NCBI RefSeq assembly: GCF_037975245.1 | Contig: NC_092580.1 | Location: 26,456,501 to 26,520,500 of the forward strand | DNA from: Apostichopus japonicus | Taxonomy: Eukaryota; Echinodermata; Holothuroidea; Aspidochirotida; Stichopodidae | DNA: 64,000 nucleotides | Direction of reading: 5' to 3' | Part shown: positions 1-64,000 of the stretch, in pieces | Position numbering within the stretch: position 1 is the first letter of the stretch | How the letters are laid out: every line of letters starts with the position of its first letter | Notes under the pieces: generated by a model | What the model was told of the DNA's origin: nothing | The model's input: the letters and a program-made list of their open reading frames with translations, nothing else | Databases searched by the model: none | Position numbers and translations under genes: made by a program

Positions 1-479
1 TGTGTGTAGTGTTCGGTTTCGGAAATATCGCTATTTTTTCATTTCCTTCAACCAAGTTTTATAATAGCCGTTATAAGAGGTTTAATATTTGTACACCAAT
101 AAATTAACTGTGTCTGAATTTTCGAAAATTTCTGACCAACATTCTGCATCACACTTCCCTCTACTCGTGCAATTTTGACCGGTCTGTTAGGGGTTGAAGG
201 TAGTTTTTCTATATTGGTTGTCCATAGATGAAATTTTGTACAACATTATGGGTATGTTTCGAAGTGAGTTTATTCACGAGAAATGTGAATTTTCAAATTC
301 TGAACAAATTTGGGGCTTAAAACCTTGAAAAGTGGGGCTGACGGGTATTGTGGGCCGCGACGTAGAATCACCTACCAACGCAAAGACCCACAGGACATGC
401 GATCAGGTCGAACATGACGTGTGCCGGGTTGACAATCTTCAAAAAGGTTATGGATGAAAAAAAAAAACTATTAGGAAAT
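1..479. other. no gene seen at left edge
   Basis: I see no splice-bounded coding segment or recognisable repeat here. Short ORFs are scattered and overlap on both strands, as expected by chance. Confidence 0.4.
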
Positions 480-680
480 ACTTGGTTCTCAGGCCAAAAG
501 TGTACATCTGGTTGGTCATTTCAAGCCCGAGAAGTGCCGTTTCTGGTGATCTGGGGCTATCAAAACCAGAAATTTTCTTGTACGCTGCGCGCCAACCGAT
601 GGTGGCGCTCCGCTTAGATAGTAATTCGCGCCCCCCCGGGTTAGAAAATCCTGGATACGCGCCTGTTAAGTCATCACTTT
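480..680. repeat. transposon fragment with conserved GCGCCA hairpin core
   Basis: This piece contains the core seen again near 28800, 29305, 29640 and, inverted, 33670: GCGCCAACCGATGGTGGCGC followed by TCCGCTTAGATAGT. The arms GCGCCA/TGGCGC make a short hairpin. The right end (rc CAGGCGCGTATCCAGG) resembles the terminal inverted repeats of the 8-bp-TSD elements further right. I could not find a matching left end, so I treat this as a truncated or diverged copy. Its short ORFs are not genes. Confidence 0.6.
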
Positions 681-1099
681 CGTTTATTTTGACAAATGCT
701 GAGCACATGGAAGGTCATATCTCGATCAAATTGATTAGACCAATGCAAAAAAACTGGGCCTGGCGACGGATGTTACTACCTTCCAAATCATATATTCCTG
801 TTTGTCTATGAGTTGCCTGTTCCCTTTCGAAGTTACGGGAAACTTCTTCGGCATTTTCGACCCCCAACGTGTGGATTATTTCTTCCATCTTATTTCTTTT
901 GGATTCTGGAAACTTTCATTGCATGTGGTCTTCGGTGTACCGAGACGAAATTACTCTCCTGAAAAAGGGAGGGGCGCCGCAGGTACGACTTCGGAATGAG
1001 GCGGGAACAACAGCGTTCTACTGTAACAGCTCGGTGTACGTTACTGGGCGGGAGCACAGCCGGTAAACAGTCCGCGCCCACTTAATGCATTCGTATATA

Positions 1100-1430
1100 G
1101 CCATTGTAAAGGGAGGACGAATTCTAAGTAGGCGCGGCTCAGCATCGACCGGCGATTTGTAAGTGGACGATTTCTGAGTCAACGGCCATTTCTGAATGAA
1201 CGGTTTCTGTACTTCAACGGCGATTTCAAAATGGGCGGCTGTTGCATTTGAGCAACGATCTCTGAGTGGATGGTCTCTGAGTGAACGACCATCTCTGAGT
1301 GGACCGCACCTCACGTTAAACGGCAATTTATAAGTGTGCGGCTGCTTGCATTTGAGCGGCGATCTCTAAGTGAACGGTTTCTGGGTGAACGACCATTTCT
1401 AAGTGGACGGCGCCTCATGTTGACCCTTTC
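1100..1430. repeat. degenerate short tandem repeat (~20 bp unit, ~115 bp superunit)
   Basis: The phrases TCTGAGTGAACG, TCTAAGTGGACGG and GCATTTGAGC recur many times with changes. The whole stretch reads as a worn ~20 bp repeat, with a higher-order copy in which the block at 1225-1320 is repeated at 1337-1425. No gene is associated. Confidence 0.65.
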
Positions 1431-1439
1431 CGCGTTCCA

Positions 1440-3990
1440 TAAGAGACAAATCAAACACTGAACTGTCCCAATATCCATTGCTTAGTCTCCTATAGTATCA
1501 GTTCCGTATACTATATAAATTATAATATGCAATGACGTCAGTATTTGTTAACATTGTTTGATTTTGAGTTGGAAATTCCGACAACTTAAAATATCATGCT
1601 GGTGACCATGGAACGATGTAGGTCTCCTTCTCCAATTGAAGTAGAAAGGAATGCAAATTAATTAATATATATTTGGTAGCCTACCTCTTCATCTTGTGAG
1701 TGTTGTAACATGGAGGTATCATACGTGCATGCATATATGCATATTTATGTCGGCAAATGTAATGCTTTTCAAAATCACTTTACTACTTATGTATTGTGTC
1801 GTTTTATAATAGACAGAGTCCTTTGTCGTGTAAATCACATGGCACGCCTGGGCAATATCCATGGGCTCCCAGCTCAGATAATATTTATTTTCCTAGATTT
1901 ATAGCTTTTCCATTTTTGTTTGGTCACATATGGGTTCCCAAGTAGAACATTGTGCATGCACCATCCTATCCTTACTACACCCGTAGGACGCCTATGCATA
2001 TTCTATAACTTCATTGTTTGTGGCTCAAAACTTGCATCCTGTCAAGTCTTTCCATCAATTTTGTGGAAAGTAATATTTACCACAAACTGTAAGCAAAAGG
2101 ACATTAGTTCTTTTTTGCAACGTTAAGAGTAGAAACAAAACAGTTTCATATCTTAGCTTCATCCGCCCGCCTCAGCCCGTATATGTAACATTGTGCACTT
2201 GTGTTGAGGGGCGATGAGAGAAGGAGGGGAAAGCATTGCCCGTCCATTTCTCAATTGTATAGGTTGTTACTTCCTTCCATGTTCCAGAATGAGAACAGCT
2301 ATTAGCAGTTCTTTACTGTATAGAATCAGGAGTGTATGGAAGGAGTGGGAAGGGGAGGGGGGGGGGGTCAGGGAACATCCCTATAGATCCTGATAGATCT
2401 ACCGCCATAACATTGATTAACAATTGTCCCCAAGTGGAGTGAAGGCTCTAAGTTATCAAGTTTAGGTCCTAAGGTATTTTATCGAATCTTCTCGGACTTG
2501 ATGGAGAAGGGGTTTGAACGGGGAATGGGTTTGTGGTCCTTAGTAACACGGCATGGGCTATCTGATAAAACACTTACATTATGTTGAACCGTTACAATTT
2601 AAAACCGAGCAAACTAAAGAGTAAACGATTCTTCACTTCGACACCCTTTTTTTGCACCTCTCCTCGTCATCTCGCGATTAAAAGGCCAACTTGTGGCAAA
2701 TGAAACGAAATACACCTTTGCAAACTATGTATGCCTTTATTCGCCGCTTATTCAAGTTTTATGGCGTAGTCTACGAGCACGAGTTGCCCTTGGTTTGAGT
2801 ACGGGTTAGGTATATGATTTCAAGGCTTTTATCGACGAGTACAGGCTAGGCAAGAATAGTTGTACGAGAAACGGACTCATTACACAAGTCTCTTGTATTC
2901 CAATTGGAGCCAGGCAAAGTCAAATCATGATGAGTAAATGCGATGTTCATTAGTGACTTTACGGTGCTCTAAACTAAACTCCTTCAGGATTGTTTTCGTG
3001 ATAACAGCTAAGCCAAATAATTTCGTTGCTAGGATTTTGCTCAACGGTTGCTAAAGTTACAATAAAACAAGTTAAATTTAGGGACTTACGTAACCTAATA
3101 ATATGATCGATACGATTAACACGTTTGTACTACCATGGCAGTGAGTAATTTTGCGAAATCACTAAGTACAGAAAAAAGTTCAAAGACACTGTTTGGTTAG
3201 AGCTGCATGGGAAAAGGTTACATAATTAATGTTTAACTAAACTCTGCCACCAAAATTATCACTGTATGATTAGTACATAGTAGTTAGCAGTTGTTTGCAC
3301 ACGCATATCCTGGTATATAGAGGCACGCAGGGTATTACTACTACACATTTTAAATTGCCATCTTATAATGAAATGGTAATTAATTTGATGACATACGAAA
3401 CTGTTTCCATGGGAACTCGATCATTTGCCAAACATGGTGATATTTGATAACCACATATCTTGGGATAGAGCGTTGTAGGCTTTGAATCTAGTTGTAAATT
3501 TCAGGATAGGAATGTATTTTCTTGTCGGCCTGTCGCTTTCGGCATGGGCCCGGCGGGGTGGGTGTACTGAAACGAAGACGGTGGGGGAGGGGACACTCAG
3601 TCTGCCTGCTGTATATAAGGTAAACACAAGAGTTCGTGGGACGAGAGCACGCGCTGATACGTTTCTACCCCTATATAGAGGTCGATGAACTCACCGTGAA
3701 CACTGTTCAATAAGTATTGATTTCATACTTGGGCAACACATCAAACTATTTTTGTGTTTTTTCTTTGTACTGAAGCAATTACGACCCCTTTCGCTATTAT
3801 TAGCACTGTTTCATATTGATGAAGCACGTGAACATACCTTACAAACATAAGCGAAATCGATTCGTGCCAGTTGCATAATTATCCACGGTTATATTGTAGA
3901 ACTTTAGAAACGAAACATATGAAAATATATTAATTGAAAGTGCGGCAAGCGGTATGACAGATATACATATTAAATTAATATCGATCAACA
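1440..3990. other. intergenic sequence
   Basis: There is no recognisable coding exon and no transposon end in this stretch. A short G-run lies at 2357-2367. Upstream exons of the 4634-6139 gene could be here, but I cannot identify one. Confidence 0.4.
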
Positions 3991-3994
3991 CACC

Positions 3995-4130
3995 AGAAAA
4001 ATTCCACTTCACGACCGGTTTCGTTCTTTTGGGACTCATCAGTCGAAGGTAGGAATCGAACCACGGACCTTCGTGTCACAGAACTATAGAAGTCCGCACC
4101 ACTAAAGCACAGTGATTCTTCTGATGTGAA
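3995..4130 (-). repeat. tRNA-headed repeat carrying a hammerhead-like core
   Basis: On the minus strand a tRNA-like segment runs from about 4115, with an A-box-like GTGCTTTAGTGG and a perfect B box GGTTCGATTCC at about 4050-4060. It runs directly into a hammerhead-like core (4005-4042). The same two-part arrangement recurs on the minus strand at 37150-37255. It is not a functional tRNA gene: no clean acceptor stem can be drawn. It is most likely a SINE-like or retrozyme-like repeat. Confidence 0.6.
4005..4050 (-). ncRNA. hammerhead ribozyme-like motif (type I)
   Basis: Read on the minus strand: CTTCGA, then the core CTGATGA (4036-4042), a short helix II region, GAAA (4019-4022), CCGGTC (4013-4018) and GTGAAG. 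CTTC and GAAG can pair as helix I. Helix III would be minimal and cleavage would fall after the C of GGTC. Helix II carries one mismatch (GTCC against GAAC), so activity is uncertain. The core heptamer and GAAA are the invariant parts of the hammerhead family. Confidence 0.55.
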
Positions 4131-4621
4131 CGCTTTCTCAGATTCGTATTTATATATAAAGCATATGTATTAACACATCAGATTTCTTCATAATTTTTAA
4201 TGTCAGGAACGAAGACATGTCTAAAAACTGAACAAAACCTGATCAAAATGAAACACTTGGATTGATTTCTGAAGAAGCCTACGCCGTTTATGAAACGATT
4301 GCTATGGTTTAAGTTCACGAATTTATGAGCACTTGGAGTAATAGAACCCACTTCATACTCAAAGAAAGCTTCACGGAAAAGATGTTATGAAGAAAACGTT
4401 CATTGTCAGTGATACAAATTGTTATGGTTGGTTTGATACCCATGACCCCAGTCAGCGTTAAGTTTCCTTCAACGAAGTTCATTTGGCAACATGATACGAT
4501 ATTGAAGGATAATAGTAATACCCCGCTGTGTACCAACCGTCGTCATGGCAACATGGTTTTCTTTGAATGCTTGTGGGTGCATACACCTGTATTTAATTTC
4601 CCACATGTTTTGTCTTTACAG

Positions 4622-6139
4622 AGTTTGCTAGACATGGAGAACGATGCCCCAACTGCCGCGGGACCTACACCAGACTCGGAAGAGAATAACAACGCAAACG
4701 AGAAAGAATCACCTGGTCCTTCAACTGTGGAAAGTACTTCGAAAGAAGCTACCGGTGAGGAAAACGAGGGTCGAAGTGAAACTCAGCCTGCTACACCCAA
4801 ATCGGATGAGGGTGACGTCACAACCGAAAATGCTGGAGACGTAACAGTTGGAAGTAAACTACCCGAAGACGAAGAAGACAATGTGATGGAAAAACCGAAA
4901 GTTGAAACGGAAACTACCGGGAATAATACTGAGAAAAATGGAGAAGATTATGAGGACAATGTACCTGGTGAAGGGAGACAAGAAGGGGAGCGCAAGGAGG
5001 ATCCGGCCAAAGCGGAGGAACCAAAAGAAACCAATCAGACCACAGATGAGTCGAAGGAGGAAGATAGCCAACCCGACCCAGCTCCAGAAAACGAAGGAGA
5101 AACGGCTTCACCGGAGAATGTTGTTGATGGAACCGGAGAGATGACAGATGAAACATCGAGAGAGCAAGATCAACAGAAAGAGCACAAAGATCACGTGACA
5201 GAAGTAAAAGGTGGCGACGCTGGTGTGGTAGAAAGTGATGGCACAGGAGCAAAATCGGAAGAGGTGTCAAACAATGAAGGAAATACAGATAAAGAGCAAG
5301 AATCAGAAAATCCTGATAGTCACGACACATCGTCTTCTGTGTCGAAGATTGATGATGCCTCAAAGGTAGAAGATGGATCCAAACAAGATGACGGATATTC
5401 TGCCGATAATGAGGCCACAACTTTAGCGTCTGCTGATACAGGACTTGTTCTCGAGCAAGATGACTCTACTAAAGATGAACGAGTAGAGCCGCCGCAAGGT
5501 AAAGCAGATTCTTTTGGGGAGGTCAAAGTTGAAACGGAAGAGGAAGAAACACATTTGAGTCACGAGGACCTTCTCACAAAGTATCACGCAGCTGAAATTC
5601 AACTAGATGGATTGCAGGAAGAGAATACTACACTTAAGGAAAAAGTGGAAAGTTTGGAAAAGGAAATCCATCAACTCAGAGAAGGCACAGAGCACGAAAA
5701 GGTGAAACAGAGAGATGGATACAGGGTACAGGCAGATTTCCTCGCTCGAGAATTAAGTCAGACTCAGGATGCTGAGAAATTTCTGAAGGAAAAAGTGGCG
5801 GAACTTCTTGAAGAGAAAGAGGAAGGAGAGAAAAAAGTGAGGGACCTCCAACTGAGGTTGAAAAGATTCGCAAAGGACGACAAAGGAAAAGACGAACGTA
5901 TAAGCAAACTGGAAACCGAGTTGAAGGAAATTACGGAAGTTATTCAAGAACTAGAATCTTACGTTGACGAGGAGACGAGGTTAAAAATTCAAGAGAAACG
6001 CACGAGCACTCGCCAGAGTACAGTCTCTGGTCAAGAGAATAGTCATACAAAGGTCACAGATATGAATAAAATGAACACTAATCGATCATATCGTGACCCG
6101 GAACCCGTACAAAGGTCGAGGACTTGTATTATAGTTTAG
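4622..6139 (+). CDS. acidic coiled-coil protein with C-terminal CaaX-like box (terminal exon)
   Basis: The exon follows a good splice acceptor (TTTGTCTTTACAG, ending 4621), and I place the start at ATG 4634, giving 501 residues. The frame is open upstream to 4403, but that part looks intronic. Residues 1 to about 300 are disordered and very rich in E, D, K, S and T. Residues about 305-455 form a coiled coil with heptad-like runs such as LTKYHAAEIQLDGLQEEN and LKEKVESLEKEIHQL. The tail is basic (RSYRDPEPVQRSR) and ends TCIIV. C-I-I-V fits a prenylation (CaaX) box, which would imply membrane attachment; that is inference. Codon use and lack of stops over 1.5 kb support a real gene. I do not recognise the family. 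Paralemmin-like or LRRFIP-like coiled-coil proteins were considered, but no diagnostic motif was found. Upstream exons, probably including 5' UTR, should lie to the left. Confidence 0.8.
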   Translation, partial: SLLDMENDAPTAAGPTPDSEENNNANEKESPGPSTVESTSKEATGEENEGRSETQPATPKSDEGDVTTENAGDVTVGSKLPEDEEDNVMEKPKVETETTGNNTEKNGEDYEDNVPGEGRQEGERKEDPAKAEEPKETNQTTDESKEEDSQPDPAPENEGETASPENVVDGTGEMTDETSREQDQQKEHKDHVTEVKGGDAGVVESDGTGAKSEEVSNNEGNTDKEQESENPDSHDTSSSVSKIDDASKVEDGSKQDDGYSADNEATTLASADTGLVLEQDDSTKDERVEPPQGKADSFGEVKVETEEEETHLSHEDLLTKYHAAEIQLDGLQEENTTLKEKVESLEKEIHQLREGTEHEKVKQRDGYRVQADFLARELSQTQDAEKFLKEKVAELLEEKEEGEKKVRDLQLRLKRFAKDDKGKDERISKLETELKEITEVIQELESYVDEETRLKIQEKRTSTRQSTVSGQENSHTKVTDMNKMNTNRSYRDPEPVQRSRTCIIV

Positions 6140-8284
6140 AAGGTGAGAGTGTAACGGGTTACAACTTGTAAACGTTACAGTGCTCATGGTTCGTACATTG
6201 GAACCACATTGCATTGCTCTAGCATGTGTGTCATTATCGCTTCTGCCGACGAGTGTACCGTTACACATACGTCAGTTGTTAGCTAACTCCGAAGATGAAA
6301 GAATTTATGCCTTTGGGCTATGCTGTTGGTGCACGTGAAGGATCATACTGTACCGAGTGGGTCTAATATCATTGATGAAGCCATGTCCTCTCACTGATCT
6401 TTGTGTATGATCAGCTACTCGCTATGTTCGTGCACCTGTTCGGAAGGCGTTTCATTCAACCTTCAAACGAACGATACATGATTCCATAGGTAGATGCTGA
6501 AGTAGAAAGTCTGAGTGAATGGCACAATTTCGTGTTTAAATTCCCTGCCAATCATGCAAAGATATTTGCTACTAAATAATCGTGAGAGATACGAAGTTAC
6601 TGTGTTTCCTAACATTGACCGCAGTTGAAATCTCTGTGCAATTCTCAGAGTGGTATTATAGTCGTATTTATCTCTACGCTTTTATTCACCAACGCAAGAA
6701 TGTTTAGTCTTGCAAACAAATTCAATCTTACAGTTGCCACAATCATGGTGCACACTTATATTTTTGCAAGGCAGTTTGATTGTGATTACAAACTCCGCAA
6801 ATTTCAATATTTCAGTTAAGTTAAAAGGTAGATGTAAGAATGAAGCGTAAAACATTTCATTAATGATAAGTAACACTCGGATTCTGACATGAATAATTAA
6901 TAATATTTGTACGCGGCAAATAACTAAACAACTTTCGATAACAAGGAGCAAATAGGCCTATATCTAATACTGTAAACATACGGCTCCCATATCCGTAAAT
7001 ACACAGTACTACATTGATGATTCTGTGTTGGTTCTCATATCATGTCTATATCAGACCTAACTGCATGCCAGGCTTCAGGATATTGGGAGAGAATTCTACG
7101 TGCTGAGAAGTTTTGCTTCGTGAACAGCATCGATGTAGTACAATTTCAGTCAATGAATTTGAACAGATTTTGTACTCTTATACAGAATAATCTCTTCAGT
7201 GTGTACCCGAAATTCTGAAGAATTTTGAACAATGGCGGTGAGGGCGAGAATCTTGCGATTGACAGTTACATGTACCAACTGCTGTTTAATTCATTCACGC
7301 GACAAGTTTAACTGTATTGTGATTACTGCAAATTTTATCATAAAGCTTTTCTTGCATTACACTAGTAGTACACAGTATCAAAGAAGAGAGTGAATAATGG
7401 TGCACCGACGTATTCGGGAACCCATCAAGCCGATGACTGTCAGTCACTATGGCAACGACTTTATCTCTCTGTTGAACTGCGATGTCACTATAAATAGTAA
7501 AAATGACTACATGCTGTGAAGGTATTTGTTACCCGGATATGATATTGAATCATTACATTCTTGATTAGTATATACTATACCTACTGGGTTCACGTCTGCT
7601 TCATTCAGGGAATCTGACTGTGATGAGAAAAATCTGAGACTAAATTTGATAGGACTTTGTTAGGATAGTTTTTCCTACACCGTTTGGAATCAATGAGTTG
7701 CATAATTACACGTAAATGGGTACGGTATGTAGCGGTAAGTTACAATCGAGTAACTTAAAACATGCTGCAACAAGTATTATCATACTCTGTTTATGAAGTT
7801 TTCGAAATGGTGGCGCTGTCAGGTTAATTGACACGCCAACGAATACAAACACAAACTACTACAAAAAAGAAAAGAGAAAAAAGGGGAGTATCATTTTAGT
7901 AGGCAAAATGCTTCTTAATTCTGGAACTATATTTACGACAAGTTAGCTATATTTTATGCAACTAGAAAAAACAGTATCAGGAACAACAGGGTGTGAATAG
8001 TTGGTAGGGAAAAGTATGAGAGAATATGTTTATTTGTTAGTAGTTGAAGCTGCATATGTGGTGCAATTTTGCAGAATCTGATGTTGCCACACCCGGCCGT
8101 TAATTAATGGGCATGTGTTCTGAAAAAAAAATGAACCTAGACCATTTAAATCACACCAGAAGTGAAGAAAAATAGGCAACTTTACGTAAACGTAACAAAG
8201 GCACAAATATGACAATCGTGGCATCATTAAAGGCTGCCTTTAAATGGCTCAACAAGTACCTTTTTGCTTTCTCTTATGAATAGG
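6140..8284. other. 3' flank of the coiled-coil gene
   Basis: No coding exon or clear repeat is seen. The 3' UTR of the gene ending at 6139 probably occupies part of this stretch, but no canonical AATAAA is obvious close by. Confidence 0.4.
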
Positions 8285-8292
8285 GTAATATA

Positions 8293-8671
8293 CCGTGGCG
8301 TAGGAAGGTACTTTTGAGTGGGGGGGGGGGGCTGAAGACTGATGGCCGACCTGGGGGAGGGGTCTAAGGGGAGGGGGTGTCCCCCTCCCCTTTGGAATTT
8401 TTTGCATTTCCAGGTGGCCTCAGATGCGATTTGGTGCAATATAGCACACTTCAACACCCACACCATTTTGTAAACTTAATTTTGTATTTTCACCTAGCCT
8501 TAGATGCAATTTGGTGCTCCAAATGAGGTTTTTTTCTCATTTGGAAATGAAAAAGGGGTTTTCTGACTTGCGAAGCGGGGGGGGGGGGGCGGAATGATAC
8601 TTCCGCCCCTCCACATTTTTCACTGGGGGGGGGGGCTGGCGCCCCCAGCCCCCCCGGTTCCTACGCCCTTG
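8293..8671. mobile_element. nonautonomous DNA transposon (hAT-like MITE) with 8-bp TSD
   Basis: The element is flanked by identical target duplications GTAATATA (8285-8292 and 8672-8679). Its ends are inverted repeats sharing GGCGTAGGAA (left CCGTGGCGTAGGAA, right rc CAAGGGCGTAGGAA). It is 379 bp, rich in G and C runs, and has no transposase. An 8-bp TSD is typical of the hAT superfamily. It looks like a relative of the elements at 28-35 kb. Confidence 0.85.
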
Positions 8672-8679
8672 GTAATATA

Positions 8680-9685
8680 TGATAAAATCATTGCCAAACT
8701 ATTTCACCAAAGAACAAATATCTGCCATTAACAAAAAAAAAAATACATGAAATATAGTGTATCATTTGGGCTTTACAATGTATTCTTATCCATATAAATG
8801 CAACTGATATTTGTAAAAATTGTTTTGAGTTTATAGCGGGTAGATAACATTCATTTCGACTGTATGAAATTGTAAAAATTGTGAGCTGCATTCGATCCCC
8901 ATATTGGGATGGTGATGAAGAGGAGGGTGGGGGGAGGGGTAAGAAGCAGTGAAAGGTATAAGGTCGCCATTTCCCATAATTAAAATCTGTGCATTTGTTT
9001 GTGTAAATTGTAAAATTGTAAATTGGAATCCATGTTTGAGGTTTCTACCAAACTAAGCAACAGGTAAATTGGATCTTTTTCTAGGAAGGAATTCTTACAT
9101 TCACAAGGAGGAACAGACATTCAATCAAGCTTGGTGTTTTAAAAAAACCTTGAGATTTAAAGACTACTTTGTGCTGTCCAACAAACCTTTATTCTCAGCA
9201 ACGCAAAATGTGTATCTGTCATATTTGTTTAGATTCTGAAGGCATTTTATATGTATAGACATAGATTTCCAACGTTACCCAACAATACAATAAAAGAACA
9301 ATGCAGGATTAGATACCTTTCTCAAGTTTGAGAGATACTGATAATCAGAAGATGTGTATCGCTGCATAAAAGTTCATCAAGCTAACTTTTAATGATGATA
9401 TGACCAAAGAATATTGTATGTTGAATATCACAAGCAATTTTTTATCTAGTTTTACCTTTCAGTATGATTCTTCTTATCGCACATTGTACAATAATGTAAT
9501 AAACTGTTTTGTTTTATGATCTGTATAGTTTTAACTGATAGAGCATGTCATAGATATGGAAATCACAAACGATAATAATAACAACAAAAAGTCAATTATT
9601 TTTCTTTGGATTTTTTTTCAATCTTCTTTTCAAAGAACGATGTTAAGTAAAGCTTTTCTCTGGGTGTTATTTACCTTTAACGTTC
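8680..9685. other. intergenic sequence with a plus-strand poly(A) signal
   Basis: No coding exon is seen. A canonical AATAAA at 9498-9503, followed by a T/G-rich stretch (CTGTTTTGTTTTATG), could be the distal poly(A) site of the plus-strand gene ending at 6139, or of another transcript. This is a weak inference. Confidence 0.35.
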
Positions 9686-9689
9686 TTCC

Positions 9690-9925
9690 AGCCCACTAAT
9701 GCACACACACACAAGAAATACCGTCAAGCATATCTCACAATGCACACCTGTTTCCTACTTTATTTTATCTTGATATATAGCTAGGGTACTTTCTACCAGC
9801 CCACTCATGCACACACACAAACACACAATACCATCAAGCATCTCGTGATGCACACTTGTTTTCCTTCTTTATTATATATTCTATATTATATCTTGCTACT
9901 GTATATAGCTAGGGTACTTTCTTGT
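9690..9925. repeat. two-copy tandem duplication (~105-125 bp)
   Basis: The block beginning CCAGCCCACTAATGCACACA and ending TATATAGCTAGGGTACTTTCT (9690-9795) is followed directly by a diverged second copy (9796-9925) with the same start and end phrases. The stretch 9925-10840 after it shows nothing recognisable. Confidence 0.7.
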
Positions 9926-10844
9926 ACCTCTCTGTCTTGGTACCCACTGAACATCTCCTTCTGCACCCTTTGCTGAATTGATTGCAAACACTATTAAACC
10001 ATTTTCCACTTAGTTCCATTCAGACGAACTGAAGTGTCAAGTGACATGTCCTTCAGGACATATTTCAAGGCTATTATTCTCTTCCCTAATTAATTAGCAG
10101 AATATCAGACATATCTCGGTGTCAAGAAAATGTAAACCTACAGTTCTTGCTCTTCAAGTTTCCTTTTACAATTACTAAACCTTCTCACCATTTTAAAAAC
10201 ATCTTTCTTGATGCTAATGGCAAAAACCTAACCCCTTTTTCCTTTCATGTGTATTTGCAAGACATGGAACGTTACCTCTATAAACATGACAAGTGGCTTC
10301 ATGCTCTTATGCTGATGCCGGAGAACGTGTCACTGCTCGAGGGAAAGTTTCATATCTAAGGAAAGACTGCTTCAGCATATGCATAAGGTAACCTGCTAAA
10401 GTTTGCTGTTCTTCCTTATTTTTCGAGACAGACAAACCCTAGCAACCACTGAGATAGAGATAACAAGCCAGTAAAACTAGCCATACATGATGTCCAAACC
10501 TCTAGACCAGGAACATTACCATTAAAAACAAGACTGACATTGTCCTCGGTACTTCTAGAAAGCTAGCCCTGAGAATATTTGCAGATTCAGTATGCATGAA
10601 TGACCACTATTTATAAATATTCTGCCTTCGATAGGAGACTTTGCGATTAATGCAATAAAACAAAAAGAAAGCCAATGCTTCTTTCTAGTGTCCCACAGCC
10701 ACTGAGAGTTGTTATAATCTGTTGAATGTTCCGATCTTTGTGATAGTTTGGCTCAAACGTCCAGCCTCATTCAACATCTTTTGCACTTGAATTTTATCTT
10801 TGCACATTTGGTCTCCACAGTTGTTGCAAACGTCTTTGCTCATT

Positions 10845-11580
10845 TCTTCAGAATGCAGCTTTCCCTGCTGGCTGTCCAGATGTTGTGGATTCATTCTATA
10901 CTCATTTCTTCTGGATGCAGCTTTCCCTGATGGCTGTCATTCTTCGAGTGGGGTAAACATTCCACCCTGGTTGTGGATTCATTCTGTACTCATTTATTCA
11001 GGATGCAGCTTTCCCCGATGGCTGTCATTCTTTGAGTGGGGTAAACATTACACCCTGGTTGTGGATTCATTCTGTACTCATTTCTTCAGGATAAAGGTTT
11101 CCCTGATGGCTGTCATTCTTCGAGTGGGGTAAACATTCCATCCTGGTTGTGGATTCATGCTATACTCATTTCTTCAGGATGCAGCTTTCCCTGATGGCTG
11201 TCATTCTTCGAGTGGGGTAAACATTCCATCCTGGTTGTGGATTCATTCTAAACTCATTTCTTCAGGATGCAGCTTTCCCCGATGGCTGTCCAGATGTTGT
11301 GGATTCATTCTATACTCATTTCTTCTGGATGCAGCTTTCCCTGATGGCTGTCATTCTTCGAGTGGGGTAAACATTCATCCTGGTTGTGGATTCATTCTAT
11401 ACTCATTTCTTCAGGATGCAGCTTTCCCTGATGGCTGTCATTCTTCGAGTGGGGTAAACATTCCATCCTGGTTGTGGATTCATTCTATACTCATTTCTTC
11501 AGGATGCAGCTTTCCCTGATGGCTGTCATTCTTCGAGGGGTAATCATTCCATCCTGGTTGTGGATTCATTCTGTACTGAG
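10845..11580. repeat. 88-bp minisatellite in the IMP4 3' UTR
   Basis: Copies of GCAGCTTTCCCTGATGGCTG start at intervals of 88 bp (anchor TTT at 10922, 11010, 11098, 11186, 11274, 11336, 11423, 11511), with two 62-bp units that share one internal deletion (10860 to 10922 and 11274 to 11336). The array has about nine units. Each unit contains, in minus orientation, a near copy of the end of the IMP4 coding sequence (AGTACAGAATGAATCC), so the array probably grew from the stop-codon region. Plus-strand ORFs across it are artefacts of the repeat. Confidence 0.9.
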
Positions 11581-14500
11581 GTACTTCCTCTTCTTGGCAG
11601 TGTTCATGTACGGTCGAGCAACCCATTCAGTATCCGCGGCAGCAGCTTGGTCTATGGTGCCAAGACGAATCTCATACACTGGATAAATTAAATATAAAAA
11701 TAGAAGCGTTAATTTCTATAACAGGGACTCGGACAAAATATGAACATGAGGATTTAAAATATCCAAATTTAAAAGTCATATTAACTTTTGTAAGTACATC
11801 ACACCATTCTTGCTTCTTTCTTGACTTGTGCAATAAGTACCTTGTTGAGTTAGAATGACCAATAACCTATTTCCTCTGTCAAACCAACTTGCTGACAAAA
11901 GCATCAAATTTCTCTCAATTGTTATAATCATAGCAAAGCACTCGTGTTGTAAGGGTACTGGTTCATAAAGGTTTTCACATTAAGAAAATTTTCCAATGTG
12001 CTGCGATGTTCTCAAGGTAACAACTAGCAAGATGAATTTTCTGTGAATATTTATATGGTGGAAGACAGCAATCGATAAACTCAGTCACTTTAACCTTGAT
12101 TATGTTTCTACGAGGAAGACAAAGATCATCAAAAGTTTAAAGCCCATGGCACAATCCAGGACTGATCACGACCCAACACAATTTGACCATCGTTATGAGG
12201 AAAATCTTGCATAGTTGGGCAGTGTGTGAGTGTATGTGTGCTAATAAATACATCTGACCAAGAGTTTGCCAATTCAAAATCACATCAGCTTCAGTCAGGG
12301 AAATGTGAACATGTAGCATTTTCCCGAATGGCAATCACCAGTGTGTTGCAGTATTCACAAATGTAACCAATCATGAGGGAATAATTTTGCATGTGACCTA
12401 AACCAGCTGCGGTCATGAACAGAAAACAATCGTTGTGTGCCCATCAGTCACCCAGTGTGGGTGGGTCAGTTGTAAGAGCATGGGTCTTCATGACTATCGA
12501 ACACCAGGTCAAAGTTGTCCGGTTGAGTTGGGTCGAGTTCAGTCAGGAACTTGTACGGGGCTGGCTTGACTCCCTCGAGGAAGATATCCAATGGAAACCA
12601 AGCATTACGAAAGATCAGTATGTCACAAGAATCAAAAACTATAAAAGCATGCTTTATATAGACAAAAGGATGCAAATCAAGAACTGGGAATTGGGGAATG
12701 ATGATCACTTACATTTCATTTCAAACCTTGGACCGACCTCCGTCAATTCGATGTTCTTTTGATCGGTCTTCTTGTAAGTGTGATGTCTGAGGGGAACAGA
12801 TGGCAAAATGACAAACACTTGCTAAAATGTTATAGTATACAGGCACACATGCAGCAGAATTACTGCTTGTCGTAGTAGAGAGTGGCTTGAGTTAGGAAAC
12901 TATACCCCATGGTTAGGTCCTTTTGACCACTACATCATGCATTATTAGTAAATGTCAAACCTGTCGTTATTCCATAGATCCCTGGTACTCAAAGTGGGGA
13001 TAGCCAAAAAGGTTTGCCAAAACGTTTCATAGAAAAGCGTGAACTAGGGTTGGGCGATATTTGCTTTTCAACGTCACGATAAATAGTTCAAATATTATCG
13101 CGATATTTCGATAATTTTTCCTCGAACAGAATTAGCGTAAATGTCAAGCTTTGAGTGGACGGAGAAAGAGAGATATATGGAGGGGACATTCAAAAGGAGT
13201 ATCTGAGTTTGTTATGAACTGTTCCCTTGAAAAGAAAAAAATAAATAACCACGGAAAATTTTAGTATTTTTGCGTGTCTGGCGATAACAAATTGGAAGTT
13301 GAGGATTCAAAATACTGACAACTTTTTAAATTTAAATTGTCACGAAACTGATGAAAATTTTAAAATGACAAGTTAGAGTAGCTATATTATGTGATAAAAT
13401 GAAAAGAATTTAATCTGTCTTAAAATCTTTAAAAAGTTTAACTTACAAAACTTTCGATATTTTGAAACAAACTACGTTCGGTAAAGACCCGTTTCTAGAC
13501 TGCCTAACAATGAACAGCGTGCATTATACGTACATCAGCTTACAACTGCAGTGTTTACCCCTACTTAAACATCAAGGTAGGCTACATGTGCTGCGAATTT
13601 TCCCAGGTACCTTGCCAAACAACCCCCCTGTCTAACACCTGTTTGTTAACATTTTTGGCACGTTTCCAAAAAAGTTCTCATGGATTTAACTATTTTGGCT
13701 CCACTCTAGAATTAATTAGGTCAGTCAATAAAGGATCAGTAAAGTTATGCGAAATATTCTCTTAGACGTTTAAGAAAAGTAGGTAAATATCCCTGTAACA
13801 CTAAGGTAAGTAAAACACACCTCAAGCCAACCGACTCTTCCGCATGAACAAAACGATCTATTCCCCATGATACATGAGGCACAGTCTATACCATACACAC
13901 ATAGCACGATATCTAGGCCCCAATAGCTACAGTATGGCCATCTTTATGGAAGTAAACCTTTCAATCCCATGTTTTAGGCCACTTGGCATGATTAACTAAA
14001 TGCTAAATATTGTTTCCATGTCCTTGTAGAAAACGTCAACTTCGCAAAATACAATTAGTTTTGTTTTAACGTGAGATCCGTAACCGACGAAGTGGTTAGG
14101 CTATTTACTATACACTTAACTATGGTAGGATATTAATTTTTCCTTTTTTGGGGGAAATTCTAGAAAATACTTTCTTTTCCCCCCGGTTAACACCAGATGT
14201 GGTCTTATGGTTTATTCATAAATGGGTGTACTAGAGCCTTGTTTACATGACATTAGTTGCATTTAGCACGATATGCCAGTTTCGCGTGAATTTTTTGAAA
14301 GTATTTTGCTCGATCTTTCGTAAAATTTGAAAGGTGTACCAACTTACTGTTCGTACACAATTGGTAATTTTTCTACTTATTTTCAGAGTTTTTTCCTCTA
14401 TACAGTCAATGTTGTAAAGGACGATTTTTATTTTACCAAGTTCGAAAGTCAGTAAATGAAGTTGATAAACTTTATTTCTTTTCAACTTTCCTAACCATGG

Positions 14501-17500
14501 AATGCCAGAACAACATTTAGGCCTACACATAAAACGGAAAAAGAATAATCGCATTTAAAAAAAATTATCGTCATATGTTCAATCCTCAAAAAATATAGTC
14601 TTGAAAAAAAATTATTGCAATAATAATAATTTTCGATAAATCGCCCAACCCTAGCGTGAACATATTATATTACATTATGACACCATTTTGCAACTAAGCT
14701 TCATTTCAGGGTAACAGTGCTAGCTTTGTTGACATCTGTTCTTGCATGTATATTACTCTCTGACCACATGATATAATTAATTGTGTCAAATAACTGTGTT
14801 TATGACTAGGGCTTAATTTCGGATATATGCTTCACTCATTTTGGCACATTTTGCACTAATCAATTATTCGGAGTTTCAAGCTTCCAGAAGGATTTTCATT
14901 TCCACCAGAATCATAAAATATCATGTTTACTAACCTGAACGATATAACATCATCTTGATTTACAAAAGTCATAACTCTCTTGCTGTCTTCCTTTGGCACT
15001 GGAAACAAGTACTTCAAAATATTCTTCACCTAACAGATAGACAAAAAGGGAAAATGTTGCAAAACCATTACATCTGCATACTGTTAATCGCTTACCTGGA
15101 CAATATTTTTTTAGCGCATTAAATTGATTAAAATCCAGAATGCAAAAATGCATAGTGGTTTCAATGATGTTTCTACATGAATCTGACGTAATGTTTAGTG
15201 AGGGTGTACATCATACTTGATATTAGGAATACAGTGAAAAGCAGTGCGATGTGACAAAAAATAAATTCACAATGACACAGGCTGTCCTGAAAATGACCAT
15301 TGACCTCAACAACAAGCTTCTTGTACTTAATGCGATAGATACATCAACATACTAAATATTACATCAGTCGTTGTAGAAATATTACAGTGTAACACATGGT
15401 TTCACAATCTGACCCCTGGTGAACTCAAATGACCACTGACCGTCTTGTACTCAATGTGGTACAATTACATACCAAATATGCAATCTGTCCAAGCTTCCCT
15501 TACGATATTATGTTTAGGAAGATGTGTTAGTGTGGAGAGACAGGTAAGAGGGGAGTGAAGTAAATGTTTGGCATTTGCTGATATCAAATGACCTTTGACC
15601 TCCACCAAAAGCAATAATGGGCTCCTTAAATTTAATATGGTACATCTACAAACCAAATATGAGATCTGTCCTTTCTTACAATATCATGTTAACAAGGTTG
15701 TCACGATTTTACCTGTTGTCCCCAAATGACCTTTGACCTACACCAAAAACATTAGGCTTCCTGTACTCAATGTGGTAGTTCTACATACTAAATATGAATT
15801 GGTCCGACCTTCCCTTCTTGAGATACCGTGTTTACAAGGTTTTCACAATTTGACCCCTGCTGACCCTAAATGACCTCCACAGAAAACAATAGGCTTCTTG
15901 TGCTTAATGTGGTACATTAACACACTAAATATGAGGTTTGCCCAACATTCCTTTCTTGAGATATCTTGTTTACAAGGATTTTCACAATTTGATCCCTGGT
16001 TACCCCAAATGACCTTTGACCTCCACAGAAAACAATAGGCTTCTTGTACTCAATGTGGTACATCTACACACAAAACATGAAGTTGGTCCGACATTCCCTT
16101 CTTGAGATATCGTGTTTACAAGCTGGGCGTCACAAACGCACACACGAACACACAATCACCATCACATAGATTCCTTGAGCCTTTGACAAGGAATCAAAAA
16201 AGTGATTCATCTTTAACTCCCACTGCAATGTCTTTTGTTGACATCCAAAGCAAACGAGATTATCAAAGACACTCAAAGGTAAAAACAACTCAAATGTTGA
16301 TCTGTAAATGTAACATGACAGAGATAAGAGATAACAGAGATGATCTCAATTGGAAACTTCCCTACACACACTTAAAGTGTAGATAACTCACCCGTTCCCC
16401 TAGTCTGGAGTTAAACTGATGAAACACAAGATGAGGATACACTTCGGACATGTTGCCAATCTTTGGTATATCGTGTCTCATTACTGGATTAAGAAGAGTG
16501 AATAATGCCGTCGGCCCGTAAGGTAGATGACAGATCTGTAAACCATCTGCAAAAATGATGAAATATTTGAAAAATATAAAGAAAACTGTACAATCTCTTT
16601 AAAAAGTGAGCACATTTGGCAGAAGATAAGATGAGCACTCCTCGAAGCAAAAATATTACTTGGTTTCTGTCGTACCTTTTTCTTTCCTTATGTGGGTAGA
16701 AATGAAGAACAAAACTGTCAGAAGAAGTATTATGGTTATGAAAAGGGCTTAAACAAGTTAACCCATATGTTTACTTGTATATTAACCACTACAAGTACTA
16801 AACAAGTTGATATGGATCTCTCCTCCACACTTGCATCATATGGAAATTGCTACAAGAAATTAATGAAATACCAACAGTAAAAACCAACAGTGAAAACTCT
16901 GTATTTAAAGATAGCTTTCATTAACAAATTACCTGGTACACCTCTGTGTTCATGAACGATGATGAAATCTGTCACATCGTTGGCCCTGCATGCCTGCAAC
17001 AGTTGACCAATGTCATAGTTACCCCTGTTTAGCCTCTGGGCATTTGGAAATATCAACTTCAGCTCCTGAGTAAAGAATGAAGATGAATCTGGAAATTATA
17101 ATATCTATTTCTTATAAATTTGTAAGTTTTGGAAAAGGGAAAAACAGAAATAATGGTCAAGGAGTCACTCAATAGTACTAAACAGACATTCTAGTGGCAA
17201 AAAAGTATGACGCTTTATACGGACAAGAAAAATATTCCACATGGTTAGCTGAAAACCCCCATCTCAATATATTGTCCCTAACTCCAGATATGGTTGATTG
17301 AATGGAACCTATTTTGGCTGGCTAAACTCTCAGTTCTTCCAGGGAGTGGATCACAGTAGGTGGTCTGTGATGTTGCAGCTTTCTGCAAAAGCTTTACTTT
17401 CCTATCATAATCTTCATTTCCATTTATCCTTTAAGCCTGATACATTTGGAATTTTTGCTTTAGCTATCAAGGCTCTCTTTTGTGGGTAATACTACTTTCC

Positions 17501-19829
17501 TCTGTGAATAAGTGAGTTAAATATTAAAAATATTATAGAAATAAAGAAAAAATCATTCTCAGCTGAACAGCTGTGATGACATCATTTCCCTCTGGTGTTG
17601 CCAGATGCATTCACAATTTGTCACGAAAATTTGAAAATTTCATATTACTTGGATACAAATGTTCTGAGGATGAGGTGTTGACCTAAACATGCTGCAAATT
17701 CCAGCAATTTTACTACTAAGGAAGCAATATAAGCCACCGGAATATCCCTAAAATCACTTGGGACAACTTTACTCTTAGAGCTGGGCAAAGTGCTATTTGA
17801 CTGGCACAACTTGACAAGTGAAAAGCATGCTGTAGGTTACCGGCAATGCTTTCAAACTTTAGAGTGTTGAAAGGTTGACAATGCTTCATATTTGGAGGCA
17901 TTGACCCTCCGATGCTTTTCCAGTATGTAACGGTGAGCTAACCATTTCACGGGATGATAAATAGTCAATCTGCACTGCACACAAGTGACCTGTGTTTAAC
18001 TTTTCAGTATATTTTTGAGGCAGACATTTTCACCTGTGGCTGAGAAGAAGAGGATCTCTTTCAACGAGACAGCTTTTGCTGGAAATTCAGTCACACATCT
18101 TTACTTTCCCTTCCAGTTCAAGAATCAAGATAAACTTTGCCAAGATTGAAAGTTTATCATAACTACATAATGATAAACGGAAAACACTGGAAATTTTATC
18201 AAACGATAGAGCAAAGAAATTTGAGTCTAACCATTCACAAGTCCTGTAATCCTCACATCACTAAATTAAATCCTGTTTTCAACCAGCAAATTTTGTTGGT
18301 CTTTCAAATTATCTTTTCCCAGTTAACGTAACCCTGACGCAATGTGGGCGTCCATGTGAGAATAAATCAAACCAAACTGAATCCCTTCCATACCTTTGCA
18401 AACTGCTTAAGCTTTGAACTAGGATCCCTGGACGTCGTCAGCATGATTTTGGGATCCTCGACGCCTGCCCAACGGTATTCATCATCGATGTGGTTGAGTT
18501 CTGAAGAAAACCAGAAATGAAGGATGACCAAAAGATGGAGCTACCACATCCTCAGGAGTATGGACAGACAAGCAGCCATAACTATTACGGCAAGGACTTT
18601 CACTGTCTCGGACTACATCATAACATTTGCTATAAACGCAGCCAAATCTGAATACAATATATTGCGAGTCATTTTATCTGGCACATGGTGTATTATGCCT
18701 AGTGCAAAACGTCAGGTGCATATGTTACGCCTTTCTTCAATACACTTTTCATTCTTCTCTTATAATACATACAACTACACAAAACATCACAGAATTGCAA
18801 TGCAAAAATTTAATCACCAATTTATGGCCTTAAAAGGATAAAACCTAAGCAACAGAGATTTCAGGTTTATACAATAGGAGCAGAGAAGCCAATAAAACAT
18901 TTAAAAAAAAAAACCCAAAACAACTAAGACTGGTTTATTATCGCTCAAGTTGTTGCCTCACCTTCACCGCCTTCGTCATCATAGGCAAGTGACTTCTGTA
19001 ATTTTAAGGCTTCCTTCTGTAAGGCCGTTGGGATTTCTTTATTATCTGTTCAGACCAAAAAGAGAAACTGGAGGTAAATCAGACACATGTCAAACAGCAT
19101 TGTGAGGATACCAAGGTATCTAACAAGTTTCATTCATTATGTTCTTAGCAAGACTGGCTTGTCTTACACATGGATTAACAACATCAAGTGGTGGTGTAAT
19201 TACTTTCTGGGGAAAATGTTTACATATTTGACAATACGTTCTAATGGTAACAGTATAAATTGTGCTGAAGTAATGGCTGTGCTCAAAGAACAGTACTTCA
19301 AAAGATACAATAAAATACTAAATCCATGAAGCTTAGATAGCATCTGGTGTGTTTTCACAGTCAATGCAATTTCTTAAATCACCCCCACCCTTCCCCTTCC
19401 CACACCCGAACTCGATCACCACTCAAAGAGTACAAAGAAACTCAAAAGTTCCCTTCAAAACCCTTTACCACTACTTGTTAACTCTGGGCAACAGACACCC
19501 ACCATTAACAGAAGTGGCAGGTCATCTATATTTAGATTTTGTTCTTTACATTTGAACAGTACCACTGAGCAAAATGCAACACAACAAAAGCTTTCCTCAA
19601 ATGATGCGGCAAAAACAGTACATGATTTGCTTGAAAGTAGAATGCCCTAATTGCTGCATTTATCCTCATGATCCTTCCAGACTTTGACAAAACTTAAGTT
19701 ATTCATAGTATCCTATTCACCATCTAAGGCATCTTTGAGCTGTCTCTTCCTTTCAGAAGTAGCTCTCTGTTGTTCTTCCAAGGATTTCCGGTACAAATAC
19801 TCCCTTCTTAACCTGGCTTGACGTCTTAA
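11566..19829 (-). CDS. IMP4: IMP4, U3 small nucleolar ribonucleoprotein (Brix domain), exons 2-9
   Basis: IMP4 is a nucleolar protein of the U3 snoRNP in the small-subunit processome and acts in early 18S pre-rRNA cleavage. Eight minus-strand exons join in frame with GT-AG borders: 19829-19721, 19045-18962, 18500-18394, 17065-16933, 16546-16392, 15029-14935, 12786-12713 and 11678-11566 (stop TGA 11568-11566). The N-terminal exon reads LRRQARLRREYLYRKS, the family signature. Then come DDEYRWAGVEDPK and TSRDPSSKLKQFAK, which open the Brix domain, followed by IFPNAQRLNRGNYD, VTDFIIVHEHRGVP, ICHLPYGPTALF, MRHDIPKIGNMSE, YLFPVPKEDSKRV, TDQKNIELTEVGPRFEMK and the end LYEIRLGTIDQ...KRKYLSTE. The spliced product is about 290-296 residues; human IMP4 has 291. 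Introns hold transposon copies (13045-14653, 20173-21675) and a ~140-bp array. The last exon abuts an 88-bp minisatellite. Exon 1 is uncertain and listed separately. Confidence 0.95.
12800..13036. other. IMP4 intron sequence
   Basis: This is part of the IMP4 intron between the exons ending at 12786 and starting at 14935 on the minus strand. It lies just left of the inserted transposon and shows nothing else recognisable. Confidence 0.4.
13045..14653. mobile_element. 1.6-kb hAT-like DNA element (full length) in IMP4 intron
   Basis: The terminal inverted repeats are TAGGGTTGGGCGAT at both ends, and the flanks carry an exact 8-bp duplication GCGTGAAC (13037-13044 and 14654-14661). No transposase is recognisable, so it is probably nonautonomous. 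A second, left-truncated copy lies at 20173-21675. A minus-strand ORF of about 100 codons (14243-14554) is retained in both copies (21241-21546), but it matches no family I know and may be chance. Confidence 0.9.
15290..16130. repeat. ~140-bp tandem array in IMP4 intron
   Basis: Five or so units recur at about 139-142 bp (TGACCTTTGACC at 15589, 15728, a shortened form near 15868, and 16010). Each has the phrases CAATAGGCTTCTTGTACTC, AATGTGGTACATCTACA and CTTGAGATATCGTGTTTACA. Single diverged units occur near 47385, 58120, 59400 and, inverted, 61640, so the unit is a dispersed family that has also expanded locally. Confidence 0.75.
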
Positions 19830-20172
19830 CTGTTGAGGAAAGAAAGTGAGTAAGAAGTTATAAAATTAAGTACTAAAAAGAGTTTAATTATATTACACTA
19901 CACGATTGAAATCTTTGCAAGAAAAAAGAAAGTTGATTCTTTGGGATGGTCTTTATTCATAGAAAAATGAAAGTCTGCACTTGTACCCTAAGATATTTTA
20001 CCAAATTTATGTAATTGGGGTTGTTGTTGTTGTTACTGATTGAAGATATGTTGAGCTGCAGAAGTAATAGAATGCTAGTATGTACAGTACATCTTTTGAT
20101 GCCAGGATGAGAGAAAGTTCAATTTCTTAGGCTGACTAAGGCCTAATTAATCGATGATCATCAACAAACAAA

Positions 20173-21675
20173 GTCGAGGATTCAAAATACTGACAACTTT
20201 TTAATTTAAATTGTCACGAAACTGATGAAAATTTTAAAAAGACATGTTAGAGTAGCTATATTATGTGATAAAATGAAAAGAATTTAATCTGTCTTACAAT
20301 CTTTAAAATGTTTAACTTACAAAACTTTCGATATTATGAAACAATTAAAGTAAAGACCCGTTTCTAGACTGCCTAACAATGAACAACGTGCACTATACGT
20401 ACATCAGTTTACAACTGCAGTGTTTACCCCTACTGAAATATCACGGTAGGCTACATGTGTTGCGAATTTTCCAGGTACCTTGCCAAACAACCCCCTGTCT
20501 AACACCTGTTTGTTAAAATTTTTGGCACGTTTCCCAAAAACTTTTCATGGAGTAAACTATTTTGGCTCCACTCTAGAAATAATTAGGTCAGTCAATAAAG
20601 GATCGGTAAATTTATGCGAAATATTATTTTAGATGTTCAAGAAAAGTAGAAAATATCCCCGTAACATTAAGGTAAGTAAATCACACCTCAAGCCAACCGA
20701 CTCCACCGCATGAACAAAACAATCTGTTCCCCATGATACACGAGGCACAGTCTATACCATGCAGACATAGCACGATATCTAGGCCCCAATAGCTACAGTA
20801 CGACCATCTTTATGGAAGTAAACCTTTTAATCCCATGTTTTAGGCCACTTGGCATGGTTTATGCTAAATATTGTTTCCATGTCCTTGTAGTAAACGTCAA
20901 CTTCGCAAAATACAATTAGTTGTGTTTTTGTTGTGACGTGAGATCTGTAACCGACGAAGTGGTTAGGCTATTTACTATACACTTTACTATGGTACAGTAG
21001 GATACGAATTTTCCTTTTTTGGGGGGGAAATTCTAGAAAATACTTTCCCCCCTGCTTAACACCAGATGTGGTCTTATGGTTTATTCATAAATGGGTGAAC
21101 TAGAGCCTTGTTTACATGACATTAGTTGCATTCAACACGATATACCAGTTTCGCGTGAATTTTTCGAAAGTATTTCGCTCGATTTTAACACCAGATGTGG
21201 TCTTATGGTTTATTCATAAATAGGTGAGCTAGAGCCTTGTTTACATGACATTAGTTGCATTCAACACGATATACCAGTTTCGCGTGAATTTTTCGGAAGT
21301 ATTTCGCTCGATCTTTCGTAAAATTTGAAAGGTGTACCAACGTACTGTTCGTACACAATTGGTAATTTCTCTACTGATTTTCAGATTTTTTTCCTCTAAA
21401 CAGTCAATGTTGTAAAGGACGGGCTTTTTTTTACAAAGTTCAAAAGTCAGTAAATGAAGTCGATAAACTTTATTTCTTTTCAACTTTCTTAACCATGGAT
21501 TGCTAGAATAACATTTACACATGAAACGGAAAAAGGATAACCGCATTTTTTCCCCACATTTATCAAATTTCTTTCACAAGAAATTATCATCATATGTTCA
21601 ATCCTCAAAAAATATCGTCTTGAAAAAAAATTATCGCGATAATAATAATTTTCGATATATGGCCCAACCCTAGTT
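20173..21675. mobile_element. second, 5'-truncated copy of the 13-kb hAT-like element
   Basis: The sequence from GAGGATTCAAAATACTGAC to the right terminal repeat GGCCCAACCCTA matches 13307-14653 closely, with small indels. The left roughly 260 bp and the left inverted repeat are missing. An internal ~129-bp tandem duplication is unique to this copy (TTAACACCAGATGTGG at 21056 and 21185). It lies in IMP4 intron 1. Confidence 0.85.
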
Positions 21676-21679
21676 TTAA

Positions 21680-22265
21680 CCATTAAATATTACAAAAATT
21701 CACAGATCTCTTATGGCTATGATGGTTAGATTTCGGCAACAAAACCCCTCCATTGCAGTGAATCGCAGCATGACATAGCAATTTCAAAGTTGCATTATAA
21801 GTCAAAAGTATACAGTAACATCTAGATAATCATTTCAAACTTGTGTTTGTGTTGTATGGGTATTATACATAATAACACTTAAAAAGCTCAGGTAACCTGG
21901 GGCAATACCTTAGGAGCAACTACTCACCAATAATGGCACAATATTTAGCGAAAATACAAAAATTGAATATTTTGGCATTTTTTAAGTTATTCTAATTCCA
22001 TTATACAATGTTGTAATACCCTAATTTTGTTATTACTTGTTCCATGGGGTAAGCTTTATATGTTCCTGTTATAGGAGGGTAGTTGGATGTTAAGTTGCTG
22101 AGAAATAGGCGCTCAAAATTCAAGAAAATGCTAAAGTGTCACTTGACCTGCAAACTGTGAAATTTCAAACGGTTATAAATCGGTCAATTTTGAAGCAATG
22201 CGACTGAAATTTTAACAGTATCCTTGTTTAAAGGGTGTGAAGAATTGCGCAAATAGAAACGTGTA
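21680..22265. other. IMP4 intron 1 sequence
   Basis: AT-rich sequence with no exon or repeat that I recognise. Confidence 0.35.
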
Positions 22266-22269
22266 ATGC

Positions 22270-22490
22270 CCGTAATCTGACCTACAGTAGTTTTGAATGA
22301 GGTGTAACAGAAGTGTTAGACACCACCATCGATCCCAGAAAATACACACACACAGCTTGCAACCATCGGTAATTAGACACTAGTGTACAGTAAGTACATA
22401 CAGCTGCGGTAAATACCCACAGCACAGTGTACAAACAATACAGCGATGGACATCTCACATTCTCAGGTCCAGCTAAAGATAACAATTGGT
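22270..22490. repeat. ~200-bp dispersed repeat (inverted copy at 35930-36145)
   Basis: The segment with TAATTAGACACTAGTGT, AGCGATGGACAT and AACAGAAGTGTTAGACAC recurs in reverse orientation at 35930-36145 with scattered changes. No coding function is evident; short ORFs here are chance. Confidence 0.75.
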
Positions 22491-23194
22491 GTAACGTTTC
22501 AATACTGTAATGTCTGCATTTTGTAGCGACAGGAACAAAACGTCACTTGCAAGCAACGGAACGTTAACCTTTTCAGATGGCCGCACGCTGTTTTGGGCGA
22601 TTTTTCAATGCCTTTAATGGTGTACATGTAGTTCTATTGTCAATGTCACAGTCTACAAGTCCAAACTTTGTACTGGAAAATGCTGCACTGGAATAGTAAA
22701 GGAATGATAATTCAAATTACATGATAATTCCCAAGTAGGAAATTGTCAATGCTATGACTGGATCATGGATGTCCATATCTTTCACCTATTCTTGATCAAT
22801 GATGTGTAGCCTACCAATGTTTACTTGGTTAGGCCCTGCCTAACTGTGCCACTGTCAGTCAGCTTGGACATAGAAATACATTGCAGATATTTATATGCTA
22901 AAGCTGTAATTTGAGGAAATATGTAAACATAATTTTTCATTTCCTTGTCTGTATAGAATTAGGCCTAAGGTCCAAGGCCTAAGTTTGGTTAGTTTGGTTC
23001 GTAGTTCTTTTGGTAGCCTAGCCTAATGAGTAACGTTAGGTCTACACAATTCTATATGCCAAAGTTAAGCCAGGCTAGATTGTACTTGAAACGTTAGGTT
23101 AGGTTTTCTCATTTCATAGATTTCTTGGAAATCGTTAACATCTCAAGACTGCTAAGGATTGATTCACACTCGGTGTCGGAGAACTATAACTTAC

Positions 23195-23197
23195 CAT
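23195..23197 (-). CDS. IMP4: IMP4 exon 1, candidate A (initiator codon only)
   Basis: On the minus strand GAAAATG is followed immediately by a consensus donor GTAAGT (23194-23189). Joined in phase 0 to the exon starting at 19829 it gives MLRRQARLRREYLYRK, exactly the N-terminus usual for this family, and a 290-residue protein. Against it, a chance ATG|GTAAGT in a 5-kb intron is possible, and the sequence upstream does not look promoter-like. Confidence 0.45.
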
Positions 23198-23349
23198 TTT
23201 CAAAAGAATTTGATATAAATGTGTGCTTCACTGTTAGGAAAGGCTGTATAATTTATCAATACATAAACACCATGTGGGATCCATCGGCGTGTACATTAGC
23301 CTCGATGGTGGGATCAGCTGTGTGTAATAGCCAAGGCCTCCATACCTGA

Positions 23350-24084
23350 GTGACAGTCTAGTGACTGCACCTATAATCATCCAACATCCAATGAAATCTT
23401 GCTATTCCTTAAAATGTTCTAGGCTCCGCCCAAAAACATGGCAGACCCATATACGCATATAAGTGTGGATACCAACAGGAATTATTTGAAAGATAACGTT
23501 GAAACTGAAAAGAGAGTTTTGTTTTTAATGAAACCCCCATTAATTACTCCTTTCTAACATCGTACAAACCTACTCCTAAGTGTACCGTAACGATATGAGC
23601 ACATATAACATACAAGGTATTGAAAGACTCAGTGATACACCTGAGGGTCTCATGTAAAGGCATCCTTTCTATGCTAGGCGTTTCCTGCATGATTGACAGT
23701 GTCAATCAATTTGATTGACACTTCATACGGTACTGCCGAAAAATTCAATAAATCAGTGTTAAAATCATTCTGGTTTTCGTTTAGATTATTGTATCGCAAA
23801 ATTTTGAATATTTCTCATCAAATACATTTAAGAAATTTAGTCTTTAGCGATTCCTGAGAAAAATTAAGATTGCATGAAACCTCTAGTGTGGTTTGCTGTA
23901 GGTTTCATGAAGGTAGTCACGCGCATAAGAGGTAGCATACAAAAAGTACATGGCGCTACAAGGCAGGTGGGACACAAAATTACACACAAAGATTTTAACT
24001 CCCAGCGTACGAAAAATGATCAAAGGATGTAGGAATGTAATTGACTTAACAATTATGTAACAAATGTTTGGCGTTAATGGGAGT
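23350..24084. other. intron 1 / upstream sequence
   Basis: Nothing recognisable apart from AT-rich unique-looking sequence. Confidence 0.35.
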
Positions 24085-24290
24085 TTTTCAGCATTTATAC
24101 TTTGAATTATGCACTACATGAAACCCTTTGAAAGACATGTTGAGCGTCTCATGCGGCATGAAACCCCTGAGAGACGTGTTGGGCGTCTCGTGGATGGTGC
24201 GTGAAACCCTTGGAAACAGGCTGAGCGTCTCATGCAGCATGAAACCTCTGAGAGACGTGTTGAGCGTCTCGTGCACTACATGAAACCCAT
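24085..24290. repeat. ~43-bp tandem repeat
   Basis: Four diverged units carry CATGAAACCC, GAGAGACGTGTTG and GCGTCTC. Each unit contains near-palindromic GAGACG/CGTCTC parts. The minus-strand ORF across it (repeats of HETLNTSLRGF) is a product of the repeat. Confidence 0.75.
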
Positions 24291-24540
24291 TTACTAACAG
24301 TGTTATTTCATGCAGAACACATTTTAATTAGAAAACAATCAAAGCAAAATGTAAAATAGTCTTCAATTTATTTTATACAACCAAAACAGAGCTTAGAGAC
24401 AAAAAAGTTTAAAAAAATTCAAGTTCTACTTTACAGAACAATAATTAAGATTGAGAGAAATATGAAATTTGCCATAGGATTTGAATAACTGTTTAAATCT
24501 ATATCAGACCCTAACCACAGTTGACTTTTGTATGCGCTAA

Positions 24541-24640
24541 TCAGGGGCATAGCCAGGATTTGTAGTTGTAGGCACGACTATCAGAGCCGTCTCTATATAC
24601 GGCTCTGACGACTATCTGAGCGGAGCGCCACTATCGTGTG
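24541..24640. repeat. transposon-end fragment with GCGGAGCGCCA core
   Basis: The stretch begins CAGGGGCATAGCCAGG, like the outer ends of the 8-bp-TSD elements elsewhere, and contains CTATCTGAGCGGAGCGCCAC, the reverse of the core at 590. A short palindrome (AGAGCCGTC...GACGGCTCT-like) sits between them. No second end was found. Confidence 0.5.
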
Positions 24641-25428
24641 TTGCTGCATGGTGCCATGGAACGCCAACATGTCGGCTACGAACAGTGGGGAAATTTCACG
24701 AGATTTTCACTGTAGTTTTAGAAATGTCAGAAAACTGTTTTGCAAAGCATGTAAAGGGAAGGACAACCGGTGAGTGTAAACGAAGAGGTTAAATGTATGT
24801 GAGCGTGGGTGCATGGGTGGATCGATGTATTTGTGTTGAAGGTGAATACTAAGGTGGAATGACAATCTCCGGGTTTTCCCTTACCTGATTACTATACTAT
24901 ATCCACATGAACTCAGTAACATATAAGTGGAACACTGAAGCAATCAATCATCAATTAATGTGACGTAGGCCATGCATAGAACCTGCAATATGCGAAAATT
25001 GTTCCGTAAAACTAGCTTGGCTTAATCAGATAGTTTGTATTAGTTATTGATCGCATTGATGATTTTACTTGGCAATGTATAATAGGCTATTGAGTTACTA
25101 ACTATAGAGAAAAGGAACGTTTAACCGTCTAATTTGTATGCCTTGTTTTCTATTTGAATGAGGCGGAGGAGCGGATCACTTATGATGACGTTTACTTCTA
25201 GAGGGGCTGCCAGAATAAAATAAAGAAGGATCAGTCCTCACCCAGCCCCGCCCTCCCCCATCCCACCCCGCTGCCAAGCAGAATATTACAAACTGATCAC
25301 ATTTGAACGATACAAATGAAACGCGAGCTTGGTAATAGTAACAAAATGACGGAAAGTGTGTCGGTGATATAATCAAACGTTTTCTATATTTTTTATATTA
25401 TTTATGCATTTGCATACAACTTCCTTAC

Positions 25429-25449
25429 CTGTGGCTTCGAGCTAGCCAT
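25429..25449 (-). CDS. IMP4: IMP4 exon 1, candidate B (MASSKPQ)
   Basis: On the minus strand ATGGCTAGCTCGAAGCCACAG is followed by a donor GTAAGG (25428-25423) in phase 0, so it would join the exon at 19829 to give MASSKPQ-LRRQARL and a 296-residue protein. The sequence upstream (25450-25600) has CCAAT, a TTGGCGC E2F-like site and a GACGTC, which suits a housekeeping promoter. The extra residues before LRRQ are unusual for the family, so I cannot choose firmly between this and the candidate at 23195. Confidence 0.4.
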
Positions 25450-25619
25450 TGTTCTTGTGTGGGATTGGATCTACAAACACTGACGTCTCCAACAAATATT
25501 ACATCTCCTAATAGTCCAACAGTACAGTGTTTAACCCAATTGGCGCAAACTTAAAAGGCACGAAAAACAGCCGAGTTCCACTCAGTTTCAGGATCTCTTC
25601 TCGTAAATTAAAAAAAACA

Positions 25620-26215
25620 TGAGTAATTTGGTTATTTCAGTCCAATGTATATTCCACCGATTCCAGAAATCACGGAGAATGAGGCAATTTTGGGGAAAAG
25701 AACGAAATAGTCAAACTTAACAATTGAAAGGATAGAAAGGTCAAACGGGCAACCGGCATGCCCTGGCATTCATCCTGTTTTCGCATAGCCTCTTCATACT
25801 CATAGCTTGCAGACCATGTAGTCAGTGCATGTAGTAGCAATCAACGTGACTCAACGCCCTGGTAGCCTCAGCAGGTTAATTAATAGAGGCGTTGACGTGT
25901 AAGTTAAATTCGATCCTGATTCCGTTAGGTCGCAACACAAAAAAATTCTCTTTTTGTTAAGCGCTCTCTCCAAAAATGCCCGACCCCACCCATCTTCGGC
26001 CGCATCCCCAGGTTCGATACATTTGGATTTTGTTTTTGCTTTTTTTGCTCCCTTTTGATTGTTCACCGTCGCCCATCGCGTCCCCGAAAATTTATGTGGG
26101 GGCACTCTGCCCACTACCATCCCCCCCCCCCCCTCTCTGGCTTCGCCACTGACAGTTGCGACATGCATCAGCTTTATTTAGTACCGTACTGCATTAACCA
26201 CTCTAGGGCATTCAG
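25620..26215. other. unique-looking sequence with one transposon end
   Basis: At 26110-26152 a C-run followed by CTCTGGCTTCGCCACTG looks like the right end of another TIR element (rc CAGTGGCGAAGCCAGAG). I found no left partner. Confidence 0.35.
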
Positions 26216-26224
26216 TTGAGGGAT

Positions 26225-26795
26225 TTGGAATATGTTAATGAGCTAAATCGATGATATGTCGATTTAAATAGGTAGTCAATTTAAGCTGCTAGAAACTGGT
26301 ATAAGTCCAGGGAAATCGACATCTACCGATTTAATTCGACATATCATCGATTTAAACTGGTAGATGTTGATTTAAATTGACATATACCGATTTATTTTAC
26401 ATATCATAGATTTATATTGGTATATGTCACTCGATTTAAATCGGAATATGTCGATTTAAACTGCATGGTATAAGTCGAATTAAATTGGTATATGTCGATT
26501 TAAAATGACATATACCGATTTAATTTGACATTATTATCATCAATTTAAACTGGTATATGACGATTTAATATGACATATATCATCGATTTAAACTTGTAGG
26601 CTATATGTCGATTTAAATTGGTATATGTCGATTTAAACTGGTATATGTCGATTTAAATCGATGATATGTCAAATTAAACTGGTATATGGCGATTTATATC
26701 GGTAGAAGTCAATTTAAGCTGCTGGAAACGGGTATAAGTCGAAAGTAAATCGGTATAAGTCGATTCCCCACGAATTGAGACTGATGGCCCGCCAT
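26225..26795. repeat. TTTAAATCGA-type satellite element, copy 1
   Basis: About 25 short (~20-22 bp) units combine CGATTTAAA, CTGGTATATGTCG and ATCGATGATATGTC, so the array is made of nested palindromes (TTTAAA, ATCGAT, CATATG-like). Its ends (AATGAGCTAAATCGATG on the left, GATGGCCCGCCAT on the right) match the ends of 44770-45610 in inverted orientation. The two arrays are therefore copies of one bounded element and not independent microsatellites. Confidence 0.8.
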
Positions 26796-26799
26796 AGTA

Positions 26800-28009
26800 G
26801 CAATCGGTGCTGTTCAACAATTGCTCAACCACGTGATGTAATATCAATTTAAAGAGGTTATGAAATGGAATTTTTTTCTTTATCATCGTATTCTGTACAC
26901 TCGTGGCTTTCCAATGATACCCAATTTGTGTCAAACGAAGCTTTCATCCTCGAGGAATAAACGATCAAAAATTCGAGGGTAATAAAAACTTTTCAAAAAA
27001 TTTGTGTATTTACGGTAATACGGCGTGACGTCAGTCGAGGAACTCAGCTCGCTTCCGAGACGCTATGTTTACATTCTTAAACGTCTGAGAACACACAACA
27101 TTGCAGTGCACCATAGTAATTGAGATTTGGTGTTTGGAGTTTTGTTTTTACGTAAATTTATCTCGTAACCGATATGTGGTATATCAGGTTGCTCCACCAC
27201 AAGTAAAGACGGATTTCTGCTGCAAGTTTTTCCAAAAGATGACAGAAATCGAAGAATTTGAACACGTCTCGTTCAGACACTACACATACAAAACGTTACG
27301 AGTGCCTGTAGGCCTATACTGTTGCCAAATTACTTGTTATGACCATAGCCTTAGGCCTCCTTGATGTAGCAAATTACGATTTTTTTTGGTTACCTCATAT
27401 TTTGCACAAAACTTAAACCCAGTTGGTTTAAGAACAATCAATAACAGATCTGCAAGTGTTCTTTTGTGGTAAAACTGGCGTTGTGTTGTGATTTTACGTA
27501 ACAGTAATAATAAAACGATGATACAATTACACGGGCTAGCCTGTTATACAACGTCTATTGGTTAGGTCTAGACCCCATGTTACCACTACTATTACTATAG
27601 GGTTGCAAATAATTTTCGTCAACGCTTACGAATGTCCTGAGAGGTGAAGTCCTATTTCCTCGGAATCGGAAGATTCGGGAGAAGACATTTTCAATTGATG
27701 AGAAGAGTGTTGTGTTTACATGTAGTAAATTGTATAACGCCGTATCGGTAAACAGAGGAGTCGGCTTTGGCTGAAATGGTTCCTTTGATGACGTCAGATG
27801 AACTGCGGTGGGCAGCTTTGATTTTTTTACGAGTGGCAGCTCGGGAGGTCTCAAGGGAATACTTTGACAGCGAATTTCTGGCGTTTGAAGCCGTATTTAC
27901 GGAAAGTTGTGCATGGGTGGTGTTGTAGTAATGTAGATAAACCATTCCAAGACATGACAATTTTCCATTTCATAACACACTCACACAATCTAGCGTTACT
28001 TATGCTTTC
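26800..28009. other. region without a firm gene
   Basis: A possible minus-strand first exon (ATG 27688, MSSPESSDSEEIGLHLSGH, donor GTAAGC after 27630) is the only coding-like feature. I could not find a following exon that stays in frame. A plus-strand ORF at 27101-27364 has no recognisable motif. Confidence 0.3.
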
Positions 28010-28348
28010 TATCCATACAGTGGCGGCGGAACCGGGGGCAAATGCATGATAAGCCCCCCCCCCCCCCAATATTTACCAAGGCTCCGAAACGTGCATCTGC
28101 CCATTTTTCAATGCATACATGTCGATCTGTCCAATGCACACGTATACTATATAGGTGTAATAATTTTAGTAATTGCTGGGGGACCCTCGGTCCGTCCCCT
28201 GGCTACAGACCACATTGTCACCCCAACCGCGTCTTCACGCCCCGTGAAAAGTGGAAGCAGTGAGTGTGAGTACCGGTAAGCGTAACACAACTTCGTCTTA
28301 GGCCAATGACTTGCCTAATTTCAGCCAGTTCTCCAACATCCCCTTTCT

Positions 28349-29402
28349 TAGTGGCGGAGCGTTCATATATACAGTCAGGGGGCGGATGCCCCCCCCCTGA
28401 CGGACTCAAATGGACTGCTGGCGCCCTTTTCAGCTTTTCACTACTTTTCACTTATTCGCGATTATTGACTATTTTATTGCGCTCTCATATACCTATTGAC
28501 ATTTGTCATATTCTGTTGGTGTAATTTTCCGACACAATGGCGACGACACCTATTTATTCTCCGTTTATCTGCAAATTAGCAGGGCCCGGAAAGGGTCATT
28601 CAAGGGCGGCGGAACCGGGGGAGGGGGGGACAGGGGGCACGTGCCCCCCACTTTTCCTCAGGTTAAAAATGTGCCCTTTTTCTACATAAAAATTGAGGTG
28701 TCTCAAGTTAGCAAGAGGCCAGGGAACCAGAATGAACACTCGGGAAGGGCCGTTTCCGGCCATCTGAGGGGTTTGTAAACCAAAAATTTTCTTGTACGCT
28801 CCGCGCCAACCGATGGTGGCGCTCCGCTCAGATAGTCGTGTATACAACTTTCAAATCCTGGCTACGCCCCTGACTTTTAATGAATTTCTGCGGGTCAAAC
28901 TCAAAGCTATTTCGAATGGAAAAAAATTGTTAAGATATTATCAAGAAATAAACTCTTATTCGGAAGATTCCTACATTAGCAACTAGCATGATTTCACCTC
29001 GTTTTTACTCAAAACTTGTTCCTTGTGTCCCAATTTGCGCATTGGATATTGCAGTGCTAGTATGCATATTTTCCTTGAGGGTGGGGGGGGGAGCGTTGAT
29101 GGAGTGATGTGTATACGCAAATAAGATAATACAATAAGAGTTATAAAGGGTACTAAATATAAGGCTGTATCATTCCAATCGAATTTCTGCAAAGTGCCCT
29201 TTGATGTCGGTGCCCCCCCCCCCAGATTAAAAGTGCTTCCGCCGCCCTTGGGGTCATTACCTGCAATCTAGGGAGTATCTTTATTCAAAAATTTTCTGTA
29301 CGCTCCGCGCCAACCTGTGGTGGCGCTCCGCTTAGATAGTGTCGAAAGCGCCCCTACAGACCATTCTTGCCCCCCTGACCAATACCCCTAGCTCCGCCAC
29401 TG
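28349..29402. mobile_element. middle hAT-like element, inserted in the outer one
   Basis: It splits the outer element at CCCTTACT. The duplications are CCCTTTCT (28341-28348) and CCCTTACT (29403-29410), and the undisturbed site is visible in the related copy near 33920. TIRs are TAGTGGCGGAGC and (rc) CAGTGGCGGAGCTAGG. About 400 bp remain when the inner element is removed. Confidence 0.85.
28601..29250. mobile_element. inner hAT-like element, inserted in the middle one
   Basis: Exact 8-bp TSD GGGTCATT (28593-28600 and 29251-29258) with TIRs CAAGGGCGGCGGAA and (rc) CAAGGGCGGCGGAAGC. It is 650 bp, has no transposase, and carries its own copy of the GCGCCAACCGATGGTGGCGC core near 28805. Confidence 0.9.
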
Positions 29403-29731
29403 CCCTTACTACACTCAAAAACGTCTTTGCGAGTACACTACGAGTAATTGCTACTCTCTTAAAACACCATCGAATATACAAATTACAATGTTTTTACAGA
29501 CTTTTACGTGCAATATGAGAAATTGCAGGTTTGAGACCCATATTTTAGGGCTAGGTATTCGCAGCATAAAACACTCGGCAAGTGCCGTTTCCGGCCATCT
29601 GGGGATTTGAAAAAACCCAAAATTTTCTTGTACGCTCCGCGCCAACCGACGGTGGCGCTCCGCTTAGATAGTATCCATGCACACATTTGCCCCCCCAATA
29701 ATTTTTCCGTTCCGCCGCGCCTGTATCCATA

Positions 29732-30664
29732 ACAACTCCTGCTGTGACACTGACCGTCATCGACAAAAGAAGTTCGAGTGCCTGAGGATTGTGTAAGGTA
29801 AGCAAAAAGCAATGTTAAAGAAAACTCTGGGTCTATGGAAATGACATTCTTGCATGAACCATGAAGCAGTGTAACAGTGCCTATGGTTATTTACACAATG
29901 AAGCGTTGGAGAAAAATTAGCCTCGACTGTGTAAACGTTCAACAAATTGCCGAAAATCACATGTTGGACGAAATTTGTGTTTTGAAATGCCAGGAGTCGC
30001 AAGGGTTATCAGCAGTATACAGGCAAATACCATCCGACTATAGAGCGTGCAAACCCATGAAGCATGTTCGCGGTTTTTATCAGCTAAACTAAAATCTGTG
30101 TCTAGTATAATAACGACCTATATAAGCTGGGCTGGGTGTACTTTTGGACCAGACGGGCCTGGACCCCTGTGAAAGTGGGAACACAAAGATAAGTGGCAAC
30201 TTGTGACCTACATTGGAAAATATACGAACGCAACACTGGGGTGTACCCGACTTACTTGACGTAGCCACGAGGTAATGAAGGCAAGCAAGCATTGTGTTCA
30301 CCTTTCAATGCAGGTGCCTTATTTATATGCAGAGTGCAACCTCGAATACCTGCGGAGGGGGAGTACCGTAATCAAATGGACTGATGCCACCGCCCCCCCC
30401 CCCCCTAAGGCGGCAGACATAATATTACAAAACATCCTAATCTATAAAATATTAATAAAGGCCTACAACAAATGTGGTGCCGGGACCGTGAACGTAAAAG
30501 CTGAAGATTCTCCAACATTACGACAAAGGTAGTAATAATCACCTGCTTTGCAAAACTATAAAAAAAAATGGCATATGCTTACTGAATTTCCCAGTTGTGT
30601 TGTATATTAGTACATTTTGTTGATGCAAAATGGTCAAACTCAGACGTTCCAAATGTTCGAAGGT
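29732..30664. other. intergenic sequence
   Basis: No coding exon is recognisable. The phrase CATAACAACTCC(C)TGC at 29729 recurs at 35950 and 45646, hinting at a further dispersed repeat. A C-run lies near 30392. Confidence 0.35.
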
Positions 30665-30673
30665 ATAGTATCG

Positions 30674-31190
30674 GGGTACACCCCTTAGTCCGACAAGTTT
30701 TCAGTCCGACAAGTTTTCAGTCCGAAAATAAAATACACGTTTTCAGTCCGAAAATGAAATACACGTTTTCAGTCCGAAAATGAGATACACGTTTTCAGTT
30801 GGAGAATGAAAGCATGCAGTTTTAATGCCATAATACCACCAATAAACGGTGACAGCCCGAACTGATAGTAAAGAAATCGATTGAATCTTTCGTATTATGT
30901 CTCACATCACCGGCCTCAACAAAGACTTGGGACCCCTTAACAACTATCAGTTACAAACATATGTAATCCGTGCTTTGCTTTGTTGGGGCAGTTTTAGGTG
31001 ATTTTGTGATTTTCCCCTTCATACCAAAGTTAAGTGTACCACTGCCCTTGGAAGTCACCCCCCCCCCCCCATCCATAAACTGAACCTTCAGACTCACACA
31101 TAGACTCGTAGACCTGACGTCAAACTAGGTAAATTGTTATTTTTACAATTGGACACATTCTACTAGGAGCAGGGATACTAGGAGCAGGGA

Positions 31191-31236
<46 letters not shown>

Positions 31237-32793
31237 CGGTGGAGGGTGGGGCGTGACCGTTTGAAAATGTGATCATAAAGACCTCTAAATGCAATGATTA
31301 TAAAGCAAACATTTAACTGATGTAACTTTGGACACTCCCTCACCCCTTCTCGGCCTCGTGCACCCCCTCACCCCCTTCTCCCCTCTTACACCCCTCACCC
31401 CCTTCTCACCCTCTTATATCCCCCTCGAACTCGATAATCTTGTTCATATACGATACTTTTCTTTCTACATCTTCTACAATACGTATAAGCAATAATACAA
31501 CCGTCATCTTGTATGCAATTCAGAAAAGGCTATAAGAAAGCCTTGTCGTTAAACACTGGCAAGCAATAATTGATTCATTTATTAACGTAACGTTAAGTTT
31601 GACTTGACAAGACTCTTCGACCGAGGAGCCGAGGATTATGGTTCATTTCGTCTTATATGTTTACAAGAGGAACAATTAAAAATCAGTAATCGCACAAAAT
31701 GAATTTAACTCGGGCTATGATTTTTTTATGAGGTAGTAATAATCTTGAAGCGAGCGACTTTTTTTTTTTTTTTTAAATAATGTAGAATTTTGAAGCCGTG
31801 GTTGCTTCTATCAAGATCGATAATTTGTACACAATGATCAGCTTAAAGAAACACATGACGATAAGAAACCCTTTGTTGTTCCTTTTAATTGTCTTTTATG
31901 GCGTTTAGAGATAATCGATTTCAAACTCATGTGTGCGGCCTTTGTACTCTCAGTAAGATGTATCTATTGAGACAGAAATGTTCATATATATTGGCCATTC
32001 AAGTGATTCAACAGGCAATATATAAACTCAACATAATACGCGGTATAAACGGGGAGATTTTCTGCTGTCTCTTTAGATTGTTACAATTTTTTTTATTATA
32101 TTATCACCACAAGCATTGTAAATATACTTTGATGTAAATATATCTATTCTTAGAATTTTCTTATAAAGTTTCCATATTGATATTTTTTTTCGTCATATGG
32201 CTTTATCACTGCTTTGCATATATGCCTATTATTAATAAAAATGAGCAAGGTTCAGTATGGCCTATATACGGTATACAAAGCAAATTTTGAAGGAAAATGT
32301 AGAGAGATCTTTTAGAAACAAATCATCTTTTTTGATGATTAATTTTGAAAGTGTCTAAATGGTTTGTATCATATGACTAATTATTTCAGTTTTGAATATA
32401 ATATTTCCGCGTAGACGTGTGTATTCCAGAAAGAAAAAGAAAGAAGTAGGTATGATAATTTAATAATATATAGGCCTATATATATATAATGAACAGTATA
32501 TATTTAAGCTTCGACTGAGAACGTGGATTTTATGAGAACTTGGATTTTATTTTCGGACTGAGAACGTGTCGGACTGAAAACTCGTTTTTTCGGACTGAAA
32601 ACGTGTATTTTATTTTCGGACTGAAAACGTGTATTTTATTTTCGGACTGAAAACGTGTATTTTATTTTCGGACTGAAAACGTGTATTTTATTTTCGGACT
32701 GAAAACGTGTCGGACTGAAAACTCGTTTTTTCGGACTGAGAACGTGGATTTTATTTTCGGACTGAAAACGTGTCGGACTGACAACGTGTACCC
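30674..32793. mobile_element. 2.1-kb foldback element with 9-bp TSD
   Basis: Flanking duplications ATAGTATCG (30665-30673 and 32794-32802) and ends GGGTACAC/GTGTACCC bound the element. Its arms are arrays of a ~28-bp unit, in inverted orientation on the two sides: TTTTCAGTCCGAAAAT on the left (30695-30800) and ATTTTCGGACTGAAAACG on the right (32515-32785, about ten units). The middle is AT-rich, contains a (TTA)n tract (31188-31235) and a C-rich ~27-bp repeat (31320-31435), and has no ORF of note. A 9-bp TSD with long repetitive arms recalls Mutator-like or foldback elements. Confidence 0.85.
31188..31235. repeat. (TTA)n microsatellite
   Basis: An uninterrupted ATT/TTA triplet run inside the foldback element. 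The poly-isoleucine ORF on the minus strand is a by-product. Confidence 0.95.
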
Positions 32794-33483
32794 ATAGTAT
32801 CGGTATTAGCATCGGACAGCATAGGCACCAAATTATAGCACACCATAATTGCTAGAAGTTATCAAAAAGTGCTTTCCGGGAGGTCTTTACTCTCCAAATT
32901 GTTCTTTGACAATTTTTAGGACACACAAGACGACTGAATGTCCCAGTGAGGAAAATTTCCTCGAAGGTTGTAATGAAATCAATTTAAGAATTTTGTCCAA
33001 AGGTGACCATATTTTAATATCTAGCATATTTGGGACCAATACAGAATACCTTTAACGTGTTATTCAAATTGACCAATCAGTGTCCATGTGGATATTTTCT
33101 GTCACGTCCGATTCGTGATTGACAACAAGTTTTAGTCATCGCCGACTTTGAGCTTGGACTTTCCGTTTAAACTGGGATAGTTTTAGTCATGATGAAAATT
33201 TTGTATTCATTTTTAACTACTAATAGGAAAGCCGGTATGTGTTGCTTAATAAACAGATTTTCAACGCAATATATGCAAGCTCAATTTGTAACGTATATGG
33301 CAAGCCATGTGGGACAAACATTGCATAATATATCCGCGTATTAATTTGAATTTATACGCGTATTAATTGGAATATATACGCGTATATATTATTAGCCAAT
33401 CATATGGCTTAAAAATATCCGCGTATTAATTCGAATATACACACGTATTAATTCGAATATATACACGTATTAATTCGAATATA

Positions 33484-35226
33484 CAGTGGCGTCACCAGAC
33501 TTTTCAGTCTGGGGGGGCACCAGCATTTGATGGGGGGCACTTATGTGGATACTGATCGCCGTCCTGGGGGAGGGGTCTAAGGGGAGGGGGTGCCCCATCC
33601 AGGCGCGGCGGAACTGGAAAATTATTGGGGGGGGGGGGGGGGCTAATGTGTAGAGACTATCTAAGCGGAGCGCCACCATTGGTTGGCGCGGAGCGTACAA
33701 GAAAATTTTGGGTTTTAAACCCCTAGATGGCCGGAAACGGCACTTCCCGAGTGTTTTATGCTGCGAATACCTAGCCCTAAAATATGGGTCTCAGGCCTGT
33801 AATTTCTCAGATTGCACGTAAAAGTCTGTAAAAACATTGTAATTTGTATATTCGATGGCGTTTTATGAGAGTAGCTATTACTCGTAGTGTACTCGCAAAG
33901 ACGTTTTTGAGTGTAGTAAGGGGATGTTGGAGAAATGGCTGAAATGAAGCAAGTCATTGGCCTAAGACGAAGTTGTGTTGCGTTTACCGGTACTCACACT
34001 CATGGCTTCCACTTTTCACAAGGCGTGAAGACGCGCCTGGGGTGACAATGTGGTCTATAGCCAGAGGACGGGCCGAGGGTCCCCCCAGCATTTACTAAAA
34101 TTATTACACCTATATAGTATACGTGTGCATTGGACAGAAATACAAGTATGCATTGAAAAATGGGCAGATGCACGTTTCGGAGCCTTGGTAAATATTGGGG
34201 GGGGGGGGGCTTATCATGCATTTGCCCCCTCAACTTTTTCATTGGGGGAGGGGGGCTGAGCCCCCCAAGCCCCCCGGTTCCGCCGCCTCTGCCCCCTTCC
34301 CCTTTGGAAAATTTTCGCATACGGAGGATGGGCTAGCTGCAAAATGCTGCCACATTTGATGCTAAATTCGATAAGAAGATATCTCCAGAAATCGCTATTT
34401 TTGAGGTAATGATTTTAACAAGGCGCAGAATTTTGCAGAGGATATGAACCACATGCTGTCGATATTATGCCTAACCCTATCAATAGAACCTACATTTGTT
34501 GAATTAATGTGTGCATGACCCCGACTCCTTTCTTGTCCTTCTCGTTTTCGCCCATTATCTATTAAGATGTAACATGTTTCAGCATCGTTATTGGCTCCTA
34601 TCAGGGATCTCACCATGCAATCCAAAGTTTGATCACACATCGAGTATGGCTCAGTATGCAGGTGTGAACATTCGCCATTTGTTCCTACAAGCATCTGACC
34701 TCAAATGACCTCTGCACCCCCTACACAACAGGGTTAATATATGGGTCCACAAATATAGGCAAGTATGGTGCCTGCGGACCCTCACATTCTCACATTTCGT
34801 CAGCTCGTAACCTGTCAACCTCAGACCAAGGCAACATATTGCAGTACCCTCCCTTCTCACAGTCATGTAGCTCGCGAAGCGGACGTTTATATCCGCTGGT
34901 ATGGCGTGAGCACTGACACATTCAATGTAAATATCGACACCTGTTGTGATGGCGCGGGTTACGACTTCGATACCCGACGTTCAAGGATAAACTTTTTCAT
35001 TTTTTCGCAGCTCATTTGAAGAAAATACGAATTCCTGTGCTTCTTTGTCCTTATGAAAAACCACCTCAGATGGTGGGAGTTGAATATAACAAAATAAATA
35101 TATATTTTTTTACCAACCCAAATCTCAGATGGGGGGGGGGGGGCACTCGGGGGGGGGGCACTGGGTTTTCCAGGGGGAACGTGCCCCCCTGCCCCCCCCC
35201 CCCCCCCCCCCTTGGCGACGCCACTG
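33484..35226. mobile_element. hAT-like element inside the foldback
   Basis: Exact 8-bp TSD CGAATATA (33476-33483 and 35227-35234), taken from the foldback's own repeat. Ends are CAGTGGCGTCACCAGAC and (rc) CAGTGGCGTCGCCAAGG. About 1.05 kb is left when the inner element is removed. No transposase was recognised. Confidence 0.85.
33600..34291. mobile_element. inner element, same family as 28018-29723, inverted
   Basis: Starts CAGGCGCGGCGGAACTGG and ends GGTTCCGCCGCCTCTG. The body matches the outer 28-kb element in reverse and is not interrupted, so it serves as the 'empty site' for that nest. Target duplications are imperfect (GCCCCATC/CCCCCTTC, 6 of 8). Confidence 0.8.
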
Positions 35227-35559
35227 CGAATATATACACGTATAAATTCGAATATATATACACGTATTAATTCGAATATATACACGTATTAAATAAAATA
35301 CATATGGGGATTAAATCCAATATATGCACGGATTAATTAGAATATACACGAAAAAACATTTCCGCACTTGCTGTGTACATATACCAACTATAAATGTTTC
35401 GGCGGGCTCGCGAGATCGCTTCAAAAAGCGAAACTTTACACATGTAGGCTACAACACATGTATATTCGAATTAATACGCGTATATATTCGAATTAATACG
35501 CGGATATATTATGCAGTGTTTGTTCCACATGGCTTGCCATAAACGTACGCATAGGACTA

Positions 35560-37140
35560 TAACGTAGTAGGGGTATGCTATACACTCAATACGGCCGAAT
35601 AATGTAGTGTATTGACCAAGGTGTACTTTTGGAATGACTGTGTAAAGAAGATTGATGGAATTTAGACATTCGATGAACCAAACGTAAATCAGTGGTCTAA
35701 GGGCACCATCCCGTATATTAATGTTCACTCACGCCATGATGTTGACCGTTCGCCAGTTTATGTAGACTTTATATGCATTATCATGCCACACTATATTACA
35801 CTTTTGATACAGGCATTGAAGACTCGCCCCAAACCGCGTGCCGCCCTCTGAAACAATGAAGTTTTCTCTTGTTGTCGCTACAAAATGCAGACAGTAATGA
35901 AACGTGATACCTTGTTATCTTTTATCTGGACCTGAGTTCAGGGAGTTCCATAACAACTCCCTGCTGACATGTCCATCGCTGCTATGTTCACTGTGTTGTG
36001 GGTATTGACCGTAGCTGTATGTATTGACTGTAAACACTAGTGTCTAATTACCGACGGTAGCAAGCTATGTGTGTATTTGATGGGATCGATGGTAGTGTCT
36101 AACACTTCTGTTGCACCACATTCGACACTAGGTCAGATTACCGGCATCAGACGTTTCTTTGTGCGAGAGTCATCACTCCCTTTAAGGATGTTGAAGAGGA
36201 TGAAATAAACTACTAATGGTTTGAAAATCAGGAGCATTGAATGTTTTAAGCGTATTGGAACCATATTGGTGAAACAGATAGAATCCGATGCGAGAAGTAC
36301 CACATAGGCTGGGGAGTACAGAATGCTAAAAATGTGTATGCCCTCTGTCTTGCTCAACATCTAAACGGTCATGTGGGTAAATTTGTGAGTGTTAGATAGT
36401 CCAAGTAATCAGCTGCTATTTCAAATGGTGGATATAGGACATGTCATGCTAACATCGTTATGGTGCTCTAGTAACCTTGGAAAGTGACGAATTTAGTCAA
36501 TGGCTGTTCCATCAAACTTCATTTTCAAAGCGCAAAGCCTTGTCCTAAATAGATAATATGCTAGTATTGAAAATCTCATCTTGTCTTTATTAATGGACCA
36601 ATAATTCTCTGTGTATCAGGACTTTTAAATTGATTATAAATGTTGTCAAGCGAAAAGGCAGAAAGATGTGAAACTCACACGTCACCTTTCACACCTGCTA
36701 TTCTAGGCCTATTATGTTCACTGCGTGTTGCAAAAGTGATCAATACATAGAAGTAGTATATAGGGCAAGTACATAATATAGTACACGCATAGGCCTATGC
36801 ATGTTGACTTACATTGTGTTGTTACTCGAGTTTCACGCCTGCACGGCGATCATCAGACAAACTGACGCCAAATGATCGTGGGACCTTATTTCCTTCTAGC
36901 ACGGATGTTTGGTCTCTTACCACGGCGATACTTTGGATGAGCTCAGTGTTTGTTCATACTGTCCTTCGTACGTAAAAGATTGCCAGCTTTTCTTCTACGC
37001 AGAGGTTGCACTGGCCTGATTCGCGTTTGTGTGTGTTCGATTCCTTTACTATCTCCCAACTTTATATTGTGGCTAAATCCCCTTCTTTCAGGTTCCATAC
37101 GTACTATGACCGTTCTGTTTAATATGGTACTTCTGTACCC
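35560..37140. other. intergenic, with one dispersed repeat
   Basis: The inverted partner of 22270-22490 lies at 35930-36145. Beyond that I see no exon, tRNA or transposon end. Confidence 0.4.
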
Positions 37141-37149
37141 AGAACAATT

Positions 37150-37255
37150 TCAACTTCACGACGGGTTCGTACTTTTGGGACTCATCATGCGAAGGTACGA
37201 ATCGAACCCCGGAACTTTGCATCACAGACCGAAGTCCGTAACACTCGACCGCAGT
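37150..37255 (-). repeat. tRNA-headed repeat with degenerate hammerhead core, second copy
   Basis: Minus-strand order is the same as at 3995-4130: a tRNA-like head with the B box GGTTCGATTCG, then CTTCGC, ATGATGAGTCCC and CGTCGTGAAG. Here the hammerhead core is damaged: CTGATGA has become ATGATGA and GAAA has become GAAC. It is likely inactive. Confidence 0.55.
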
Positions 37256-37344
37256 GTTGTTATTTAATAATTTAATATATATATCTGTCATACCACTTGT
37301 AATACACATTGATTTCTTATTTACGGCTTGGCTTGGGGAGCAGC

Positions 37345-37680
37345 TCGATATTCATGAGGTCCGTTACTCATAAGGTTCATTGGTCATAAGGTTCGTTTAG
37401 TCACAAGGTTCATTGCTCATAAGGTTCGTTATCCATAATTAGAAAAAAACCGGTTCTTTAGTCATAAGGTCCGTTCTTCATAATTGGAAAAAAGTTTGTT
37501 ATTCATAATTGGAAAGAAGGTTCGTTATTCATAATTGGAAAAAAGGTTCGTTATTCATAATCGAAAAAAAGGTTCGTTATTCATAATTGAAAAAAAGGTA
37601 ATTCGTTTTTTCATAATTGGCAAAAAGGTTCGTTATTCATAATCTTCTAGAAATAGGTTCACTTTTCATAATCGCGGGGA
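37345..37680. repeat. ~29-bp tandem repeat (AAGGTTCGTTATTCATAATTGG)
   Basis: About eleven diverged units of AGGTTCGTTATTCATAAT, each followed by a short A-run. The style (short phrase plus homopolymer) is like the arms of the foldback at 30674, but no inverted partner is present. Confidence 0.8.
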
Positions 37681-39395
37681 CGTCACGCCCCAGTGCCCCT
37701 AAATCCCACTGCCCCAAAGTTGAGGTACCACTGGCAGTTTCGAGCTGTGCGTGGCCATGGGAAGAGGGGGTCACTTGCAGCCCAGACGTGGGCTTAAGGG
37801 TTAACGACGGCAACTAAAGAAATTACGGCTACCGCATGAATAATTTGCCGACTAGTCACAGCTGCAGCATGAACCATTTGCCCACAGGAGAATTTTTTTA
37901 TTACTTTTTTGGGGAAGGGGAGAGGAGGGGGAGGGTCGCTCCGCCCTGCTTCTTTTGTTGCTAGTAGTACTATATAAATACTGGATCTTTTTCTGATTAT
38001 TGAAAAACAAAATGTGTACGTGAAGGTCTTTGGAAACTTAGCTTCCCGAACGTTGATTGAAATAGTAGCCCACTCTTCTTCTTTTTCATTTTTGATCGCT
38101 ATAGTAATTAGCAAAATATATATAAACTATTTAAGACATTTTTCGTAGATTTATATGCTCCGTCTGCAGCAGCGAATACTGAAATGATTCCATTCTTTTT
38201 ATTTATTTATGATATTTTGTCGCCCAGACACTTCGTCAAGCGCTTGTGACGAGGAAGTGCGATAACGCATCAGTTGCAATGGTAAAATGGACTGCATTGT
38301 TATGTAATTTTAAGTTTCGTACGGAAAATTGACTACTCAACTAAACAAGGGGGTTGGCTTGAATTAAAAGTTGCCCGCGTAGTTTATGACGACTTATTTT
38401 CTTTCCGTAGGTGCCTGAATCTGCAAATCGTAGAAGAATTGATCATGATCGGCTTTAATTTATTTTCTCTCCAATTTGCTAATATTGGCTCATGATGCAA
38501 ATGTCTGGAACTCCTATTCTTACATAATATTGATGTCACTGACAGATAGAGGGGTCAGAACCAGATGGCTATATATGTGTACTGCTTTTTCTTAAAATCA
38601 AAGTTTTCTTTAGCTTTCCATCAATTCATTTATTTGTTTATGTTGATTATAATTAGGTCTATTATACTATTGGTTTTCCCGCATATGTTAGATATTGGTC
38701 GGACGTTTTAATCACTGAACCAATAGGCAGTCGTTATTTTTTTTGAGGTAGCAGGGGAACGGAGACGGGTGCGGGGTAGTAATGGATGTGTGTGTGTATT
38801 GTGTGTTCTATGGGTGTGTGAGATTTACTTGATATACAGTTGTGCGAGTTAATACCATACGTTTACACAGGTCGAGTCAATTTAGTCGAACTGAAACTTA
38901 ATTTTTCATTTTTACTAAATCAATGGTTAGTGCTAATGTTATGAAGTAAGTCGTAACCAACCATCCTCCCAAATACCAAAGATGCTATTGCATGTACTTT
39001 ATACCAGTTAATGGCAATTATCAACTCCGTTTACCGACAAGACAATACTCATGTCGAAAACAATTTAAAAACTTATTAAATGTGTGAAGGAACCAACCCC
39101 GTCCGACCCACAGCGTCCAACCCCCCCCCCCACATCTATATATCAAATCCTCTGCGTAGTGCGTGCACCCTTCAGTCCCTCAATTTACTAGTGAAAGTCG
39201 CGTTGTGTAGGCGTTTGTCACCTGTTTTTGGTGACACATTTTGCCTTACTCTAGAGATCAAACACGATGCTATCCAACTCGAACTCATTTGCGATTCCTA
39301 AAGACGGACCTTGAAAGAGATAATTTGAACAGACTTTTTTTTAATGAAATGAAGGTAAACGACAAAGGCAAATGAATAAATATAATTGAAATGAG
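37681..39395. other. intergenic sequence
   Basis: No exon or clear repeat unit is seen; there is a short GT-rich patch near 38790 and a C-run near 39122. Confidence 0.35.
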
Positions 39396-39398
39396 TTG

Positions 39399-39436
39399 GA
39401 TTATATACATATATATAGGCTATATATATATATATT

Positions 39437-39530
<94 letters not shown>
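39399..39530. repeat. (TA)n microsatellite
   Basis: A long AT dinucleotide tract that ends exactly where the inverted Penelope-like sequence begins. The Tyr-Ile ORFs are artefacts. Confidence 0.95.
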
Positions 39531-39531
<1 letters not shown>

Positions 39532-39536
39532 GGGGT

Positions 39537-40080
39537 TAAACCATGTGATTTTCCTGGTTCTTTTGTTCCTTTTCGTTGAGGCAGGCCGGGTTTCTGGTTC
39601 GAATCTGAGGTCGCAGTCGTAGCCACTTGAGATGAGCGCCTCTTTGTATGCTGGTGACGTTTCGTTGAATATGCTTTCTTTGCATGATAGGCTGCTTAAT
39701 CTCTTGTTTACGGCTGGGGGGATGTTCTTTATGATGCCTGGTGGGTGGTCCGAGTGTGAATGGATGAAGAGGGGGTTGTCGCCTGGTTTCCTGTAGTTCA
39801 CACACTTCCGCCCCGTCGTGGCTTCCCATAGTCACGTCGAACGAATTTTTGCTGTCCTTCTTGGTCCACGGGTTGGCGTCATTAAAGAGGATGGACTTTC
39901 TGGCGTGCATTATTACTGTGTGGTCGATGGCAGGAATGCTAACATAGGTTTTTGCCCAATTGAGGGCGTCGGTTAGGAGCTTTTCTGTGATTGACGGATA
40001 GAAATCGACTATGTCGAAGATCATGAAGGTTCGGTGGTGCTTATCCTTCAAGGATTTGAACCATTTGTCCTCTTGAACTA
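39537..40080 (-). pseudogene. Penelope-like element, inverted 5' part (RT fragment)
   Basis: On the minus strand the reading frame has FKSLKDKHHRTF and FDIVDFYPSITEKLL (reverse transcriptase motif A region), then FNDANPWTKKDS and DVTMGSHDGAEVCEL. After VCEL it jumps, through a CTACAG microhomology, into sequence matching 40320-40583 (frame YRKPGDNPLF), which deletes the YRDD catalytic region. VCEL in this inverted part is followed in the parental element by the LFILHN that opens the plus-strand part at 40090, so the two halves are adjacent in the parent. It is dead on its own. Confidence 0.8.
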
Positions 40081-41234
40081 GTTGTCCTCTTCATCTTACA
40101 CAATCTGAAGCAGCACCTTAACCCAGCTGATGTGGGCTTGTACCGTGATGACGGCCTGACCGCACTCAGGACCCGCTCGGGCCGATTAGCCGACATGAAA
40201 CGTAAAGAGGTCACTCAACTTTTCAACAAGTTTGGCCTGAAGGTCACCATCGAAACCAACCTGCAGGTAGTGAACTACTTAGACATCACAATGAACCTCG
40301 CCAACGGATCGTTCGCCCCCTACAGAAAACCAGGCGACAACCCCCTCTTCATCCATTCACACTCGGACCACCCACCAGGCATCATAAAGAACATCCCCCC
40401 AGCCGTAAACAAGAGATTAAGCAGCCTATCATGCAAAGAAAGCATATTCAACGAAACGTCACCAGCATACAAAGAGGCGCTCATCTCAAGTGGCTACGAC
40501 TGCGACCTCAGATTCGAACCAGAAACCCGGCCTGCCTCAACGAAAAGGAACAAAAGAACCAGGAAAATCACATGGTTTAACCCCCCATTTAGCAAAACTG
40601 TAAAGACAAACATCGGTAAAACTTTTCTGAAGTTAGTGGCCAAGCACTTTCCCCCAGGACACAGGCTGCATCAAATATTCAACAAAAATACCCTCAAATA
40701 AGCTACAGCTGCATGAGAAACGCAAAGGCTCTTATCAACAGCCACAATAAAAAAGTTCTTTCAAAGGCCGTTGAAAACCCACCCAACCATGGATGCAACT
40801 GCAGAATGCGAGAGACCTGCCCCCTCGGAGGAGAGTGCTTGACCCCTTCCATAGTATACAACGCTGAAGTGACTGCCGGGTATTCTAAGTCTATTTATAT
40901 TGGTATGTGCGGAGGGCAGTTCAAAACAAGGTTCAATAACCACAAAAAGTCGTTCAACCTGAAGAATTATCAAGGAGAGACTGAGCTTTCAAAACATGTT
41001 TGGTCTCTAAAAGAAAGCAATAGAGCCTTCCAAATCTCCTGGTCCATTGTCAGGAGATCAAACACATCGATCAACAGCTCAGGTTCTTGTAATCTATGCC
41101 AGGCCGAGAAACTAGCAATAATAGATCATTCTAGCCCTAATCTCCTGAACAAAAGGTCTGAAATCCTCGCAAGCTGCAGACACCAACCAAAACACCCCCA
41201 AAATAAAGTCAAGACTAAGATGAAAGAGAGATAG
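40075..41234 (+). pseudogene. Penelope-like element, RT thumb and GIY-YIG endonuclease
   Basis: Penelope-like elements encode a reverse transcriptase fused to a GIY-YIG nuclease. This copy starts within RT (VLFILHNLKQ), has motif C as YRDDG (about 40141-40155) and the downstream NYLDITMNL and YRKPGDNPLF blocks. The C-rich linker is CNCRMRETCPLGGEC (about 40797-40840) and the nuclease is SIYIGMCGGQFKTRFNNH with CNLCQAEKLAI. A one-base loss near 40699 shifts the frame between the parts (first ORF 40132-40701, second 40713-41234). The N-terminal RT is missing from this strand and lies inverted to the left. The copy is flanked by (TA)n on both sides and followed by a hammerhead motif. Confidence 0.9.
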
Positions 41235-41245
41235 CTTTTTAGTAC

Positions 41246-41289
41246 ACCTCCTGACGATTGCTAGTAAGCATGAAACTCTGAGTAGAGGT
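41246..41289 (+). ncRNA. type I hammerhead ribozyme after the Penelope-like ORF
   Basis: All parts are present in order: helix I strand ACCTC (41246-41250), core CTGACGA (41251-41257; the variable position is C), helix II TTGCT-AGT-AAGCA (41258-41270), GAAA (41272-41275), a minimal helix III C41276-G41282, cleavage triplet GTA (41282-41284) and the second helix I strand GAGGT (41285-41289), which pairs fully with ACCTC. Hammerheads with very short helix III are known from Penelope-like elements. The position 12 bp after the stop codon fits that. Confidence 0.85.
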
Positions 41290-41379
41290 TTGGCTGCAAA
41301 ATTCAAAATTTACATTACGCTCTTCTTCATAACGCGGAATTGAGCACTCTGTCGTGTTCTACTTGGAACATTTTATACA

Positions 41380-41452
<73 letters not shown>

Positions 41453-41520
41453 AGACTAGTTGAGACTAGTGGAACACAACTAGTGTTCCACTAGTGTTCC
41501 AATAGTCTCAACATATATTT
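41380..41520. repeat. (AT)n tract plus 65-bp palindrome
   Basis: An AT run (41380-41448) is followed by a hairpin (41448-41512) with arms GTTGAGACTA.../...TAGTCTCAAC and an inner pair GTGGAACAC/GTGTTCCAC. A further (AT)n run lies at 41586-41650. Confidence 0.85.
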
Positions 41521-41582
41521 TGCTCTGTCCATCGGACATAGAGCACTCTGCGCCAAGATAGACGCCAACCAACCAACTTCTC

Positions 41583-41585
<3 letters not shown>

Positions 41586-41650
<65 letters not shown>
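41586..41650. repeat. (AT)n microsatellite
   Basis: Plain AT dinucleotide run. Confidence 0.95.
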
Positions 41651-41653
<3 letters not shown>

Positions 41654-41876
41654 ACTGAGGTTTGTTTACAAGTGACGTAAACTTCCGGCTCGGATAGCAA
41701 AAAATCTACATGGTCATGATACAAAAAATTGATGATGCCATGAAAGGCCAATTTGTCAGCTATCCGGTAATGGGTAGCGTTTAGCTAGTGAAAACTTCTA
41801 TCTAGACTTAAAGACCACATTACTTTTGTGATTTAGTGTGAGTCAATGGGGCTTTTAATGGGCGTATGCTACCTTA

Positions 41877-42054
41877 ACTTTAAGCAGCCTGCGCAGAGCC
41901 GTTTCAGTGCTGCACTTGGTCTTATACGCAGACTGAAAGACTTCATTAAGACCGTTGTTCTCCATTTGCTCATTGAACTGGGAAATCACAGACTTCTCGA
42001 TCACTTTGCCAATAAAACTGATGTTGGGTACTCAGGCTGGCCTGTAGTTCTGTA
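41877..42054 (-). pseudogene. CR1/L2/Jockey-type LINE reverse transcriptase fragment
   Basis: Minus-strand translation gives QNYRPA*VPNISFIGKVIEK, then SQFNEQMENNGLNEVFQSAY and CSTETALRRLLK. NYRP, KVIEK, FQSAY and STETAL are hallmark RT blocks of non-LTR retrotransposons. One stop lies within it, and both ends are lost. Confidence 0.8.
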
Positions 42055-42422
42055 ACTCATTCCTGTCAAGATTAAGTACAATGTGGCGAAGGCTCCCGCA
42101 GAAACGGGAGCTACCGGAAAACGGGGGCCTTCGGCTCCCAGTAGAGGCTCCAAAGGGGGGGGGGGGGAGGGGATGAAGTGGCACGATATATATTACTTAT
42201 ACACACACACACTGGGGTAATATGGGGGCATATTTGGCATTGAGGATTACTGCAACGGAAATTGCCTGCGGAGGTGGAAACTGAGTAGGGGGTTGACGAA
42301 ATGCTAGCATGGGGGTACCTGAAACGATTCTCCTACATACTGATCGTCTTGGAATACAGCAAATTCCTGTTTGATAGAGCTCATAAAGGATTTTTGCTGC
42401 TGCTGCTGTTTTGCCATAGTCC

Positions 42423-42988
42423 TCATAGAACCGTCGGCATTCTCTTGTGTGCCTTTGCTCTTGCCACGGCCATTCCTCCATCCGTCCACTTCCTGATGTT
42501 ATCGATCCATCCTGTTTTCCTACGTCCTGGCCTGGCCTTCCCTTCTACCTCTCCTTCTACTGTCATCTGAATTAGGCTATCTGATAGGCGCTTCCAATGT
42601 CCATACATAGACAGCTTCCTCTTCCTTAACTGGACATGTAGACCTTCCTCTTCTGAAACTCCTACCCTTTGGCGGATCCATGCATTAGTCTTTCTATCTT
42701 TCCAGCTGACCTGAAGCAATCTACGCCACACCCACAGCTCAAGTGATTCTATTTTCTTCATGTCATTCTGTTTTAATGCCCAACTTTCTGCAACATAGAT
42801 GGCTACACTCCACACGAGAGATTTCACCAGCTGTTTCTTCAGTTTCAGGCTGATCTCTTTTGCCTTCCACAATCCAATTAGTTGGCTGGTGGCATCTCTT
42901 GCAATTGCCAACCTAGTACAAATCTCTGGTGTAGAGTCTCCATCAATCCTTACCATTGAGCCAAGGTATTTGAAGCTGTCTACCTGGA
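42423..42988 (-). pseudogene. RTE-type LINE RT C-terminal fragment
   Basis: The frame reads VDSFKYLGSMVRIDGDS, then LVWSVAIYVAESWALKQ, MKKIESLELWVWRRLLQVSW and GRRKTGWIDNIRKW. This is the usual C-terminal pattern of RTE-like endonuclease/RT proteins. The 5' end stops abruptly at about 42988, where it meets a Penelope-like RT in the same orientation. The 3' part past GGMAVARAKA is out of frame. Confidence 0.85.
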
Positions 42989-43870
42989 TTGTAATTGGTA
43001 ACAAACGGAATGCGTGTGTTAGGACTTTTAGACTTGTATTTTAATAAGTCCTCACGGCTCAACTTGTCGGCCCTGGAAATACCCTGTCTAATTAAGTGAA
43101 GGAGGTATCCGACGTTGAAGAAATAACCAGCTAAGATGGATACCTGGTGTTCAAAATCACGTGGGTGGGAGCAAATGCGTTTAGGTCTAAGGCATTGGCT
43201 GTAAACAATAGAACTCTTGAGATTATGCGGGTGAAAACTATTAAAGTGTAAATACATATGAATATCAGTGGGCATATAATAGACCGAAGTGGTTAAGGAA
43301 TTGCCATCTAACTTGACAACATCTAGAAATGATATTTGGTGTTTACAAACTTCGACAGAAAATTTAATGCTGTCATGAAAAGAATTAACATGATCAAAGA
43401 AAGACTTAAGAGATTCTTCACCATGCAGCCAGACCAAAAACATATCGTCAATGTACCTATAATAATGTGATGGCTTAAGAGGAGAAGTGGATAGCATTTC
43501 CTGTTCCAAATCGTGCATAAATATGTTGGCGTAACGTGGTGCCATTTTAGTGCCCATATCGGTAACATTGATTTGGAGATAATATTTCCCATTAAAAGAG
43601 AAATAATTATTACTTAATATGAACCGTAAAATAGGACCAAGATCGTCAGCTAAAGTGGGGTTGGTGGCATACTCACTACGAAAATTTTGACAAGCGATAA
43701 TTCCCTCACCATGAGGGATATTAGTGTACAAATAGGATACGTCCATAGTAACAAGTATGGAATTAATCGGTAACGCCTTAATAGTATTCAGGATTCTCAA
43801 AAAATGTGTCGTGTCCTGTATATAAGAAAGAATATGGTTTAATAAAGGGTTGAGTATGAAGTCTATGTAG
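42988..43870 (-). pseudogene. second Penelope-like element, RT domain
   Basis: From 43870 the minus strand reads FILNPLLNHILSYIQDTTHF, SILVTMDVSYLYTNIPHGEG (motif A), DMGTKMAPRYANIFM (motif B), YRYIDDMFLVW (motif C, YIDD) and ISFLDV, then SRADKLSRED. These are the ordered RT blocks of a Penelope-like family different from the YRDD copy at 40 kb. The ORF is open for about 280 codons, so the insertion is fairly young. It is truncated at 42988 by fusion to an RTE fragment, and no GIY-YIG part is present. Confidence 0.85.
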
Positions 43871-43879
43871 GCCTATCCT

Positions 43880-43995
43880 GAAAGATGCCCAGTAACTGTA
43901 CCAATTCCTCAAACCTAAGCACTCATCGTTGGGTACGTTCTACACTTTACCTAAAGTCCACAAACTTCCTAAATTACTAATAGCAGACGCTCAAC
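43880..43995 (+). pseudogene. inverted upstream part of the second Penelope-like element
   Basis: The plus strand reads YQFLKPKHSSLGTFYTLPKV-HKLPKLL. The LPKVHK block normally precedes the RT fingers in these elements, so this is the 5' part lying head to head with the RT on the other strand. Confidence 0.65.
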
Positions 43996-43999
43996 AAGC

Positions 44000-44765
44000 A
44001 CTACCCGGAGTGACCACTTCTGACCCTGAGAAAATCCGCAGTTCAGAAATTTGCCAGGGCACTCAAGCTACTCCCTCCTTGCCGACCTATTATTTCAGGT
44101 TCGAAACCGGTAAGAATGCTCGTAACTCTACTGTAGGCATTTGTCACTTGTATCGAACAATGCTAGTTTTGTGTTGGTACCATATTTTGCCTTACCTCTA
44201 GAGATCAAACATGATGCTTACCAACACGAAATCATTTGTGGTTTCTTTTGCCGGATCTCGAAAGATTTGCATCATTTAGTCTTTCTCTAATCTTGCTTTA
44301 CTTTGACCTGATTGGCCCATTCTGCTCTAGTTTTACAGATAAAAAACAACAACAAATTACTTGCTTTCTTATATAATATTCTGAAGAAAACATGTTGACT
44401 GCAACATAGTCCATGTTAGATTAAAATATATTAGTTTCTGGAGGCAGAGTGGGCTTTGAACTGTTTCAGATATAACTTGTTGTCAAATCCGACAGATAGT
44501 ATGTTATAGCGTCTCCGACATTGTACATGGTACGCAGAAGACACAGTTACTGACTTGCTCTCCACGCATCTCACTTGCTCTGGGGATTTCCAGACTTTTG
44601 AAACTTTTGGTGAGATCTCTCCTCCAAATTCTCTCCGCTAATGGTCCCCTTTTCTTTTCTTTTCTTTTCGCTTCCTTCCTCTCTCTCTCCACCTCTCCCT
44701 CTCTCCACCCACCTTTCTCCACCATTCATCATCTCCCTTTCTCTCTCCTTTTACCTCTCATAATT
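44000..44765. other. no gene seen
   Basis: A pyrimidine-rich stretch (44640-44760) is the only feature. ATTTTGCCTTAC(C)TCTAGAGATCAAAC at 44182 also occurs at 39237, a short dispersed match. Confidence 0.35.
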
Positions 44766-44769
44766 ATGG

Positions 44770-45610
44770 CGGGTCATCAGTCTCAAATCATGGGAGATCG
44801 ACTTATACCGATTTAAATCGACACATACCAGTTACCTTCGATTTATACCAGTCTCCAGCAGCTGAAATTGACTTCTACCGATTTAAATCGACATATACCA
44901 GTTTTATTCTACATATCATCGATTTAAATCGACATATACCAGTTTCATTCGACATTTAATCGATTAAAAGCGACATATACCACTTTAAATCGATGATAAG
45001 TAAAATAAATCGATATATGACAGTTTAAATCGATGATATGTCGAATTAAACTGGTATATGTCGAAATCGATGATATGTATGTCGGGCCATCAGTCTCAAA
45101 TCATGGGAGATCGACTTATACCGATTTATATCGACATATACAAATTTCCTTCGACTTATACCAGTTTCCAGCAGCTTAAATTGACTTCTACCGATTTAAA
45201 TCGACATACACCAGTTTAATTCTACATATCATCGATTTAAATCGACAAATACCAGTTTAATTCGACATATCATCGATTTAAATTGACATATACCAATTTA
45301 AATCGATGATCAGTAAAATAAATCGATGATGTGTCCATTTAAATCGGCATTTACCAGTTTAAATCGACTTATACCAGTTTAAATCGACATCTACCAATTT
45401 ATATCGACATATACCAACTTAAATCGATGATATGTAAAATAAATTGATGATATGTCAATTTAAATCGACATCTACCAGTTTAAATCGATGATATGTCGAA
45501 TTAAATCGGTAGAAGTCAATTTCCGTGGACTGATACCAGTTTCTTGCAACTCAAATTGACATATACCTATTTAAATCGACATATCATCGATTTAGCTCAT
45601 TAAAATATTC
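44770..45610. repeat. TTTAAATCGA-type satellite element, copy 2 (inverted)
   Basis: Same unit family and same outer ends as 26225-26795, in reverse. The end sequence (GGGCCATCAGTCTCAAATC) is repeated inside the copy at about 45086, so this copy is internally duplicated and longer. Confidence 0.8.
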
Positions 45611-45614
45611 CCGA

Positions 45615-48440
45615 TTTATAAACATACACCAGGGAGCCATAACAACTCCCTGCATACACATGATAAAGCAAGCATGGTAGCAGATTATCTCGTTGGGTAG
45701 CGTATGTGCATCGAGGGGAGGAGTATATGGGCTTCGTAGCGATGATAGAAAACAAAATAATGGGATAATAGTTGACTTGAGACGCAATTGGCTGATAGTA
45801 CTTACACAGTTACTTATACGGATTAGCTTCAACCGCGGGTTTAACTGAGCCGTTAAATGTATTTGGTAATTTTAGCCAAACTTTCACTATTTCTGCACAT
45901 AGATGTTTGTCTGTTTTCTTTATGTTAGGGAGGGTGATGTAATCTACCTGCTATTACTTTAAGGTTAAAACATACATTGACTGGACAACCAGGGAAAACG
46001 CCGGGCCAGAGAGGAGTTGTGCGTGCAGATAATTAGTATGTGTTCAGTGTATAGGCCTGTGTGGAGAAGGCAAATATGACACTCTATTTGCAAAGCCTAC
46101 ATGACTTTTAAGGAAATGATATAGTTGTGTTGGATATCCATTACACATATTGGTCATACAAACAGCTATTATTTTCTGTTAAAACACTGATTATTGATTT
46201 GACCCTGGAATGGGATCAATTTAGAATGCTTGATAAGGTATCAATCATACCGGATATTAGTCAGAACCGGTATCGGCACAACACTATTGAAGACCACTAA
46301 AGGATTGAAATGCATGTGGTGCGAAATGTGGGTCAAATGGAAGTATTTCTTGACACCTTAGCTTAGGATATTCGTTTAACGCCATGGGTGGGGTGGTGAA
46401 GGGCTTTGTACAGAATAACGAAGGTACATTGAGTAACCAACGTTTCAGTATATATAATAGTGATGAGTAGACATAGTTACGATGGAGACCACACAGTGTG
46501 ACGATTGACTGTGTCAGTCCATGAGGAAATACTTAGAACATGCTACCTTACATTTGTCAGTGTGCCTCTAAGATCATTGTAGAACTAATTGCTACGCTCA
46601 CTGTTGTGGACACTAACACAATAATTCAGTCATTGATGAATATTGCGCAAATAGTTGTCCTATATACAGAATAAAATATATATGTGATAGTTAGTCACGC
46701 TGACAGATACACTGTCGTGTGTTATCGATTCAGCCATATCAATTCTGCCATACACTGATCCGCCATTTTAAAAACTGATAAATATAAACTACATGGTTAT
46801 TCAATGCGTTGGACATTCGTTTGGAAATATCACACACCACTTCCCCACAAAATGGCAAATTATATGACAGAGAAAGTGATCTCGACTGAACTGTTCCTAA
46901 GGCCACCGAAATCCAAAGAGATAGCTTGGCATGCATGAACCAGTTGTGCTGAGCCTCAGTACGCCGATTCAAATAGCGATTCAAACAGGCTTAACCTTTT
47001 CACCCTGTGTTTCTATGGATTACTCCAGAACTGTTTTCCATCTGTGCAAACTCTGAGCAATGTGATCATCATGAGAACAAACAATAAAAGAATTCGCAAA
47101 TTTTGGTATTTTCTTTACTTCAAATTGATAGATGAACTGTACAGTTGAGTTAGCTGCTTTACAAGGTTTTTAATTATTCTACGTTGGACGTCAAATGACC
47201 TTTTAGAAAGTAGCCTCAATACCCCGGGCACATTTCAACACTGCACTCACCTCACGTGACCTTTCCCCCTCACCCCCCAAAAAAGAAGATAGTTCTAACA
47301 AGCTAGTACCCATGTCGTGGTACTCACTATTGAGAATGAGATTGTACTTGGTGAGTAAGTTTTCTTACAAGGGTTTACTATCAACTGGTGACATCAAATG
47401 ACCCTTTGCCTCCACCAATAGCAGTTGAAATTGCGATGTCACGAAGACAGGGTTTACATAACAAAGTATGACGATTTGTTTCTCTTTGGCTTTGGCAAGA
47501 AATCAAAATAGAAAATACTAACAACAACAAATTCAATCTCGAAAAGGTATGTTTTATTGCTACCATGGAGTACAAGGTTGACTAGTTTAAAGGGTATTTT
47601 TTACTTTGCCGACAAGTATAGCTAGGATTCTTTCAAATGGGGAGGGGGGGGGGGGGGGATATTACGTTTAAGCTCTCTAAGGGCTTACATTAATAAACGC
47701 CTCTCATTCGAAAACAAATTAAACAAAACACATTTTCTCAGTCATCACCCTCCACCAGCAGTCTTTCTAAGCTGATGTTTTACTGGTTACTCATAATAAT
47801 CATAATCCGATGTCAGCTCTGCTATTGCTGCTAATATTCAGTGATAACATTTGCAATACATTTAAAATTTGTACTCTCCATGCCGACGACCCCCCCCCCC
47901 CCCCCCGTTGCATTCTTATTCACAGTGTTTCCAGTTTGTGGTACCTTCCAGTTGTCTAAAACGGATGAGCAAGATATATATTTAGTAGACCTGTCAATTT
48001 CGTTAGATTGGTGCTCTCGTAAATTAATGCTTTATTTTTGAAGTTAAATGTTATGAGTATAGGTCATTACTATATAGTTCCGTAGCACATTCAGGGACAA
48101 TATTCTGATGGGCATGAAATGAAATGTTTGTTTTCTTAGGCAAGAAAAGTTTACTTTAAAATATAAAACAAGAACATTGTGTTACTTTAGAAAGTACTAT
48201 ATCTTTAGTAAGTCAATATACAAAACTTTCCCATCGAAGATTGCGATTATATCTAAACATAATGATGTCCATACAATGGGTTGTCTATACTACTGAACCT
48301 TTGTCGAGGTGTTACACTGCGGAGTAGCATCATAAATCAATATATGATTATATGTTAACTAGAATTAGGTATGAAAGTCGAAGAGTTGACAGAAGACTAT
48401 ATAGAAATACCGTTAATGTACGAATGTAAAATGGTTATCA
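45615..48440. other. intergenic sequence
   Basis: No coding exon is seen. A single unit of the ~140-bp dispersed repeat lies near 47370-47440, a G-run at 47640-47659 and a C-run at 47889-47906. Confidence 0.4.
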
Positions 48441-48828
48441 TGAACAGAGGCGATGGAACCGGGGGTTGGGGAGGGCTAGAGCAGGGGGCAGTGCAGAGCA
48501 GGCGGACCTAAAATGAAGTACCTGAATAGAGCAGCTCCTTTTCATCAATGAAAAATTGCACATTTCTTTGCGGTGAAAATTACCCTTTTGGAGTATTTGT
48601 TATATGTTCATAAATTACAAAGACATTGTTATTAAACAGTGTCCTTTTTTGGTAAGAAACAAATGCTATTGAAATTGTGGAATCTATGGTAAAGACTGCA
48701 CAGCACAAGCGGTCTATTATGTCGGAACGTTTTGAAATGAACTTTGCGGATATTGCTCTGAGACGTTTGTAACCCCGACCCTCCCTCACACCCCCAGTCT
48801 GAAGCTTATCCCACCGCCTCTGTTCACG
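48441..48828. mobile_element. TIR element (MITE) just 3' of the Ly6 gene
   Basis: Perfect 12-bp inverted ends TGAACAGAGGCG/CGCCTCTGTTCA enclose 388 bp; the left end continues ATGGAACCGGGG as in the hAT-like group. I could not define a clean target duplication. On the minus strand it begins about 70 bp past the Ly6 stop codon, so it probably forms part of the 3' UTR. Confidence 0.65.
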
Positions 48829-48899
48829 ACCACATGTTGAACTACTGATACGCAGTATGTACGCCAGTCATATCGAAGACATATGTACTAGTTAAAAAT

Positions 48900-50161
48900 C
48901 TAATTAAGAAAGAAAGCTTGGAGGATAACGACCATCATCGAGAGAAAGACTACGGCTGGATTTGTAGCGATGTTCAAAGCGCTGTTACAGAGATCCCCAC
49001 TGCAGGTACACGCATTAACGTCGTTAACGGTAAGACCACCGGCTTCTAAAGCTTTAATTTGCTGCTCTAGTTCTGGATTTTGGGCGGCCAGTTGTGCTTC
49101 GTCCAGGCACCCGTCAGCTCCTTCAGAGCAAGTTCCCAAGGCGAAGTCAACGTCAAAAAGGCCTTGATCTGAAAGATGAATGCAATTGTTAATATTAAAA
49201 ATCGGCAAAGCGCAATGTATTTTCTTTCTAGCTATATGGTGACTTGTATTGCCATGACATACATTATTCACCTGGGGGAGGGTATACGTTTCCGTTTGGT
49301 GGGTACTTGACCCAAAAAATAAGAACACAGACGTGAGGGGGGGGGGGTTGGTGTGGTGTGGTGGGTTGGGTTGGGAGCACTTAAAAAGTCGGGCTTAAGT
49401 GGTTCTATTAGACTAACAGTGGGAATATGATTTGCCTTTAGTTGAAACAGGAACTGTATAAGATCGGATCTTATATCGCAGGTACGAATTTCTCTTGCTT
49501 CTTTCGTCGCCTGTAAATGAGAAGTGATCTAACAAATGCGTCAACCATTAATAAACTAAAAATAATAAGTATTTAAGAGCTAGACCACACTAACCCCTCT
49601 CCACCTCTACCGTCTCCGCGTTGGTGCACAGCTGGATGTCGAAGATGGTCATCGCTTTCATTGAGACTTACGAAGAAAAGAATGTCTTTTCCACTGTAGT
49701 CTAACATTAGTGAGCTCTAGCTTTAAATGAGGAGCTTATTTCTTATACGGGATGCATGGTTTATGATTTATAGTAAAGGGAAATCAAATATATATTTACA
49801 ACTGTAGGAGGCGGTCACCAAACCACATTTGCCTGGGCACGTGACTTCTGACTGTGGTTGGTTAGTGTCATCAAAGGCGTCGCAAATAGCGTCATAGATC
49901 GAATCATGACTACTGCATACTAATGAGTAACTTTGATAGCATCGCGATCCATCTACTAAAGATGAGACAAGAGAACAAAGGATATGTGAATATGATTTAG
50001 TGAGTGAAACAAGAAGAAAATGGATAAGTTACTATTGTTAAGGGGGTGAAAGAAGAAAGCAAAGGATATGTTACTATTATTTAGTGAATGAAACAAGTAA
50101 AAAAAAGAGAGCTAATACTAATATGTTTTGTAATTCCTGCAAAGCCAAGGTTTATAGTATA

Positions 50162-50242
<81 letters not shown>

Positions 50243-50783
50243 TATAAACCTTGGCTTTGCAGGAATTACAAAACATATTAGCTCTCTTTTCTTTATATAT
50301 ATGGGCTCAATAATGACGGAAATTAACACACCTCTAATTTGCTTTGTACATTTTATATATCATTTATCTTGAAAGACAGCTAAACTGTTTACTCATGGTA
50401 TCAGGAAGCGACAGCATCAATTCAGTGGAAAAGAAAGCAAAACTGAATGGACCAAGAATATTCCAAGTGTATCCGCTTTAAGTGGAAATAAAACCAACAC
50501 GGAAGTTACAAAGGAAAGAAGCTTCATGTCGCGAAAGTAAGTAATGGTTACCTTGATTTAACACGAAGGAAATACATATCTGCCAACAGGAAACCGTTTG
50601 GAGAGTAAGGAACTCGAGTTAAGTATTTCTTGAAAACTCCTAGAAATTTAGCATGCTATAATTTGGGCCTATATATAAAAATTGACTACCATTAACGTAC
50701 AGTAGGAAATGAAAACTAAACTGATACTCACCGGTAAGGGCAAAACCAAAAACGGTCGCAAAAAGGAACAGTGCATTCGTCAT
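48900..50783 (-). CDS. Ly6/three-finger GPI-anchored protein
   Basis: Three coding exons on the minus strand, all with phase-1 introns: 50783-50732, 49952-49800 and 49168-48900. The product is 157 residues. Exon 1 is a signal peptide (MTNALFLFATVFGFALTG). The mature part has ten cysteines, beginning CYQSYSLVC, and ends with ACTCSGDLCN, the classic Ly6/uPAR C-terminal motif. It is followed by a hydrophobic tail (AVVFLSMMVVILQAFF), the expected GPI-attachment signal. It should therefore act at the outer cell surface; ligand and role are unknown. The acceptor before the ATG (TATCGCCAG, just right of 50789) implies an upstream noncoding exon, for which 54110 is a good candidate. Intron 1 holds a large AT-cored palindrome. 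The signal-peptide exon is duplicated at 60415-60465. Exon 2's donor (T|GTAAAT) is the weakest splice site. Confidence 0.88.
50103..50294. repeat. long palindrome with (TA)n centre
   Basis: The left arm (50103-50157) and right arm (50241-50294) are near-perfect reverse complements: GTTTTGTAATTCCTGCAAAG...GGTTTATAGTA on the left is mirrored on the right. They differ mainly by one 6-bp indel (ACTAAT). The centre is an (AT)n tract of about 80 bp. It lies in intron 1 of the Ly6 gene and could extrude a cruciform. Confidence 0.9.
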
Positions 50784-53700
50784 TTTCACCTGGCGATAGA
50801 AAGAAAGACAGAATTCAAGGAAGAAAAATTAAGTTATCGTTAGCTTTGATTCTCAGAAATGTAATTATTTGAACCACTGACTGTGAGGTCGTGGCGAATT
50901 ATTTTTATCCCAGGCAAACGTGCAAGTATGAGGTGTTCATTGCACTGTAAAAGGTGTTCACAAGTTCATCATTATTTAGGGTATCAAACAGCGACAGAAA
51001 GAAAGAAAGAAACAGACAAACAATTAACAGACGAAGAAACAAAGAAAGAAAGAAATAGACAACAAAGAAACAGACGAACGAACAAACAGACGAACAAACA
51101 AACAAACATACAAACAAAGAAACAGAAAAACGAACGAACAAACAAAGAAACAGACAGCAGAACAAACGAACAAACAAACAGACACAATTTTCGAAATGTT
51201 CTTCTTAAGTATCAAATTACGCTATGAATTGTGTTTGAGAACAATTTTGCGCACCTCTTACTTATTGTTAATTGTATATACCAAAATCTTATTGGAATAA
51301 TATTACCTGGACTGCACAGCCAATTCATATGTTGTTAAGTTGGCTTTCTAACAGTCTTGTTCTTTCTGTTGTGTAGATTTTACATTTCTACAATATCAAC
51401 GACTTTACGACACATACACAGTATTAATCAAATTAAGATTTGTAATTCATCAAACTAAGACACCTTTCAATATATTGCTTACGCGATGGAAGGTTACTGC
51501 GCACGTACCTCATTATATTGATTTAATGGCAATATTTCTTCGACTAAACAACTTCATTTATTACTATTCATCCAATTCGTGTAGTGAATTGGTAAACTTA
51601 ATACTTTCTTCGAAAATTGTGACATAAATCATTTGACCATTTTATGGGATTATTGAGACGATATCATCTTGTAAATTTCTTTAACGTCGACTCAAAATGG
51701 ATGCCTTTATTATAATCTGTATACAATTCTCTGAGCGATTGGTTGTAATTGATTAAGATTTTACTTCTTCTTTTCTCTTGTCAGTTCTGTTAAACTACAG
51801 AATCAATCAATGCAATTTAAAAAAATGTACAGTTACAAATAGCAAGTTGTCAGATAAACTTCGAAAAATGATATGTTTATCTTGCTGAGTGTTGACCTAA
51901 AAATAGTATTATAAATAAATTTCTTCCAGAGCGCACATACGTTAGTTATCAAAACGTCCGGAACTCTTTACATGAGGAAATATGCATTCTATGAAACACT
52001 ATTCATTGATAATAATATGCTAATTCCATTATCTCGCCGAATCTATCTTTTTAATTGTCAGTCATTAGCGAATGTATAAGGAACGCAAACGATAAAACAT
52101 TTATATTCCCATCTACTAATTTGTTTCGATTACAATTATATTCTATTCATAGCTTATATATATACATTACGTACTTACTCGTTATATGCATGGGCGTCAA
52201 CGGTATATAACTGCACATGAGATCCCTTGTAATGTAATGACCATTTCAAGTAAGGGTGTTCTATATTACAACAAAAATACGTCATACATTCTATGACAGA
52301 TGCTATTTACAAACGCTACGTGCTGTCTGTGGAACCATTGTTTTGTGTGAAAAAAAGGTGCATGCTTGCGTTCTCGAAATCCGTGAAATGGCTAGGTTAA
52401 ACAGGGTAGTACTTGAGAGCACGTTATCGCATGTACAGTTCTCACTACACGAGTCATTGCAGTACACTTCATTGGTATATATATATGCGTCAAAAGGGAG
52501 AACATTTCCTATGATATTCCAAGTGAGGGTGTGGACAATTGGGTGCGTATAACCATGGATCTATAAAAGCTCCATGGTATAAATCAATGGATATTCATGA
52601 AGCTGCTACATACTGATTTGGAATTTGTTACATTCTTGCTTGATCCCCTTCGTTAAGAAATAAGCAGTGTAATATGCATCATGTTTTAAGCTCGAAAAGG
52701 ATTACCAAAGCCTTGCAATGCATAAAAACAAATTTTTAACATTAATCGATGCATAAATGACCCCGCATGTATTCTAAGTTTCTAATAACGAAACGAGAGC
52801 AGCAAAATATTAGACTACTGGCATCAAAGAGTGTAAACAGGGGGGGGGGGGGGTCGCTGGATTCAGGACTTCTGTAATGGTTCTTCTGAACCATGTTGGA
52901 ACTGGTGCGAATTCTTTGCAAATACCGTGTCTAGAACATATAATCAATTTGATTGGACTACATAGCGACTATGCATTGACGCTTTTTAATACAATCACAT
53001 CTCATAACAATTGGATTTCATTAGCTTGACTAGTCACTGTTTATTTCAAATACCGTTTTACTGTCTGTTATCCAGGTTGCGTTCTGAGTCTGTTTGGTCA
53101 AATCATTGTGGTCATATAACTCTGATAACCAAATTATGGGATTATGGATTTCCTATATGTTGTTGACCTTTTGAAATTTCAACTTAATTGATATGGTAAG
53201 AGAGAAACTGAATCATCATAGAGGTAAATATATTGGTGATTTATAGGTTGCTATATGCTATCATGGTGTATTGTCTACAAGGCCTTATGTGATGTCCAAA
53301 GAGTGTTAGCCCTGTACACATTTCATGTTTGTGTGTTGGGTCCGTGTTTATTAAAAATAGATCAAAGGTCATTTTGAGTCATTGAAAGACTGTCCAAAAC
53401 CTGAAAGCCACAATCATTATGTTATGACGCATGTATGTTACAAAAAAACAACTACGGCATGCATCTCAATTGCATAGATATGTCGCTCTGACACTATATA
53501 GAACGAACACACACTCACAATAGTCCCAACAAGTGGCATAGTTGCGCAAGAAGATGACGTTTATTATGTACTTGTTCCAGATCATTTAAACTGCAATCTG
53601 TCAACTGTCAAAGTCATCACCCAGATTCTACCAATGTTTAAAAATTCTTCACTCCCTCCGAAAAGTTACAACTTCTGTACTTGGACTGCCTTCTAACAAT

Positions 53701-54005
53701 GTTTAACTTTAAAGTAGCTACTAAGAGTGAGCTCGTAAATTTTGCCAAACGGATAAAATATGCATACAGAGGATACCGTATTCGATCGAACTAAGCCAAT
53801 TTTGACCTAATAAACATTACTTTTCGAGTAGTTCATAATTTCCTTTAGAGTTTGAATATTTTCGTCACCCAAACGATTTTCAAACTGGGAATAATCCCAT
53901 GCAAACTGTATATCCCTACATTGCTTACTTCAATTTACCCTTTTCCTTTCGGAAATATCCTGGTATTGCTGTGTGTAAACTAAACGAGTTTCTGTAAATG
54001 TAAAT
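50301..54005. repeat. segmental duplication, copy A
   Basis: Matches 59999-64000 in direct orientation from ATGGGCTCAATA onward. It covers the Ly6 signal-peptide exon and more than 3 kb upstream. Copy A alone has the GAAA/ACAAAC microsatellite (50985-51185) and about 470 bp at 52150-52615. Copy B alone has the insertions at 61795-62105 and 62280-63165. Confidence 0.9.
50985..51185. repeat. GAAA/ACAAAC microsatellite
   Basis: Purine-rich short repeats of AAGAAAG and AACAAAC, present only in copy A of the duplication. The Cys-Leu-Phe-Val ORFs on the minus strand are artefacts. Confidence 0.9.
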
Positions 54006-54109
54006 TAAAGTAAATGAACAACGGAAATTAGAATGGAAAATTATAAACAATAGACATTTTACGGGCCTTAGTATTCATAGATACATATTAAAATCAATTA
54101 CAGTCTTAC

Positions 54110-54205
54110 CTGTAAATTGTTTTGCAAACCCTCGCACTGCAGTCTTAAGTTTTACTGAATATAGCTGCTTACAGTCTGTTAGCGGAATGAATAACTGAGC
54201 TGCGC
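54110..54205 (-). other. candidate noncoding 5' exon and promoter of the Ly6 gene
   Basis: On the minus strand a segment ending AAACAATTTACAG is followed by the donor GTAAGACTG. Joined to the acceptor right of 50789 it would supply the 5' UTR. Upstream (54200-54260) is a CAAT-like and GGGCGGAG-containing stretch. There is no transcript evidence. Confidence 0.4.
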
Positions 54206-54796
54206 AATAACTAAGCAAGCACATTTGAACAACTCTCTTTAGACTCCGCCCATAATATCGTCCAATCAGTTAATGCCAAGTTTACAGAAAAATACCCCAA
54301 AAAGGAATGTGAGTGTGATAATTACAATACCGTTCACGTACGCCTTCTTTTCCATGTTTCAAGTACGTACAATGTTAGAAGTCTGTGTATTGTAGTTTCA
54401 GTTTATTGTTTCTACGTATCCTCCAAACAGTCGGAGATATTTCCTCACGAAAAACCCGTTATTGCGCAATTGTAAGCCACGAGAAGCTTAACCGGAAGTA
54501 GTCAAACTACTCTCTTCCAAATTGCGAAGTTGCGCGAATCCAATAAGCCTTTATCGCGATCTCACCGCCGCCTCGAATGCGGGGCAATGTCAGAGGTCAC
54601 GGAAGATATACAGTAGGCGCTGCCATGGATACTAATGTACACGTACACATAATACTACACGACTAGCGTACGTTACAGCGATAGTTTAGATGAGATTGAA
54701 CATTGGAGCGTTCAAGCTATGAAGGATTTTCTGCGGGTTTGAGGGTTGAAAACCACTGATTGAAAAAAGGAACTGCAGTCACTTGTAAACTCGGCA

Positions 54797-55060
54797 ATGT
54801 ATGTATGTATGTATGTGTGTATGTATATTAGATCCTCCTGCAAGCAGGAACTCGCGAAGAAGCCTCATTGGCTTATCAAAGCCGCAAGCTGACCGAAGTC
54901 AGTCTCTTACATTCATATTAAACGTCCATGATTATGAATTGTTAATTGTCAACAACTCTGTAACTGGACGACATACATTAATCTGGGAGTGACTCGAACC
55001 GGGGACCTTGTGATTGAAAGGCACCGGCGTTAACCACTGAGATAACTCTCCAAAAATGTC
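54797..55060 (-). repeat. tRNA-derived SINE
   Basis: On the minus strand it starts with a tRNA-like head: A box TATCTCAGTGGTTAA and B box GGTTCGAGTC, with loop GCCTTTCAATCAC. A body with GACTTCGGTCAGCTTGCGGC follows, and it ends in a (TACA)n-like tail (54797-54830). The length, about 260 bp, is normal for a SINE. It is a different family from the hammerhead-bearing repeats. Confidence 0.75.
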
Positions 55061-55740
55061 AGAATGTTAGAAGCATACCCCATAAAAGTTGGGTTGTCCT
55101 TGAGAAAAAGACAGGGGAAATTCGCAGTGCATACTGCACCTGATTTGCAGGGTGAGTGTATATTTCATTCAGACCAATATTAATTCACATATTGACTATA
55201 TGTGTCCTCCTTAATTATCCCCAATAACTTCGTTGTCATAAGCTGTAGGCCCTTATGGATTTTGTTATTTTTGAAAGAAGCAATGTAGGGAATTTGGAGT
55301 TATGGTAATGAGGTAGAGATTTTAGAACTTTCACAGATACATATACCCTCCCAATCCGCTTATTAACTCCATCAATGTCATGTCCAATTATAACTTTTGC
55401 GCTATGTACTACATGTGTCTTAGATTTTATAAATCATTATGTCACCAATGGGCACACATCATGCCTTCAAGGTCAAGGGGTTCTAACCATGGGTACAGTA
55501 GCATATTTTTTTTTAATTTGTCCTTTTGAATCAGAAATTTATATGTACCCATAAATGTTTAGAAGTGAATATAAAGTCCTGATCATGATTTACGCCTACA
55601 TCCTTTTTAATGCTCTTCAAAAAATTTCCCGGAACACGACTTCTTCGAGAAAATCCTGGACTTGCACTTGAGAACTACAAATCATTTCTCTTATATTCAT
55701 TGCTAATTTTTTCTCCTTTCTTTTCCTATTTTCCATTGAC

Positions 55741-57860
55741 TTGGTTACAACCATGCTGTGGCAGTTGTCTTTAAAGTACATGACGGGTCAATCTGCAGCT
55801 GTTCCTTGCACATCGAAACAGTGCATTTGGAATGTATACAAAGGAATGCCGGTGGCCACTGTCCTTGAGGGAAAGAAATCCCTGGCTTGGAATGGACAAG
55901 ACCAAGTTATTTCAAGAAAGGTGAAGTAAATGTCCCAAACTCTGAAATAATACTACAACTTCCTCAGTGGAATTTTGTAACTAGTTTAGTATGTCAGGTG
56001 GAGCATGCATCTTTCACTGTTTGCATTCTCAACTATATGTATGAGAAGCAAACAATTTTTTGCCACGAACATGAAGAAATGTGAACTTTGATCGAAAAAG
56101 CTTTTAAATCTGAGCAAATCAGTTTTGGAAAATAGCATTTATGAATCAAATTTTCATCAAATTTATTTTTACGCTTATCTTGTGATGTATGACCAGGTAA
56201 ACATCTCAAATCTGTATTGATTATAAAATATATAAAATAGTAAGTGGAAATTCAAAGTGCTTTTTCATGATCAATATTTAAGCGATTTGAATGATTTTTT
56301 GTTTTGTTATTTCATGACTTAATATATTGTAAAGCAATTAAGCATTTGTGTTGCATAAACGCATCCATATACAGTAGCACTTAAACAGTAAATGAATTCT
56401 AAACTGAATTACCTAGGACAAATTAGATTTTGTCCCTTGACAAATGAAGAAAAAAATCTGACTATTTGACATTTGACATTTAGACAAGGAATGTTGACAG
56501 GCTGACTTGAGTGACTGCCTCAACTGGTGTACATTCAACTCAACCCAAAATCAACTACACGTTGCGGAACAACAAACTTTCATGAGACTTTGAATCTTGC
56601 CATAAGCAAAATTTCCCATTACAGATGACCAGTGGTGCAGCCAGTGTCATTTTAAGAGTGCCAGACTTTTTTGGAGGAAAGTCAATTCCTTAAGCCAAAT
56701 TTTGTTATTGCATTAACTTTAACACAAATTACATCTGCACTGGACCTTTTATTATTTCAGCTGAAAAGACAAAACCCAGTAATGCATCATAGCATCTGTT
56801 TTTATCCGGTGCGCTCTTCCAAAACCAAACCTCCAGTTCAGGGCTTGGTTGATGCGCTTTTTCCAAGCTGCCAAAGTTCTTCGGTTTTCAGGTTCTTGGA
56901 AACGCGTCAGGCACCACAGTACTCTCCAGCTGAAGATTTTATCATAACAGTTGAAGAAGATATTCCAACAACTGCACCTCCACTGTGGATGCCTGAACTT
57001 GCCTGTAGTTGTAATACGGTAGAGGAATTTAGGACGATTCTGCCACACTATGCATCAGAGGAGGCGGATGCAATTGAACAGGTTACGCGTGGACAGTCAG
57101 AGAGCAAAGACTGGTTTGAACAACGTTCAGGGAGGGTAACAGCATCCAACATGAGGGCTGTCATGACGAGGAATCGAACACTTAAAGATGAGGGCTCATC
57201 ATCACGCAAGGATCTGGTTCCCTTGATCAAGCGTTTAATGGGCAATGAAGCCCTTGACTCTAATTTGCCAACTTGAAGTATGGTAGGCTGACAGAGCCAA
57301 CTGCTCGTAAGTATTACCAAACTTTGCAAAAGGAAAGGGGGCACCAGAAAATCGAAGTTCCTATCATTACTTGTAAAAGGTTTTTGACCTTATTGTATTC
57401 AAATATGTTCGAACTGGCACAAGAATGTTACCAATAAAGATACCAAGCGTGGTAAAAAAATAAAAAATAAAATCGAAGTTTGAGAATGTGGGTTGTTTAT
57501 CATTCCAGACGAAGTTTTCTTGGGCGCATCACCAGATGGGTTGATGCAGTGTGTGTGCAGTGGGCAAGGAATTTTGGAAATAAAATGCGGCAGGACCACA
57601 GAGGAACCAGGAGCACAAAGCTGTGCCTTTTAACTGAAAATGAAAGCGGTCTTCCAAAGTTGTAAAAGAACCGTGCATACTACCTTCAAGTTCAGGCTCA
57701 GCTACAGGCGACAGCAAGACAGTGGTGTGATTGATTTGTTTACACTCCTCACGGGTTTCATCGGGAGAGAATTTTTGTTGACAGCTGTATGTGGGAAGAT
57801 GCCGTTGCAGAAGTAGAGGAGTTTTTTTTAAGTATATGGTGCCTTAACTTGTGTTTCGTA
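55741..57860 (+). pseudogene. SWIM-type / YqaJ-nuclease protein (transposon-like), broken
   Basis: YqaJ is the lambda-exonuclease-like fold found with a SWIM finger in proteins of ISL2EU-type DNA transposons and domesticated relatives. Here 55743-55850 has YNHAVAVVFKV (SWIM, with C changed to Y) and, after a frameshift, CTSKQCIWN. An exon-like segment starts at the acceptor ATTATTTCAG (ending 56760) and runs through EQVTRGQSESKDWFEQRSGR and VTASNMR. It continues, shifted, as LKYGRLTEPTARKYY, then FLGASPDGLM and GILEIKCG (catalytic D and ExK), and WCDLFVYTPHGFHRERIFVD-like sequence near 57730. At least three frameshifts, an in-frame stop and a 109-bp insertion (57360-57468) mean it cannot encode a full protein. 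The best open part is 56671-57276. Confidence 0.8.
57360..57468 (+). mobile_element. tiny polyadenylated retro-insertion with 12-bp TSD
   Basis: A 109-bp insert breaks the YqaJ reading frame and is flanked by AAAATCGAAGTT on both sides (57348-57359, 57469-57480). It ends in an A-rich tail, and AATAAA (57433-57438) lies about 15 bp before it. This is the pattern of a 5'-truncated mRNA end inserted by LINE machinery. Confidence 0.75.
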
Positions 57861-58079
57861 AGATACGAGACTCTCTGTTACAGTTTCCTCCTGATCCTTT
57901 ACCAAACCCCTGCTTTTTCACCAATGCCAACCGAAGCAAAGCACAAGCTCCCTCCCAACCAAAAAGTACTGCGTTATTAAACCAGAATGCAAGATGCATT
58001 GAGGTTTCGATGACTTCAATGCACTGGACTTGTTAGTATAATCAGAACTAGCTTTTACAATAACACTATGGCATGTTAA

Positions 58080-59570
58080 CACAGGTCAGTCTAATTAACG
58101 TGGTTATACACACCTCTATCAAAAACAATAGGGTTCTTGTACTCAATGTTATGAATCCACACACCAAGTATTACCGAACCAAACCAAATCTTTAATAAAT
58201 TGAAATTTGCCCACGAAACTTCAAAGCATCAACTTGAAAGAAGCTCATACATGTCACTGGATGTCAACCTGAGGTCAAAGGTCACTCAAATGCAGGTCGA
58301 CTATTGTATTACAATACCGTAACTCCCAACCTTGATGGACATTTGGTTCTCAAGTTATTGAAAAAAAACTAGTTTTTGACCCCTAATTGACCTTTGTTGA
58401 CCTTGGATCATATTACCGTTATGTTTGGAAACGATCCCTAACCCCATTCACAACTAGTCCCAAAATATCAACCATGTCGAACCCTGTCAGTGGTAGTTTC
58501 ACAAGTTATTGAAAAAAAAAACATTTTGACCCATAAATGACCTTTGATGACCTTGGATCACATCACGTTTATTTTGTAAATTGTGCCTCTACTCCATTCA
58601 CAACTTGTCCCAATATACCAGCCATGTCAAACTTCGTGACTAGAAGTTGTTGCAAAAATTAGCATAGCTAACAGTTTTTTGCCCAATATCAACCTTGAAT
58701 GACCTAGGATGACGTGATGGTTTTTATAAAAACTGTTTCTCTTGATGATGGGCACTCTGCCCTACAATTTGTTTGCCTACAATGTACACACATAATGTTA
58801 TTGCTAGAAAGGTATCAAAACCAACATTTGGCCCTTCATAACTTGAGAACTGGGTGTCCGATTGAAGCGGGAGTTGGCTTTCCTATGTATAGCACAAAGA
58901 GCTCTATCATATATCAACATATTGACAAACTTTTCTTTGTTTTGCTTTGTTTTGCCCCATTTCTCCTAAAATGAGCATATTTTTCAAGATTTGACCTTTA
59001 ACCTTTTGACCTCGCGGTCAGATGTAGTTTGACACGCTGATTCCAAAAAGCAACATGACAAGTCTGTGCGACCATCCTAACTGTACTTATGAAAAAAAAA
59101 AATGCAAAATGAACTCTGATAACTTCGCTTACGAAGTTCGCACAGGGGTTAACTATGGACCATTTTGATCGGAAGGTACCTTTGAGATCCGATTATGGCC
59201 ACGAAAATACAAATAACCAAAAAAACTGATAAAGGTTACCGGAGGTCGACCTGAGGTCAAAGGTCACCTAGATGCGGGTCGACTCCTGGATTACAATAGC
59301 GTAACTTCAAACCTTGAAGGACATTCGGTTCTCGTCGGATCCTGTCAATGGGAGTTATTGCTTGTTTTAATATTTTGGCTTCTGGTCTCTAACTGATCTT
59401 TGGTGACCTTCACAGGCACCAAAAAAATAGGGCACATCCACTCAATGTGGTACTCATATACACCAAATATTAGATAGGTCCAAGCTTCCTTACTTGAGAC
59501 AAGCCAGGCGTCATACACACCTACACACACTCTCCGCCTGCATGAATGCATAGGTTACGATTATCATCGA
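58080..59570. repeat. cluster of dispersed ~130-140-bp repeat units
   Basis: Phrases such as TGACCTTTGATGACCTTGG, CATTCACAACT(T/A)GTCCCA, CAAACCTTGAAGGACATT and CACTCAATGTGGTAC recur. The last matches the IMP4-intron array at 15290-16130. The right end (AGGCGTCATACACACCTACA) resembles that array's right end at 16120. No coding exon was seen. Confidence 0.6.
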
Positions 59571-59579
59571 AACCAAAAA

Positions 59580-59998
59580 TGGACAATGTCACCATATGAG
59601 AGAAAAGGTACATGTGTTCACCCTTCTTAGTGTAAATGGTATCAATCAATACGCTGATCGCTTGCATTTATAACACATTTCATTGAAATTGACAATAAAG
59701 CTACATTGAAATTGATTGAAAAATAATATGAATTTTAGCGAGTGTATAATGATTTTGTTTTTAATTCTTCGTTCAAATGCTTTTAACATTCTTATATAGC
59801 AAATGCACAATCACGACAAAATAGTTTTTTTTTAAATATTTCCAAACGTCAAAGGAGTGCTATATTTTAGACAATCCATTCTCTCAGTGAGTTACAATTC
59901 CTCACCAGTATGCACACTGCATTTGAGAGTGCCAACAAAATGTTTGTGTTGACGTTGGAGCATGAGTGGCCATTAAACATGTTTTTAACATATACTCA
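59580..59998. other. intergenic sequence
   Basis: AT-rich, with nothing recognised. Confidence 0.35.
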
Positions 59999-60414
59999 TG
60001 GGCTCAATACTGACGGGCTTTAACACACCTCTAATTTGCTTTGTACATTTATAACTCATTTATCTAGAAAGAAAGCAAAACTGTTTGCATATGGTATCAT
60101 GCAGCGACAACATCAATTAAGTGAAATAGAAAGCAAAACTGAATGGACGAAGAATATTAAAAGTGTATCCGCTTTAAATGGAAATACAACCAACACGAAA
60201 GTTATTAAGTTAAGACGGTTCATGTCGCGAAAGTAAGTAACAGTAACCTGGATTTAACACGGAGGAAATACATATCTGCCAACAGGAAACCGTTTGGAGA
60301 GTAAAGAACTCCAGTAAAGTCCTTTTTGAAAGCATGCTATAATTTGGGGCCTATATATAAGAATTGACTGCTATTAACGTTACAGTAGGAAATGATAACC
60401 AAACTGATACTCAC

Positions 60415-60465
60415 CGGTAAGGCAAAACCAAAGATGGTCGCCAAAAGGAACAATGCATTCGTCAT
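60415..60465 (-). pseudogene. orphan copy of the Ly6 signal-peptide exon
   Basis: The minus strand reads MTNALFLLATIFGFALP with the same donor GTGAGTATC. Compared with 50732-50783 one base is missing (GCCTTACCG for GCCCTTACCG), so the intron phase changes from 1 to 0 and it could not join a phase-1 exon. No cysteine-rich exons follow. It may be a relic, or it may donate its leader to another exon. Confidence 0.75.
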
Positions 60466-61794
60466 TTTCACCTGGTGATCGAAAGAAAAACAGAATTAAA
60501 GGAAGAAAAATTACGTTATTGTTAGCTTTGATTCTCAAAAATGTAATTATTTGAACCACTGACTGTGAGGTCGTGACGTATTAATTTTATTACAAGCAAA
60601 CGTGCAAGTATGAGATGTTCAGTGCACTATAAAAGGTGTTCACAGCTTCATCATTATCATTCATCAAACTAAGACACCTTTCAATATATTGTTTACGCAA
60701 TGGAAGGTTAATGCGCACGTACCTCATTATATTGATTTAATTGTCAATATTTCTTTCGACTAAACAACTTCAATTATTACTATTCATCCAATTCGTTTAG
60801 TGGATTGGTAAACTTAATACTTTCTTCGAAAATTGTGACATAAACCATTTGACCATTTTATGGGATTATTGAGACGAGATCATCTTGTAAATTTCTTCAA
60901 CGTCGACTCAAAATGGATGCCTTTATTATAATCTGAATACAATTCTCTGAGCGATTGATTGTATTTGATTAAGATTGTTCTTCTTCTTCTCTCTTGTCAG
61001 TTCTGTTAAACTACAGAATTAATCAATGCAATTAAAACAAAATATCTACAGTTACAATTTGTCAGATAAACTTTGAAAAATGATATGTTTATCTTGCTGA
61101 GCCATTTAAGAAGTGTTGACCTAAAAATATACATCAGTATTAAACATAAATGTCTTCCACAGCGCACATACGTTAGTTATCAACACGTTCGGAACTCTTT
61201 TCATGAAGAAACATGCTTTCTATGAAACACTATTCATTGATAATAATATGCTAAATCCATTATCTCGCCGAAGCTATCTTTTTAATTTTCAGTCATTAGC
61301 GAATGTATAAGGAACGCAAACGATAACACATTAATTTTCCCATTTACTAATTTGCTTCGATTACAATTATATTCATTACATTTGTTACTTTCTTGCTTGA
61401 TCCCCTTCATAAAGATATAAGCAAAACAATGTTGCAGTAGCAGCTTATAACCTGTAGTGTAATGCATCATATTTTAAGCTCGAAATCATAGATACTTTTC
61501 ATACATGGTATATGGAATAGCCATATTGATTACAAGAATCCCATTGCTTTTGAGGTCAAATCTCTTATAGATCACCAGACGTCAAACTCTGAAAAAAAAC
61601 CCCTTTTACATGATATCTAACGATTGAAATCGTGGATACCTCTAATACTTGGTGTGTGGATTCATAACGTTGAGTACAATTATACCACTATTGTTTTTGG
61701 TGGAGAAAAGTCACTGGATTCAGGACTTCTTTAATGGTTCCTATGACCCATGTTGGAACTGGTGCGAAATGTTTTGCAAATACTGTGTCTAGAA

Positions 61795-62105
61795 TGCACG
61801 GGTGTTAATGCTATCGCTGGATGCACTCGGGCTTCGCTACGCTCCGCCCTCGTGCATCGCTTGCATTATCCCCCGATCGTGCATTAATCCTGTGAGTAAC
61901 GCACGCTAGACCGTTGATTAACCCCGTTCATTCATACACTACCATTTGTGTGGGGGAAAAATCATAAAACAAAACATTTTTGGTTACATATAACCAAAGA
62001 TTTATTAAAGTGATGCCGCGTAATTTTACCGTGCGTTACTCACAGGATTAACCACGGTCAGCTGACCTGAATGGACCAATAGGATTTAGGAATCTTTACT
62101 AAGTA
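61795..62105. mobile_element. hairpin-rich insertion in copy B
   Basis: Absent from copy A between TGTCTAGAA and CATATAAT. It contains inverted blocks TAATCCTGTGAGTAACGCAC (61889-61908) and GTGCGTTACTCACAGGATTA (62032-62051), which are perfect reverse complements, plus an inner hairpin GATGCACTCGGGC/GCCCTCGTGCATC. The family is unknown and there is no ORF. Confidence 0.7.
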
Positions 62106-62279
62106 TGAATGAACATATAATTAATTTGGTTAGACTACATAGCAAGTATACATTGACGCTTTTTAATACATTCACATCCCTTACAATTGATTTCATTAGC
62201 TTGACTAGTCACTGTTTAACGTTTTACTGTCTACTATCCAGGTTAAGTTCTGAGTCTGCTTGGTTAAATCAATGTGGTC

Positions 62280-63165
62280 CCTCACAAGAAAGCTGGAATT
62301 GGTTGAAAAAATGCTGCTCGTATAGTTTGTAAGAAAACGAAAAAAATACCATGTTACACTATTACTGGAATCACTGCATTGTCTACCAATAGATTTTCGA
62401 GTGAAGTTCAAAATTAACCTACTCACCTACAAGGCTCTCCACGGTCTCGACCCAAACTACCTGTCTTGTCTCCTTACACCGTACAAACCTAGCAGAACCC
62501 TACGGTCATCATCGCAGGAATTGCTCAAGGAGGAGAGAACAAGATTCAAGACCGGCGACAGAGCCTTCTCAGTCAGCGCTCCCAGATTATGGAACGCCCT
62601 ACTAAACTCAGTGCGTGTATGCAGTACTCTTACCACTTATAAACTGCTTTAAAAACATATAATTTTAGACTCGCTTTTACTGTGTAATTGACTGTGTTTT
62701 AACTTTTATTATGCATAGATAGTTCGTTTGGAACTACTTACTTAATTCTTAACATTTTCTTTTTTAAATGTATTTTTATTTATTTACTACGTTTAGGGTT
62801 CTATTTTTTATATTGTTTAGTATTGGGTGTTTATTGCTATCTGTTTTAGGCTTTTACAATAATTGTCTTACTGTACTATAGTTTCTCATACTTATTTATA
62901 ATTAAACATTTCTTATGATTTAATTTATTTACTATTTACATACTTCTGAATTTGTTTTGGACTATTGCGTTTTGGTTTCTAGTATCGTGTATTACGGGTG
63001 TGTTTTTTATTTTGTTGCTTTTGGCAGTTACATTTTTTGCCTTATTGGTTCTATATATTTAATATTGTGGTTTTTGTTACTATTTGTTTTAAGGTGTTAC
63101 ATTTGTAAAGCGCTTTGAGCAGCTTTGCTGATTATGCGCTATATAATACTTATTATTATGATCTA
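62280..63165 (+). mobile_element. L2-like LINE, 3' end
   Basis: The plus-strand frame reads PIDFRVKFKINLLTYKALHG, DPNYLSCLLTPYKPSRTLRS, FKTGDRAFSVSAPRLWNALL. This is the standard C-terminal RT region of L2/CR1 elements. The tail TAAAGCGCTTTGAGCAGC...GCGCTATATAA with TTATTATTAT ends the element. The insert is absent from copy A (53090), so it arrived after the duplication. Confidence 0.85.
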
Positions 63166-63631
63166 ACTCTGATAACCAAATTCTGGGATAACAGATTTCC
63201 TATTTCTTGTTGACCTTTTGAAATTCAACTTGATTGATATGGTAAGAGAGACGCTGAAACATCATTGAGGTAAATATATTATTGGTGATTTATAGGTTGC
63301 TATATGCTATCATCGTGTATTGTCTACAAGGCCTTATGTGATGTCCAAAGATTGTTAGCCCTGTAAACTGAGTCATTGAAAGACTGTCCAAACCTAAAAG
63401 CCACAATCATTATGTTTTGACGCATGTTTATTACAACTTAAGAACTACGGAATGTCTCATTTGCATAGATATGTCGCTCTGACACTATATAGAATGAACA
63501 CGCTCACAATAGTCCCAACGAGTATAGCATACTTTGCACAAGAAGATGACGTTAAGAATGTACTACAGATCATATAAACTGCATTCAAGGATTTAATCTG
63601 TCATAGAAATCACCCAGATTCTACCAATGTT

Positions 63632-63986
63632 TTAACAATTCATTATTGCCTCCGGAAAGTTACAACTTCTGTACTTGGGCTGCCTTCTAACAAAGCATTC
63701 GTTTAAAGTATAGCTCCTCAGAGTGAGCTCGTAAATTTCGCCAAACGGATAACATTTGCAGATGGTACCGTTATCGAACGAAACTAAGCCAACTTTGACC
63801 CAATAAACATAACTTTTCGAGTAGTTCATAATTTCCTTTAGAGTTTGAATATTTTCGTCACCCAAACAATTTTCAAACTGGGAATGATCCCATTCAAACT
63901 GTACATTCCTCCATTGCTTAGGCTTCAATTTACCCTTTTCCTTTCGGAAATATCCTGGTATTGCTTTGTGTAAACTAAACGAGTTT
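63632..63986 (-). CDS. unrecognised partial ORF (possible terminal exon)
   Basis: The minus strand is open from a possible acceptor (CATTTACAG, right of 63986) to a stop at 63634-63632. It reads SFSLHKAIPGYFRKGKGKLK, PKQWRNVQFEWDHSQF, then YVYWVKVGLVSFDNGT and KCYPFGEIYELTL, with five cysteines. The matching part of copy A (53625-53985) has an in-frame TAG and indels, so A is broken while B is open. No signature is known to me. It lies upstream of the orphan signal exon and may belong to a gene continuing to the right. Confidence 0.35.
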
Positions 63987-64000
63987 CTGTAAATGTAAAT

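What the first reader, a model, noticed from the sequence alone, without database searches (positions are those of the whole stretch)
3995..4130. tRNA-like head joined to a hammerhead core in a short repeat
Two copies (here and 37150-37255) have the same order: B-box tRNA-like head, then CTTCG, (C)TGATGAGTCCC and CGTGAAG. A SINE-like or retrozyme-like family that pairs a Pol III-type head with a self-cleaving motif would be unusual. The first copy keeps CTGATGA and GAAA; both copies share a helix II mismatch at the same position, which could be ancestral. This is my best candidate for an undescribed unit.
Basis: partly seen in the sequence, partly recalled or inferred. Interest (0 to 1): 0.75.

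Follow-up and report, generated by a model that had tools for sequence, protein, structure and literature searches.

The report
Promoter-headed hammerhead repeat, Penelope-like insertions
A short mobile DNA repeat in this genome joins a tRNA-type promoter to a self-cutting RNA motif, and its copies bear the marks of insertion by Penelope-type retrotransposons, which speaks to the open question of what moves such self-cutting repeats.

Summary
On the minus strand, two decayed copies (79.7% identical over 123 bp) carry an A-box-like stretch, a B box and a type I hammerhead (HHR) core in fixed order. They belong to a large family: CTGATGAGTCCC occurs 538 times genome-wide against 13 for the reversed control. 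The unit is 341 bp; its consensus HHR is intact. The shared helix II mismatch is not ancestral: the consensus reads GTCC/GGAC. Helix III (ACC/GGU, no loop) forms fully only in a dimer. The outer strand of helix I is the 3' half of the B box.

Copies show a Penelope-like element (PLE) insertion signature: partial head-to-tail tandems, seats in (TA)n arrays, two favoured 3' ends about 33 bp apart, and two-sided insertions that are head-to-head (43, against 1 tail-to-tail within 800 bp). The 4 PLE 3' ends fetched also end in (TA)n.

A tRNA head plus HHR is not new: schistosome Sm-alpha has it. New, as far as my searches go, are a head without cloverleaf fused into helix I, and genomic evidence that PLE machinery moves such a repeat. 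Cleavage, Pol III transcription and RNA circles are untested.

The parts
3925..4128 (-). Copy a of the 341-bp unit (unit positions about 146-341), 5'-truncated
   Evidence: BLASTN with unit sequences from other loci: 4128..3925 at 83-84%; as L089, positions 146-344 of a 345-base query, 84%
4099..4109 (-). A-box-like TGCTTTAGTGG (one mismatch to TRGYNNANNNG, a recalled consensus; family consensus TGGTCGAGTGG fits it)
   Evidence: Sequence; consensus position 165
4052..4062 (-). B box GGTTCGATTCC, exact; its 3' half GATTCC is the 5' strand of outer helix I
4000..4057 (-). Type I hammerhead, copy a: outer helix I GATTCC/GGAATT, CTGATGA, helix II with one mismatch, GAA, helix III ACC/GGU; predicted cut between 4013 and 4012
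   Evidence: Rfam HH9 32.1 bits, E 0.00039, below gathering 52; dimer fold of the family consensus
37139..37256 (-). Copy b, main piece (unit positions 160-278), decayed head and hammerhead
   Evidence: BLASTN 85-87% to three unit sequences; HH9 19.4 bits, E 4.7
37254..37335 (+). Inverted 3' piece of the same family (unit positions about 280-341 and some bases beyond the joint), head-to-head with copy b
37198..37208 (-). B box of copy b, GGTTCGATTCG (one mismatch)
37241..37251 (-). A-box-like CGGTCGAGTGT of copy b (two mismatches)
   Evidence: Sequence
39525..41381 (.). PLE copy (RT and GIY-YIG pieces, named by eye): minus-strand half 39525..about 40062, plus-strand half about 40062-41381, head-to-head, (TA)n on both outer sides; the outer end of the minus half lies inside the ORF, not at the PLE 3' end
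   Evidence: Inverted 272-bp repeat at 99.3%; ORFs; (TA)n at 39402-39529 and 41382-41448; joint placed from the ORFs, not mapped
41251..41285 (+). A different hammerhead-like motif just 3' of the GIY-YIG ORF (by eye)
   Evidence: same motif in L123, with one core base changed in L125; not listed by Rfam at E up to 10

Best explanation
The repeat is a non-autonomous retroelement of the metazoan retrozyme kind. Its 341-nt unit carries a tRNA-type Pol III promoter (A box, B box) fused to a minimal type I hammerhead, and it is copied into (TA)n arrays by the reverse transcriptase/GIY-YIG endonuclease of resident Penelope-like elements. Proposed cycle: (1) the unit is transcribed, from the internal Pol III promoter and/or from outside; (2) two hammerheads pair through ACCGGU and cut multimers, and unit RNAs may be closed to circles; (3) a PLE protein nicks both strands of a TA array and starts reverse transcription on unit RNA at one of two sites (unit position about 308 or about 334-341) from both sides; (4) it reads round a circular or multimeric RNA, giving partial head-to-tail tandems with ragged 5' ends, and the two cDNAs meet 5' to 5'. 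Shown by sequence: anatomy, tandems, favoured 3' ends, (TA)n seats, head-to-head rule, PLEs at the same kind of site. Inferred: transcription, cleavage, circles and the identity of the helper.
For: HHR: Hammerhead_1 at or above gathering in 13 of 20 family loci given, 17 hits; in a dimer cofold both strands form the HHR with intermolecular helix III, -38.9 kcal/mol against -17.4 for one monomer. Promoter: degenerate A box in 82 and exact B box in 72 of 101 copies; an A+B pair at tRNA spacing arose once in 200,000 random 341-mers, one strand; the boxes vary less than the flanks (p 0.008). Tandems: 34 joints 341->1 in 33 of 106 loci, 21 of them with no base lost or gained. 3' ends: 61 of 154 at 300-312, 43 at 328-341, 50 elsewhere; 5' ends scattered. 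(TA)n: 85 of 123 clusters on at least one side against 62 of 2935 background windows. Two-sided copies: 43 head-to-head, 0 tail-to-tail within 45 bp, 43 to 1 within 800 bp. PLE precedent, from passages: tail of 30-40 bp, AT-rich cutting, both strands cut and extended (PMC11167929); partial tandems, head-to-head inverted repeats and a gene copied in trans between pLTRs (PMC3846280). PLEs here: 4 of 4 fetched 3' ends (of 150 matches) run into (TA)n. Heads near PLEs: 3 of 133 within 2.5 kb, 0.14 expected.
Against: A run of exactly five T, a strong Pol III stop (recalled), follows the HHR in 76 of 94 matched places, four or more in 88, so a Pol III transcript should end before either favoured 3' end; the promoter alone cannot explain the inserted RNA. 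Only 1 of 117 free 5' ends lies within 3 nt of the predicted cleavage site, so cleaved linear RNA is not a visible template. Covariation is thin: 6 double changes and 89 broken cells in 1814. The unselected part of the HHR varies less than the flanks in the 37 less biased hits (p 0.003) but not clearly in all 101 (p 0.11). 7 of 20 loci have no gathering-level HHR. The HHR of the repeat differs from the motifs of the PLEs, which Rfam did not list in the window, and PLE coding pieces lie in only 2 of 106 loci. 3' ends at 308 and 334-341 fall where the unit's own TATAT or TTA meets a TA array, so the ends are blurred, and some TA may have grown from the element's own end. 10 of 43 two-sided copies have no TA run at either side, nor has window copy a or b. 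Nematostella HHR repeats were reported with LINE-like 15-bp TSDs (PMC4918200, passage). No RNA data.
Confidence: 0.72

Rival explanations
1. An ordinary SINE of the Sm-alpha kind: Pol III transcript, moved by a LINE, the hammerhead a passenger.
For: A and B boxes at tRNA spacing; S. mansoni Sm-alpha is tRNA-derived with an HHR (PMC2770079, passages); LINE-like TSDs noted for Nematostella HHR repeats (PMC4918200, passage).
Against: No tRNA cloverleaf; five T inside the unit; seats in TA arrays, two favoured 3' ends, head-to-head pairs and 341-bp tandems are not usual LINE/SINE habits (recalled).
Confidence: 0.1
2. The unit is the pseudo-LTR of an autonomous PLE family, not a free element.
For: Minimal dimer-type HHR, tandems, tail and inversions are PLE traits; PLE pieces occasionally lie beside it.
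Against: PLE coding pieces in 2 of 106 loci; the 4 PLE 3' ends fetched and that of the window carry another motif; units follow one another directly without an ORF. PLE families too diverged for the four window queries could be missed, and most loci reach only about 1 kb from the core.
Confidence: 0.13
3. A satellite-type repeat spread by recombination and segmental duplication; head and hammerhead are relics.
For: A local segmental array at C1:12.10-12.12 Mb carries the unit without RT; the window copies are decayed.
Against: Listed places lie on C1 to C22 with variable 5' truncation; the consensus HHR is intact; head+core hits have a median 93.7% identity to the consensus.
Confidence: 0.04

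Closest known systems
Schistosome Sm-alpha / Sj-alpha SINE-like repeats
   Same: tRNA-type head (reported for Sm-alpha) plus type I HHR in a short noncoding repeat; the Sm-alpha-like element W36.2_W001 is 335 bp, here 341 (PMC8490949, PMC2770079, passages). Loop and helix II look alike (recalled).
   Different: Sm-alpha yields 2,368 tRNA-Gln predictions, nearly all classed as SINE (PMC2770079, passage); here only A and B boxes remain and the B box is part of HHR helix I. A head-to-head, TA-seated insertion pattern is not mentioned in the passages I saw. Sequence homology was not testable here.
Metazoan non-LTR retrozymes
   Same: Type I HHR, noncoding unit of 150-450 bp, tandem copies, coexistence with PLEs (PMC7229834, abstract and sections 13, 15, 17)
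   Different: Among metazoan HHR repeats a tRNA was noted only for schistosomes (PMC4918200, passage); here a promoter-like head. circRNA not tested.
Penelope-like elements
   Same: Partial tandems, optional 3' tail, head-to-head inversions, AT-rich target (PMC11167929, PMC3846280, passages); minimal dimer-type HHR (PMC7761336, passage)
   Different: No RT or GIY-YIG ORF in the unit; HHR of another sequence than the motif of the PLEs seen here
Newt and axolotl satellite retrozymes (HHR_Amex1)
   Same: Helix III of one pair capped by a palindromic tetraloop, efficient as a dimer (PMC7229834 section 15); here A-CCGG-U
   Different: 330-350-bp amphibian satellites; a tRNA head is not mentioned in the section read

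Membership tests
Hammerhead ribozyme, type I | Intact core CUGANGA..GAA..A-UH with three helices, helix I open | tested here: met
   Consensus intact; 81 of 101 copies keep the core; Hammerhead_1 at gathering in 13 of 20 loci. The window copies alone: below gathering
Hammerhead ribozyme, type I | Self-cleavage | not testable with these tools
   No RNA assay
Metazoan retrozyme | Noncoding 150-450-bp unit with type I HHR, tandem copies | tested here: met
   341-bp unit, 34 head-to-tail joints in 33 of 106 loci
Metazoan retrozyme | Circular RNA of unit length | not testable with these tools
   No RNA data
tRNA-derived SINE (Sm-alpha type) | A and B boxes at tRNA spacing | tested here: met
   Consensus A box at 165, B box at 208
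tRNA-derived SINE (Sm-alpha type) | Recognisable tRNA fold in the head | tested here: not met
   No tRNA hit on the head at E up to 0.1 in 6 loci nor at gathering in 20; the two tRNA hits there lie elsewhere
tRNA-derived SINE (Sm-alpha type) | Pol III transcription of the whole inserted unit | tested here: inconclusive
   Five T inside the unit in 76 of 94 places argues against; no RNA data
PLE (autonomous or its pLTR) | RT + GIY-YIG ORF linked to the repeat | tested here: not met
   2 of 106 loci hold PLE coding pieces
PLE-type integration | Partial tandems, optional 30-40-bp tail, head-to-head inversions, AT-rich target | tested here: met
   against PMC11167929 and PMC3846280 passages
PLE-type integration | A PLE protein uses the unit RNA | not testable with these tools
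   No biochemical assay

The most novel reading that the evidence does not exclude
A retrozyme with its own Pol III promoter, in which the B box doubles as the outer strand of hammerhead helix I (so promoter and ribozyme are one conserved module), is replicated through circular or multimeric RNA by a PLE protein that primes on both nicked strands of a TA array and runs round the template. It would be a natural trans substrate showing how PLEs and retrozymes work together.
Probability: 0.35. Interest if true: 0.75.

Novelty: new variant of a known kind. Interest (0 to 1): 0.55.

Why it matters
What moves metazoan retrozymes is open: PMC7229834 (discussion read) names PLEs only as a strong candidate, and PMC7761336 (passage) says that the repeats show no conserved motif pointing to a helper. 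This family gives a footprint (two favoured 3' ends, TA seats, a head-to-head rule, tandems continuing past the hammerhead) that can be compared with PLE footprints in the same genome, and a short RNA that can be offered to a purified PLE protein.

Tried and rejected
Rejected: an ancestral helix II mismatch; the segmental array L069/L070 as an autonomous element (no match to the PLE queries; its three long ORFs look by eye like antisense reads of the unit and low-complexity sequence); viral contigs as a source of relatives. Three B-box+HHR matches in IMG/VR (L119-L121) look by eye like tRNA genes followed by CTGATGAGTCCGT, not this family. Several other Rfam hits in the window lie on (TA)n. 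The idea that copies begin at the cleavage site failed (1 of 117). I did not identify the host species; the size and number of its contigs do not fit a schistosome (recalled, not tested).

Biases: 78 of 106 loci were fetched through exact CTGATGAGTCCC, so conservation of those 12 bases is by selection; one search repeats the test on 37 hits from 28 of the 30 loci of the similarity search, which favours copies like window copy a. Positions in one subfamily are not independent. Rows dropped before counts: 12 overlapping or near-identical loci; L018, L022, L033 and L060 have no family match. Related pairs remain among the two-sided loci, such as L113/L114 (98.8% over 997 bp) and L066/L095 (94.0% over 1113 bp). 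One search used 116 loci with duplicates kept. One search used 107 sequences (105 fetched loci without L089, plus two window stretches). One search used 133 head places (91 of the 100 listed, plus 42 from then on later contigs; tandem neighbours left out) and 147 of the 150 PLE places. PLE 3' ends: 4 picked of 150.

Full report
What is in the window. Both copies lie on the minus strand. They align at 79.7% over 123 bp. Read 5' to 3', each has an A-box-like stretch, a B box, CTTCG, the hammerhead core and CGTGAAG. Rfam finds no gathering-level match in the window; with open thresholds the hammerhead matches are HH9, 32.1 bits for copy a and 19.4 for copy b. In the window alone the core pattern is barely above chance.

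The family. In the window's own 671.6-Mb assembly, CTGATGAGTCCC occurs 538 times and its reversed control 13 times; a similarity search with copy a had 945 first-look candidates, 40 scored, 46 matches. I fetched 118 loci, 106 after dropping 12 overlapping or near-identical ones; 4 of the 106 (L018, L022, L033, L060) hold no family member. The unit is 341 bp: TTTACGGCTTGG ... TTAACACACCAG ... A box 165 ... B box 208 ... CTGATGA 228 ... ACCGGTC 251 ... GGAATTTTT 265 ... CTGGTGTGTT 275 ... ACTATATAT 300 ... TCTTA 337-341. The inverted pair AACACACCAG/CTGGTGTGTT brackets head and hammerhead; that 145-nt module folds 4.3 standard deviations below dinucleotide shuffles.

The ribozyme. The consensus core is intact, and helix II is GTCC/GGAC with loop CAAAA. 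Copies a and b carry different bases at the same helix II position, so the mismatch is not ancestral. Helix III is ACC/GGU with no loop: whole only between two molecules, or one A-U pair over CCGG. In a cofold of two copies each strand forms the hammerhead with a shared helix III. Outer helix I pairs GATTCC, the 3' half of the B box, with GGAATT: promoter box and ribozyme share bases. 81 of 101 copies keep the core, and 46 of 101 keep core, A box and B box together. Hammerhead_1 reaches gathering in 13 of 20 loci given. Covariation is thin, 6 double changes in 1814 cells, with 89 broken; the copies are all from one genome.

The head. It fits TRGYNNANNNG and GGTTCGANTCC (recalled box consensuses) at tRNA spacing; among 200,000 random 341-mers of like dinucleotides one had such a pair on the strand tested. 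The boxes vary less than the flanks (p 0.008 in all 101; 0.009 in the 37 less biased), and less than the stretch between them only weakly (p 0.04 and 0.08); the unselected HHR part against the flanks gives p 0.11 and 0.003. There is no tRNA fold. Five T follow the hammerhead in 76 of 94 places: a Pol III transcript would end there, before both favoured 3' ends. So the head may make a short RNA of about 120 nt, or be read through; it does not by itself explain the inserted RNA.

Head and core together. In 193 hits, 105 have both, 26 have the core with the head cut by 5' truncation, 6 have the head with the core lost, and 56 neither. Genome-wide, 176 exact heads exist and 110 are followed within 30-60 bases by exact CTGATGA. 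In fetched loci 34 of 39 exact heads have exact CTGATGA; of the other 5, two read CTGAGGA, two have one changed core base and one is rearranged.

Insertion marks. (i) Head-to-tail joints 341->1: 34 in 33 of 106 loci, 21 without a base lost or gained; several arrays run on through a hammerhead. (ii) 5' ends are scattered; only 1 of 117 is within 3 nt of the cut site. A PLE studied in vitro also used mainly unprocessed RNA (PMC11167929, passage). (iii) Of 154 free 3' ends, 61 lie at 300-312 (48 at exactly 308), 43 at 328-341 and 50 elsewhere; ends in TA arrays are blurred by a few bases. (iv) 85 of 123 clusters (116 loci, duplicates kept) have a (TA)n run in the 60-bp flank on at least one side, against 62 of 2935 background windows; in one-orientation copies 50 of 69 have it on the 3' side and 28 of 69 on the 5' side, and 46 of 69 end at a favoured 3' end. 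(v) Of 112 clusters in 107 sequences, 43 are two-sided, and all 43 are head-to-head with 3' ends outward. Both outer ends are at a favoured 3' end in 21 of 43 and one is in 17; TA lies on both sides in 20, one side in 13, neither in 10. Joining over gaps up to 800 bp, which would catch pairs split by a TA array, gives 43 head-to-head to 1 tail-to-tail. Window copy b is one of the 43.

Why PLEs. Published PLE traits, from passages: partial tandems and an optional 30-40-bp tail between two start sites, cutting at AT-rich DNA, both strands cut and extended (PMC11167929); head-to-head inverted repeats as the most frequent form, a 31-bp tail, and a host gene copied in trans between pLTRs (PMC3846280). 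This family shows the same set. In this genome a PLE GIY-YIG query gave 150 matches, 150 scored of 822 candidates; the 4 PLE 3' ends I could fetch, two of them of one family, run into (TA)n and carry a hammerhead-like motif of another sequence, with one core base changed in L125. Those motifs were recognised by eye; Rfam did not list the window ones at E up to 10. The window PLE at 39525-41381 looks head-to-head between two TA arrays, though the outer end of its minus half is internal to the ORF. Three of 133 heads lie within 2.5 kb of a PLE match where 0.14 is expected by shifting, 0 of 2000 shifts reaching 3. The unit is not simply a PLE's pLTR: PLE coding pieces occur in 2 of 106 loci.

What is known. 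HHR-bearing SINE-like repeats: Sm-alpha and Sj-alpha of schistosomes, Sm-alpha with a tRNA-Gln-derived part (PMC2770079 and PMC8490949, passages). PMC4918200 (passage) names schistosomes as the exception with a full tRNA among metazoan HHR repeats. Metazoan retrozymes, and the proposal that PLEs move them: PMC7229834 (abstract, sections 13, 15, 17). A search for papers holding hammerhead, SINE, B box and polymerase III gave one, a centromere review whose passages only cite satellite HHRs; 'hammerhead' with 'tRNA-derived SINE' gave one, on the genetic code, seen only in the listing. Further searches are. The library lacks most subscription papers; PMC4209133 (PLE hammerheads) and PMC2933863 are not held, and I did not look up the original Sm-alpha paper. 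So absence from print is claimed only for these searches.

Verdict. A real, large family; the combination is known in kind; the fused promoter-ribozyme module and the PLE-type footprint make it a new variant. Cleavage, transcription, circles and the helper's identity remain to be shown.

Noticed in passing
window 41251-41285 (+), 36856-36822 (-); L011 about 1201 (+); L122, L123, L124, L125: A second kind of hammerhead-like motif, about CTGANGA..GAAACYC-N-GRGTW, with a self-complementary helix III, near PLE coding ends; recognised by eye, broken by one base in L125, not listed by Rfam in the window. Membership of the published PLE hammerheads is recalled, not tested.
   Followed up: partly
window 36822-37139 (-): A decayed PLE 3' end (GIY-YIG tail and hammerhead-like motif) follows copy b closely on the same strand, as if reverse transcription had jumped from PLE RNA to unit RNA. 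A similar order is seen by coordinates alone at C11:9662024/9661156.
   Followed up: partly
window about 54960-55070 (-): Another tRNA-like head, GTTATCTCAGTGGTTAACGCC...GGTTCGAGTC, with no hammerhead core in the 30 bases shown after it.
   Followed up: no
L023 992-1195; L028 1591-1825: Shortened tandem units of about 114 and 157 bp that keep the hammerhead but have lost the head.
   Followed up: no
L069, L070 (C1:12.10-12.12 Mb): Segmental array of about 5.3-kb blocks at 99% identity, each carrying the unit and no match to the PLE queries.
   Followed up: partly
L120, L121 (IMG/VR contigs): tRNA-like genes followed within about 20 bases by CTGATGAGTCCGTAGGGACGAAAC, a hammerhead-like motif beside a tRNA in viral contigs (by eye).
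   Followed up: no
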